DNA of 64,000 nt from assembly GCA_021234155.1 (NCBI GenBank), contig JAJEKV010000062.1, positions 6,354,432 to 6,418,431 on the forward strand, read 5' to 3'. The stretch comes from Isoetes taiwanensis. Lineage: Eukaryota > Streptophyta > Lycopodiopsida > Isoetales > Isoetaceae. A model generated the notes under the pieces. That model worked only from the letters and a program-made list of their open reading frames with translations. It did not search any database and was not told the DNA's origin. Both the position numbers and the translations under genes were made by a program. This document shows positions 1 to 64,000 of the stretch, in pieces. Every line of letters begins with the position of its first letter. Position 1 is the first letter of the stretch.

Positions 1-580
1 TTCTTTTTGTTCTCTGTGTGTCTTTGTATAGTCATATTAATTGTTGTTGTCAGGATCCTTGCACCTCAAATCCGCCAAACTATTCTTAAACCCAGGAAAA
101 TCACCTAGAATCGTGCTCAAACTGCGTAGTTACTCGGTTATTTTTTATAATTACTTGCTTCTTCCTAGTAAATAGTCGGTTATCCTAGTAGGGTTATCTT
201 AGTAGTAATGGTTGTAATAGTACATTGTGTGGTCCCATGGCTTATTGGTCCCCCGAACATTAAATATTTTATTGTTTTTTTTCTATTCCTTACCATTGCC
301 ATAAAATTACCATTATCATTAGTATTATCTTTTTCTTTATAATTTTTGGGCTTCCATGCCCCTTTTGTTGTTTAGGTGTTCGATCTCTATGGACGTTAAA
401 TTGTGCCGTGCGATTATCTGATCGCAACAATCTCCACCGTTAAATCAACATCTTGATAGGGGAGGTTATTTGTGATAATCCTTCACTCCTCCTGAGTGAT
501 TATCAAGTCCACGGCTGAGATTGAGGAGATTATCAGATCCATGGTGATATCCACCAGATGTTTAAGGGAGGCCGACCCTC
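1..580. other. Non-coding flank, no gene recognised
   Basis: This stretch is AT-rich with short homopolymers and has no open frame with recognisable similarity. Around 474-505 there is a weak bulged hairpin (gataatc ... gattatc), which may belong to the same fold-back region as the strong hairpin that follows. Nothing else can be supported. Confidence 0.5.
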
Positions 581-587
581 CCCCCTC

Positions 588-649
588 GATGATTATGGCA
601 GATAACCCTCTCGGCCTACCGGCCTCGAGGGTTGTCTGCCATAATCATC
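588..649. repeat. Near-perfect 29-bp hairpin with 4-nt loop
   Basis: The left arm (588-616, starting gatgattatggcagata) is the reverse complement of the right arm (621-649) with about three mismatches, separated by the loop tacc. The first 23 bp of each arm differ at only one position. A small open frame (496-699) spans it, but its protein has no recognisable features, and the palindrome explains the sequence better than coding does. It could be the fold-back core of a miniature inverted-repeat element or a hairpin RNA precursor; no target duplication was identified. Confidence 0.75.
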
Positions 650-2200
650 TCAAGAGGAGGGTTATCCCCCTCATATATCTTCAATCACAAGTGCAGTAAA
701 TAGCAGACGGGTCATGTTTAAACCATGGGTATATGTTAGTCTTTATATCATGCTAATAAAATTACATTAAAAACAATCACGGCATGTTCGATTTTTGTGA
801 TTTAATACTGGTTTTAACATGACAATGTCTTATTATAGTCACATTTTTACTGCAACTTATCACCTTCATTTTTACTCCTATGCATACATGCATATTTACA
901 TGGGATGGAGTTGAATCAAATAATGGAACACACATAAAATCAATCAAGCAAAGAAAAAAATCAGCTTCATTCATTATAGCTAAGCAAATTTTATTTAATT
1001 TTTTCCTTTTCAATTCCAGTAAAATCATTTTTCAATTCTAGTAAAAACATCTTTGGTCTTAGTTTCCTGGGTGTGGGCTGCTAAAAAGAAAGAGCATGTT
1101 TTCCATGGACCATGTCTTCCCTCTAACCTTTGTGCATTCCATTGGTCTTTTAATTGCACATCCATGGATTTGACATAGGGATGAAGATTGTATATTCGAC
1201 TTTCTCAAGACTTTTATTTCTGCATCCTTTAGAAAATGGTACCTTCAATCAAATATAGAGAATTTACATCTAAAGCTTGAATGCTACGTTAGCCTATGTA
1301 CCACAACTAATTTCTTCTAAGAAGACAAAGTCCGGTCGTAGTGGTGTCACGTTATGCATTTTTCACATGAATTCATCCTTAGTGTTTGTACTATAACGAT
1401 GGCTACTTTCTAAATATTAAAAACAATAGACACACTTGCAAGTTTGTACTTGTTTAATATTTTCTAGAACCTCAGTGTCACTTCTTCTCGGAAAAAAGAC
1501 CTTCCTTATGATCTTTTAATACTATATGGGAATGTTAAGGAAGAAAGGCAAATGTCCCTATATAGAAGATGAGAAGGACCATTAATTAGGCATATGTTTG
1601 TAAAGCTTTTGGGGCCGCCATGAGTTAAAAAAAGCATCTCTATGTTCATGGTCCCTTGACCTCTTCTCTTTGTTGTTTCTACTTGATCTATATACTGATG
1701 GCAATATGGTGAACAGTGGTAGAGGCATGATCATGAAGCGCTTTCCATGGTCCCATGCATAAAGGACCATTCCCATTAGTCAAAAAGTAAAAACGTGAAA
1801 TCCGAACCTCAAGTTTACAAAGATATAATTGTATGAAATGGTTAGAGTCTTTGTAGTAGTATCAAAAGGAGAAGATGTAGCAAAACACATTTTAATTATG
1901 ACATCCCGTGAATATCATCCCACCCACTAGAACAATTCACATATGATATATCTAATAGCCTATTTAAATTTGCCAATGCTCTGGCTTGCCATTTTAGCAT
2001 TTTCAGAATGGACATGAGCTTGCCCATTCTAGTTTTACCTGTTGTAATAGATAGCCTTGTTAGTTAAGCTTTTGGCAAATTTGATGCTCATAACAAGCTC
2101 GTGTGGTGATTGGGCACTCCAATCTTCAACCAAACTCAATTCGAAATTCTAATATATCAAATGAAATAAGATTGGCCCAAAATCATTCAAAGCAACTTGA
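650..2200. other. AT-rich intergenic DNA, nothing recognised
   Basis: Only short open frames without domain-like composition occur. No repeat pair, tRNA-like fold or transposon terminus was recognised by eye. Confidence 0.5.
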
Positions 2201-2217
2201 GATCTCATTGTGTCAAT

Positions 2218-2317
2218 CCCAAAACCATTCATACCTCCTCAATCCACGTGTTCAACATATATTGGCTTCCCAAAACCATTCATACCTCCTTATACGTGTT
2301 CAACATATATTGGCTTC
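2218..2317. repeat. Tandem duplication, about 50-bp unit
   Basis: Two consecutive copies of a unit starting cccaaaaccattcatacctc and ending ttcaacatatattggcttc lie at about 2,218-2,268 and 2,269-2,317. The second copy lacks a few bases in the middle. The arrangement is a simple local duplication with no coding meaning that I can see. Confidence 0.8.
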
Positions 2318-2450
2318 TGCCACAATGATGTGGAATTGCTATGTTAAGTGGGGGGTTGCGGCCTAAGGGTGGCAATGAATAGGATATCTTTATAACTAAA
2401 CCCATGAACAAATGCAAACTACAATCAAGGGCCCAACTATGGGTTAAAAG

Positions 2451-2948
2451 GCACCTAGAATGTGCATAAGGTGGCAGGAGTGAGCCGAGACCGCGCTTAC
2501 GCCTTGATTGCTCACTTTGCAATGCCCAGGAAAGAGCGAGTAAAATTAAGGTAAGTGGAGAGACACTATGAAAAGAAAGCAAAAGAGGCATCTTTGAGGA
2601 TGAGGGAGCAAAAAGTGTGGTGGTTGGGTGCAGCAGCGGAATTTCCCAAAAGGTCACCCATCCCAATACTTTTCCGGCCCAAGCACGCTTAACTTGGGAG
2701 TTTTAGTGGGATCCGATGTGGTAGCGCTAGTATGGCTGCACCACGAAGGAGGAGGAATATGAAATGCATGTAAGGGGGTTGCTTTGGACGGGGTAGCACA
2801 TCTAGGAGGAGTGGAGGAGGCACCTAGAACGTGGATAAGGTGGCGGGAGCAGGCCAACCGCACTTATGCCTTGACTGCTCGCTTTGCAATGCCTAGGAAA
2901 GAATGCAAGCAAAATTAAGGTAAGTGGGGAGACACTGTGAAAAGAAGG
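2451..2948. repeat. About 1.3 copies of a 369-bp 5S-containing unit
   Basis: A block at 2,451-2,579 recurs at 2,820-2,948, offset by 369 bp, with roughly 85-90% similarity by eye. Both copies start gcacctagaa, share ctttgcaatgcc and aaattaaggtaagtgg, and end in gagacact.tgaaaagaa. The 5S rRNA-like gene sits between them. This is the geometry expected of a partial tandem array of 5S rDNA units, each gene plus spacer, rather than of a single dispersed 5S copy. Confidence 0.7.
2626..2743 (-). rRNA. 5S rRNA gene or pseudogene
   Basis: Read on the minus strand, this 118-bp stretch matches the plant 5S rRNA layout from end to end: ggtgcagccatac at the 5' end, cggatcccac, the internal control box A region agttaagcgtgcttgggc intact, then gggatgggtgacc (box C region) and ctgctgcaccc at the 3' end. 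Length equals the usual 118-121 nt. A run of five T follows about 10-15 bp downstream, fitting a Pol III terminator. Several arm positions differ from the plant consensus, and the inner part (ctaccacat, aaaagtatt) is diverged, so this may be a decayed unit rather than a transcribed gene. Assignment to 5S is firm; activity is unknown. Confidence 0.85.
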
Positions 2949-2959
2949 AATTAGCTAGT

Positions 2960-4640
2960 TAGATGCATATGTTAAGGTTCCACTTCCATCCACCCCTCTC
3001 CCAAGCCCTTTGAGGAAAGAATCAACCACACAACTCTGATGGTAGAATGTTGGGCTTGGGGACCACAACGCTTATAATAACGCACATATACTTTGCCATA
3101 ATAGTTGGACTCGTTGGCATTCGTTTGGTGACCCAACATGAGCACGATCTTAAGTATCCCAAGAACAAAAGAGGGTTGATAGCCATCAAGTTCACACTAG
3201 GATACATCTCAGTAGAGATAGATCTCTCCATTAAGTTGGGGCTATTCCTATTGGGTCTTGCCCTTCATTTTCTTTTTTGGATGCAATTTTATTAATCAAA
3301 AGAAACTATACATATAGATGTGGAATTAAAAACTCAGTGAAGAAAATATCCACTAAAGCAGAACATACAACATTTAAATAAATCCAAGTCATGCATAAGT
3401 ATGAATCGAAAACAATGCTCTCAAATACGACTCTTCACTTCATCTCTATTGATGAAGGTACTATGCGTTGACAATGTGTTGCATAGAATGAGGACTTTAG
3501 CATAGGGCATGCAAAGCAGAGGGAGCTCTGACTTTAGGTAGGCCACGAAATTGGATGAGTCCAGATGGATGGTAGAGCCATAGTGGTGGGCTGTGGAAAA
3601 CGGCAGTCCTTAAATTAATTACCTGTTTACATGTAGAACTCAAATGTGATCCTTGTGGACATGCCCTCTAGGATGGAAGAGGGGCTGCCTTCAAATGCTA
3701 CCCTTCTTTGAATTACGCCTTGCAAAACCTTCTAGATTTGGCTTGAGCTAATTACCCAGCTATGAACTTGGTTGTACTTGATAGTACTTAGGATTAGACA
3801 TGGTTTATATTACTGCTGTAACATTAAAGCCAAACTGCTACAAGGTTCTGGTCTTGGTATTAAGTCATTCCTTCTTGAAGAAACATTCCTTCTGTGAGGA
3901 TAAGATAAGCTTATAAGATCATTCCTTCTGTGAGGATAAGCTTATAGAATGTTTTATGGAATGCTTATTGTGTTATTGAGATACCTTTGTGCTAGTAAGG
4001 TGGTATGGGCATTGCCACATACTTACCAACAGTTTAGTGACATGGGTTCATCGCGAATACTCAGTGAGTGCATCTTTGGGTGTGTAACTCTATGAGCTAT
4101 GATACAAAGTTAGATTAGCATAGTGAGTGCTGATCTATTAGAGAGTTCTCTGCCTACATATGATTGGATGGATAAGTGTGGCTTATCTAGGTAGGGACTA
4201 TGGGTGCTGATGAGGTGAAGGTTGTCGTTGGTATGTGACAGTGGCAGACATAACCAATAGTCTAGCGGCCTAGGTTATGCTTGTAGTTTCTCTCTTATAC
4301 TGGATCCACCGGCGGAGGGTTCTAGACGACATACTATCTAGATATGGTGGGGAGCATCTGCATAGTAGATGCTATGGTGCGTGTGGTGGATTCCACATGT
4401 GTATTCTTGCAATCAATTAGCCATTGCTTCATGTTGACTCTACTGGATAACTGTTATGCATGTTACTAATACATGGAAGTATGTCCAGGCTATTTGATAG
4501 CTAGCGGGACTACGTGTATATATAGTTGTCTTGTATTGTCATCTTGTTATATGTATACGTGGCTTTCGTATACATAGCCTCGTGGGAGGCACTACTTGTT
4601 CTGTGCACTCTAATGGTTTATGTGAATATGAATTGAAGTT
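2960..4640. other. Intergenic DNA without recognised genes
   Basis: Short open frames occur on both strands near 3,022-3,295, but none shows motif-like composition. A local near-duplication around 3,870-3,950 (cattccttctgtgaggataag, twice) is visible. No transposon end, tRNA or conserved domain could be identified. Confidence 0.45.
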
Positions 4641-4711
4641 TTTGGGACTAAAAATTATAGTTCATCAATTCAAAACTGCTTTCAGTTGATTCAAGAGTAC
4701 CATTAAGCCAC

Positions 4712-5115
4712 TTTTTTTTTGTTTTTTTTTTTTGGGGGAGACAATACCTTTGCATCAAGAAGGATCTTATATATACAATGGAGCATCTGCTCTGCCTTAA
4801 CATTCTCATCAACCAGAAAGCCACCACTTGTAGCACAAGAGGAACAACAAAGGCTAAAGCACGATCCCATTTCAAAAGGTAGTTGCAAGAAATGTCTGTG
4901 CCATAAGGTGGAGGTAGAATCGCAATCACACGATCTCTCATGCACCAAAAGTAGCTCTTTGAGAAAAGGATAGACATTGGAATAAGCTAACAGAGGGTAG
5001 AATATAGCCCACGAAAACAATGGCTTGATAGATGGAGAATCAACGGTGATACATGAATTCATCAACATTATTTAAAAATCTCCAGATAAACTTGCAGATC
5101 AACACTTGGAGACCA
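4712..5115 (-). mobile_element. Possible LINE 3'-end fragment with A-tail
   Basis: On the minus strand an interrupted-T run at 4,712-4,733 corresponds to a poly(A)-like tail, preceded by overlapping open frames (4,648-5,068) rich in W, F, L and C, reminiscent of the poorly conserved C-terminal part of plant L1-type ORF2. No catalytic motif is present, so identification rests on the tail plus composition. It could equally be an unrelated retroposed sequence. Confidence 0.3.
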
Positions 5116-5135
5116 ATTCTATTCAATTTTATTCT

Positions 5136-5174
5136 TCTATTCTATTCTATTCTATTCTATTCTATTCTATTCTA
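5136..5174. repeat. (TCTAT)n microsatellite
   Basis: About eight pentamers of tctat in direct array. The complementary array (aatag)n lies about 220 bp downstream, so the two could pair as arms of a large fold-back. Confidence 0.9.
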
Positions 5175-5393
5175 TATAGAAAAAAGTAATCATCCTAAAC
5201 CCCCCATAATGTTGTGGTAAAATAAACTTTGTCCAACTGTCAGCCGATCTGTTGAACCACCCAGATTTTGACAAACCTGATAATAAGTTGCATCTCTGCA
5301 TCGCTAAGAACTGACAAGAACAATTTGGCTATGAACCAACAAAATAAGTGTCCAAACCCTCCATAAGAGCATCCAAACGCATCTCCAACTATA

Positions 5394-5417
5394 AATAGAA
5401 TAGAATAGAATAGAATA
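5394..5417. repeat. (AATAG)n microsatellite, inverse of upstream array
   Basis: About five pentamers, complementary in sense to the array at 5,136-5,174. Seen from the minus strand it lies just beyond the 3' end of the LINE fragment that follows, so it may be that element's microsatellite tail. This is an inference from position. Confidence 0.8.
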
Positions 5418-5744
5418 TACATTAATGTCCCTTGTGCCGCGAGGCCCCTAGACTTGTGTAGCATGGGCGAGCTCCCTAAAAGGGGGCTACTAGCACATCA
5501 CGCTGTTATGATGTAGCCTTTTCTGAAGGCTGACTTTTTTCTATTATTACCAAAGATCCCGCTTTGCGCCCGGCCTTCGCGGGTGCGGTGATCGTCGTTA
5601 TCAATCGACTTTTAATCGAACAATTTGTATGGGGTTTATGACCCGCTTTTTGTCACGGATCATATTACTTAACCCTCTTTCCTTTGTGTACTTCTCTATG
5701 TCCGATCATCATTCTGCGGATCGGCGTCGCCGGATCTCGGGCGA

Positions 5745-6141
5745 TTACATTATTGTCATCAGAATATATACCGGTTCCCCCCATCTTATATTTCTGTATT
5801 TGTCTCTGATGTCTCCGTATATCGGGCAATCGTTAATCATGTGATTCTCATCCTCTACTCTCCCATTATCACAGATTCTGCATATCCGGTCCTTCTTGTA
5901 TATTCCTCTCCACCTGTCTTTTTCGATTCTTAGATCATGACTCCCCATCCTGAATCTAGCCAGAATGTCTCTTCTAGTTTTTCCCAGTATGTTATCCCGA
6001 TACATCTGGTGTCCTACTTGCTGATCTGGGTTGAAAATTGTCATGAGCCAGGCTGTCTTGGGTCCTGTGTGTCTTTGCAGCCATGCTCTTGTGGCTCTGT
6101 CTGCCCACTCCTCATTCCACTGCCCTTCATGGATATCAACC
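5745..6141 (-). pseudogene. LINE ORF2 C-terminal fragment with zinc-binding region
   Basis: The minus-strand frame starting near 6,141 (WNEEWADRATRAWLQRH) runs through LARFRMGSHDLRIEKDRW to CRICDNGRVEDENHMINDC. This Cys-x2-Cys ... His-x4-Cys arrangement followed by PIYGDIR is typical of the zinc-binding domain at the C-terminus of non-LTR retrotransposon reverse transcriptases. The polymerase itself is missing, so this is a 5'-truncated copy, the usual outcome of LINE insertion. A likely continuation in another frame (IEKYTKERGLSNMIRDK) lies at about 5,620-5,720, indicating a frameshift near the 3' end. GC-rich 3' UTR-like sequence continues to about 5,420. It is non-functional. Confidence 0.8.
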
Positions 6142-6352
6142 CCCTACATGGATATCAAGAAGTTTGGATGCTTTAAAATTGGGAAAAACCTTCTATGGAA
6201 CTGCAGCATCACATGATGAAACTGGAGTATCTTAACAATGCAGTACACTTCTACCACTCAACAACCAGATTCCTAAAAAAAGAGAGTCCAATACTACTAT
6301 GGCATCTGTAGATTTTACTCACATTGGCATTAGGAAAAGAAGAATGTCATCT

Positions 6353-6380
6353 GGGTGAAAGTATGCTGGTGGGTATCAAA
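6353..6380. repeat. Left terminal inverted repeat of DNA transposon
   Basis: These 28 bp begin GGGTGAAAGTATGCTGGTGG and pair with 27,338-27,365. The preceding four bases (ATCT) equal those following the right TIR. Confidence 0.88.
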
Positions 6381-6387
6381 TAAACGC

Positions 6388-6406
6388 GGTGCTGAACCCA
6401 GCACCA
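6388..6406. repeat. Subterminal hairpin, left transposon end
   Basis: The arms ggtgctg and cagcacc flank a short aacc loop. A stronger hairpin sits at the equivalent place at the right end, so subterminal fold-backs may be part of the transposase recognition region (inference). Confidence 0.6.
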
Positions 6407-6664
6407 GCACCCTTCATACTATTTTTTCCACCCTTCACCAATTGAAGAACCTATGCTATGCCCGTCACTTCACATAGGGCATACCCGTTTCAATCATAAC
6501 CTGCTTACCGCCCACCGTAACTAATGACTGTGACCCGAAGGGATTTTTGAATTTGTAATTTGCAACCGTGCTCCCCACCTTTTGCTACTCCGGCCAAATA
6601 GCCCGCGGAGAAGAAGCTCGAGAATTTCCGCATTCACTCTAGTATTCCAAAACTCAAACGCACT

Positions 6665-8014
6665 ATGGTGAAGAAGGTTGTTAATCCGCCGGCTCAGCCA
6701 GCAATTCCAATGGATGCCATGCGCAGGGTAAGCAAAATGCAGTGCCAATTTTGATGGCTTACGATGCCATGTTAATTTGTTTTCCTTGCTTTCTTTCAGC
6801 CCAGAAGGAACGTGCCCCTAAGACCGGACCTGGCTGATTGCCGAACTGAGGAGGACTTCCATGCTTATGCGGGTCTATCAAACGAGGGTGTGCATCCCTC
6901 TCAATTTCGAACGGATGTGATATCTGCAGCAGAGTATAATGAGGTTTGGGACACCAATGGTGTCATTCCCAACAAGACATCCATCGACAAAGTAAGGCCA
7001 GAGCATGAAGAAGCTCTAATTGAACTGTTGAGCAAGATATACCCAGAAGGGTTGAAGAATAGAGAAGTAAGGAAGACGGTTTCCTTTTTATTTGCAGTCA
7101 ACAACTGCCAGAGGGCCAAGCAGGATCCCGAAAATTTCAAGATTAATTGGGCAGCAGTGGCAGCAAAAAGCAGAGCCTATTCGAGCAAGGTCAAGAGTGA
7201 ACCCAGCACCAGCGGCCCTGTGAACACAGCAGAGCCCAGCAAATCACAGCAGACAACAGCACCTGAAAGCATAGCAGAAAGGCCAGCCTCAGCAGGCACT
7301 GCTGTAAAATTAGAAGGGAGGTTGTCATTCAGGAGTACTGCAATGTGTCCAGCAGCATTCTCAGCTTATGGGGAAAACATTTCCCGTCTGGAAAGCATGA
7401 TCCAAGATATGCAGGAAGCCCTAAAAATGCAGCAGAGTGACCTAGTGTCAAAGAAGGAACAGGCTGCACAATCTCAGGCAAAGGGCACCTTCTTCTCGGC
7501 TGCAGAGGGGAAGTTGAAGACCATAAAGGATAATATTGCACGTCTTCAAGCACTGCCAGATCCTAATGCAGGTGTCTCTGCTGAGATTCATTCTTTGGAG
7601 AGGGAGAAAGATATGGCAGAATATATGCTGAAGTCCCTACTTGAAATGGGGGGTGGGCCAATAGATCAAACCTGTGTAGAAAAGGTGGCTGCACTAACTG
7701 CTGAGATTGCCAACAACGAGTCCCTCCTTGCAAAAGCCCAGCAGCACTTACAGAATGTCACCAGGCTGAGGGAGATGACCAAGAGAAATGATCAGCTGGT
7801 CAGCATCACTCCAATACCATTCCGATTGTCAATTGGAGATGAGGAGAGATGCTCCACCTGTGGTCTTTCATTCCAGGATGATTACACCCTAAGCCTGTGG
7901 ATGAAATGTGGACATCATTATCACGTTAGCTGCACCAGTTTGCTCATGGAAAAAGGATGTCGCCTCGGTACACACAGAGACCATTCCTCTGGGGTTAGTG
8001 CGGGAAATAGGTAA
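6665..8014 (+). CDS. Coiled-coil protein with C-terminal RING-like finger, transposon cargo
   Basis: A short first exon (6,665-6,727, MVKKVVNPPAQPAIP...) ends AGG|GTAAGC. Its intron ends tttctttcag at 6,799, and the frame continues in phase through the long exon 6,800-8,014, so the natural start is the ATG at 6,665. The protein (about 425 residues) has a charged N-terminal part (PDLADCRTEEDFHAY), a Ser/Thr/Pro/Ala-rich linker, a helical region with coiled-coil character over roughly the second half (LESMIQDMQEALKMQ), and a Cys/His cluster at about 7,850-7,960: CSTC ... CGHHYHVSC. This matches the first part of a RING or RING-H2 finger, but the last metal pair is not clear, so the reading may be frame-broken or the intron boundary at about 8,010 missed. 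A RING would suggest ubiquitin- or SUMO-ligase activity. It is divergently placed from the transposase and belongs to the transposon by position. The family was not recognised. Confidence 0.6.
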
Positions 8015-8039
8015 GCTTTAATACAAGAAAGGGGAAGTG

Positions 8040-9340
8040 TTGCATCTTTGGAACATCTCACAAAACCGAGAAGAAGATAATTGATGTTGATGAGCATGTA
8101 GCCACAACTCCTGATAGCAGCAGGAAAAGGAAACAGGTCAACACACCAAAAAGTAAAAGGACCCCAGGATCAGCCAAGCACAAGTCCACAAGGGTTCACA
8201 CTCCACACCAAGACATGGAAAAAGGTACATGCCTGTTTTGTGCTCGATTTTGAATTGCAAAGATTAGAAGGTGTCAGTAGACATTGGACGACAAACTACC
8301 CGCTAGCCTTTTCAAAGACACATCAAGCAAAGACTGGCAAAGACAAAGGTCTTTGGAGACACCAAAGCATGCAGAATCCAAGGGAGATTCAAGTAGTACT
8401 GATGGTGCCAACAATTATGTTATAGTTCCAAATTCTGCAGCTGCCTCTACAAAGGCCTCCTCTAACACTGTTGCTGCAGGGAAGGAAAACGATAGCGAAG
8501 ATGTCAAAGAATGAGGTTCGCGATCGTTAGCGGTGTGAGCAGGTTGACACGGTCAAGGGCCAGGAAGGTTGTGGAAGAAGAAAGTGAGGGTGAGTCAGAA
8601 AATGACTTGATGAGGACGTCCCTATAGAAGTATCATTTGGAAAAAAAAAAAACAAGGCTAATGTAATTTTGCCTTATGTATTTCAGGCAAGCAAGCCTTG
8701 ATTTTGCAAGACAACCCTAAACCATCAGCCAAAAGGTTTTTGTTCAAACAATTAATATATTTGATCCCTGTTTTATTCCACCTTTAATGTGCAAATTTTG
8801 GTTTGGATTATTCATTCAACTTAGGCTTCTGTAAAAACTTGTCTCAAGAGAAAAAAAGAAGGCAAAACCAATGGTTATACTTAGTGAATCTGATGAAGAA
8901 GACAATACAGATAAAGAAGTGCCAGCACAAACTCTAACATACAAAAGGTGCCTGTTATCCTGTTACATTTCAGAATGTGTATTCTCTACAAATTTCAGTT
9001 GTTAATTGGAGCTCATCCTTGCATGCAGGAGAACAAGACAGTCGGAATGAAGAAACCGAGGACAAAGGCAATCGCAAGGGTTACCGATAGCCGTGAAACA
9101 CCCATACATTGGGGCGGGGAGATACTAATAAGGATTTATCTGACTATGGCTATCAGCACTCTCCATCATCTGGTAGCAAAGATAAAGCAGAGTCCAAAGC
9201 AGTCGCAAAGAATGTCCAAAGACCTCCGATAGCAGAGTCCAGAGTCCAAAGACACATCGCGGTGAGAGACAAGCACGATGCAAAGACACATCGACGATGG
9301 TTGAAAACGCCGAGGGATGGACACCTCCGCACGGAAGTGC
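8040..9340 (+). other. Probable broken exons linking RING-like and FCP-like modules
   Basis: Several short plus-strand open stretches have protein-like composition: basic and Ser-rich at about 8,046-8,225 (RKRKQVNTPKSKRTPGSAKH), ending GAAAAAG|GTACAT as a donor-like site; about 8,284-8,514 (LPASLFKDTSSKDWQRQRSL); an acidic stretch near 8,550-8,620; about 8,870-8,945 (VILSESDEEDNTDKEVPAQ); and about 9,160-9,260. They probably belong to one long, disordered, charged region between the RING-like ORF and the phosphatase domain, either as exons of a single gene or as separate genes. The frames do not join without assumptions, so I leave the structure open. Confidence 0.4.
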
Positions 9341-10088
9341 ATGGTGCTTGACATAAATGGTGTACTGGCACATACACAACAGAGGAGAATGAACGGGAAA
9401 ATCTTGCCTCCACCACAAACGAAGCATGTTGTAAAAGAAACTGCAAGTAAGTACCTCATTTGCAGACCAGGGTGGGTATCATGAGTTTGTGGAGTGGGCA
9501 CTGCAGAGGTTTGATATTGTGATTTGGAGTGCTTCTCTACTTCGGAATACAAGAGATATGGTGGATGCATTGTTCCCTGATTTGCAGACCAGATTCTTGA
9601 AGGTATATGATCAAGAGCATTGCTATGCATGCGAGCATCCAACCAGCAGAGAAAAGCAACTTTTTTTCAAGGAGTTGAAGGTTGTACTTGAGGATTTTCC
9701 TCAATATCATGGTATGATTTTTTTGGTTGATGACAGCCTACACAAAGGGTTTCTAAACCCTGCACACACAACCGTTCCTGTTATGCCTTTCAAGGGGCAA
9801 GAAGAGGACAACTTTTTGCAGAAATTTGTGTGTCCAGCTTTGGAATACTTGTCTTCTCATACAGTACAAGAAACGATCTCACAAATTGACATCTATGATG
9901 CATGGTTGGACAAGGAGACAATTGCAGTGCTGGATTACTGCCTCAACAACTATCTTGTCTCGGCCTACTATATCCTCAATGCTCCATTAGAAGTACAAAG
10001 GCAGCTGCTGGGCACCCTTCCTGGCGAGGAGCATGACTCTGAAGACTTCGATGATTCATTAAGTAACCATTGTACACTACTTTTTTAA
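9341..10088 (+). CDS. FCP1/NIF-like phosphatase domain, frameshifted, transposon cargo
   Basis: The frame starting MVLDINGVLAHTQ (preceded by RKC) is motif I of the HAD-type FCP1/NLI-interacting-factor family, here DxNG rather than the canonical DxDG, a variant I associate with a plant subgroup of these proteins. RPGW follows. The reading then slips one base near 9,470, and the main frame continues EFVEWALQRFDIVIWSAS, the typical motif II region (IWSAS), later KELKVVLEDF and LVDDSLHKGFLNPAH, the VDDS motif with its Asp pair. The protein ends at 10,088. The family dephosphorylates phospho-Ser of the RNA polymerase II C-terminal domain in its best-known members. With Asn at the general acid/base position, activity is doubtful. 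The frameshift falls in a CCAGG context and may be a read error. The domain lies in the transposon, facing the transposase. Confidence 0.75.
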
Positions 10089-10189
10089 TATATATGTATG
10101 ATTACTTTGTCTTATCTTGAGTATTGAGTGATCTTGAGTGATGTCTCTAATCTTGAGTGTACAATTTTCTGTAATATATATCAAGCTTA

Positions 10190-10300
10190 CTCTCCAATAC
10201 TACAAGCATTGTTTCCAATACTAAAATACTCCAATACAGTAGTCCAATACTACAAACATTGTCTCACAAGCATTGTCTCCAATACAATGATCAAAATTTG
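10190..10300. repeat. Short degenerate tandem repeats between convergent genes
   Basis: Variants of tccaatactacaagcattg recur about four times at 10,192-10,285, in the gap between the 3' ends of the FCP-like and transposase genes. No function is visible. Confidence 0.65.
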
Positions 10301-10362
10301 AGACAAGTACACAAGTAACTACAGACCTGTTACAATGATAAAACAACTAGGTCAAAGCATAT

Positions 10363-11652
10363 TCAACCTTCATATGGCAGACTGTCAAGGATCATCTGGT
10401 GAGTAGCCTGTTCAAGGGAAAATCTGTTGATGCCAGGAATCTGATTCATCTCAAACTTAATAGCTGATACGTGATGACTGTACTGGAAAGTCAGGCCTTT
10501 GTCTTCAAGTAGCTCCCAACTACCATCTGGTTGGACAACATAGTACAAACCAGCCAACACATGTTCATCCACATTGAAGGTCTGACCCCAGCAATCCTTG
10601 ACAATTCTGTCAAGGATATGCCTCGGCTTAACACATTTGACCACATAGAAATCTGCATTATCCTGATTTACCTCCTCGGCTACAACAGCAAAGTTATCAC
10701 CTTCCTCTACGTTTCCACTAAGCCATTCTCCATCACCTTCAAAAAATGCCTCATCGATTTCGTCTTCAGTACCTTCACCAGTAGACTTAAGTGTAACATA
10801 TTTCCAATTCTTCAACCTGTGCTTGTTCACACAAGATGACCAGTTTCCTTTCAAACAGTTACCACAGAAACAACTTAAACCTCTATGAGCCACCCTTGTG
10901 CTTGAAGTAACCAAGTATGTCCGGATGCTGTGTATTTGCTTGGTCCCTTCCACCCTGGCACAGTCCAGCGGGTCTGTCCTATCAACATCATCCTTTCCAA
11001 TTACCCAGAAGTACCTGCAAGGAGACAACAAGTATTGCAGCTCACAGACATCATAATACAGCACTACTCATCACATTACAGCAGTTCACAGACAGCACTT
11101 AAAGCAGATGAAAGCACTATTCAGCACATTACAGCAGTTTACAGGCAGCACTACTCAACAGAATACAGCAGATGAAAGCATAATACCTTTTGATGTCCCC
11201 GTTGTTGGTACCTTCATTCCAACGAGTTGCGAATTCACAAGCATCAGCAGCACCCCTAAATCTCACCCCATCATACTTGAGCTGCTCTCTAGTGAATGCC
11301 CCTTTAAGGACTGCCCCTTGCCCATCGTGCTCTCCCTTACCATGGGCTGTCCCAAAAAAATTCCACATTATTTCCTTCCCTAGCTCATGGTGATATCTTG
11401 GTAGGAAATAGAATGGCCGGGCAGATTTGAATTGGCTAGAACAACCATCTGACCAAACTATATGCCTGGAGAAATCTACACCATTTGATACAAGCCATGA
11501 ATTGTGCTTTCTAAGACAGTGCTGCACAAAAAGAGTGTCATGAAGCTTGTCATCACTCAAGTAAAAATGGGTTTCCTTCAATAGCTTTCTGATCCCAGAA
11601 CTGATGTCCATCCTATACGTGATGTGGACGAGAATTGTTATCTGGTCATTGT
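10363..11652 (-). pseudogene. DDE-type transposase, 3' part (two exons)
   Basis: This is the 3' portion of the transposon's transposase gene, cut at 11,652 by the left gypsy LTR. The exon at 11,187-11,652 encodes HNNDQITILVHITYR, FYLSDDKLHDT, then HIVWSDGCSSQFKS and FFGTAHGKGEHDGQGAVLK. The SDG...Q and HGKG..DG blocks are hallmarks of a broadly distributed, poorly named eukaryotic transposase family. The donor AAAAG|GTATTATG (11,186) and acceptor ccttgcag (11,015) join in phase to the last exon 10,363-11,014 (YFWVIGKDDVDRTDPLDC...), which carries a Cys cluster (CFCGNCLKGNWSSC) and ends with a stop at 10,363. The upstream half resumes beyond the right LTR at 24,952. The gene is inactive because of the insertion. 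Confidence 0.8.
11060..11178. repeat. CAG-rich degenerate tandem repeats in transposase intron
   Basis: Related 20-40-bp motifs containing cattacagcag, cagcacta and cagatgaaagca repeat through the intron 11,015-11,186. They are probably simple local amplification. Confidence 0.65.
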
Positions 11653-13309
11653 TGTGACGTTCCAGGACAGTATACGGTCCCAGGACGTAAACTGCCTCGT
11701 CACGCGTACACGCCACTCCGACTGACGTGTACGCCGACGTGTAGCCAAGTGGGTAGCCCCTAAGGGGCAACTTGCTAAGAATGTGCATTTAGTATTAATG
11801 TGCACATTTACCAATGTACACATTAATGTGGGCACACAATTCCATGTGGACACTTTATACCAAGTGGGCCATACCCAAGTGTGCAATTAATGTGCACATT
11901 TACCAATGTACACATTAATGTGGGCACACTTTTCCATGTGGGCACATTTTGCCACCTAGACATTAAAGGCAAGTGGGCCCATTCCCAATTATCCCACATG
12001 CCTAAAGGGGATAATTGGAAACCCTAGCCAACCCCTTGTCTATTTAAGAAGGGAAACCCTAACTTGCCCATTTTTCGTTTCTAGGGTTTTAGAGCTCTGT
12101 TTTGGCTGCCTCAAGAGCCAAAACCGCCTCCCAGACTCTGCCTGAGAGAATTGCACCATTAGTTTCCCTTGATTCGAGCGTTTCAGCAGGATGGTCGAAC
12201 TCAGGTCAGGAGAAGCCACTCAAGAATCAGGTATTTGGCCAATTAAATAGTCTTCACCCTATTTCAGTCATAGAATCAGTAGGTTTAGCCTATTAAATTG
12301 CCCATAGCAGCCTTCTAGATCTCTAGATACCAGACTCTAACTAAAGAACCTAACTCTATGATATAGATTAGATATAGTTCTTTAGTTCTTCGGTGATGTA
12401 TTTGGATGATGTATCTCTATGAACTCCTTGTATTGGGAAGGGGGGTAGAGACCTAAAGCTTGGTAGTAGATGCTCCTAGATTAGCCTCTCTAGCACACTA
12501 TAGATTCGGCCTGTGCATAAGAACCACACCTGGTTGTGGGTGAAAGGGCCAGACTGGCTAAGAAGGAGATTCATGTTCTGACTCTTGAACGATCCCTCTG
12601 GTGTGTAAGGCCTACCAGGGATCATAGTGACTAGGTCTAATGGCTTACCACTGAGTGTGGGTAGGGCATGGACTCGACACCGTGAAGTGGTGTACACTTT
12701 CCGGTGGGTTCGGTCGAATCACAGGCGGTGGCCCTCTAGTCACCTTGAGTCAACATGCGATCTCCCTCGGGGGAGTGATCCCTTCTGCCCCATCGGGCGG
12801 GAGGATGAGACCCGGGAATAGCCCCTTTGGCTATGCATCCGTGAGACTCTGAGTCGAGTCCCGACACTTTTCAGCCTACTCTGCAAAGTATGCACAGGAG
12901 GGGCGGATGGAGTGGACAACCCTATGCCATGATATGCCAGCCAAATCCATTGTCATGAATTCTGTCTGCAATGAACTCTGGAGACCCAAGTCGTCAGTCA
13001 TCCCCTCGAGTCTGAGCCTTGGGTAGGACTCCCCATATGTATTGTGCTCACCTTGTTTATGCAGATGTGATGGACCACCCTTCGAGGTGGGTATGTGCTT
13101 ATGTTATATACTGACATGTATGTTTACGCTTCCGCAGCTAGGTAGGCCCTGAGGGAGACGGGGTAAAATGACCCCTTCACTCTTCCCACTGAAACCCGCC
13201 ACGGTTGCAGTGTCATGTGGAGGGCCCTGTATCGGCATGGAGCTGGTATGGGGGATGAACTCTTGTTTGTATACGGTGAGTGCGCCGTATACGAATAGGG
13301 GACGTCACA
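11653..13309 (+). repeat. Left LTR of gypsy element
   Basis: It starts TGTGACG and ends CGTCACA, a perfect 7-bp inverted terminal pair with the canonical TG...CA ends. It contains an internal pair of diverged subrepeats: caatgtacacattaatgtgg occurs at about 11,811 and 11,904. The primer-binding site follows one base after the end. Confidence 0.9.
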
Positions 13310-13310
13310 G

Positions 13311-13322
13311 TGGTATCAGAGC
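13311..13322 (+). other. Primer-binding site, initiator Met tRNA type
   Basis: TGGTATCAGAGC begins one base after the left LTR. This matches the complement of the 3' end of plant initiator-Met tRNA, the standard primer of plant gypsy elements, and fixes the plus-strand orientation. Confidence 0.92.
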
Positions 13323-13481
13323 AATGTTCTTGGGACCAAGAGCAAAGCATTGACCATGCTCCCAATAGCACTAACTTGATAGGATCCTTAAACCTCGAGA
13401 AATGGGAAATTTTTTTTCTTAGAATGAATGAAAAACATAAAAAGACTAAAATTGGTGAGCCAACCTTCAAAAAGTAGGGTG

Positions 13482-13548
13482 GTCTCACACGTCGCGCCAG
13501 GACAGATAATGAGAATCTCATTTTCGGGTTGGGTGCAACGTGTGAGAC
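13482..13548. promoter_or_regulatory. Hairpin element A1 upstream of H3-like gene
   Basis: The outer arms GTCTCACACGT and ACGTGTGAGAC are perfectly complementary (11 bp). The inside is largely paired and capped by an aatgagaatctcatt palindrome. It is the first of two hairpins in cassette 1 and is repeated as A2 at 15,334-15,400. Both ends carry ACGT cores, the core bound by plant bZIP and bHLH factors (inference). Confidence 0.8.
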
Positions 13549-13680
13549 ATTCAGCTTGAAACACACCAAAAAGTCGTAAATTACGCAAAAATAACTTGAT
13601 AATTCTAATTTTGAGCTAAGAAATAGTAAAATTATATTATACGCTTAAAAAGTGTAAAATTTAATAGCGGGACCCACCAT

Positions 13681-13746
13681 GTCTCACACGTCGCGACAGG
13701 ACAGAAAATGAACTTTTCATTATCGTCTGGGCGCAACGTGTGAGAC
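13681..13746. promoter_or_regulatory. Hairpin element B1 upstream of H3-like gene
   Basis: It has the same outer arms as A1 (GTCTCACACGT/ACGTGTGAGAC), but the cap reads aatgaacttttcatt. It starts exactly 199 bp after A1, the same spacing as A2 to B2, and lies 143 bp upstream of the TATA box at 13,824. Confidence 0.8.
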
Positions 13747-13823
13747 CATGCTTAAATTTAGGTGTTCTAGATGTTTTAGGTAACCCAAAAAGGTAGTTTG
13801 GAATTTGACCTAAAATCGACCCC

Positions 13824-13832
13824 TATAAATAG
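13824..13832 (+). promoter_or_regulatory. TATA box of H3-like gene
   Basis: TATAAATAG in the context cccctataaatag lies 108 bp upstream of the H3-like ATG. The paralogous box at 15,779 sits in the matching place of cassette 2. This suggests an internal Pol II promoter separate from the LTR. Confidence 0.7.
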
Positions 13833-13931
13833 ATCTAGATCCCCCCCATTTCCGCGTCCCCTCCTTAGGAAAATCGCTCTCGCTGCCAAGGCGATCTTCT
13901 GGCGCACAGCTCGGATTGAAGAACCGTCAAA

Positions 13932-15193
13932 TATGGCCCGCACAAAGCAGACCGCCAGGAAGCCCCGCTGACGTGGATCCTCCAGTCAGCCAAAGGATCC
14001 CGCCGATTCGTGAGGATACCCAAGAACGCTTTTCCCAAGAAGGCTTAATCTTCTTCCAAATGAGGAGGCGGATCGATCGGAGCCACCTCGTGACGGGAGG
14101 TCATAGAAGAGGAGCCACGGACATTATGCGTGCCAGATTCTCAAGAGATGGGTCAAGAGAAGAGGAGGAACAGTGGAGGAACGGAGCAGCTAGGGCAGCC
14201 GACCGCCGAGGAGCAACTCGAGGCTTGGGCCCGCCTGGGCAGGAGGGAGGAAGAGAGAGAGAAGCAGCCCGACAAAAGCTTAGCCCTCGGCCAAGAAGCA
14301 GACCTCGCGCCTTCATCGCAAGTATGAAGCCAAGGAGCAACCAGAGAGAGGAGGACAAGAGTCGGAAGACGACCCAACCACCCCGCTGGGCCAAAAAGAA
14401 GAGGAAGGCCAAAGCCATTAAGGCGGGCAAGAGAAAAGTTGTGAAGGTTGGTAAGCGAGCGACGGGTCCCGTCATCAACGAGCCATCAGCGGAGCAGACC
14501 GCCTTCTACCGACGACTCGGACGAAGATTACGTCCCCAACACTGGCGGGGCAAGCTCTTCAAAACCCCCGGCCGTGGAGAAGGAAGTACCGAGCAGCAAA
14601 AGACCGGAAAGGTGAAGAAGAACAACCGGCAAAGCGCCAAGCCCCCACCTTTTCCGACGTGGGATAGAGTTAAAGCCCCGCGACCCCAACGGGAGGCGTA
14701 CGTGATAGACCCGGTCAAGGTCTATCAGAAGAAGATTAAGGAGCACAACGCCTATATGGCGAAGTGGGAGGCGTACAACGCTTACTACCAGGAGCACAGG
14801 GTGAGAACGATTGCAGGCGGACGCCCAACAAAAAGCCAGACCCTGAAGCCGCCGCCACCCAAGCCCAAGCCTCCCAGAGCACCAGGAAAGAAGCGGACCA
14901 AGAGCAAGCAGAAGGAGCAGAGGGCCCTCAAGGAAATCCGGCACTTCCAGCGAAGTTACGGACTCTTGATCCCCCGGGCACCATTTCAACGCTTGGTCCG
15001 AGAAGTCATGCAGGAGTACAACACGGACATGCGCGTGACCGATGAAATGTTGCTGTGCTTACAGGAGGCAGCAGAGGCGAAAATAGTGCAACATTTTGAA
15101 GATTCCATGGCCTGCACAGTTCACGCGAAGAGGGTCACGCTCATGAGGCAGGATATGTACTTAGCTAGACACATCAAGGGAGAACGCCCTTGA
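13932..15193 (+). CDS. Histone H3-like protein with long N-terminal extension, in retrotransposon
   Basis: The ATG at 13,932 opens with MARTKQTARK, identical to the first ten residues of histone H3. The reading slips one base at about 13,960-13,972 into the long frame that ends at 15,193. The last 92 residues (14,915-15,190) form a complete H3 histone fold: ALKEIRHFQRS, LLIPRAPFQRLVREV, LQEAAEAKIVQHFED, HAKRVTLM and a GERP end. Aligned by hand this is about 53% identical to canonical H3, with no insertion in loop 1, so it is not an obvious centromeric CENH3. Between tail and fold lies an unusual stretch of about 320 residues: charged/Arg-rich, then Lys-rich (KKKRKAKAIKAGKRK), a Tyr-rich helical segment (KKIKEHNAYMAKWEAYNAYY), and Pro/Lys (KPPPPKPKPPRAPGKK). 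The gene has its own TATA box, 5' UTR and AT-rich 3' end. Role unknown: possibly packaging element DNA or marking element chromatin. Confidence 0.85.
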
Positions 15194-15333
15194 ACCTTTT
15201 TGTAAATAACGAAAAAATTTTTTAATATAAAGAATTTTTGTGTAAATAATGTGTCCAAATCTTGCTTAATTAGGTTAGGATATTGAATCCTAGCTTTTGT
15301 TTTAATCAAATTGGACCTTTTGAGCAAAATTGA

Positions 15334-15400
15334 GACGATCACGTCGCGCCAGGACAGAAAATGAGAATCTCATTTTCGGGCTGGGTGCAACGTGTGAGAC
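15334..15400. promoter_or_regulatory. Hairpin element A2 upstream of second cassette
   Basis: This copy of hairpin A1 has the same aatgagaatctcatt cap and ACGTGTGAGAC right arm. The left arm is damaged (gagacgatcacgt). It opens the second cassette. Confidence 0.75.
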
Positions 15401-15532
15401 CATGCCCAAAAATGCCCAAAACAGCGCCAAATCGACCAAATAAGGGGTCAATTCTACCTAACTCGGCGAGTTTAGTAGAATTACACCCTTAGATCACCCA
15501 GATTGATTAAGTTTAGCCCATTTAGAACCCAT

Positions 15533-15598
15533 GTCTCAACGTCGCGCCAGGACAGAAAATGAACTTTTCATTATCGGTCTTGGCGCAACGTGTGAGAC
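15533..15598. promoter_or_regulatory. Hairpin element B2 upstream of second cassette
   Basis: This is a copy of hairpin B1, with the cap aatgaacttttcatt and the right arm ACGTGTGAGAC. It starts 199 bp after A2, reproducing the cassette 1 spacing exactly, so the A/B pair was duplicated as a unit. Confidence 0.8.
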
Positions 15599-15778
15599 CT
15601 CGCACCATTTTCTTCACCAAATGATCCCCAAGTTGTTGCAATAGGTTCATTAGTCCATCCTAGCATGCTCAGACCCTAGAAGTAGTCTTCAAACTCTCAA
15701 TTGCACCCTTTAATAGATCAGAATCACCCAATCCCAGTAAATTCTAGATCATCCAAAAATTAGGGTTTTCCCCTTTTC

Positions 15779-15787
15779 TATAAATAG
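15779..15787 (+). promoter_or_regulatory. TATA box of second accessory gene
   Basis: TATAAATAG in the context tttctataaatagg is the same octamer context as the box at 13,824. The following leader shares gctctc.ctgc..aggcgatctt with the H3-like gene's leader, so the two promoters are paralogous. Confidence 0.7.
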
Positions 15788-15900
15788 GTCCTCCACTTCT
15801 CAATTAGCACCTTACAAGTTTGCTCTCCACTGCTTAGGCGATCTTCCAGCTCCCTGAGGCGCTTCCGCATCCGTTTGATACTCTCTTCTTCGCTAGATCA

Positions 15901-17417
15901 ATGGCCATCTGCGGACTTCAGGCGATGGTACAGCGCCAGTGCCCATGCTGCCGAGGCGGATGTCAATGACATCTTCCGAGTCTTTGGGAGAGAAATAGAT
16001 GTGCAAGCCTTTTGAATGCAACCCCAAACATATAGACAAGTCTTAGCAGAGTTCCAAGCTAGGGTAGGACCCTCCCTTGTCCAGTTCCCCTTGCATAGGC
16101 TATTTTGTTCCCCGCCCATCCCTTCAAGCGACCTTGGATGATGTCCCCAACATCGCCAAGTACCTAACTAACAAGGCGCAGAGGCTACCAGACTACATGG
16201 TCCTGACAGCTAACAGGACCAAGTAGTTTTCCTACACCGCCGCCTTAGCTATTTTCCTATCCCACCGTGCGAAAACCCTTTTGGGGGCAACCTCTATTCC
16301 TCCCATGGAGGTGGACCCATAGCAGCCCGAGAAGAAGAGCAGATGCTTTTGGCAAGACAAAGCAAGAGCAAGAAGGAAGGGAAGAAGAAGAGGAGTCGGA
16401 AGACTAAGAGTACACCGAAGCCAGACTCAAGAGGAACGCAACAAAGGCATCAGAGCCGCCAACTTCGAAAGGTAGAGCCGCGCACCATCGAAGTTGTTCT
16501 CCCTCTGGGCTAGGCATCACAAGCCTAGCCCCTCATCATCAACGGAGAGGAGTATCTACTCCTACGACATCCGTAACCTCCCCCAATGTGGAGAGGGAGT
16601 TCCGATTGATGAACCGCCCACCAACCACCAACTGCTAATCGACATGGACGACTTCATCGTCCGGAGTCTCTGCACTTCCGCTCAAGTCGTGGAAGCCGAC
16701 ACCTACTCAGGGAAGCGACTTCCCACATCCGTGCATACAAAGATAAGGCATGTGTTATGGAGACTGAGACCTACTTATCCAAGAAGAGTTCCTCGCCATT
16801 CAGAACGGATGGGGATCGTGAGGCAAGACTACCAAAGATCCCGGGATGCCGAAGTCCTCGACACCACCTCCAAAGAAGAGGAGCGTGAATCGACTCAAGA
16901 AGCCGACTCCACAATCGAAGACTACCGGAGCTCACCAGATAGAGGTCGCATTTAATATGCCGGCGCATAGAGAGCAGAGGCCAAACAAGTGGGGAATCAT
17001 CCGGCGACGCGACAACGACATGTCGGCCGAGGTACTACCTCGCCATCGCCGCTAGACGGGAGAATAGCGTGGTACACCGCAAATTCAGCCCCGTGGAGTG
17101 AGGAAGGAGTGTTTATGCTGATCGTGACTCTCAGTTTCCTAGCAGTATGCTCGGTAATAGCTGCAAAATATCGACTACTCCGGCCCTAGTCAAGAGAGCA
17201 ATGGCACTTGACCCTTCGACTTCGCCATACCTCATCGACGCCAGCGAGATTACGGCCGCGCCCTCACATCCTAATCGCAGAGTGGAAGACTTGGCGAGAG
17301 TTTTGTATGCTCGCAAAAAGCGCCGTTTTCGTGGAACTTGGGTCATTCAAGAGAAACGCCCAAGTTAAGAAGTTCCTTGAGGACAACCCATCTTACGGCG
17401 ATTTCAAGATTAGTTAG
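15901..17417 (+). pseudogene. Second accessory gene, H2B/H2A-like signatures, frame-broken
   Basis: Open segments in two frames can be followed from about 15,860 to a stop at 17,417. The first shows VNDIF, then 17 residues, then Thr, the spacing of histone H2B helix 2 and loop 2 (VNDIF...TITS). It continues to LVQFPLHRLF, which resembles the LQFPVGR start of H2A. After a slip near 16,131 come YLT, 25 residues, LAI, 8 residues, LLG, 3 residues, Ile (16,161-16,298), exactly the H2A spacing, with RTK where H2A has KTR. An in-frame TAG lies at 16,224. This suggests an H2B-H2A fusion in the order known from viral histone doublets. A Lys/Arg-rich region follows (KARARRKGRKKRSRKTKS), then unidentified sequence, with a weak H4-like C-terminus near 17,250-17,330. 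Identity by letter is low, so the assignment depends on spacing. Confidence 0.45.
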
Positions 17418-17579
17418 ACTCTTGATCCAGGAGACTTTTGTACTAAAATATTATATAATATAAATATAATTTCCTTTTGCACTTCAAATGTTTTGTTGAT
17501 GTATTTTGTGTCCCCAACTATACCAACAAACATAAATAATGCAAGAGAACAAGCTAAAACTAACTATATAGCCATGAAC

Positions 17580-18960
17580 TACTTGTGTATGCAGCTAGAG
17601 GCCTAGGCTCGGGAACGATAACGCCGAGACCATATGGAAGAACAGAGTCCGCCAGTGCCACCTCGAAGCAAGGAACTTTGTTCGAGGAATTTGGACCCAT
17701 GACCCCTAAGAGAAAAATATCACGATGATGAGGCGGACCTTGAGCGAGATAAAGGCTTTGTTAGCCGCAAGGCGGGAGAGCGGGGTCGGTGTGGCACGCC
17801 AGCTTGCCTCAAGCATCAACTCGGAAAACAGGAAGGGACAAGAAGAGGAGCAAGAGAAGGAGGTCCTCCAGCTCGGAATCCTCCGACTCAAGTTCAGATT
17901 CAGACTCCGACTCAGAGGAAGAGGAAGATCAGGCCCAGGACCGAACAGATGCAAGGCAAAGAAACATCGGCAGATGCAAAAGGCGAGGGACGCCATGGAG
18001 GGACGACAAAGGGACACCGTGAGCCTCCTCGACTACCGAAGAAGGTAGATTCGCAGACCGGCAATGTATGGAAGGCCCGAAATCGAAACAGCTTCCGGGG
18101 AGAAACAGTGCGGGATTAGAAAGAGGCATGGCTGGATTTAAATGAGTGAGTACGGCAATGCTTATGGCATGAAGGATAAAGACAAAGGCAAGAGTGGCAA
18201 CAACCAACTTGAAAGGAGCCGCATCTAATTTGGTGGAAGGGTTATGCAAAGGCACATGGCTTAAGCTGGGATGCTTGTAAGTTCATAAAGTTTGCTAAAG
18301 CCTTCAAAGCGCCATTACGCCCCAAGGAGCACAAGTCCAAAGATGATGCAACGATTCTACACAGTTGCAACAGGGAAACAAATCAGTCCGTAAATATACT
18401 GAGAGGAATTCATGAGGTTAAGACTTTATGTGCCAAAGTTGGGGAAAAACATGCAGTGAGAGCTACATTGAGGGCCCTCGAATGAGGAGATCCCAAGCTT
18501 GTAAGGGCAATAAATCTAAAAGACGATGATCGTAAGCGAGTCCAAGGCAATAAGCTTGCAAGGAACGGGACCTCTAATAGCGGGCGGAGGCAAAGATTAC
18601 CGGGGATAAAGGCAAGGCAACAGGAGTTATAGCCCTAGGGCAGCGCCAGTCCAGTCGACTAGAGCCCATATGGTGGCAAACGGGGGAAACAAAGCCGGAG
18701 AAGAAGCGGAGGTGTCCTTCAAGGACAAGGTGGGGGTCAAACTACTCCAAAGCGTCTGCGATCCTTTTGCGAGCTATGCCCAAGGAAAATAGACAGAGTG
18801 CATAGAAAAGCGACTTTTGCTTCAGGTGCTTCCGGCCAAAGCCATAGGGACGTCGAACCGCCCCTTACGTCATGAGAAAAGACTAGCAGAATTGGGAGAT
18901 TGGGACACTCGGCCCACGACGATGGAGGAAGGAAGGCCGCGACTACATTCAGGGTGAGTG
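17580..18960 (+). pseudogene. Degenerate gag region of gypsy element
   Basis: Multiple broken plus-strand frames lie directly upstream of the protease. A Ser/Asp/Glu-rich low-complexity stretch occurs at about 17,850-17,930. A coherent helical segment (ACKFIKFAKAFKAPLRPKEH at about 18,270-18,330, then KTLCAKVGEKHAVRATLRAL) looks like capsid sequence. Near 18,808 FCFRCFRPK begins a zinc-knuckle-like Cys-x2-Cys motif. This order (capsid, knuckle, protease) fits a Ty3/gypsy gag, although no canonical gag signature survives. Confidence 0.55.
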
Positions 18961-19024
18961 TCATATCTTTGCCGCAATAGATACAGAGCAAGCAGAGAGC
19001 TAGTATAAAGTAATTTCCACAATA

Positions 19025-19463
19025 GGGAAGGCCAAGACCAAGTCCTTCATAGTCTTGATAGACTCAGGAAGTAGCCATAACTTTGCATCCCCCAGAATGG
19101 TTCAAATGTTGAAGTTGAAACCACTAAAGTCAAAGCCAAGGCCCGTTGTCTTAGCAAGTGGAGCAGTGGAAGGCAGACAGGCAAGAGAATTAACTTCGAC
19201 ATCGACTTGCCAGGGATTAATATCCAGATGGGGGCAGAAGTAATGGGCATTGGCAAGTACGACTTGATCATAGGAATGGAGTACCTTGGACCAGCAGGGG
19301 CCATTATTGATTGTGGAAAGCGGAAGGTGACCTTCCCAACGCCCGACGGCAAAATCATTGAGATCGCAGGTAAAGAAGTTGTTCCCATCATGCGGTGTAT
19401 GTCTTCTAAATGGTCGTTCAAGTGCATCAAGAGCGGCTTGGGTAGCATACATCTTCAAGCTTG
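19025..19463 (+). pseudogene. Gypsy aspartic protease domain
   Basis: AKTKSFIVLIDSGSSHNFAS contains the DSGS active site of retroviral-type aspartic proteases (Asp at about 19,058). After a frame slip near 19,200, YDLIIGMEYLG and the trailing GKRKVTF match the C-terminal part seen in plant chromovirus proteases. It would process the Gag-Pol precursor. The frame is interrupted, so it is inactive as read. Confidence 0.8.
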
Positions 19464-19557
19464 AGATTGATGAGCCGTAATCAAGAAAGCAAAGAAGACA
19501 AGGTGCTCGCAAGTTGCCGGCAAATAGCTAAGCTGATCCGCGGAGTTCCATGATCTC

Positions 19558-20261
19558 TTTCCGGATGAGATCAAGCAGCTTCCTCCTTACAGGGGAGTCG
19601 AGTGTGAGATAGCACTCGAACCAGGAACAAAGCCGACAAGCAAGGCTCCATACAGAATGACGACGCAGGAGTTGACGGAGCTGAAGAAGCAATTACAGGA
19701 GTTGCTCGACCTAGGCTTCATTAGACCTAGTGTCTCGCCATTTGGAGCACCCATTCTCTTTGTAAAGAAGAAGGATGGCAGTTTCGGGATGTGCATAGAC
19801 TATAGGCGGTTGAACAAGCACACCATTAAGAACAAGTATGCTCCCCCGCATCGATGACTTGATGGATCAGCTCCAAGGTGCAAAGCTCTTCTCCAAAATC
19901 GAATTTAAGGTCGAGGTTATCATCGATCAGGATAAAGGAAGAAGATATCCATAAGACCGCCTTCAGAACGCGGTATGAGCATTATGAGTTCACGGTAATG
20001 CCTTTCGGATTATCGAATGACCCCACGACGTTCATGAGGCTCATGAACGACATCTTCAGGGAGTTTTTAGACACCTTTGTGATTGTATTCTTTGACGACA
20101 TTTTGGTGTATAGCAGATCCCTTGAAGAACACGTACAACACTTAAGGAGAGTGCTGGAAAAGTTGAAGAGGCATCAGTTGTACGCCAAGTTGTCGAAGTG
20201 TCACTTCGCAACGGAGAGGGTGGAATACCTAGGGCATGTGATATCAGGAAGGAATTTCTGA
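19558..20261 (+). pseudogene. Gypsy reverse transcriptase domain
   Basis: [18 protein letters not shown] opens the linker before RT. Then come [20 protein letters not shown] and [19 protein letters not shown], the usual fingers motifs. After slips at about 19,850-19,920, [29 protein letters not shown] and the catalytic [11 protein letters not shown] (DD at about 20,095) follow, ending in EYLGHVIS. All the signatures are those of Ty3/gypsy RT. At least two frame breaks are present. Confidence 0.88.
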
Positions 20262-20529
20262 CGGATCCCGCCAAGATTGAAGCAATGATTCAAATGGCCG
20301 CAATCAAGAATGTGCATGAGGTCAAAAGTTTTTCGGCTAGCGTGGTACTACGTAAAGTTTGTGAAGAACTTTGCCAAGATAGCGCCCCGGCTAATGTAAT
20401 TTGACGAGGGCGGAGAAGGTGAAAGATTGGGCGAGCATTGGCACAAGAAAGCCCAAGGTGGTTTGAATTGTTGAAGGAAGCTTTAACAACAGCCCCACCC
20501 TCGACCGGACCCAGAGAAGGATAAGCTTT

Positions 20530-20884
20530 GTAGCGCATGATGCAGTAAGATAGCTATTGAAAGGGCAAAGGCTCATGCAAGAAGCGCGGTGGTAGCGATG
20601 ATTCCGTGAAGATGAACGAAAACGCGCTTACCCAACCCACGATCAGGAATTGCCGGCGGTTGTCGTGGCATTAAGAATTTGGAGGCACTAACTTTTTGGG
20701 AAGAAAGTTCCAATTGGATACTGCACCATCGAGCCTCCAAAGATGTATTTACGCTAACCACACCTCAACCCGAGGGCAAGAGAAGGTGGATGGAGTTCCT
20801 TGAAGAGTATGACTTTGATATAGTCTACAAGCCGTGGAAGCTCAACGTGGTAGCGATGCGCTTTCAAGGCATCCCCGACAACTA
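20530..20884 (+). pseudogene. Gypsy RNase H domain remnant
   Basis: Fragments AYPTHDQELPAVVVALRIW and RRWMEFLEEYDFDIVYKPWK correspond to the helix and end of the RNase H/connection region of gypsy polyproteins (typically ...YDQELLAIVxAL and RWxxFLxEYDFxIxYxPGK). Frames change between them. Confidence 0.75.
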
Positions 20885-21059
20885 GAGTGCATTGCAATGC
20901 AATTTCGACGCTCTCCAAATGACTTTGGTAAGAAGATGAGTCCTTGCCAACGGATGTGGATTTCGTGGAAGTATGGGCAAGCCTCTCTAGGGAGGCTAGA
21001 AACGTATAAGGAGCGGGAAGCCTTTAAACATTATAAGAAGGAAGGCAACCTGTTATACC

Positions 21060-21790
21060 ATAAGAACAAGTTGTGCGCACTCGATCATCAGTGTAAGGAA
21101 ATTGATCCTCCATGACACGCGACAACAGCCCAATAGCTGGCCATCGCGGGATTCATGAAAACATATTTCAAAGTGCGCACAGCTATTATTGGCCAGAATG
21201 AAGAAGCAAGTAGCTTCGCTACATCGTGGAATGTCGGCTATGTCGTGACAGACGGCGAGCATGCCGAATTCCAGGAGCATTAGAGCCATTAGCGATTGCC
21301 AAACGCTAGTGGGGAGGTGATCAACATGGATTTCATCACGTGGCTTCCAAGAACAAGAAGAGGAAAGGATGCATTGATGGTAGTGGTCGACAAGTTGTCA
21401 AAAGATGGCACATTTTGTGCCTTGCGTGACCACGATACTGGCTATGGATACTGAGAAAGCTCTTCACCAAAGAGATCTTAGGGGCTTCATGGCATGCCAA
21501 GGAGATTATCTCCCGGCGAGGGGATCGAAGTTTATGAGTGCCTTTCTCGCAAGACCTCTTTGGCGACCATTTAGGCGAAACTATCCATGAGCACGGGCGT
21601 ATCATCCTCGACGGATGGCCAAACGGAGCGGACCAACAGGATTTTGGAAGACATGCTACTAAACTATGTCGGAATAAACAAGGTATGTGGGAAGAATTTA
21701 TTCACTTGGTGGAGTTTGCATACAATAGCACCAAGCAGGAATCATCCCAAATGTCGCCAGTTTATGATTAATTACGGCTATCGCTAACTC
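21060..21790 (+). pseudogene. Gypsy integrase domain
   Basis: GHRGIHENIF then SAHSYYWPE at about 21,140-21,200 represents the HHCC zinc-binding module. NMDFITWLPRTRRGKDALMV at about 21,325-21,380 contains the first catalytic Asp region, continued by MAHFVPC. SSTDGQTERTNRILEDMLL at about 21,605-21,660 is the conserved integrase segment that in intact elements carries the catalytic Glu (as in DGQTER.N). Several frame slips make it inactive as read. Confidence 0.85.
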
Positions 21791-22199
21791 GGACACTTGG
21801 CACAATCCAGGTGTCAAAAGTAGAGGTTTCCACAGCAGATGTTGACCGATATGCAGCAGCTCGTGGAAGAAGTTCGAGGATATCCGCTAGCAGCAAGAAG
21901 TCTGCAGTAAGAGCATCGCCGACAAGCATCGAAATGAGAGTTCAAAGTTGAGATGATGTTTGGCTCAAGATCAAGGTCAAGCAAGCTGGCTCAAGCGGGA
22001 ATAGGGAATTGCAAGAAGCTTGCTCCAAGGTGGCTGGACCTTCGTAATAGTCAAGAGAGTAGGTAATCAATCCTACAAGCTAGACTTGCCAAAGACACCT
22101 AAAGATTCATAAGGTCTTCCACGTGAGTTTGTTGAAGAAGCACACTCCAAATCCGCACGAAGTCTTGGACACTCCAACGTTGTTGGAAATGACAGAGGA

Positions 22200-22400
22200 G
22201 CATTTGGAAATAATTCCGAATTGATTCTTGATAAAGCTTTCAAGAAAAACAAGGAGGTCGGAGTTCCTCCAATATTTGGTTAAGTGGAAACACTTACCGG
22301 TGGGAAGACGCCGACGTGGGTACTTAAGAAAGATCTAATAAAGCAAAGCACCAAGTTTATGGAGCAATGGGGACGGCAAAGTCATCTCGAAGAAATCGCC
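22200..22400 (+). pseudogene. Chromodomain-like C-terminus of gypsy integrase
   Basis: YLVKWKHLP at about 22,273-22,300, followed after a slip by WVLKKDLIKQSTKFMEQWG-like residues, resembles the integrase-fused chromodomain of plant chromoviruses (YLVKWKG...W). Chromodomains bias insertion toward particular histone marks, which is suggestive in an element that also encodes an H3-like protein. The call rests on a short motif. Confidence 0.5.
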
Positions 22401-22409
22401 GGTATGTCG

Positions 22410-23300
22410 ATTTGTGTAGATTAATTCTTGTATAGTTAAGATTAATTCACGATGCAACCTATGCTAGGTATGTGTCGCATGCGTTGTTACCGGATGATGG
22501 GACCACTATGGTGATCTCTAGGGCGTGGGTGTAATGTCAATGTAGGCATGACCGCGTTTCGCTTTGGATGAGTGGAAGGTAGATTAGAAAGTCTACTACG
22601 TCCCACTAAGTAGACGACCTCGAGAGAAAGGAGGTCATTAAGGAATGCACCGATAGGAAAAGCACCTCTAGCCCCATATATGCTTTGATAGGAGGAATCA
22701 GGCCTTCACGCCCCATATCTGGGAAGGACCTATCCTCCATTTGGGCAACTAGGGTGTAGGCATGAGCTGCATATAGGCATATAGGCTGTCTGCCTCCACG
22801 GCCATAATGGAAGATTCACCCTCTTCCTACAGCAGGAGATTAGCCATGCATCCATGTAGATAGGTGGGTGGTCACCATATAACCAAAATTTTATTAATAA
22901 CTAAAATGGTACTAACGTAGTGTCGACTGCAGCCAATAGAGCGCCTCGGGAGGGCAAGGAGGTCGAAGTTCTGAAGACTTGCAACACAAATTTTGTTGGA
23001 ATGTGTTGCAAGGAATGAAGAGTACCTCGAACAATAATGTTAGACATGAAATGTTAAAATTTTGATAAACTTAATTATCGTGATAAGTAAAACTATCGAA
23101 AGTAACTTGCTTAAAGATGTTATGAATTGATAAGTTATTTCATAATATAATGGCGTGATAATGTTCTAAAAAATATTACCTTAAGGTAATCTTAATAAAA
23201 ATGTGTAAGCATTATAGTAGTTTATCGTATGTATCGGGTTGATTGCGGGTTAGGATGATCCCAAGGTGGGGAGACCCACGTCGTCGGGCGGCATCATTTC
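22410..23300 (+). other. Non-coding 3' region of gypsy element
   Basis: No open frame of note. It contains gcatataggcatatagg-type short repeats, AT-rich stretches and an early duplicate of the polypurine motif (aaggtggggaga at about 23,261). Confidence 0.6.
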
Positions 23301-23313
23301 AAGGTGGGGAGAA
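23301..23313 (+). other. Polypurine tract
   Basis: AAGGTGGGGAGAA directly abuts the TGTGGCG start of the right LTR. It is the plus-strand primer for reverse transcription. Confidence 0.88.
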
Positions 23314-24951
23314 TGTGGCGTTCGGTGACAAAGATAACGGTCCCGGGGCGTATCGCATCTTATCTTGCCCACGCCGCAGCATTACCCGCCGCCGAGGCGG
23401 CGTGCGGCCACACATGTAGCCAAGTGGGTAGCCCCTAGGGGGCAACTTGCTAAGAATGTGCATTTAGTATTAATGTGCACATTTACCAATGTACACATTA
23501 ATGTGGGCACACAATTCCATGTGGACACTTTTATACCAAGTGGGTTATACCCAAGTGTGCAATTAATGTGCACATTTACCAATGTACACATTAATGTGGG
23601 CACACTTTTCCATGTGGGCACATTTTGCCACCTAGACATTAAAGGCAAGTGGGCCCATTCCCAATTATCCCACATGCCTAAAGGGGATAATTGGAAACCC
23701 TAGCCAACCCCTTGTCTATTTAAGAAGGGAAACCCTAACTTGCCCATTTTTCGTTTCTAGGGTTTTAGAGCTCTGTTTTGGTTGCCTCAAGAGCCAAAAC
23801 TGCCTCCCAGACTCTGCCTGAGAGAATTGCACCATTAGTTTCCCTTGATTCGAGTGTTTCAGCGAGGGATGGCCGAACTCACTTCACCCTATTTCAGTCA
23901 TAGAATCAAAAAAGAGGGTTTAGCCTATTAAATTGCCCATAGCAGCCTTCTAGATCTCTAGATACGGACTCTAACTAAAGAACCTAACTCTATGATATAG
24001 ATTAGATATAGTTCTTTAGTTCTTCGGTGATGTATTTGGATGATGTATCTCTATGAACTCCTTGTATTGGGAAGGGGGTTAGAGACCTAAAGCTTGGTAG
24101 TAGATCCTCCTAGATTAGCCTCTCTAGCACACTATAGATTCGACTGTGCATAAGAACCACACAGGTTGTGGGTGAAAGGGCCGACGGCTAAGAAGGAGAT
24201 TCATGTTACGACTCTGAAGCCATCCCTCCGGGTGTGTAAGGCCTACCGGGGATCATAGTGACTAGGTCTAATGGCTTACCACTGAGTGTGGGGGTAGGGC
24301 ATGGACTCGACACCGTGAAGTGGTGTACACTTTCCAGTGGGTTCGGTCGAATACACGGGCGGTGGCCCTCTAGTCACCTTGAGTCGGCATGATGATCTTC
24401 TCGGAGGGAGTGATCCCTTCCCCGCCCCATCGAACCGGGAGGATGAGACCTGGGAATAGCCCCTTTGGCTATGCATCCGGGGCTCTGATCGAGGTCCCGA
24501 CACTTTTCACCTACTCGCAAAGTGTGCAATGGGAGGGGCGGATGGAGTGGACAACCCTATGCCATGTTCATATGCCCAAATCCATTGTCATGAATTCGGG
24601 CACCGCAATGAACTCGGAGACCCAAGCCGCCGGGTCATCCCCTCGAAGCCCCGAGCCTTGGGTAGGACTCCCCCATATGTATTGTGCTCACCTTGTTTAT
24701 GCAGATGTGATGGACCACCCTTCGAGGTGGGTATGTGCTTATGTTATATACCGACATGTATGTTTACGCCCGCAGACTAGGTAAGCCCCGAGGGAGACGG
24801 GGTAAAATGACCCCTTCACTCTTCCCAATGGAACCCCGCCCTAATTTGCGGTGTCATGTGGAGGGCCCTCAGACGGGCATAGAGCTGGTATGGGGATGAA
24901 CTCTGTTTGTATACGGTGATGAGTGCGCCGTATCTGAATAGGGACGCCGCG
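23314..24951 (+). repeat. Right LTR of gypsy element
   Basis: It starts TGTGGCG and matches the left LTR over nearly its whole length. Its first 85 bp and its last bases (gacgccgcg against gacgtcaca) are the most divergent parts. Many internal mismatches coincide with CAG or CTG in one copy. Confidence 0.88.
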
Positions 24952-26970
24952 AACCTCCCTTTGTATTTTTATGCTGTAATTCTCGCAAAAATCAATTACG
25001 AAACAATGGTGCCATCTTGGATATTGTCCAGCAACTCACGAATTGCATGGCACGCCATCTAGCCCACAGAATTGTGTGGCGACGAATATCTTCAATGTGG
25101 AACATGATATGAAATGAAATCCTTCCTTTGCCGTTCTCTTGTAAGACAATCTAAGGGTGGCTTTGGTCCTTTCTTTTTTTCCCCTTGCCATTTGAGGTCT
25201 CGTCTTGTCTTTGCGACTTGGCACGTGTCCCACCGACTTCCTTGGGTTTCTTACTTTTGTTTCCCTTCTTCTCAACTTCTGCTGCAGCTTCAGGCTGTGT
25301 CCCACCAGCTACCTTGGATTTCTTACTTTTGTTTCCCTTCTTCTCAACTTGTGCTGCAGCTTCAGGCTGTGTCCCACCAGCTACCTTGGATTTCTTACTT
25401 TTGTTTCTCTTCTTGGTGGCATTGGCTCTTTTCTTTCTGTTGCCACCTGGCACCTCCTTGGTAACTTTCGATGCGCAACTCCACCGACTTCTTTCTCCTC
25501 TTTGGAATCTGTAACAAGGTCTGTAGCATAAAACAGAAGATTAGCGCAAGTTGAAAGCACAAAAGCAGTATTCATCGGATGACAGCACATATCAGCATGT
25601 TTCAGCATGCAATAAAGAGAGTATTACCTTTTCAAACGTCTTCCATTCAAGCAAGAACTCATGATTCTCTCTTTCTCTTGGACATATAGGAAGAGTTTTT
25701 ATGCCACGCCGACATGTCCGCATCAAGCGTCATGTTTATGTCATTCTTCACCCTCGCTCTTGTTGCAAAACCATGACCTTCGAGCTCGGTTGGTTGAGTC
25801 ATATATACGTTGGTGGCCGAGACACTTCTCACCAGTCCACGAGACCTCGCAGTGCACTTGCACTCTTCACCACGAAATAGTTTTCGGTGACCTTAATGCA
25901 TTCGGGCTACCACGGCATACTCCAACTTCATATGGTATATGCAACAACAGGTTTCCCTTTTCTCGATACTTTCTTTATATAAATAGGCTTCAACTTCTCA
26001 AAGCCTTTAAGCAAACAGGTGTTAGGATGTGCCTTTTTGTATTGTTGAAATAGCCGAGTTTGAATGGTGGCCGTTGGTTAGAAATATTTATGCAATAAGG
26101 GCAAAAAAAAATTTGTATGGAAACTTATACAGTGTGACCTCCATAAAGTCACGGGGGATAAGAAATTGAAGCCCTGACTCTCCAAACGGTGTTCACAACA
26201 TCTTTCTTGCAAGGAGAGACTGCTATTTTGTTTCAATTCTGATATGCTTTGCTTGCGGGGATGAGAGAATCGCACCTCAACCTCCTTTGGAAGCTAGACC
26301 ACGGACCATTTCCAAGAACGGCTTCCGATTTTCTTAATGCAGCAGTTGCAATTGTTGACCTCATGCAACCTATCATAAGAAATATTGCACATTAATCAAT
26401 GAACATATCCCCCAAAGATCACTTTCAGATACAAGCACTTAAAAGCATGAAGAAGCACAGGCATGAAAGCAAGAATTAGATGTACCTAACAGCCCTGCCA
26501 TAGTGGAATTGCATCTCGATTTTGTGGAAGAAGCCATCACCAGTGTCGAGGTTCTGGCTCTCCAAATATCATGGTTCCTTTGCCTCTTTGTGGCTGCCAT
26601 TGTCTGTTTCAAGTTGTTGAGCAGCACCCCCGCTGCCTTGCACTCCTTTGGATTTGGCAAAATTCCGTGTTGAGATTTCCATTTCGTGGTGATGAACCAC
26701 CCTCTTCATCACATCGGCCTTGAGTTCGGGTGAATGCTTTTTGGTGAGCTTGTTGAAGTAATCAACTACAAGCTTGGCTATTTCTTGCCTGCGTCTCGTG
26801 CTCAGATCCTCCCGTTCAACCGCTGCTTTCCTCATCTTATTCCGTAATCTGTATTCTCTCTTTCTCTCTGCATCCAATTTCTTGTAAATTGCAGAGGAAA
26901 CTGGATCTTCACGCGATATTTCCTGTGTTGCATTGACATCCAACAAACGGAACATCGTATTGGAATTCAT
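24952..26970 (-). pseudogene. DDE-type transposase, 5' part (several exons)
   Basis: This is the upstream half of the transposase, continuing the 10,363-11,652 fragment across the gypsy insertion. A start is likely at 26,970 (MNSNTMFRLLDV), followed by a highly charged coiled segment (AERKREYRLRNKMRKAAVER). A donor-like AG|GTACATC is at about 26,483 and an acceptor at about 26,370. A further exon ends EFLLEWKTFEK|GTAATA at about 25,629. The next exon carries Lys-rich repeats, then CHAIRELLDNIQDGTIVS and, after a slip, VIDFCENYS at about 24,990. The last is the conserved DFxENY block that precedes SDG in this family and probably holds the first catalytic Asp. The exon structure is approximate. 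Confidence 0.65.
25225..25430 (-). repeat. Coding minisatellite in transposase exon
   Basis: Three tandem units of about 66-69 bp encode variants of KSKKSKVAGGTQPEAAAQVE (the last unit diverges after GGT). The array sits in frame just upstream of the catalytic region and would give a basic, flexible linker. Confidence 0.8.
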
Positions 26971-27313
26971 TAGGCCGAAAGTCCAATGTTAAACGTGTGA
27001 TTGCCTCCAGGCCGGTATCAGGGAGCGCCATGAAATTCCTGAGAGAGGGAGAATAAGTGAATTGGAGGGAGAATTTTCGCGGGCCATGAGGTCGTGGTAG
27101 TTCTGGGCTCGATCGAATTTGCAACGTACTACCACTCGCGCAAAAATCCAGCCAAAATCCCACAATCATTTTCCTAACGGTTCGTTGGTGAGGTGGACGT
27201 GTGAGTACATGAAGGGCGTCAAAAATATGACGGGCAGTTACGCCCACCAGCACCCAAATTAAGCAAAAGCAGGGGTGATTTAAGCGGGCTAAAACCCTGC
27301 TATAAGCATGCTA

Positions 27314-27337
27314 CAAGCATGCGTCCAGACGCATGCT
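27314..27337. repeat. Subterminal hairpin, right transposon end
   Basis: aagcatgcgtc and gacgcatgctt form a perfect 11-bp stem with a 2-nt loop directly inside the right TIR. Confidence 0.8.
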
Positions 27338-27365
27338 TTTGATACCCACCAGCATACTTTTACCC
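27338..27365. repeat. Right terminal inverted repeat of DNA transposon
   Basis: It is the reverse complement of 6,353-6,380 with one mismatch and is followed by ATCT. Confidence 0.88.
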
Positions 27366-27589
27366 ATCTCTATTAATTACAGATCTCCTGTGATCCATTG
27401 CGCATGGGAAGTCCATGCAAGATGCCTTCGTGAAGCAACTCAAATATCTGAGAGATGATCTCTGCCACATTTGTCATTAGCAATGGCACCAATGGCCAAC
27501 ACTGACAAATGTCGTGGCTTACCAAAAATAATGCAGAAGACTCTCCTTGGAAATGACATCACAGTGAACAGAATAATAAAGACTTGACA

Positions 27590-29250
27590 TTGGCTGTGAA
27601 CTGTGCATCAAATCCAAGGTGTAAGAGACACTTTTTAGATTAATCCAATCAACACTGTCATATGCCTTTGAAAGATTCAACTTCAAGTAAACAATCTCAT
27701 AAGCCTAGAATCTCACCCATATATATGCTCACATCTATTGCCGGTACATTCTTAAAATACAATGCGGCAAGAAAACTGATTATTTGTAGAAAGTATAATT
27801 TATAATCAATAATAATGTCACGAAGCTTTTCGACATAGATTTTAGCAAGATCTTGTGACGATGTAATCGAACGTTCGTCAAAAATTGAGGTGGGCTCCTT
27901 ACATTAGGAGATGCAGCTCGGGTTAAGAATTGTATCTAATTATCTTTGCATTTTAAAGTTAGTAAAGGCATCGTGCACATCACCTCAAACCAAGCCCAAT
28001 ACTCAATTCCAGAGCATTTACCTTGCATCAAAGGAGAGGTAGCATCCGGCCAAATCATTGAGAGTAAGTTCAACTACCAAATTAGCCTTCTGCTCTTCAG
28101 AAACATTGGGATAAACCTTTGTAAGCAATGTGTCTTGAAATTTTTGTTGGAACGCGTTAAAGAATGCAGAAAAATGATCATGCACAAAATTCTTAAGCTC
28201 CTCCAAATCAGAAGTGAGAGGACGATCTGGAGCCTGAAGAGATACCATAGCAGAAGCTTGTCTTCTGGCACTTGCATCTCGGCCGAAAAAACTTGTACGA
28301 TGATCTCCCTCTGTAAATATAGCCTTAACTCAGAGGTTAATAAACCAGCTCAGACTCTATCTGCAGAGTGCTAGTTAGAATGCCGATTCTATTTGCCGAA
28401 TGCTAGCCAGAATCTACTTTTCCAATTGGTTGTCTAAAGGAAGACGCCTTTAGATTCCTTTGATATGCAATGGCCCACTCACGGCCACAACCCTTGGCAA
28501 AGGATTTTACCACTATGCTGATAAGACGCCTTTAGATTCCTTTGATATGCAATGGCCCATTCACGGCCACAACCCTTAGCAAAGGATTTTACCACTGCAA
28601 ATGCATCAACAATAGCTGTCAATCCTTTTCGTCTAGAAAATGCAGGTGACCCAGCTTGTTTATAACCCGCTTGGAATTCCTCATCCTTCAAGTTAGATAC
28701 ATTTAATTTGAAAACTTTTACACCTGCTATGTGCAATATCTGGAGCAGAAGAATAGGATTGTAGATTATGATTTGAAATAGGAACTTGGTTTTTTCGATA
28801 TATGCATGCCCATACCAAAGCATTATAATACCCCCTTATCATATCTTGCATATCCTTCCATCCCCTAAACCAGCCATTGCACCAAGAAACAGTCCCCATC
28901 TAATTTATAAATCTACTTTTATCAGCCCTCGCCAATTTTTCATGTTCAAAACCCCAACATTTTCGAATTCATTTATCACAATTGTGACTTCAATTTCAAT
29001 CATGTTAAAGTTCCCCACTAGCAACCAAGTCACATGAGCACCCGTGATTGAACCAGCTTTAAATGTAGTCCAAATGCAGATATCTATTGTGAACATAAAG
29101 ATTTATAAGACCCCGCTTCTTGTGCCTTGTCAAACCACTTAGTAATGAATAGATGAATGTGACTGTTACATCGTGTTGCAACTCTTGGCATGTCATTTTT
29201 CTTGCACTTATGTTCTTGTAAACATAAAAATTCCAATTCAACCTAGGAAT
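27590..29250 (-). pseudogene. Decayed LINE (endonuclease and RT remnants)
   Basis: Read on the minus strand: INLYVHNRYLHLDYI and TWLLVGNFNMIE at about 29,000-29,110 match the APE-endonuclease motifs INVYAP and GDFN. SSLKDEEF-like linker sequence follows, then LEELKNFVHDHFSAFF at about 28,150-28,210. DLAKIYVEKLRDIIIDYK and QIISFLAAL at about 27,740-27,850 match the RT fingers segment (KIlAxRL ... QxxFL). YLKLNLSKAYDSVDWINL at about 27,640-27,690 is the catalytic LDxxKAYD block, with Asn replacing the usual Asp. There are many stops and an internal tandem duplication. It is an old L1-class copy, lacking the YADD part and 3' end. Confidence 0.72.
28441..28597. repeat. Tandem duplication, 82-bp unit
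   Basis: The block aagacgcctttagattcctt... at 28,441-28,522 is repeated at 28,523-28,597 with only a few differences. It lies inside the LINE remnant. Confidence 0.85.
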
Positions 29251-29259
29251 AACTATACT

Positions 29260-30390
29260 AGTTATAGTCTAAAAAAAGAAGCAACACCTCTAACATTCCA
29301 CCCCCTAACGTTTGCGAGAGGGTCCGGTGGTCCATGCTCCAATCCATACAAACCAATATAAGCATGTAACTTATTCTCTATTTGATTTTGTTCTGTGTTG
29401 CCTTGATATCCACAAGGCACCCAAAAATTTATCTATCATAATTAACCACAAAAACACTATGATAGTACTTTTTTAAAAAAGCCACTTATTATAGTGGTTT
29501 TCACAATGAGATTGTAGTTTCCGCATGCTAGTTTTGTATTCGATATGGTTTTTTAAACCGATGAGGGTCTTCATTAAGGTTTTAATATCAGCTAGCCATC
29601 TCGTGGTGGGTAATTATGCAGTTTGCAACATTGAGAGTAGGAAAGAAATGTTTAATGGTTTTTTTTGAATATATGGATGGTTTTGGGAGCAGTATTAACT
29701 ATAAATACTTCAATGTTTTTATAGTTTTGACAAGATCTTACCATTTATGGTTTTGCATCATGATATTCTATGCTAATACAACTTGCCTAATTGTTAGTGG
29801 TTTTTTCTTTGGTGAGATCTTTTTCATTTGTGTTTTTGTTCTCGCTTTTTAAGCAAACATGACGTTGAATTGCTAGTGGTTTTTTTTTTTTTTTTTACTA
29901 GAGCATTTAATGGCTAGAGCATGCCTTTTACCAAACACACTATAGTCTAACGTATATGGCTCCCCCACTTATACTTGAATCCTTGATAAATTTCTAACTA
30001 TTTAGTGTTGACATGTTTAGCACTACCAGCCAATAAGTTACGCCATGAATATTTTAAAATTTATCTGTAGAACAAATTCATATAACTTCATGACCCTGTT
30101 TATCTTACAAATGGTAAAATAGCCCTGTGATTTAGATTTCAGGCTAAGATAAACTATGGAAGTGTACTGCAACCTAGGGGACTATGGAAATAGACTCATG
30201 TATAAACCTCTGAGTTATATGAAATTAGTATCGATTCACAGTTTAACCTACTCTAGCCACTTGGTTTTCCACTAACACTTGGTATTTTACTTCATTCTAA
30301 TGTTCATTACTTCCAGACTTGGATATTTATAAACCCATGGTTTTATCTAAAGGGTTTTTTTAAAAAAAATCCCCTTTGAATTATTCGCTG
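29260..30390. other. AT-rich intergenic DNA
   Basis: No gene recognised. A T18-class homopolymer occurs at about 29,879-29,896, and scattered 'ctagtggttttt' motifs resemble those at 58,210-58,400, hinting at an old dispersed repeat. Confidence 0.45.
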
Positions 30391-30404
30391 GTGTAAGATA
30401 TGCA

Positions 30405-30987
30405 ATGGTAATGGAAGACGACCTAATCGGCGCCAAAGGCATTGCACAGTTATTGCAAAGGCATCGATTTCTACCCCAAATCCACAGCTGGCCGATTCAC
30501 TTCACTCCGGCACAAAGCCTAAGGTATGTGCGATTCCATTTGGGTCAGATATCTGCTTTTCGGTGGTGTAAGCGCCTTAAAGCCATAATAGGTATGACCG
30601 GCTTTGATTAGATCTGCTAGATTTCCCGCGTTTAGCACTGCCAATGAACAGTCTGGTTTAAGGACCATGTTTGAATCAAAATACGATTCTGAGGACAGCC
30701 CTTGTAGCACTGGATCAGATAACCCATTCTGGGAGGAAGAAGCACGCTGGGCTTTAGAAAACCCTGGATATTCATCTGATGAACTAAGCATAGATTTACA
30801 GCTGAGCAAAGAAGATATGGCACAAAAACGTGCTCTAAGTGATACACTAGATGCTGTTGTAAACAAGGAAGTCAGTGGAAAGGATAGGCAAATCCACAAA
30901 GGCAACAAGCAGAGTTACTATTCTTCTGCTAGCCATGTTCCTGAAACACAAGATGAGGATTATGGTGATGATGCAGACGATAATCAG
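30405..30987 (+). CDS. Two exons of an unidentified acidic protein
   Basis: Exon 1 (30,405-30,523) begins MVMEDDLIGAKGIAQLLQR and ends CTAAG|GTATGTG, a consensus donor. The acceptor gatctgctag precedes exon 2 at 30,621, which joins in phase (...SLR-FPAF...). Exon 2 runs 30,621-30,987 (ESKYDSEDSPCSTGSDNPFW, EEEARWALENPGYSSDE), ends acidic (DEDYGDDADDNQ) and stops at CAG|GTCTGA, a possible donor. About 162 residues are visible, acidic and probably disordered. No family was recognised. Its last exon ends in the same phase, and with the same Asn-Gln, as the Penelope-like exon ending at 33,364. It may therefore be an upstream exon of that element or of a host gene whose intron was invaded. Confidence 0.6.
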
Positions 30988-30999
30988 GTCTGATTGAGT

Positions 31000-32475
31000 T
31001 CTTGAATGTTCTTAATCATAACTTAAACTCCCTTTCCTTGCTAGTATATTAATATCAAACCCCTTGGGCTCCTATACGGTTGAAGCAGATGATACATCTT
31101 CCTGTAGTATACTGACAATATATGAGGAGAGCTTTACCAAGTTTCAGAGCTGTTCTTGGCTCGTATGCCAAATAGTAATGTGGTTTTTTACTTAGTTCAA
31201 ATGATTTCAATTGGTTTCTCCTACTGTTTTAGTTACTTTAACGACTGATTTATCACCATTTGAATGAAATACTTTTTACAGTCCATTCTTCTTGTGTTTT
31301 CTAACTAATGGGCAAAGGGGATACAAATGGTGACCGGTGATAAACCGAGAAGCCAATTGTACCTTCTGGCCCTTGCTATATTACCATTTTCATGCTAATA
31401 TAGTATTGGTTGGCTGCAGGTACCAAGCTTCTCTTCCCTTTGTTTTTCCTTTGTCTATCTTATTGGATTAGCAGAAGTTTGGACTCGGATTATAACGATT
31501 GGTCAGTTGTTGAAGATACCATTCGTGGTTGTATTTTCTAAATGCTACAGTTCAGGGAAGTTGTAGCGACTCTCTTCAAAGTTTATTATATGCACTCTAT
31601 ACTACACGGCATCTTTATCTAGGCCAGGTTTTCTTTACGTAGCTTTATGCTAAGACTTCTGAAAGCACAGTGCTTATCTCTCCTAAGATATTTATGCTAC
31701 ATAAAATCATTGCTGCCATAGGCCTATTTTTGAACTTGAAACTCTGTTTTTTGCAAGTACCCAGAAATTATGTTTTGTATACTGTGTTTTCTGCTGTAAG
31801 TTCAATTCTGGAAGCTTATCATTATACCTGAAGCATGTAGCAGCTGGTTTTTACACTTGAGTTTTTGTCTACCATAAAGGGTGTCTTGTTTTACCATTCC
31901 ACTTATAGCTTAAATGCCTGAATGAATTGGTTTAATAGAAAATTTGGAAACTTTCACTTCAACATCAGTTTATTCGTTTAAAGGATTTTTCTAGTTCATA
32001 ATGGTGTATTTAAACTATCTAAGAGCAGACTTAGCATAAAGTAAATAAAGGTTAAAAATAAACATAAACATAGCCTATCTAGACGCTTAAATTCTTTAAA
32101 GGCTTATGTCTGAATATAAATAAAAGGTTTCTCAAGTCCTCTGTCTTAAATAAACTGTCTCCCACGTCCTCTATCTTATACTTGGAATATGAAGGCTGAC
32201 TGGATACATAACAGGAGATAATGTTTTCTTAGTCCTATTCTCTTTGTACATTTGCCTGTTAGTATGCAGTTTGATATACATTGATCAGTTGTAAGTATTT
32301 ATTACCGTTTGTTGTTCCCATGGTCTCTACTTCAAGGATAACATTTATTTACTCGATGTCTTGGTTTGGAAGTACCATTCTAGACTTGTCTAGATGTGGA
32401 ATGATAATACTGCCTTTAGGGATTGACCTTGGCAGATGTCTTGCTAGTTGACTGATGTCAAGGCTAGCAATGGCT
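31000..32475. other. Intron-like non-coding sequence before Penelope-like element
   Basis: T-rich sequence with no open frames of note, consistent with an intron or 3' flank of the 30,405-30,987 exons. It ends in a run of T at 32,479-32,498, where the first pseudo-LTR starts. Confidence 0.5.
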
Positions 32476-32498
32476 GGGTTTTTTTTTTTTTTTTTTTT

Positions 32499-34440
32499 TA
32501 TTAGTAAGATTTATTGGATCCTAGTAGCATAAGTTTTTATTAGCTTATAAATTTGAAGGGTTGTGCTTTAGCCAGTATTGTAAATTTCATAATTGGGTTT
32601 AACATATTAAGGAAGGTGCAGGAATTTGGTTGCACCTATTGGGCAAGGTGGCCTCATTTAGACCTTGGAGCACGAGACCAATAAGAAGTGTTAAGGTTGG
32701 TATTATTATTATATTGTCTTAAATTAATTCTTAAGAAAAAACCTAATAGGAAGTTAGGGTTACGAAAAAAGCTCTGGTAGTGAACTCCGGGTATGGCAAA
32801 AGATCTTAACGGAATTGGTTGACAGCCGTGTACTGGACTCCAGGTGAGAGCCAGACTTGCAAATCTAGAACAGTCGGTATCTGGGACTGTAAGGATTCGT
32901 GGAAAATGGCCGGTAAATTGGGTTTTTATAAGGGTCTTTGTGTTCCTTGTAATGCCTATGATTTTGTCTTGTCGCTCAATGTGATTGTTAGCTTGCTGGT
33001 TGTCATGGGCCGGAAGAAGGGTGATCTGAACATGACAACAAGGAGGAGGTTGGAAGAGGAGAAATCCAAAGCTAATAAAAAGGCTAAGTCCTTTTCGTTC
33101 CACAAAACCGTGGTGATTCCGCCATAGGGGATTACGGTCGTGCAAACATCCGTAAAGCGGCAGACTAGTGGCATTGGTGTTGATTATGTATGCAATTCCT
33201 TGTCTGTTGGTATGATCAATGAAAGTGTTGAGAATATGGGGAATGTAATTGGCTTGGGCCATGATTGTGCTGATGATGGAGACAAGATCCATGGTGGCCA
33301 GATAGCAAAGGAAAAGACCTCGGATCTGTCACAGCAGGCTGATGGACAGCCTCAAACAAACCAGGTTTGACAAATAGGTTAATATTGTGAATTATGCTTA
33401 TCTTAAAAGAATTTTTGTATGGGATATGGGCTTGGTAAAATGAGCTTGGGTGTATGGCTTGATTTATGAGATTCTATTGGATAAAATAGATCATAAAGAA
33501 AAGGTTAACAATCCTGTCAAGATGAGTAGATCTGAAAATGTGTTGGTTGATCTACTAAGCAGATTAGGAAAATAAACATGTTATTACAAATTCAGTAGGT
33601 ATAAGGGTTTATTATGTTTATGGTTCTGGTATAATTCCGCTGGGATATGATTTTACAAGTAAGGGTAACTTTGGGAAAGGACCTTGAAGTTGCGGTCATA
33701 AACAGGGGTGGCATATTGCATTGGTTTTCTTAGTTTAACTTTGGCTCATACTAATGAAATAAGTTTATGTTTACATTGTTTGGATACAAGGTTTTTTCCA
33801 TAATTCTAGAACAGGCAGCTTAATAATGATGTGATCTCCCATGTTATCAACATGTTTAAGGAGTGAGAAGCTTATGATTAATATTATACATGCAATGGTA
33901 TAGCATGTTTTAAATTGATCTGTTATCTTATATTTTTACAAGTTTAAGTGAAGGGTGATGAACCCAAGAAATCTGTAGCTTACGTGGGTCCCTTGTCCGG
34001 GTTACCAAGTCTATTGCTAACTTTGGCATGGTTGGATGCAGGTAACGGGATTTCTTGCTCTTAAGCTTGTTTTCTCCCATTCTTTCGATTTGGATAAGTC
34101 TACAGCAGTTACAATCATTGTCATCAAGGAAAATTCGTGAAATCTTTATTTGTATTTTAATTGGCATGTGGTTTTGGTTAAAATTCCCTACGGATAATGA
34201 TTCTTTTTATGTAAATTAGAACTTCGGAATTTAGAAATTATGAACAGGTTTATATGAATAAAGAAAGTGCTCTGTTTTTTCCAAGTATTACATATTTTGG
34301 TTCTTGTAGCCTTATTAAGGCCTAAACTAAATATCACCTGATTTAGTTTAGGACTGCTAATTGTACCTGGAAAATGTTCTTGTATAAGATCATTTAAAGG
34401 TAATAAAGTCTGTTTGTTCAGAGTAAAAAGGTTTTTTTTT
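32499..34440 (+). repeat. Upstream pseudo-LTR of Penelope-like element
   Basis: It begins attagtaagatttattgg after a T run and ends gtaaaaagg plus oligo-T. It matches 38,547-40,494 almost throughout, with differences clustered at CAG/CTG positions. It includes the first coding exon and most of intron 1. Confidence 0.85.
32906..33364 (+). CDS. Penelope-like element ORF, exon 1 (in pseudo-LTR)
   Basis: It opens MAGKLGFYKGLCVPCNAYDF, continues through MGRKKGDLNMTTRRRLEEEK (basic, possibly nucleic-acid binding), and after a slip near 33,115-33,140 reads GIGVDYVCNS and INESVENMGNVIGLGHD, ending PQTNQ at CAG|GTTTGA. The downstream pseudo-LTR copy (38,959-39,418) is broken at different places; taken together the two copies suggest a continuous exon, so the breaks are probably not ancestral. 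It joins the exon at 34,543 in phase 0. No known domain was recognised. Confidence 0.6.
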
Positions 34441-34542
34441 TCCAATATTCAGTTCCTTAGTTATACTAGGGACCTTAATATGGCTATTTCATTAGGCAGG
34501 TGTACATACTTATTTTACTGACCTTTGGGAAATATTTTGTAG

Positions 34543-36111
34543 GTCTTAACAAGAAAAGGGAATGTTGATTTGGAAACAGAAAGTCATTGGATAAAAGAGC
34601 TGATTCTACTCAAGTATAATGAAGGGCGGATTGACAGTCCAAATATGGCGGTTCAAACTATCATTGCATGTATAAGGAATAAAGAAGTTCACTCATACAT
34701 TTTATTCAAAGAGGTAAACTTGGTAGACAAAAATAAATCCCTGGTCACTTTTTTGGGTTTTAATGGTTGGTTCAAGCTTTACCAACAGTTGAAGAAATTC
34801 AACTTTGAGTCTACTAAAAGCAAGGAATGGATAAATAACATATATGCAGAAGTTGATTCCATTTTTTTCAAGAGAACTGTTCTTGAGGATAGTATGGCAA
34901 AGGTTTTTATGGAAGGCCTTACTGCCCTTGAATCTGCCAATGATATTAGTTCCTCCTTTGAAGATGATTCCACCATTATCACTGATGAAAAGCAAGATGT
35001 TGGTGGAGAATGTCTTTTTTCAGACAAAGATCTCACTGAACCAGATGTTTTCCAGTTTGACATGGAAGAGGAAGCATATACTGAAAATATACAGGCTGCC
35101 ATGTTCACTAATGAAGGTGATAGTGTACATAATCTCAACCTTGGAAATTCATCTTGTTTCCCTGTTATTACTGAACAGACAGTTGAGTGTTACAGTGCTG
35201 TTTATGAACATGCCATTTGGAGGAGCCAAAATTTTGGAGCGCTTGCTCCAATTAATTTGGATACTTGGGTTGCTTTGGCTGGTATTACGAAGGATGAGAT
35301 CAAAGCTGCAAATCTAGCTGCACACAAAATGGAAAAGTATTTTGCAAAGATTGATAAGGATATCCCCTTTGATATGGACTTCTTTCAGCAGCCTTGTATT
35401 AAGAATAATGGTATACAGATTCGTCAAAAGGGCCATATGGCATACCCAAATTTAGACAGGGATGATTTCTATTTAAAGCGTATTTGGAGAACCCATTGCC
35501 CGTATTTCACTTGTAAGTGTGATAAAAATCTGAAAATGTTGAAGAAAAAAGAAGAGAAGTGTAATAGTGGGATTATATGGTTTGACCATGGTTTGTGGTT
35601 CCTCTTAAACAATTTGGAAATGATTTTTCTAGATTCATCTCCTCTTGCAAAAATGGTTTCACTTACCAAGTACATAAATGGATCATTAAGGCCTGCTGTC
35701 TTGGCTTACATTTCTTATTTGGAGGTCAGAAGGGTGATGTTGGAAATGACATCTCAGTTTGCCAAGACCCCAAACTCCAATCTTAAGGCAGTGTTTGGCA
35801 ATGATAAAATGGCGGACATTGTTGAAAAAATGATCAAACCTCTGAGTTTTATGAAGCTCCAGAATTCTGGTACCAGACCTACATTCAGTGCAAAAACTTA
35901 TTCTTGGAGTGGACAATCCATTGGAATTGCTAAGTGTAAGGTACCCAGGATGCCTCCCAGAATTATGTCAGATCCTAATATGCAGCCTGTCACACCTGTT
36001 CCAAATGCCATGAGTTGCAATCAGAATGAAGATTACTCAGTTACTAAGGGTGGTAATAAGGTTGTTTCCTTGAGTGAAGCTTCCCCTCTCAACCTGGAAT
36101 ATCAATTTGAG
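34543..36111 (+). CDS. Penelope-like element ORF, exon 2 (N-terminal domain)
   Basis: The acceptor attttgtag precedes GTCTTAACAAG, and the frame is open for about 523 codons to 36,111, where GAGAAG|GTTGAT is a plausible donor (an in-frame stop follows at 36,124). Recognisable pieces: ESHWIKELILLKYNEGR at the start, echoed in the second element at 47,560 (NKWIKELVLVKYH); an acidic middle; HCPYFTCKCDKN, a CxC/Cys-His cluster that could bind zinc; and LEVRRVMLEMTSQF. No GIY-YIG signature is visible. The length and position correspond to the N-terminal region upstream of the RT in PLEs. The function of this domain is unknown. Confidence 0.65.
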
Positions 36112-36348
36112 AAGGTTGATGGATAAATAACTGGACAGTAAAGTCCTATGCGAAAAATATATGTATTTTTTGTCTTACCAGCTTTGGTTTTTGATATTTA
36201 CCAATGCTGGTCTCATATATATGAAAAACTTACTATTGCCATTTGGCCTTATTCATTTAAACCTGTTTTTTGTGGTTTTAAAATTTTGCTATCAAAGTTA
36301 CAGTTTGGTTGGTATTTAAACATGGACCTAACTTTGGTTATCTATTAG
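36112..36348 (+). other. Putative phase-0 intron 2 of Penelope-like ORF
   Basis: Begins GTTGATGG and ends ttatctattag before GTTAATGTTGAC. It is T-rich with stops in all frames, while coding potential resumes directly after. Intron 1 (33,365-34,542) is also phase 0. Confidence 0.5.
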
Positions 36349-38421
36349 GTTAATGTTGACAAAACAAGACGGATTGTCAAAGATATCAACCTGAAGAGGC
36401 ATCTGACTCTAGTAAAATAACAAAAAGAGGCATGTATTGTACATTTTACATTTTTTTCGAAAGCCCTTGACAGATTCAAGATTAAAAGAATTTTCCATAC
36501 TGTTATGCATGAAGTATTAAATGACAGGGGCACTGAATTGGTCAATAAAACCACGTTTGCCTGGAGATACATAGACCAGGTCAGAAATAAAGTTTGCAAA
36601 CCCTTCAAGGTATTTGCTGAAGGATCTCTTAATCATTGTCCTTGTAAAAATCCTAATCTAAGTAGGTTTCTGGATCCTTTGATTGGGCATATCAGAACCA
36701 CTAATTTGGACATAATCCATTGTAAAAATTTGAGAAAAGCATTTGAATGTGGGCTTAACCATATTCCTGAAGATGGCTTGTCAGTCCAAGACTTCATGGT
36801 TGACTTTAGTAAAGCTTGTCAGCAGTTCATAAACATACACAGGTTTCAACTTCTGGACTTGACAGATTGGGATTTACAGAATATATGTGGTATGTTGGAA
36901 CATTTGGCTCATGTAGAAATCACAGATTTCAAGGCAAATTTGGATCCCAAAAGGTTTTTATGGAAGGATCCTGATGTAAAGAAGAACCTTATATGACTCA
37001 ATCATAATCTGTTTGTAACTGAGTTAGATAAGGCCAGTAACAATGCTGCTTTTATTTGTCCTTATCATATTGCTGAAGCAGCAATTAATAGGCTGAATGG
37101 GGATGACTTCCAGAAATGTTTGGAAAGTCCTAATGACATAAAAAAATCCTGTGCCAAGGATATTTCTGCTTTTATTGGAAATGAGCACATGGGGTCTTCA
37201 AAATTACCATATCTTATGGCAATCTACAAGGCCCATAAGTTGGAGTATAGATGGATAACTAATGCAAACTCAACTGTGTTTTCTGAAATCTCAAACCTTA
37301 TTACTGGAATACTTAACCAGTGTATACAAATATGGCCCAGTATTTGCCATAAGAAAACTGCCAGACTAAGACTATGGGGTCAGAATAAAGTAAATCCATG
37401 TTGGATTATCAATTCGGTGTATGATATAGTATTAAATCTGCCTTTGAAAATTTATGATGTATGTTCAGTGGACATCACCAAATGTTATGAAACAATCCCG
37501 CTGAATGGGGCTGAAGGTATCATAGAAATTATTAATGACATTGTGGATATGACATGGGAACATCAAATGATGGAGGCAAGATTGTTTGACTTGATTTACA
37601 AGTTTTAAAATGATGAAGTCTGTGTAAAATGGGTAAGATCAGCAAAGGACAAAATATTTGTCAGTTGGACATACATAGATAAGGAAACTTTTAAAGCAGT
37701 GAACAATTGGCTTTTAAGCCATTGTTTCTTACAGATGGGTAACAAAGTCTGGAGACAAATCAGGGGAATCCCTATGGGCTTTTCATGTAGCCCTGCTTGG
37801 TGTGTATTATATTTGGCATGGTACGAACTGAGGTTTATCTTTAAATTGGCAAATGCAGGGAGAATTTCAGACATTTATAGGTTCAAGTATGCTGCCCGAT
37901 ATATCGATGATTTAAATATCATTAATGGTGGGAATCTAAGTGAGTTCTTTTCGAAAGAATCGGATATTACTATCTACAACATGGATGTGCTTGGCATTAA
38001 AGATGAAACTGTATATAGCAACAATGTGGGAAATGTTGGGATAGAATGCAACTTCCTGAATTTGTCCATACAGGTTATTGACCCTGACAGAGGTATATTT
38101 AGGATCTCGAGATATGACAAGCGATTGAAACTACCATTCAAGGTGTGCAAGTTTATCAAAGCTTGGAGCTGTAGACCATATGCACAGTCATCTAAAGTTA
38201 TTTTATCCCAAGTGCTCCCTTATTTGTACACGCATTCTGATGCAAAAGAGGCAGCTGAAGACATTATGGAATTAATGAATGAGTTCTGTCGAAATGGCTT
38301 TGCCAAAAAAGACATTACAAAAGGGATTTTACAGATTTTGCATAAAGAAGTTTTTCCTGGTCTGTTGTACAGGTTTGGAGACATGTTCCGAGAGCTTAAA
38401 AGATTAATGAGTATCCAATGA
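36349..38421 (+). pseudogene. Penelope-like reverse transcriptase
   Basis: After intron 2 the frame reads VNVDKTRRIVKDINLKRHL and continues to 38,421 with three in-frame stops (36,418; 36,994; 37,606). Landmarks of PLE-type RT: ELDKASNNAAFICPYHI; SSKLPYLMAIYKAHKLEYRW, the P...K.HK...R fingers block; CSVDITKCYETIPL, motif A with the first catalytic Asp; QIRGIPMGFSCSPAW, motif B; and ARYIDDLNIIN, motif C with the Asp pair at about 37,903-37,911. NFLNLSIQVIDPDRG and RISRYDKRLKLPF follow. The ...IPMG.. and RYIDD blocks are those of PLE and telomerase-like RTs, not of LINE or LTR enzymes. Stops may be genuine or read errors. The catalytic residues are intact. Confidence 0.85.
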
Positions 38422-38444
38422 GACTTTTATTGAACATAGGAAGG

Positions 38445-38474
38445 GTAGGACCTTGTGGTACAACAAGGTCCTAC
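38445..38474 (+). promoter_or_regulatory. 3'-terminal stem-loop of Penelope-like element 1
   Basis: gtaggaccttgt and acaaggtcctac form a perfect 12-bp stem with loop ggtaca, 24 bp after the RT stop and about 70 bp before the downstream pseudo-LTR. The related element has the equivalent hairpin at 48,042-48,072 with compensating base changes. Confidence 0.7.
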
Positions 38475-38546
38475 TCTCCTTGTTGTTACCTTAAGAATTA
38501 TGCATAATTGCAAGGTCCCCCAACCTACGGATGGAGGAAGGGGTTT

Positions 38547-40494
38547 TTATTAGTAAGGTTTATTGGATCCTAGTAGCATAAGTTTTTATTAGCTTATAAA
38601 TTTGAAGGGTTGTGCTTTAGCCAGTATTGTAAATTTCATAATTGGGTTTAACATATTAAGGAAGGTGCAGGAATTTGGTTGCACCTATTGGGCAAGGTGG
38701 CCTCATTTAGACCTTGGAGCACGAGACCAATAAGAAGTGTTAAGGTTGGTATTATTATTATATTGTCTTAAATTAATTCTTAAGAAAAAACCTAATAGGA
38801 AGTTAGGGTTCTAAAAAAAAAAGCTCCGTAGTGAACTAGGGTATGGCAAAAGATCTTAACGGAATTGGTTGATGTACCGTGTCTTGGACTCAGGTGAGAG
38901 CCGACTTGCAAAAAACTAGAACGATGGGGTATCCGGGACCTGTAAGGATTCGTGGAAAATGGCCGGTAAATTGGGTTTTTATAAGGGTCTTTGTGTTCCT
39001 TGTAATGCCTATGATTTTGTCTTGTCGCTCAATGTGATTGTTAGCTTGCTGGTTGTCATGGGCCGGAAGAAGGGTGATCTGAACATGACAACAAGGAGGA
39101 GGTTGGAAGAGGAGAAATCCAAAGCTAATAAAAAGGCTAAGTCCTTTTCGTTCCACAAAACTGTGGTGATTCAGGCCATAGGGGATTCTGGTGCAGCATC
39201 TGTAGCACCAGCAGCTAGTGGCATTGGTGTTGATTATGTATGCAATTCACCGGCCCGTTGGTATGATCAATGAAAGTGTTGAGAATATGGGGAATGTAAT
39301 TGGCTTGGGCCATGATTGTGCTGATGATGGAGACAAGATCCATGGTGGCCAGATAGCAAAGGAAAAGACCCGGATCTGTCCACGGCAGTCGATGGATGGA
39401 CCTCAAACAAACCCAGTTTGACAAATAGGTTAATATTGTGAATTATGCTTATCTTAAAAGAATTTTTGTATGGGATATGGGCTTGGTAAAATGAGCTTGG
39501 GTGTATGGCTTGATTTATGAGATTCTATTGGATAAAATAGATCATAAAGAAAAGGTTAACAATCCCTGGCCAAGATGAGTAGATCCGAAAATGTGTTGGT
39601 TGATCTACTAAGCGATTAGGAAAATAAACATGTTATTACAAATTCAAGTAGGTATAAGGGTTTATTATGTTTATGGTTTCGTATAATTCATTTGGGATAT
39701 GATTTTACAAGTAAGGGTAACTTTGGGAAAGGACCTTGAAGTTGCGGTCATAAAGCAGGGGGTGGCATATTGCATTGGTTTTCTTAGTTTAACTTTGGCT
39801 CATACTAATGAAATAAGTTTATGTTTACATTGTTTGGATACAAGGTTTTTTCCATAATTCTAGAACAGGCAGCTTAATAATGATGTGATCTCCCATGTTA
39901 TCAACATGTTTAAGGAGTGAGAAGCTTATGATTAATATTATACATGCAATGGTATAGCATGTTTTAAATTGATCATTATCTTATATTTTACAAGTTTAAG
40001 TGAAGGGTGATGAACCCAAGAAATCTGTAGCTTACCTGTCGTCCCTTGTCTGGTTACCAAGTCTATTGCTAACTTTGGCATGGTTGGATGCAGGTAACGG
40101 GATTTCTTGCTCTTAAGCTTGTTTTCTCCCATTCTTTCGATTTGGATAAGTCTACAGCAGTTACAATACTGTCATCAAGGAAAATTCAGGAAATCTTTAT
40201 TTGTATTTTAATTGGCATGTGTGGTTTTGGTTAAAATTTCCCTCTGGATAATGATTCTTTTATGTAAATTAGAACTTCTGGAATTTAGAAATTATGAACA
40301 GGTTTATATGAATAAAGAAAGTGCTCTGTTTTTTCCAAGTATTACATATTTTGGTTCTTGTAGCCTTATTAAGGCCTAAACTAAATATCACCTGATTTAG
40401 TTTAGGACTGCTAATTGTACCTGGAAAATGTTCTTGTATAAGATCATTTAAAGGTAATAAAGTCTGTTTGTTCAGAGTAAAAAGGTTTTTTTTT
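38547..40494 (+). repeat. Downstream pseudo-LTR of Penelope-like element
   Basis: Direct copy of 32,499-34,440, including the exon 1 equivalent (38,959-39,418). It ends gtaaaaagg plus oligo-T, after which the sequences part: the upstream copy continues into the coding unit, while here unrelated DNA begins. Confidence 0.85.
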
Positions 40495-42514
40495 TATTAT
40501 CCTATTGTTTAAATTTGGTTTTTCCGTGGTGCCAAAAACTTTTTGGAATTTTTTCTTAATTTGATTTCTTAAGGTTTTGAGGGTTTTGGCCGCCGGGAAA
40601 AGATTCCGGTTCTCCAAAAATCGAGCATTTTCGTCATACTATGATTTCGAAATAGGCATTCTTGGGGCCGATGAATTATCCCCCAGTTTTCGTGGATTCT
40701 TATCTGGGATGGCTGAGTGAAGCTTCCATCCATGCACCATCCCTCGGGACATGCACCACGGCATGGAGACCAACGCTGTTATAGTTAGGGGCCGTGATAT
40801 TATGTTCATGTTTTTTATTCAGGGCCATAGCTTGCAGCAGGGATGCATTCAAGCTGATAATCTAGAGGTTGAAGCATAGTTTTATTATGGTTTTATTATG
40901 GTGAATTCGTATGGGTTGTGAATCAGTTTTTCTGCAGTGTTGATCCCGGCATGGGAGCTTCTGCGCTCTTCCACAGCCACGGCCACCGTTGAAGCACATG
41001 CCCCTCTTAGCCCTCTTGGAAAGGATCTTGGGCTACTATGCGGTGGGTATGGAATGTGCTTTCATTATGATTTGGAAATTTGGATTTCTGGATTATGCTC
41101 CCCCGATTTTTGCGGCATGGAGAGCATGAAAGACATGTGGTGTCTGAGCACTTGGGCCACTTTGATGCGACTTGGCGCATCTTGCAATGGTTGTCGCGGG
41201 TAAAACTTCCTATTTCATTTTTTACGTCTTTTACGTAGCATGATATAGTCCTTGACTGGATGTTTACATGGTATTCGACCTAAGAATTGTTCGAGCCGGG
41301 CATAAGTACGTTTCTATATTTGCATGGCAAGAACCATGTCGGTGTTAGTGGAATCCGTCTCCTGGCCTTCTGACAGATCTGCCACCTACATCACACAAGT
41401 GAGTAAGATTGAAACTCATTCAAACAATTATAATAAGTAAGAATAGCAAATTGTTTTCAAGTTATAGCCATCTTTAGATGCTGATGTCTTCTGAGAAAAA
41501 AGGTTAGGGAATTGATTGATTAGGGCAAAACAGTAAGCTGTTATGTAGGGGACAAAAACTTCTCAAGAAGTTTGTTTTCTAGATTTTAATTTTGTGGTTT
41601 TCTTTAGTTCATCTGTTTGCATCAATGCATGGTGATGACATATACTTCTTGGTTTGTAATAGAGCAACAGGTCCATAGTATGGTCATAATGTATCTGTAT
41701 GAGTCTTGAACAAGTTATTTACCTATTATTATGGTTAGTTGCCCTTTGAAATGTCTGCATGTTATAGGGACATGAACTCATTGACTGCATTTGAAGAGAG
41801 TATTATATAGATTCTAAATCCTCCTACTCTCGTTCGGATGACTGATTAGTTGTTCTATTTTTTACGGTGTTAAAAATCCTCTAATCGGAAGGATGAGATT
41901 GCGATTACAAGTTTATATCCAACTCCGATTTGCTCTATCTACCCATTGGTATCAATGAGGTACCCATCTTATGAATCTTGTGATTTGCTTTTTAAAAGCA
42001 AGCTTCTGTTCAAATGATAACTGCCTTTGTTTCAACTTTGTTTTCTGCTTCTTTTAGATGAGACACCAGCAAATACTATAAAAATACAATGAATAACAGA
42101 ATGTATTCTTTGAGACTTATTTTCAAAGTATTGAGAGTATATAACATGTGCTTCCTTTTGTGCTCTACATTTTTGTTGACAATCTTTTTTTCCTTTCTCT
42201 TTTGGGAGTTCAGGAGCACAAAAGCAAGTTAGTAGCTGAAGGGGCAATGGGCAGTTTGCATGCCGTAGTTCTGCTTTTTACATATTATAGGTAAGAGCCC
42301 TTACACAAATTTCAAATGGTGCCAATGTATGCAAGATGCAATTCTGTTGACAAACCCATTATTATGACTATTTTTCCAACCTCAAATATCTATCTAGCTC
42401 CAATCTTATTTGAGCGTTTGGAATCTGTGCATCCCATTTATTTATTGTATTCTAAACTGATGTTTATCCTAATGAATGTACTTGGCGTCTATAGATTTAG
42501 CTGACTATGATTAG

Positions 42515-42647
42515 GCTTTCAAGGCCCTGCATAGGGTTATGGATTATACCATGATTACGGAGGACCATGCGAAGTTTGGATACATCGGGACCCATCTAAA
42601 ACATCTCCAGCTTCATACTATGTTCCAGTTTGCGTACATCAACAGAG
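42515..42647 (+). CDS. Isolated exon of an unidentified protein
   Basis: Bounded by gactatgattag and AACAGAG|GTAGAC, it reads in one frame AFKALHRVMDYTMITEDHAK, then FGYIGTHLKHLQLHTMFQFA, then YINR. The composition is clearly protein-like and stop-free over 44 codons, unlike the flanks. The protein was not recognised and neighbouring exons could not be joined with confidence. Confidence 0.4.
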
Positions 42648-43205
42648 GTAGACAAACTGGCTTTTTAGTAGATCTGTAATTTCGTAAAAAGAAATGTGTA
42701 TGTCATGTAAAAGAGCTTGAGCATAAAAAGTCAACAAATATGATATGGTTTTAAACTGCCAAGACCTGCCCTTCAACAACAATGACAGAAACACCAAATC
42801 ATTAAATCATGTTTTCTCTCTTTTCTTGATTCCTTTACATGCTACTTTTGTTGTTATCTTTCTATTCTTCCCTAGCGTTTAAGTCACAAGGACATGCCTA
42901 TAATGCTTTCTCCTGTAAAGATTTCCAGGTGTAATAGTCTTAATTCCACTTACGGGTGATTTGCTAATGTCATATATCAGGTGCCAATCATGATCCAATA
43001 GCGGTCGTGGAAAAGTAGCTCTAGATACTTGGTCTTTTGATACTGATATTTCTAGGGCAATATTGTTTTAAAGCCACCAGACATTATTTTCTAATATGTA
43101 CTTGGAATCATTTATATGTTGCTTTACTCCATGTACATGTGCTTGCGGTGATATTTGCACAAATTGTCTATTTGCAGTGGGCCAAGAATCCCCTTAGTTA
43201 TTTAC

Positions 43206-43323
43206 GGAGCTGCTTTATTATGCTCAAAGTTTCTGAGGGATTGACTGTCTGCAGCAGGCTTAATGGAGCTTCTTTATTATGCCCAAAGGTCTTCTGCGAT
43301 GGACTGGCTGCAACAGGTTAACC
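43206..43323. repeat. Tandem duplication, 59-bp unit
   Basis: ggagctgctttattatgctc... at 43,206 and ggagcttctttattatgccc... at 43,265 are diverged copies, each ending near caacagg/cagcagg followed by ttaa. Confidence 0.75.
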
Positions 43324-43960
43324 TACATTAGAATTGACTATTGAAATGCAAATGTGTATTATTCAAGATTTTAATTTCCATTGCTTGCAAGGAAAAGAAA
43401 ATTGTGGCCATTGTAGGCTGATCTATTTCCTGTCCAAAAATTGGGCTACAGTACCATTCATTAGTGTGTGCCACTATACTTGAATACTATGCGAGAGTAA
43501 GCTATATAAGTTCTGGCATGGAGTGACATTGTCATTAAGCTGCCTGCATAGGTTGGACTAGACTGCTATTTTTTCTTGCCTTGCCTTACATAATTCTTCG
43601 CACCTTGGTTTCCTCCATAGCTGGGCCTTGACAAGATTCTGATTAAACAGTGTCATCTACATCCAGGCATCATGTCGTCATACCATTTCTGTCAAAGCAA
43701 TTGGCTTGGGCGGTGAACTCCTACATATACATGTGTACCACATTTGCATTCCCATTTGCCTTATTCTCTTATTGTATGCTTGCATCTCATGCGCTTGATG
43801 GTTACATTCAAAGGTTCTAAAGGGCGCAATTCATATTTCTTTGAACATTTAAACAACCCATATAAAAGTAAAGCATGCATTTGCTGGTGATAGTGCATGT
43901 ATTCATGTACAGCCTATGCAAATATGATCATGTGTGTATACCACGGATTTTATATTGGGT

Positions 43961-44412
43961 ACCCATTTCACTCTTAAATTACCAAGGTATTGAATAGATA
44001 TCTACAACCCCATTTCACTCTTTAACTTTACCAAGGTGCTGAATAGAGGTCTAAAACTTCATGGATACCTACGTAAAATGTATTTATGCTTGCACAATGT
44101 TGTTATGACAATTGAGAAGTTGCTCCGTAATTTGATCAAATAGGTATTATTTACATTTTATGCTACTCTTCTATGAATCTTTTGATAATCCAAATTTTGA
44201 AGCAATTGTAATAGCGAACTGGGATTATGAACACAGGACATGTTGATTTCTGTCGAATACAATCTAACCATTGTCTCACTAATTACCCATTTTACTCTTA
44301 AATTACCAATGTATTGCATAGATGTCTAAAACCCCATTTCACTCTTAACTTTACCAAGATGTTGAATACAAGTTCAAAACTTCATGGATACCGGCGTAAA
44401 ATGTATTTATGC
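43961..44412. repeat. Direct repeat pair of about 130 bp, 324 bp apart
   Basis: The block at 43,961-44,090 (acccatttcactcttaaatt...) recurs at 44,285-44,412, both ending gtaaaatgtatttatgc. The second copy leads straight into the Helitron-type terminus. Confidence 0.8.
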
Positions 44413-44438
44413 CCGGCAACGCCGGGCACCCTTACTAG
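44411..44438 (+). mobile_element. Helitron-type 3' terminus
   Basis: The perfect hairpin GCCCGGC-AAC-GCCGGGC is followed after 10 bp by CTAG, then a T. A GC-rich palindrome just before a terminal CTRR next to a host T is the classic Helitron 3' end. The 5' TC end was not found, so element length is unknown; the 40,500-44,410 block is a candidate body. Confidence 0.65.
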
Positions 44439-44440
44439 TT

Positions 44441-46303
44441 ATTATTAAAGTAAAAATAACAAAAACATTTATTTTGTTAGAAACGTTAACATATGGAAAA
44501 GAGAAATTTCATATTGGTACTTTAAATTTCATATTGGTTGCATTGGCTTTGTTGCATTTTGGGAAAAGGCATGCCATCGTTACATGCAAGTTGCCACTTG
44601 CTACTTCCTAAGCAAAAGCTTTGTGACATACTTTACCTTTTATAGCCTTAGGACCTTTTGGAAAAAAGAAAAGGCTAAGGATGACGACTTGCAAAGAAAA
44701 GAGGTAAATATTATATTGGTTCTACCATAAAAAGACATAGGTGTTAAAATGATGGGAGCATATCCATACGAAGCAGAAATGAAGAAGCATGTAAATTGTG
44801 AAAATTTGGGAGACGTTAAAGCTTTAGCTTATACAATGTGGATTTTTTTGTTTTTTATTTTTTATTTTTGGGTACCATTGTGACTAATGGCTGAAACGAT
44901 TTGAACAACTAAGATGGATTCTAGGGTTCCGAAAGATGGATTCTAGGTTTCCGATATACATAGGCTAGGGATTCGTCTAACCATCCGGCAACTGATGGCA
45001 TTAGCAGATGTGAGCACTGACAATCTGTCCAACAAAAGCCGAGAGTTAAAATACGAGCGGGCTTTCACCATTTTTATGAAGAGGGTCTTCCTTGGACTCT
45101 ATTCTACGTTCAAAGGCATGGTCGGTTTGATCATTCTCGGCCAATAAGGATTCGCATGATTTTTAGAGCTATGGCACGGAGGATTAGGAAGGCAACCAGG
45201 CATATCTTTGGCCATGAACAAATGAGCAAAGAGCAGAAAAAAATGCTTCCAAGTCAACAGGAGTTATCCTTGGGCCTTGATACAATCAGGTTCTATTTAG
45301 AATTATTGATTTCATAATGCTATTTGCAGATGCTACACCTTCTATAACTGGGTTTTTGCTGTAATATGCTTGAAATGCTTTGACCTTTGCTCTTAGTTTT
45401 GATATCAAGAAAATAAACCTCAGATTCATTTGATAGAGTATTGCTTGCTGGAAAATGGTTAACATTATAAGGACTTCCAATATTTGTCGCATACGAGCTT
45501 TTAAGCTTAGCTAAGAGGGCTTTTTAAAACTAGATCTGAGGTCTTATTACCTTGGGATCTTTGCTCTTGAACTAACAATGGTGTCTTGAGGATGATATAT
45601 CTTTGCAACTATATAATTGGGTTTGTGCTATAATGTATTGAAAAATCTTTGTTTTGCTCTTAATTTTTTATATGAAGAAATCAACCTTTGATCCATTTGA
45701 TCTAACACCTTAGGGACTTCCAATATTTGATGTTTTTGAGCTTTAGCTTAACTAAGGGGCTCTTAGAACCAGATCTACAAGGATCTACAGGGCTAAATTA
45801 ATCCCTGAAGTTTAGGCAGTGCAAAAGGCTTTGAATTCTGCATAAATAGCCATATTTGATTATAGACTGACATGCAGCTAGATGGTACTGCGTATGACCA
45901 GATCTGATGGTTTTCTTATTAATTTTGCATGTTCATGTATGCATGGTGAAGGGGATAACCCAAGATAACCTATAGCTTACATTGAATTTGTCATAATTAC
46001 CCTTCTTAGGCTAATTTTTTGGCTGGTTCACTGCAGGTAACCAGGTTTCTTGCTCCATGCTTTGGTGAATTTCTCTATTTTCTCTCAAGCTTATAGTTGG
46101 AGGTATTTACAAGACTTCAAGTAAGAATGTTCTAAATGAGATGATGCTTTACAACGAAAAGGTATTTAGATGCCTATGGCAAATATAAGAGATGTATCCA
46201 GAAAATAAATGATCTGCTATGCTGTAATGCTCTTTAGACATGATAAGGTGTTTTTCATAGTGCAACATATGGAATACAAGTTTGTAGCTTATTGTTGCGG
46301 AAT
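44441..46303 (+). repeat. Upstream pseudo-LTR of second Penelope-like element
   Basis: Matches 48,172-50,046 from tattaaagtaaaaataac to tgtagcttattgttgcgg. Differences again gather at CAG/CTG. Past 46,303 the two copies diverge until cttggtattcttgcaaa (47,340 and 50,227), implying a ~1-kb replacement or insertion in the upstream copy. Confidence 0.82.
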
Positions 46304-46460
46304 ATGTAGCATAATAACAGGGGGTTTTCTTTGTGTTTTTGTACGCTTTTCACTAACGTTTTCCTATGATTTCGTGATGTATTCAAATGGATGTACTAAT
46401 GCGTACATCTAGAGTGCACCATTTCTGAGCCATTGATTTTAGCCTTTTTTTTTCCAATAG

Positions 46461-46690
46461 TCAACAACCAATGGCTCACAACAAAAGCCCTTTTTTTGTG
46501 CGTGTGGTGCATAATGGTCAACAACCAATGGCTCACAACAAAAGCCCTCTTTTTGTGTGTGGTGCATAATGGGCAACAAACAATGGCTCACAACAAAAGC
46601 CCTTTTTTTGTGCGTGTGGTGCATAATGGTCAACAACCAATGGCTCACAACAAAAGCCCTCTTTTTGTGTGTGTGGTGCATAATGGGCAC
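46461..46690. repeat. Minisatellite, four units of 55-57 bp
   Basis: Units starting tcaacaaccaatggctcaca are at 46,461, 46,518, 46,573 and 46,630, each containing caaaagccctt..ttgtg and gtggtgcataatgg. A 104-codon open frame runs through it only because the unit length is near a multiple of three; I do not regard it as a gene. Confidence 0.88.
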
Positions 46691-47509
46691 ATGAAGGGCT
46701 TGAAGGCATGTAGTGCGGTTTCCGCCCGACAACATTTCTTAGCATAACTTTTGATGATCGAGCTCTGTTTGAGATGATTTTTATTGCGTTGGAAAGCTCT
46801 CTCCGAGATCTTTTTGATAGTCTATGATATGGATATGTTTGGTTAAGTTATCTATGCTAAAACAGCAATTTTTCGGCAGGGTTTGGTAGGCTTTCACATC
46901 CTACCGGTGATTAATCTGAGGATTAGCGCTTATTGGATATTGTTTTATGGCTCATTCCGAATGAAGCTTTGCAAAAAAAATTACCATGCATTTTTAGATT
47001 TTGAGGCAGTTATTAAGCAAATTCCAAGGCTTCTAGATCCTTGTGCTAACAAGCAGAAAAGTTTCCCACTTTGGTTTCTCACCACAAGAATCCATGGAGG
47101 CCAAAGGCTGCTGTTAAATTCCAGTTGAAAAATGTTTGTGTATGGGTGTTGCAAACTTTATGACTTTCAGAATAATAGGATCAATCTGCTCTATCTTTAT
47201 GGTAACTTTTACTTATGTTCTATTTGTTTTATTGTGATGGAATTCAAAAGGTACAGGTGATGAAAGCCTCAAATGAATTCTAGTTTTTTCCTGGTTTGAA
47301 TTCTAATTTTTTTGTCACACCAGAATGCTAATTGCAGACTTGGTATTCTTGCAAAGAGTATTAAGGATGGAAGTCTGGTGACAGATTTAAAAGGTTTTTT
47401 TTTTCTAAATTCAGTTTTCTAGTTATACTAGAAACCAGGACTAAGCTTTTAATTTTGACAGGTAAAACTTAAACTTGATAATACTAATCCTTGTGTTGGT
47501 TAAAATACA

Positions 47510-47640
47510 GGATGAGGAAAAGAATTCCAAAATGGATGATTATGATGTTAGTAACAAATGGATAAAAGAGCTGGTATTGGTCAAATATCACAGTGATTCC
47601 ATACTACTATTATAGTAGAATTTGACATTTGTCATAAAAT
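47510..47640 (+). pseudogene. Trace of Penelope-like ORF exon 2
   Basis: After aaaatacag the frame reads DEEKNSKMDDYDVSNKWIKE, LVLVKYHSDS, matching the start of exon 2 in the first element (ETESHWIKELILLKYNEGR). It ends in stops after about 40 codons. The remainder of the ORF and all RT motifs are missing up to 47,860, apart from a trace of GFAEKGI at about 47,850 that echoes the C-terminal NGFAKKDITKGI of the first element. Confidence 0.6.
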
Positions 47641-48041
47641 GCATTTGCTGTTTCCTGATACGTCAGTGGGACATGATCTCAAAGCAAAATGGTTAGCACA
47701 TCTGTAATGATGGATGCCTTGAGAAATTTGAAAGAAAATCAGTTTTCTAGACTGTTGTACAACCTAAAGGATGTGATATATACCCTACGATCAGTGATGT
47801 CAGTAGTAGGAGCTGAATGGACCTGAATATTACTTTTTGCAGCAATGGCTTTGCAGAAAAGGGCATATGCAAAGGACAAGCGTATGGAGAGTTGCTCTAT
47901 GAAGTCTACCTGACAATAATTTTCATGTACTGCTGTACAATTGTGTCGACATTATCCACACGTTAAAAACAATGCTGTAAGTTATTTTGCATAATGAAAG
48001 TAGTGGAAATTTTTATATTCAGTGAAGTAGGCATGGGGAAG

Positions 48042-48072
48042 GCAGGGCCTGTGCATTACAGCAAGGTCCTGC
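48042..48072 (+). promoter_or_regulatory. 3'-terminal stem-loop of Penelope-like element 2
   Basis: gcagggcct pairs with aaggtcctgc (one G-T pair), followed by accccttgctgtaa, parallel to the first element's gtaggacc/ggtcctac and ctccttgttgtta. The T-A to C-G exchange at the second pair keeps the stem. Confidence 0.65.
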
Positions 48073-48171
48073 ACCCCTTGCTGTAAACTTTTGGTTTAAA
48101 TTCTTGAGATAGTCTAGGAGAAGTTAAACCTGCATAGGCCCTCGCAACCTCGGTTGGTGGGTGGGTTTTTT

Positions 48172-50046
48172 TATTAAAGTAAAAATAACAAAAACATTTA
48201 TTTTGTTAGAAACGTTAACATATGGAAAAAGAGAAATTTCATATTGGTACTTTAAATTTCATATTGGTTGCATTGGCTTTGTTGCATTTTGGAAAAAGGC
48301 ATGCCATCGTTACATGCAAGTTGCCACTTGCTACTTCCTAAGCAAAAGCTTTGTTGCATGCACATGTGTGACATACTTTACCTTTTATAGCCTTAGGACC
48401 TTTTGGAAAAAAGAAAAGGCTAAGGATGACGACTTGCAAAGAAAAGAGGTAAATATTATATTGGTTCTACCATAAAAAGACATAGGTGTTAAAATGATGG
48501 GAGCATATCCATACGAAGCAGAAATGAAGAAGCATGTAAATTGTGAAAATTTGGGAGACGTTAAAGCTTTAGCTTATACAATGTGGATTTTTTATTTTTT
48601 ATTTTTGGATACCATTGTGACTAATGGCTGAAACGATTTGAACAACTAAGATGGATTCTCTAGGGTTCCGAAAGATGGATTCTAGGTTTCGATATACATA
48701 GGCTAGGGATTAGATCTAACCATCCGGCAGCCCGATGGCATTAGCGGATGTGAGCGGCAATCTGTCAAGCAAGGCGAGAGTTAAAATCTGAAAGGGGCTT
48801 TCACCATTTTATGAAGAGGGTCTTCCTTGGACTCTATTACGTTTCAAAGGCATGGTGGGTTTGATCATTACGCCAATAAGGATTAGCAGATTTTTAGAGC
48901 TATGGCCTTGAGGATTTAGGAAGGCAACGAGGCATATCTTGGCCATGAACAAATGAGCAAAGCGAGAAAAAAATGCTTCCAAGTCAATAGGAGTTATCCT
49001 TGGGCCTTTGATACAATCGAGTTCTATTTAGAATTATTGATTTCATAATGCTATTTGCGGATGCTACACTTTTATAAGCTGGGTTTTCTTTGTAATATGC
49101 TTGAAATGCTTTGACCTTTGCTCTTAGTTTTGATATCAAGAAAATAAACCTCGATTCATTTGATAGAGTATTGCTTCTTTGGAAAATGGTTAACATTATA
49201 AGGACTTCCAATATTTCTTTTTTACGAGCTTTAAGCTTAGCTAAGAGGGCTTTTAAAACTAGATCTGCCGAGGTCTTATTACCTTGGGATCTTTTGCTCT
49301 TGAACTAACAATGGTGTGCAGGATGATATATGCTGCAACTATATAATTGGGTTTGTGGTATAATGTATTGAAAAATGCTGTTTGCTCTTAATTTTTTATA
49401 TGAAGAAATCAACCTTTGATCCATTTGATCTAGAATTGGTTTAACACCTTAGGGACTTCCAATATTTGATGTTTTTGAGCTTTAGCTTAACTAAGGGGGC
49501 TCTTAGAACCAAATCTACAAGGATCTACAGGGCTAAATTAATCCCTGAAGTTTAGGCAGTCCAAAAGGCTTTGAATTCTGCATAAATAGCCATATTTGAT
49601 TATAGTGACATGCGACTAGATAGATGCTTGCGTATGACCGGATCGATGGTTTTCTTATTAATTTTGCATGTTCATGTTGCCTTTTATGCATGGTGAAGGG
49701 ATAACCCAAGATAACCTATAGCTTACTGTTAGTCTTTGTCATAATTACCCTTCTTAGGCTAATTTTTGGCTGGTTCACTGCAGGTAACCAGGTTTCTTGC
49801 TCCATGCTTTGGTGAATTTCTCTATTTTCTCTCAAGCTTATGGTTGGAGGTATTTACAAGACTTCAAGTAAGAATGTTCTAAATGAGATGATGCTTTACA
49901 ACGAAAAGGTATTTAGATGCCTATGGCAAATGTAAGAGATGTATGCAGAAAATAAATGATCTGCTATGCTGTAATGCTCTTTAGACATGATAAGGTGTTT
50001 TTCATAGTGCAACATATGGAATACAAGTTTGTAGCTTATTGTTGCG
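48172..50046 (+). repeat. Downstream pseudo-LTR of second Penelope-like element
   Basis: Direct copy of 44,441-46,303 beginning after gggtttttt. It includes gcatgcacatgtg near 48,356, absent from the upstream copy. Confidence 0.82.
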
Positions 50047-50585
50047 GAAAAGGAAGTATTCGCACAATATTGAAAGATATGGAATATAAGATTGACTTAT
50101 TGTCTCCAGAAAAAAGAATACAGGCATAGAATATGATTTGAAGTATTTGATATTTTAAACAAATAAGCCTAGTCTTGGCCAGGAAAATATTACCTGTATG
50201 TTTTCTTGGGCTGCTAATTCTGGAACTTGGTATTCTTGCAAAAGTATTAAGGATGGAAGTCCGGTGACGATTTTTTTTTTTTTTTTTTTTTTGAGTGAAT
50301 GGGGTTTTTTTCATTAATTATAGAAAAAGGTACAACATAGTGAGTGAGCCTTTATAGATAGGCTACTCATGATAGAACATGCAAATGAACACAAATGAAA
50401 TAGGTCTTTCTTTGCGACATAGTAATGTTTTATGTTAACAAAAGCGATGAGTGCTGTAGAAGTAGATGGGATATATGTTGTGTTTGAGGCGGAAGTGTGT
50501 GGCGACATAAGTGAACACACATATCGGAACAATTCTGAGAGAAAAAAGATGTTAACGAATTTGTAGAAGTTATATGCAAGTCGTT

Positions 50586-52331
50586 TCAAGTCGGAAGGGA
50601 TAGGTCTGTGGTCACCGATTTGGGAGGGTGGGATGATTTGTGTGAAAGTGATAGGAGTTGAGGGAATTCATAGTGAGCTCGAAAGTTTGGCTGAAGTATC
50701 GAGTTACGCCATTTCCCGATTCGGCTTCGGGTGATCACACATGCGCATTGGTAGTGGGCATCAAAATTATTAAAGTCTTGGTAATGCATACATGATCCCC
50801 TATGATGGTAGTAGCATTCCCTGTAATACTCAAACTGTTGATTTGTCATTCTTCTACTGTTACTCTCCATGAACCACAATATCTCATGCATTAGGTATGT
50901 GCTTCTGCAAAACTCCATAGCCCAATTTAATTCCTCATCAGGTATGTCAATTATGTCTATATCCGTGATGCCTCTAACTGTGTACTTTGTCCACATATCA
51001 TGTGTGTATTGTATGTCATGTACCAGCCTCTGCCCTGGGAACAATCTGTATTCTGCAGGCTCCACAGAAGTGCCAAAGTCTCTGCTAAGGCTCCCCATGT
51101 AATCTATCAGAAGTACAATGAGTGTCAGTAAGTAAATCATGACAATTTAGTTTAAACAGTCTATGAGCTCCTATGAATTGGCCTATATTTAACCATTTTG
51201 TATCCACATCATCTTTGTGCAAGTGTTTTTGACTGGTGGCAACCATCTCAATGTCATATATAACTTGAGATTTAATCCAGAATATAGATATTTGTTTTCC
51301 TCCATATTGACACATGTTTCTATGCTTCCAAACATTCCATAATGCAATGTAACATAAAGTATTCTTATAAGCATCATCATTCATCATAAATTCAAGCAAA
51401 GTAGCAGGACAATTTATATGAAAAGTATTTTCAAACCATGCCCCAAAAGTAGTAAGCTTTACTGACCAAATATGTGCTCCATAGATTCAACATATTTTGC
51501 ATCAAGAGGCGTGGGGATTAGCTGAATTTGTTGCAGAATTGGAGTGCCTGGTGATAGTTTCCAAACATGGCACACTCTTATTTGCAATTAACCATGCAAA
51601 ATAAGAAATTTTGGGGGGTAAGTAGGAAAGCCTGAACAATCTAAATTCAGTGTCATCTGAAAGACCCCAATAAACCTTAGATTTGGAAGGTACATGAGGC
51701 TTATTTAAACAAGTATATACCTTGGATACATTGTAGCTGGGCTTACCACAGAGGGTCCTTTGGGCAGTGATAGGATTGTGTTGGATGTTGACATTGCTAA
51801 TTCTTTGCATGATGAATCTGAACATAATTTTGTACGAAGAGCGCCTCGATCCGATTTTTCGATTGGTCGGAGATCCACCTTGTGTGATCGAGAGGTCACC
51901 AAGATGTAATATACCATAAGACATCCATTTTTTATAGAGCTTTGGGTGGTTTATGGCCAGAGGAGTAATATTGTCCCTGGAGAAATTGGGATTCCAGAAT
52001 AAACTTGTGTTAGAGTGACTATTCTCAATAGCAGAAATATCAAAGGTTTTGTGAACCTTGTTCCAAGCAGAATAAAGCTTCTCATGAGGGGAAGTATTAG
52101 GGCGGGTTTCAAAGTTGTGGCGAGGAAGGTAAGTTATGGCTGATGGAAGGATGCCCTTTGGGATGGCTTGCAAGATAGCCAATATTTGATGAAGACCATG
52201 GCTGGATTGTTGTGATTGAATAATGATTTCCAAATGTACTTCCCAGCTAAAGCATAGCCCTGAAGGATCAGATTTTTGCAACCAAGGCCTCCATGTATCT
52301 TACTTACGGTGATAGTGCTCCGATTAACCAT
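50586..52331 (-). pseudogene. LINE ORF2 C-terminal region
   Basis: Continuation of ORF2 after the RT: STITVSKIHGGLGCKNLIL at the start, WSYGILHLGDLS-type sequence, then KISYFAWLIANKSVP at about 51,600, which corresponds to the zf-RVT entry motif (K.SFFAWL...R..T). YIALWNVWKHRNMCQYGGK at about 51,290-51,350 matches the tail region of plant L1 proteins. An open frame of about 180 codons (51,140-50,586) closes the ORF before the A-tail. Frame slips are present at about 51,540 and 52,140. Confidence 0.7.
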
Positions 52332-52438
52332 GTGATGATTCTTCGGATAAAGTTTCTTACAATTCTCTCAATTTGTTGGTAAATGCCTTTTGGAGCCAAA
52401 GAGGCGAGGAATAATAAATGTGAAATGACAATGGTGAA

Positions 52439-54034
52439 TTAGCAATTATTGTTCTCCACGCCGAGAGAGAGACAATTGCCATAATTGCCTAATTTCTTTC
52501 TGATCCTTGCAACTATTGGAGACCATAACTCTTTTAAACTGGGATTGAGTGACAGAGGCATACCTAGCAGGCTTGTTGTCTCAGTTGATCTAATGCATTT
52601 GATACCTGCAATGCTATCAATGTCCACATCACCAATAATAGTACATTTATTTAGATTCAGCTGTATGCCAGAAGCAGCTCCAAAGATGTGAATGATGTGA
52701 AGGAAATTGGCAATGATGCTAGAATCATTCTTGAGGAAGCTGAAAGAGTCATTTGCATATTGGAGAATGGACAGATTGATTGTATTGTCAGGAAGATTAA
52801 GTCCAACAATATTCCCCATAGATTGATGATAGGTAATCACTCTAGTTAACATCTCTGCTACAACCAGAAAGAGATAAGGTGCTAGGGGACATCCCTGTCT
52901 CACACCTCGAGCAAGAGGGAAAAAATAACCAGGGGAACCATTGACAAGGATAGTTGATTGAGATCTAGAATTTAAGCCCAAGATAAGCTTAATGATCTTT
53001 TCACTGAAGCCAAGCTTTTGAAGAGAGAATTCTAGAAAGTTCCACCTAACAGTATCAAAAGCTTTTGAGAAATCTAGCTTGAGCAAAATGCAGTTTTGCT
53101 TAGTAAGATTATTCCAATGCATTCCCTCCATGGCTGCAATGTAATTGTCCAGGATGAATCTGTTGGGAAGGAAGGCAGATTGATTCAAGCTGATAACCTC
53201 TTGGAGATGAGATTTAACCCTGTTAGCTATGATTTTGGCACAGACCTTATAAGTGGAGTTTGTCAGAGAGATAGGCCTCCAGTCAGAGAAGGACTGAGGA
53301 TTGTCAACTTTAGGAATTAAAGTAATAAAGCCAGATGAGAGAGAAGGATGAAGGTGATTTGAGTTCCATAAACCTTTGATCATATGCACAAAGTCATCTT
53401 TGAAAGTTTCCCAAAATGTAATAAAAAATTCGGGGGGCAACCCATCAGGACCTGGACTTTTACCTTTTGCAAGACTTTTTAGAGTGGAGAAAATCTCTTC
53501 AGCATTTGGAATAGCCTCCATTGCAGGGGTCATGGCAATGTTACTGTGAAGGCCATTAGTTTCAATCAAATCAGTGAAAGATTTAGCTTCTGCAATTTGG
53601 ACATGACTGTCTCTGGGTTGGGAGAAAATATTAGCATAGCTTGAGCAGAAGAAGTTGGAAATTTCTTTTTGATCAGTAATGGTGTTATCATTTCCATCCT
53701 TGACTGAGGTAAGTTGACTTTTCAGAAGCCTAGACTTAGCAACTCTATGGAAAAACCTTGAATTTCCATGATCCATGTTAGATAGGTATTTAAGTTTACA
53801 TCTGATAGATGCACCTTTTGCTTCCAGCTCTTCAATGGTTTTAATTACCATTTCCAGATTTCCTTCTTGTCTATGAAGCTCAATGTTGAAGGGGTCTTCT
53901 TGCAGATTAATTCTAACCTCCTTCATTTCCTGCAGATAAGATTTCTTTTCTGCCTGCTTGATCTCATGAAGATTCTTTGACCATTGTTTAATCCAGGCCT
54001 TGGATTTTTTAATATTGGCATAGAAGGTTCTCAT
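52439..54034 (-). pseudogene. LINE reverse transcriptase with altered YADD box
   Basis: A single 531-codon frame holds most RT landmarks of plant L1 elements: FFHRVAKSRLLKSQL, LAKGKSPGPDGLPPEFF, ITLIPKVDNPQSFSDWRPIS, NQSAFLPNRFILDN, LKLDFSKAFDTVRW (motif A), GVRQGCPLAPYLF (motif B). Motif C reads LQYANDSFSF, so the first catalytic Asp of YADD has become Asn, which should abolish polymerisation if real. The frame is otherwise intact, so this may be a recent mutation. Confidence 0.88.
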
Positions 54035-54382
54035 GGAGTTTGTAGATCTGACCTTGGGAAGAGTGTGAAATCTTTACAGAAGGAATCAGAATCAAGGAGG
54101 GAGCAATTCAATTTAAAAGGAGTGTTACAATGCCTTTTGATAGAGAGTATAAGATTGGTGGTAAAGAATTGAGGCTGGTGATTAGATATTGAAGTACACT
54201 CATCACTATATACCAAGCAATTATTCCAGATCTCGTTTTGAGTGTTGTTTATATAAAATCTGTCAAATGCACAATATACTCTGTTATTCCCTTCTTGCTT
54301 GTTAGACTATGTGTAGGCTGAGGTGGACGATGGGATATGCTGAAGAAAATGGCTGTCTAGCATTTGATCCCATTGTGTTCTT

Positions 54383-54857
54383 TCAACAGATGACATGTTG
54401 AGATTTTTTCCAATTTTCAAGTCCATTGGGTGTGTTATTGAAGTCCCTTACAATCCGAGGTATCACAATCTTGAGATGCAATGTGATTGTTAACATTGAC
54501 CAAGTGTTAGCTCTAGATCTAGAGTCAGTGGAGGCATAGACATTTATCACACCAAATCTAGAGTCATTATGTTTAAAAATTACTGATTGCCAGGATCTGC
54601 AAGGGCTAGTGTAGACAGAACTATGAGTAAGGTGTCTCCAGGATGTCTGAGAGCCCTCACGAGGTCCCAGTTGCTTCAATCCATGTGGAGGAAAAGCACG
54701 GGCCAATCAATCGATAGATTGGAACACTCAAAGCTGGGGAGTCTAAGCTCTCAGAAGAAGAATGATAATGCGCAACATAACTCCTAATTTGGGAGATGGC
54801 TCTTCTCCTTTTCAGGGGGCCTTTTATGCCTCTTAGATTCCAACTGAGAATCTTCAT
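54383..54857 (-). pseudogene. LINE APE-type endonuclease, frame-broken
   Basis: It opens MKILSWNLRGIKGPLKRRR, the typical first motif of plant L1 endonucleases. After slips, FGVINVYASTDSRSR (INVYAP motif) and RDFNNTPNG (GDFN motif, G changed to R) follow. The endonuclease nicks target DNA to prime reverse transcription. Sequence between 54,383 and 54,034 links to the RT with further breaks. Confidence 0.78.
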
Positions 54858-54899
54858 GGTATTAATTTAGGAGAGGCAACCTTGGGGGGAATCAATGAA

Positions 54900-57522
54900 G
54901 TCTGGCAGCTTTTTTGGATTTAAGCCGAGTGTTAGCTGCAGGGGTGTTATGGAGCTGACCAAAATTATGTTTACCTTTTTTCTTTTTGATATTTTTAGTA
55001 ATAGGGTGATCAGCGAAGTCTTATCTTGATGAAAGCGATGGGGTAAACATCATTATCCCAGAGGCCATCAGTATTTGAAAATTGATGTGTAAGGGCATTC
55101 TCTTTATCAGGGTCTAAATCTTCAGAGTTGTTGTCTTCGGACAATTTATCAAAATGAGAGCATTGCCAGAATTTCGATTTGCAACACTTTCGAGGTTGTG
55201 TAAGCTCCTTAAAAAGTATTGCCAATGGAATCGGTACAATGTTATCCCTATTAGGATTAATGACCATCAAATTAACTTGACATTTGAAATGGAAAGATCT
55301 TGCACGGGATTAATTTTGCGAAGGTGTGTTGAATCTGCGGATGCCTTTTGAGTAGAGTGCGCTTGTTTCTCCTTGTCATCTTGACATTGTACTCCTATTA
55401 TCTCTGTGTGTTCTTGAGATGCACGCACACCATAAATTTTGTTCCCCAAACATTTGATATATCCTTAGCCTTTTCATATCGTCATTCAAGTCAAGCTGAC
55501 ATATTTTGGGGGATTACGGCACCTTATGCGTCACCATGTCCAACACTATATGCCACTATAAGCGCCTCTAATTCTGTAGGCTCTTTGAGCTATCTAAGGG
55601 AAATGGCTGAAGTTTTAGAAAAATGGGAAGTTGAGTGTGAGGTGTCATCAAAGTCAACATGCAAGAGAAATTTGTAGATTCTATTTCAAGTGAAGGTGTA
55701 GTGGTGGGGATAGTGTGAATGATTGATGTGATAGGGTGGATCTTCTGATATATCTGCAAGTATGGCAAAAGAGTTTGACACTTCTATGTCACTGAGGTCA
55801 TTGCCAATATCTGCAGCAGGTTCATTGTCCTGAATATCCATAATATGTGAAGGGATTTGTGCACTTGTGGATCGGGTTGCATGTCTCTTTTCGGTATACT
55901 CATTACCTTTTTCATTAATTAATGAAACTCCATTCAAACCTTACACATACCGGTTATGTTTTCCTTTGTAGTTGAGACCGAGACCATTTTGTTTAATTGG
56001 AATATCTCGAGAAATTTTGCTTGATAAATTTTGATGGCTGGTGTTGCTCTTGGAGTCCTTCAGGATGTTTAATAAAGTCCTATGAAGATCAATTCTTGGA
56101 GGCAGAAGTGGTGCCTTGCCTTTACCATTTAGCATGTTCTGTTATGCTCAATGTTTGCTTTTGTTTATTTGTGAAACCCCTTGAGAGGATCATTCTTTGT
56201 CTCAAACTGGCTGCTTAGTTGTCAAAGTAGGCTTTTCCATATCATCAGCTGGTCGATTTTCCTTGATGAATATTCCTTTGTTTAGAACCTTAATCCCCAT
56301 ATGCTTGTCAGAAGATGATGTTCTGAAGGATAGCTGGAAATTATTAGAGAGATCATGATTCTGTTGTGCCAAGTTCCTGACTTCCCTATGTTTTTGAATT
56401 CTTCTAGCACTGCCATTTACTTTGCTCCATTCTTTTTTAGGATGAGGAACATTTTGAATTGGTCTGTTAATGCCTGTTGCTGTATGGTGGTTGATTTGTT
56501 TGGATTGCTCAGAGATAGCAATTACTTTTTCTGAAGATCCTTGTGGTTTGTTTCCTTGTGAGGAAGGAAACATTCACTGCCAATCTTATGTCTAGAGTTA
56601 CAGCTCTGGCAATGATTTGGTAAACCTACCCATCTAAGTTGTAAGATAGATGTCTTCCCAAAGAAGTCCAAGAATGATATGGCAGTAGGGATGACTTTGG
56701 TGATGTCCAGTTGTATGAAGCATTTGGGTGGTTTGAATGAGGAATATTCTGTGGTAAGGTAGGTGCCAATGGAGTTGAAAATGGAAGAAAAGCAATCTTC
56801 ATTCCAGTAAATGGGACTTAACTCACTCATAGTGGCAGAAGCAATGTGGTACTTTTGAATTCATTTTTAGGCAGAGTGGCATTCCATTTTAAGAAAGATA
56901 CTTGGAAAGTGTAGTGAAGCCAAGCTTCAGTAAATAATTTGAAGTCCTGGGGCAGCCACATTCCACCATAATGTAAGGAAAGTTTAACCAGTAAATAGAG
57001 TTAATGACAATACCCTTATGTAGCCTCAAAAGATGGTCCCAAAGTTTTTCTATTTTTAACCCAACAGAATCCACTTTGACAACAACAGCAACCTTTGATA
57101 AAGATTCAATTTTGGAAGCAATCAAAGGTGAGTTCAGGTGAATACCTCTGAAAAGGCTGTGTGTGTTTGTAGGGGCTCACGGATTGTTGGTATTCAAACT
57201 CGAGAGGCAAGTTGTTCATCGAGATGAGAGGTTGTCTTTGAGTGGAGTGGAAATAAAGATGCGGTACCCCATTTGCATCAATCTTGGTAAAGTTTGGGAT
57301 TCCCCTTTGATCGAGAAAGTGTGTCCCAGTTGAACAAAATGGCTGAAATGATGCATATCTTTTTGTGAGAGGTTCTTGGTTAGCAAAATTTCCAAATTTG
57401 ATAATTTTTGATGGATCAAGGTGGAATGCATAGCGAGAGAGAAGCGTCCCTTTGAGCGTGAGGAAGGAGCATGAAATTGTGGAGGATCGAAAAGAGAATT
57501 TGAATTTAGGGCTGTGGGCCAT
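54900..57522 (-). pseudogene. LINE ORF1 with zinc-knuckle-like motif, frame-broken
   Basis: It starts MAHSPKFKFSFRSSTISCSF at 57,522. A segment with LWDHLLRLHKGIVINSIYWL and YLLKLGFTTL at about 56,890-57,050 resembles the DUF4283-type RNA-binding domain of plant LINE ORF1 proteins. LRWVGLPNHCQSCNSRHKIG at about 56,570-56,630 contains C-x2-C-x3-H-x5-C, a variant zinc knuckle. The C-terminal part is Ser/Asn-rich and interrupted (PNRDNIVPIPLAILF at about 55,220). ORF1 proteins coat the element RNA. Confidence 0.65.
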
Positions 57523-57539
57523 GAAAAAGTTTATTTTGG

Positions 57540-58680
57540 GGGAAATTAAGCCATAAATGCAAAATAAAAGGGGAGAATTTGTCGAGGAGGCTAGATAGGC
57601 TAAAAAGAATTGGGGAATGAGATCACGGAAAAATTCTATCTATGAACTTAAGGGGATAGAAATACCATAAAATTGCGGAGAGGTACTCAAAAGCATAGAT
57701 TGAATCATTTTGAGAAAATTTTAACCATAATTTTGTTCTCGACCATCCACAATGTGAAAAAAGTTGCGATTCTTTGAGATGTTCTTTTTGCTGTAAATTC
57801 TAGCACCCAAGCTTCAATCATCTAAACTTCAAATTCTTCTGAAGATGGTACAATTAGGTATTACGGTTCAAGCAGTGTCTGGGAAGAATTGATTGAGAAT
57901 AAAGGCTGTCAGAACTTCGGAAGATGATCTAGTTAGAAAACCACGGGTAATTCTATGATCACCTTTTAGAAACGGTGAAAATTTGGTATCCATGCATAGA
58001 AAATGTTGAAATCGAAAATGCTGGGCCTCTACGGGGCCGGCAAAATGAAAGAGGGCAAATTAGGATCAAACAGTGATTTCTACAGTGAATCAGATTAAAC
58101 GAGTTTGAATCACAAAAGACAAAGAAATCAAAGAAATTGTAACTGATTGATGGCTGATGTCCATTGTGTCTCCCATGATTTAACCCTTACATTGTCTTCA
58201 ATTCTCGCTAGTGGTTTTTAACATGGTTTGGTGGTTCACTTTTGCATTTCCTAAGGTAACATGGTTCAAATTGCTAGTGGTGCTTTAATATGGCTTTGTT
58301 GAATGCGATCTTTGTGATGTTTGGCTTCAAGCTAACATAGTCTATTAAATCTCATAGTTTTAATTTGGTGTTGATGGTACTTTTTATAGTGGTTTATCCA
58401 CACTTGACAAACATACGTTTGAGATATTAATTACTCAATTGATCTTAAATCCTTAGTATTGACATGATAACTAATAACAATCATTTTAATCTCATAGATT
58501 AACTCATCAACACCATACATATCACTAGAGCACATTCATTTTAGAAAAAAATAATATATAAACACGGCATGTTGGTGACCATGTACATGATACTTGGTCT
58601 AACTCTATTCTGGTTTAAAGGTCCTAGAATTCCAAAACTAGTGCAACCCAAACCTACTATCCCTTAAATCTAGCATAATA
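57540..58680. other. Intergenic DNA, possible LINE 5' UTR then repeat-like sequence
   Basis: No open frames of note. 57,540-58,150 may be LINE 5' UTR. 58,200-58,400 shares ctagtggt.tttaa.atgg motifs with 29,640-29,900. Confidence 0.4.
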
Positions 58681-58687
58681 ACATCGG

Positions 58688-58689
<2 letters not shown>

Positions 58690-58726
<37 letters not shown>
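58690..58726. repeat. Poly(T) run of 37
   Basis: Uninterrupted T homopolymer, followed by ggttttatatgc. It may be the A-tail of a retroposed copy on the minus strand, but no body was recognised. Its length is error-prone in sequencing. Confidence 0.85.
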
Positions 58727-58727
<1 letters not shown>

Positions 58728-58782
58728 GTTTTATATGCTTTTTAATATAATTTTGCTATGATTTGGTCGTCATATTCATTCC

Positions 58783-58925
58783 CATGTATTAGATAGTATT
58801 TTCTAGCCATTGATCTTAGAAATGGGAAAATCATATGCGGAGCCCTTTTTCTCATGTATTAAATGGTATTTCTAGCCATTGATCTTGGAGAAATGGGAAA
58901 ATCATATGGAAGAGCCCTTTTTTGT
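58783..58925. repeat. Tandem duplication, 70-bp unit
   Basis: catgtattagatagtatttt... at 58,783 and catgtattaaatggtatttc... at 58,853, both containing gccattgatctt and aatgggaaaatcatatg and ending agccctttt. Confidence 0.85.
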
Positions 58926-59599
58926 GTGCCGCAATGTTTAAGCATCATATTTGAGGTTTTCTTTTGTTGTTGTTTGAACCACTGGCGCAATGACCAAGCC
59001 CCATGGGGAAGACCTTTCTATCCCAACTTGTCTCTTCTAAATGCCCGAAGCTAGCAAAGGCGTGGGTGCCATCCTTCGGTAATAAACCGATCTCGGTTGT
59101 TAACTAGTCTTCAACTCAAAGGCCTCCTCGATTTCAAGGTGTTACCTTCTTGCGATTCAAAGAGGCGGGTTGTTTGTGAGCCAACAGGGTTTTGATTATC
59201 GGGAGGCAAAAATGGCTTTTCGCCCGGTTATGCTCTGGATCTCTACTCGAGCCCATTCTCCCACGAATATCTAGCCCTCCATAGGCGGTTTACTTAGGCT
59301 ATTTCATCATAATGCTATAAATCCTGTTTGATTGGTTGTTGTTTCAAAAACACATGCCTTATTATTGCCTATAGAGTATACGCCATCTCTTTCTTTCCTT
59401 TTTACGATCATGGGCATAGCTTTGCTTGCACATTTTGCTTCTTAATTTGCAATAGGTGTTCCTATTGCATTGCATTCATATTAAAATTTCTCAAACATGA
59501 GTGCGAGATATATCTAGTTTGTGTCAAGAATATTGTCTTAGACATTTATTGAGCTCTTCTAAATCCGTCATTTTGAACCTATTTTCAAAATTCCACGTC

Positions 59600-60250
59600 A
59601 ATCTTGATATTTCGTACTATTTGCAATCATTACACAATTGTCTATATGAGCTGCTATAATGATGGCTATCATTTCTTTGTGACATAGACATGAACTGGGT
59701 ATTCCCATCATTATCAAACTTATTGAAGCCATGCCCTCTTAAAAGCTGTTGATACCACCACTATCAGGGGTTGTTTTTCAACCCGTATAGGCCTTATGGC
59801 CCAATTTCGGACCTTTTCCTTTACTTCTTTCATACCATGGTGCATGTCTCATGAAAATATTCTCTTCGGTCTGCAAAGCGATGACAACAACATCAAATTT
59901 AAACTACTTGCCATGGCAATCCAGCATCCTTATACTTGTAAGCTTTGCCGGTAAATGTGTGTCATCATAGTCTATTACCTTCCTCAGGTGTAAAATCCTA
60001 AAAATTTTTTGATATCTTTTTAAATGTTGCATGCCATAGAACCAAGTCATTTTAGCATGGCGTCTATTCATTACTTTTTGGTTTGAACAAGCATGTCTGC
60101 CTTCCTATGCAAATATACTTAATTTGAAACTAGGATATCCATCCAAATTCAATACTATGCAATAACCATCTTGTCGGGGCATCTTCATGTTTAACATGCA
60201 TCTTACAACACACCTTAAAGATTTGGGGAGGATAAGTCTTTGCACAAACA
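59600..60250 (-). pseudogene. Copia reverse transcriptase remnant
   Basis: The minus strand reads FKFDVVVIALQTEENIFMRH then APWYERSKGKGPKLGHKA at about 59,800-59,910. After a slip, GLYGLKNNP and WWYQQLLRGHGFNKFD at about 59,730-59,790 follow. This is the Copia RT order: DVKTAFL...EEVYM.QPPGF, then LYGLKQAPR.WY, then GF. Upstream, GYCIVLNLDGYPSFKL at about 60,120 may be earlier pol. It is heavily diverged and stop-laden. No LTRs were recognised, and the gap at 60,491 may hide part of it. Confidence 0.6.
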
Positions 60251-60490
60251 AAGGTATTATTTCCTTGCGGGTTGCCTTGCATTCCTCGGCTATGGATGCT
60301 CTACATACAGTTTCAATGGTGTGGAGTCCTTGCTTTGCGTCAAATCGGCTATAGTTTTACGCCCTCTCCCCCATTGTTGCTTACTGCTTCTCATTGCTTA
60401 CGAGGGTTGTTATGGCTGTCCCGGTCGGCTAAAAGTCATGTAGCGGGTCAATTGGAAGAAGGCGGCGAGGAAAGTTGATTATGTCATCTC

Positions 60491-61118
60491 NNNNNNNNNN
60501 NNNNNNNNNNNNNNNNNNNNNNNNNNNNNNNNNNNNNNNNNNNNNNNNNNNNNNNNNNNNNNNNNNNNNNNNNNNNNNNNNNNNNNNNNNNNNNNNNNNN
60601 NNNNNNNNNNNNNNNNNNNNNNNNNNNNNNNNNNNNNNNNNNNNNNNNNNNNNNNNNNNNNNNNNNNNNNNNNNNNNNNNNNNNNNNNNNNNNNNNNNNN
60701 NNNNNNNNNNNNNNNNNNNNNNNNNNNNNNNNNNNNNNNNNNNNNNNNNNNNNNNNNNNNNNNNNNNNNNNNNNNNNNNNNNNNNNNNNNNNNNNNNNNN
60801 NNNNNNNNNNNNNNNNNNNNNNNNNNNNNNNNNNNNNNNNNNNNNNNNNNNNNNNNNNNNNNNNNNNNNNNNNNNNNNNNNNNNNNNNNNNNNNNNNNNN
60901 NNNNNNNNNNNNNNNNNNNNNNNNNNNNNNNNNNNNNNNNNNNNNNNNNNNNNNNNNNNNNNNNNNNNNNNNNNNNNNNNNNNNNNNNNNNNNNNNNNNN
61001 NNNNNNNNNNNNNNNNNNNNNNNNNNNNNNNNNNNNNNNNNNNNNNNNNNNNNNNNNNNNNNNNNNNNNNNNNNNNNNNNNNNNNNNNNNNNNNNNNNNN
61101 NNNNNNNNNNNNNNNNNN
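60491..61118. other. Assembly gap (628 N)
   Basis: Run of N. No content can be inferred, and an apparent open frame across it is meaningless. Confidence 0.99.
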
Positions 61119-63975
61119 ACGAGAGCTAGTTGATTTGTTGCAAAGTGATGTTCAATAGCTGTTCTATTATTGCCAATTTTGTATATGGACTTACAAGTAT
61201 AAAGAAAATGTCACTACATAAAAATTACAATCACCCAAGAAGGTAAAACAACAAATACACCGAATCCAAGAAGGTAAAACAAAAAAGGATGAATATGTCA
61301 AGTAGGGACTGCATTCCCGCCTATCATTTTGAAACAATGGTCGCTAACCCTCGTGGAATATGCGCTCAATTCTAAAATAAGTTGCCATGTGAATTTGAGT
61401 TACGTAATGCTGGTTAGGTTCCCATCTCTCGCCTTTATCCTCAATGCTTATAGTATGTTGACATGGTGCATGCATTTTTCTTTGCAAAATGCCACTAAAT
61501 TGTAACCTACTTTAGTTTTATTTCTGCTATCATTCTTACAATATTCATTTACTTTACGACTTATAAAAACTAGTTATAGTATGAAGTTACTCATACAAAC
61601 TCTGCGTAGCTATTCATACAAACTTGCGAGCTAGCTACATTACAATGTGTTATTCATTCAAAATGCAGAAGTTTCAAAAAAGTTGCAATTGAATCAAAGT
61701 TTGACATCCACGCAAATAAAGAAGCTATGTTTTTCCTCTCATAATCCATTGTTTGTCTACGAACAAAGACTCAACGAAAACTTCGAAAGCACACACTTAT
61801 TGACTGGCCAGAATAAAAAAAGAGAGACAAAACTTAATCATCATTTTATTTCCCATATCAAACCTGCCAAAAGTGATATCTCGCGAAAAAAAAAGGGGGA
61901 GCTAAAGAATCAACATACATGCATATGATCCGCATGCAAGAAAAATTCAGCAAAGCGACTACAAAAGAAGCGAGGGTGCCAAACGGCTAAACTTAAGGTT
62001 CTAACCTCTTGCCATATAGCCATCCGGCTCCATTGCCGCTGAAGCTATAGTCAGCCCCACCACCAAACTTCGCTAAAAGAAGAAATCGTGAACTACCGAT
62101 GTGCTAACGTGATCGATATCAAAAATAAGGATATGATGCAAAAAGATCAACAAGGAAGGCCATAACCGTGCCATCACATAGCCGCCGCCCGCCTTTTAAA
62201 GAAAAATGGCGAAAAGGGTGGAGCATGAATATTGGTCTCAAGCAAATCGGTATGATCGCGACTGCCCTACCGTTGCTAATACTGGCCTCAAAGAGTTCTC
62301 CGATAGATTTTGCTTTTAACTGAAAATGCTGCTTTATTGTTGCTACTACCGGATTTTTCTCGGTATCACCCTCTAATTTGCCGGATTTAACAAGCATTTT
62401 GCCAAAATTTTGACCGAAAAATTCGACATCTATTAAAGAACCTCGATTTTAATGTAACTTCAACCGAAATTTCGGGAGGAACCCCCAATCCTAAGGGCCC
62501 CACCGGGTCCTCACATAGGGAATGTAGTCACAATGCCCATGTCCCCTTAACGTCCTTGGCCTCAAAGATTTAGTCAGAGGGTTTCAATCTCTACCATCGA
62601 TCTTGAAGTGTTATATCCAAGAAAATTTGTTATGACCAGAATACGATGTTATGTCCATAACATTTCTTATGCTACCACTTCTGATCCCTTTTTTTATTTT
62701 TGCCTCCATAGCAAGCCGTATTCTAATCCTTTTTTGCGCCATAGCCATAGCCGCCTCCGTGCAAGTTCTAAGTAAGGGTTTTCAATCCCGCCAATATGGC
62801 TTATCAAGAACTGTTTTAACCGGGCTTCATCGCTTTATCCGGCTTAGGTTGGGCCGCTTCGACAGCATCTCGCAGCTAGCCGGGTGCTCGATTAGCATCC
62901 CCGCCAAACTCTTAGGGCATTCGCCGACAGCATCTCGCCGGCTCGGCTCACCGGCTCGGGATTAGTATCCGGGCCGAACCGGAAGTAATTTTCTTCCATT
63001 CAAAAACCAATACGCTTGTGTTTGATCCTTCAATCCCATCGCTAGTTGCCGTGGTATGAGCCATAAACAAATGTGCATAAGCTATCCTGTGCTCATTCTA
63101 TGAAGCTTTACAAGGCCTCGGGTTGCCGTGGATGCTAGAATGCAAGTGTTTACCAAATGCTCCTCGGGCCCCAGATCGCAGGCTCTCGAAGCAGGGTCAG
63201 AGAGCCTGTAATATGTGGGTTAATGCAAATCTCTACCATATGTACAAATAGAATTTCGGCCACATGGCCAATGGCCATTTTCCGCCCATAACTCCTGGGA
63301 GGACGCATCTAAATCCTTACAACTTACAACCGAAACTAAATGGCCTATATATGTTTGGAATGCTATGTACATACAATAACTACATCCTAAACCATAATTG
63401 TGGCATCGTTATTCAATTGTTTGTAAATCTATCAAATGTCAAATCGTAAAATGTTTATAATTGACATTTTGACTTAGACTTTTAGCCATTATTGTTTCTT
63501 TGTGGAGCTTCAAACAACTCCGCTCAACTAATAGTAAACAATGCAATATAAACTCCCACCATGGATTTTATTATAGATGAGAAATCTTTCTCTGCATTAG
63601 GCCATGATGCAATACTTTATACATCACTCTATAAATAAGGTGTTTATCGATTTTGGCTCTTTTAATCCACATTAATTCTACCCTTAAAAGAGTCTCCTTC
63701 CATATGCCAAAAATGCAACCTAGAATCTTAAAAGTTGGGGATTATTTTTTATATTTTTTCAGTTTCTATATACAACTCCCTAAAAACCCTCCCTTTTTTT
63801 TTCTTCTTTTTTTTTAGCACTCTTTTTTGAAAACCCAAAAGGGAAGGGTTTTTTTCCCATGATAAAAGTTTACTAATCAAAAAGTAAAAATCATGAACTG
63901 TGATATATCTCTTTCGAAGTTGTATAAGCACAAAAGATGTAACTATAATACGAGCTTGAAGTACTGCGGGACTTA
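61119..63975. other. Intergenic DNA, no gene recognised
   Basis: AT-rich with short open frames only. At about 62,860-62,970 there is a GC-richer patch with an internal near-duplication (gacagcatctcg ... gattag.atcc, twice). No domain-like translation was seen on either strand. Confidence 0.45.
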
Positions 63976-63977
63976 CA

Positions 63978-64000
63978 AGATAAGATAAGATAAGATAAGA
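63978..64000. repeat. (ATAAG)n microsatellite, runs off window end
   Basis: Pentamers of ataag/taaga reach the last base, so the array continues outside the window. Confidence 0.88.

Follow-up and report, generated by a model that had tools for sequence, protein, structure and literature searches.

Transposons and host chromatin are in long-standing conflict, and retroelements read histone marks through chromodomain integrases. Whether a retroelement may also bring a histone of its own is the question raised by a 64,000-nucleotide stretch of the Isoetes taiwanensis genome (the window, meaning the whole stretch analysed here). The initial annotation placed a gene that starts with MARTKQTARK and ends in an H3 fold between the primer-binding site (PBS) and gag of a Ty3/gypsy element in the window.

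The gene lies directly 3′ of the PBS of a Ty3/gypsy chromovirus. The features of the element in the window are as follows.

11737..13309, + strand: 5′ LTR, from alignment of the LTR pair; ends GGACGTCACA, with the same end beside the PBS in sister copies
13311..13322, + strand: PBS TGGTATCAGAGC; same motif behind the 5′ LTR in 7 of 10 sister 5′ stretches
13420..13932, + strand: promoter-like stretch P1, with two ~60-nt palindromic hairpin repeats (13488, 13687) and TATAAATAG at 13824
13916..15193, + strand: frame-2 ORF with the H3 fold at its end; first part out of frame with the tail
13933..13971, + strand: H3 tail mimic MARTKQTARKPR, then a stop (frame 1, window copy)
14921..15190, + strand: H3 histone fold, 90 residues, αN to C-terminus, from profile and PDB sequence matches
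15194..15900, + strand: promoter-like stretch P2, with the hairpin repeats of P1 again in two copies (15340, 15538) and TATAAATAGG at 15779
15901..17400, + strand: ORF-X region, broken in the window copy, 508 aa in a sister copy, no known domain
17400..19000, + strand: gag region, with the CCHC knuckle seen in a sister copy
19000..22420, + strand: pol region (protease, RT, RNase H, integrase, chromodomain), in pieces in the window copy
23301..23313, + strand: polypurine tract (PPT) AAGGTGGGGAGAA; identical sequence 5′ of the 3′ LTR in sister copies
23314..24951, + strand: 3′ LTR, beginning TGTGGCGTT, with a diverged end

The coordinates of the 5′ LTR are those of its aligned part; its initial ~100 nt, which start at about 11640, give a poor alignment. 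The PBS is complementary to what we take to be the 3′ end of plant initiator tRNA-Met. Pfam matches to RVP_2 and RVT_1 are found within the window element, and sister copies supply the integrase (rve), H2C2, RNase H, CCHC, and chromodomain (PF00385 at 1.8e-8). The DNA of the sister copies with integrase, CCHC, and chromodomain is alignable to the window throughout. LTRs with TG...CA ends, the PBS, the PPT, and a PR-RT-RH-IN order with a chromodomain identify the element as a Ty3/gypsy chromovirus, in agreement with the context first proposed. The proposed position of the gene stands in part: it does follow the PBS directly, but ORF-X intervenes before the CCHC-bearing gag. Stops and frame changes break up the protease and RT pieces of the window copy. 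Because nanopore reads underlie the assembly (PMC8566536), part of these breaks may be sequencing errors.

A TATA-like motif and common hairpins are located 5′ of both the H3 ORF and ORF-X. The ~60-nt palindromic repeats (CACGTCGCGCCAGGACAGAAAATGAGAATCTCATTTTCGGGCTGGGTGCAACGTGTGAGAC) form two pairs, one 5′ of the H3 ORF (13488/13687) and the other 5′ of ORF-X (15340/15538). Three head-to-tail 72-nt repeats occupy 25225-25440. Other features of the window are an ORF with an NLI-interacting-factor (FCP/SCP-type) phosphatase domain (9489-10085, + strand; Pfam 2.6e-11), a non-LTR retrotransposon reverse transcriptase (52439-54031, − strand; RVT_1 8.9e-32), and an ORF (37699-38418, + strand) that shows RT-like motifs by eye (GIPMGFSCSP, YIDD) without a Pfam match.

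The fold is that of H3, as annotated. It matches Pfam Histone with an E-value of 3.7e-28, and its best PDB sequence matches are H3 with E-values of about 2e-27, values that reject a chance match to a histone. The MARTKQTARK start, encoded by ATGGCCCGCACAAAGCAGACCGCCAGGAAG at 13933, and the canonical length of loop 1 in the alignment also agree with the annotation. Hereafter, element H3 with the MARTKQTARK tail, a long linker, and the fold (the window copy and its sisters) is called class A. The annotation had joined tail, a linker of ~320 residues, and fold in one gene. This arrangement is present in 15 of the 40 copies examined, but not in the window copy, in which the tail in frame 1 stops at once and the fold is in frame 2. 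The window copy is therefore not one continuous gene, because the supposed 320-residue linker spans a frame break. The 40 copies comprise the 20 best matches (window copy included) and 20 hand-picked ones, mostly with long frames, so that 15 of 40 is a biased rate.

The 15 continuous ORFs encode 400–439 residues from MARTK. The class A linker of ~300 residues is long, basic and acidic, and holds long basic stretches (KKRKAKAIKAGKRKVVKVGKR). In the tail motif, S10 of H3 is replaced by proline (ARTKQTARK-P). In most continuous ORFs of one subgroup, MARTK is preceded by a second methionine (MMARTK), a start that may block exposure of Ala1. An AlphaFold model of the class A protein, of low confidence (pLDDT 52.7 overall), places helices at H3-fold positions and leaves the linker largely disordered with two long helices.

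The class A fold differs from host H3 at nearly half its residues. Across 37 class A folds, no variation is seen at residues C110, H113, K115, R116, V117, T118, M120, D123, L126, I130, G132, E133, R72, and T80, and R69, R83, and P66 are retained in 36 of the 37. We take C110, H113, K115, R116, V117, T118, D123, L126, R72, and T80 to be H3–H3′ and DNA contacts. Interface residues are largely conserved. Compared with host H3, R63P, L65A, K79N, F84V, S86-A88 to DEM, K122Q, R129H, and R131K are fixed or nearly so, and R63P, L65A, F84V, K122Q, and R129H are at contact positions. The chaperone-recognition stretch of α2 reads EMLL in class A versus HAVL in a host H3. The invariant residues and the fixed changes together indicate that the C-terminal dimer part is kept and that some DNA-contact and chaperone positions are altered.

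In sister copies, the H3 gene is a constant component of the element. Searching this genome with the fold gave 9,156 candidates, of which 150 were scored; all are 91–100% identical over the fold, 11 have a stop inside the match (counted from the table), and 41 have an open frame of at least 400 residues. A DNA pattern coding for MARTKQTARKP has 419 exact matches, a genome-wide total irrespective of class, and the reversed pattern has none. Six 9.9-kb sister stretches were compared piecewise with the window. P1, the H3 gene, and P2 are present in all six, with P1 84–92% identical to that of the window. The full order (promoter-like stretch, H3, promoter-like stretch, ORF-X, gag region, PR, RT, RH, IN, and chromodomain, with the 3′ part present) is found in four (L021, L022, L023, and L026); in L024 the match breaks off soon after ORF-X begins, and L025 is without PR and RT. 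Ten sister LTR pairs were aligned: five nearly full length at 92.8–96.9% identity, one at 89.7%, three partially (two of them through the cut of the stretch taken), and one without alignment. One pair is flanked by a clean 5-bp target-site duplication, AATAG. The expectation that other gypsy copies carry the gene is thus borne out, and at the same place.

Variation among the copies indicates strong purifying selection on fold and tail. All dN/dS values given here are counting estimates (Nei–Gojobori). For 38 folds (without L013 and L020, dropped because of frame or stop), dS averages 0.546 and dN 0.0185, and dN/dS is 0.034; 18, 15, and 77 of the 90 sites are variable at first, second, and third codon positions, respectively. 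Sampling by protein similarity favours low dN, so elements were also sampled by the noncoding flank P2. This search gave 3,069 candidates, of which 40 were scored, all at 92–100%, and 20 of the 39 others than the window copy were examined. The fold is retained in 19 of these 20 elements, at least six of which overlap the first sample. Eleven of the 19 folds are free of indels and stops and eight are broken; with the broken copies included, dS is 0.349, dN is 0.038, and dN/dS is 0.110. The proposed test of selection on the fold thus gave purifying values in both samples. The evidence that the annotation had named against its own reading (a gene missing elsewhere, a one-off insertion, or neutral dN/dS) was sought and did not appear. 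The sister copies, the dN/dS values, and the 19 of 20 flank-picked folds exclude a one-off host histone pseudogene for the class A family.

A host H3 gene might instead have been copied into one element and amplified as a passenger without function. The eight broken flank-picked folds and the frame-broken window copy fit such a history, but indels in a nanopore assembly may partly be errors. Moreover, ratios of 0.034 and 0.11 at mean dS of 0.55 and 0.35, together with the codon-position pattern, require selection on element lineages. We regard the passenger history as hardly credible. The LTR pairs of the five sister copies with nearly full-length alignment differ by 3–7%, far below the mean dS of the fold between copies, indicating that the constraint acted along old element lineages and was not confined to recent bursts.

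The constraint is unequal along the element. In the 15 continuous ORFs, dN/dS is about 0.007 for tail codons 1–12, 0.196 for the linker, and 0.034 for the fold. The tail codons carry many synonymous differences, and their ratio is conditional on the presence of MARTK, which leaves residues 6–12 as the fair test. In six elements, dN/dS is 0.126 for the protease (10 pairs) and, with 15 pairs each, 0.273 for RNase H–integrase, 0.249 for ORF-X, 0.212 for the H3 linker, and 0.040 for the H3 fold. Gene by gene, therefore, the fold is the most constrained part of the element among those measured there. Selection on the H3 gene across many copies suggests that the elements use their own histone. In the same six elements, synonymous divergence of the H3 gene (dS 0.44–0.47) is three- to fourfold that of pol (0.12–0.16); an exchange of modules between lineages could account for the higher value.

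A second class of H3 loci was found with a canonical plant H3 query. Among 150 matches scored of 8,881 candidates, 15 are host-like at 98–99% identity and 135 are at 86–90%, with open frames of up to 546 residues. Ordinary complete H3 is encoded at all 12 host-like loci examined of the 15. At three loci of the second group (L099–L101; class B), an ORF of 478–486 residues joins an unrelated N-terminus of ~390 residues to a near-canonical H3 fold. A second ORF (MDYAGRLAWYMGG...) lies 3′ of the H3 ORF in all three, and a match to the PBS leader lies upstream in two of the three. By extension from these three loci, all 135 matches may be element genes. Class B proteins are without the ARTKQTARK tail. 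For 22 class B folds (the three seen in context and 19 in frame of 20 more, one with a stop being dropped), dS is 1.61, dN is 0.050, and dN/dS is 0.031, compared with 0.019 for 12 host H3 genes. In a tree of 33 sequences, class B forms a single clade (support 89) close to host H3, and a long branch (0.95) leads to class A, the position of which is not fixed by the tree. The two classes may reflect at least two histone acquisitions, or one old acquisition followed by strong divergence.

A long, divergent N-terminal part on an H3 fold, with some residues in common, also recalls CENH3/CENP-A, and class A might be a histone of the CENH3 type by which the element is directed to centromeres. Class A shares the motifs ALKEIRHFQ, LLIP, LQEAAE, and RVTLMR with Arabidopsis CENH3. 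However, loop 1 of class A is of canonical length, in contrast to the longer loop 1 of CENH3, the start of the tail is identical to H3, and the gene is a dispersed, multi-copy element gene. In the tree, Arabidopsis CENH3 does not group with class A, the placement of which is not fixed, but with a 250-aa long-tailed H3 from environmental contigs (P0003; support 92). An ordinary CENH3 is rejected on loop 1 and on the grouping. The distribution of the copies also speaks against steering to centromeres. The 150 class A copies are spread over 80 contigs, with 4 pairs within 20 kb (0.27 expected), 9 within 100 kb (1.35 expected), and 18 within 1 Mb (13.5 expected). The excess at 20–100 kb indicates short-range clustering, as nesting would produce, and the lack of an excess at 1 Mb indicates that the megabase concentration typical of centromeric elements is missing. 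Repeats are reported to be evenly spread in this genome (PMC8566536). Overall, a role as centromeric histone is very improbable. A search with a CENH3 query (150 scored of 6,771 candidates) gave no clear host CENH3; its best matches are host H3 loci at 56%. Many other matches in that search, absent from the scored matches of the fold and canonical H3 searches, are H3-like, with frames of 438–567 aa and equal scores, perhaps another subgroup of class B.

ORF-X, which separates the H3 gene from the CCHC-bearing gag, is conserved among copies (dN/dS about 0.25), is preceded by its own promoter-like stretch (P2), and encodes ~508 aa in a sister copy (L022, 2563-4086). The protein has no Pfam match up to E 1, a PDB sequence search gave two matches (E 0.15 and 0.37), and its AlphaFold pLDDT is 36. 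It resembles the second ORF of class B by eye, but the results of BLASTP (E 0.039) and hhalign (probability 7%, E 0.005) are too weak for us to propose a common origin.

According to the annotation, no retrotransposon is known to encode a core histone, and no printed account of a histone-encoding LTR retrotransposon was found in the open-access literature, a scope that leaves subscription journals and preprints outside. The word “histone” does not occur in the main text of either Isoetes genome paper, and nothing on the class A element was found in the portion of PMC11687628 covered. Against a protein database, the fold-bearing end of the window ORF gave five proteins of 304 candidates, all histones, that cover 35–58% of that region in four cases and 69% in one. 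With the complete ORF of a sister copy as query, there were 1687 matches; among the 120 listed, query coverage is 29–56%, mostly ~30%. No protein with the class A linker was recognised among the matches listed.

The closest precedent is H3L, an H3-like gene within a hAT DNA transposon of the fungus Pyrenophora tritici-repentis (PMC3538342). As in our case, a transposable element carries an H3-like gene whose N-terminal tail is altered and an ORF of unknown function and has been amplified, and H3L matches neither H3 nor CENH3 fully. However, H3L belongs to a DNA transposon with 26 near-identical copies, for which the authors suggest drift (PMC3538342). Class A belongs to an LTR retrotransposon with far more copies and old lineages under measured purifying selection, and its tail is identical to residues 1–9 of H3. 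Single histones are also known from viruses: H4 in bracoviruses, and H3 in a xenomavirus, a phycodnavirus, and Sylvanvirus (PMC9145170). These, too, are single core histones captured by mobile agents, often with a lengthened tail, and the α2 site of class B (HAIL or FAIL) is similar to the TAIL found in two viral H3s, but the viral genes belong to DNA viruses, and the main text of the review has no word starting with “retro” (PMC9145170). The class A element resembles plant chromoviruses (PMC3605345) in its LTRs, PBS, CCHC, protease, RT, RNase H, integrase, and C-terminal chromodomain, but has two extra ORFs 5′ of gag, one of which encodes the histone. Additional ORFs beside gag–pol are known from plant LTR retrotransposons, and the word “histone” is absent from the main text of a review of them (PMC7264820).

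What, then, does the histone do? The initial annotation had offered condensation of element DNA, recruitment of H3K4/K9 modifiers by tail mimicry, or exchange into chromatin at insertions, any of which may apply. On balance we favour an H3 variant that belongs to the element, forms a pair with host H4, and exerts its effect on chromatin by way of its tail. A Ty3/gypsy chromovirus lineage of the quillwort would have acquired an H3-type gene and retained it between the PBS and gag. The protein, presumably made from its own internal promoter, would use the conserved H3 interface to pair with host H4 and would enter nucleosomes on element DNA or host chromatin. Its modifiable tail would recruit or occupy host H3K4/K9 writers and readers, and the element would profit by gaining access for its integration or by escaping silencing. 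Single histones of viruses probably become part of host nucleosomes, and the bracovirus H4 does so (PMC9145170). The EMLL stretch and the contact changes nevertheless mean that host chaperones may not accept the class A protein. In the chromodomain of the element, the first and third residues of the aromatic cage are missing, as judged by eye, which places it in plant group II. Group II plant chromodomains are without a full cage, and the cage defines H3K9me binding (PMC3605345). The incomplete cage argues against a simple loop in which the chromodomain reads K9me on the tail of the element's own histone.

The divergent chaperone site, the basic stretches of the linker, and the place of the gene beside gag would also suit a protein that serves the nucleoprotein of the element outside host chromatin, binding RNA or cDNA in the particle or the pre-integration complex and aiding condensation and nuclear import, with or without host H4. 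This function would leave unexplained why the ARTKQTARK tail is the most conserved part and why the H3 dimer interface is retained, and we consider it unlikely. Histone-tail mimicry by viral proteins is known, and the tail, nearly invariant in the 15 continuous ORFs and with S10 replaced by proline, might act as a decoy that titrates host H3K4/K9 modifiers and readers and so weakens silencing, with the fold as an anchor or relic. The constraint on the fold (0.034) nearly equals that on the tail, indicating that the fold is no relic, and class B proteins are without the tail; we consider a decoy role slightly less likely still. An H3 variant paired with host H4 and acting through its tail remains our preferred explanation. 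In a further-reaching version, which we put forward tentatively and hold to be somewhat doubtful, every class of element produces a private H3 variant (with a modifiable, H3-identical tail and long linker in one class, and with another N-terminus joined to a near-canonical fold in the other) that takes the place of host H3 in nucleosomes on element DNA or at target sites and so controls integration or silencing.

If private variants of this kind exist, histone capture would be a recurrent strategy of retroelements, adopted at least twice in one genome. A retroelement that supplies a histone with both tail and fold under selection would shift from a reader to a writer of chromatin. Such elements would offer a natural test of an H3 variant with a 300-residue linker and a plant system in which to test tail mimicry. 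Element genes also inflate the histone counts of genomes like this one (9,156 and 8,881 first-look candidates here, partly scored), and element H3 genes may be a source of new host H3 variants.
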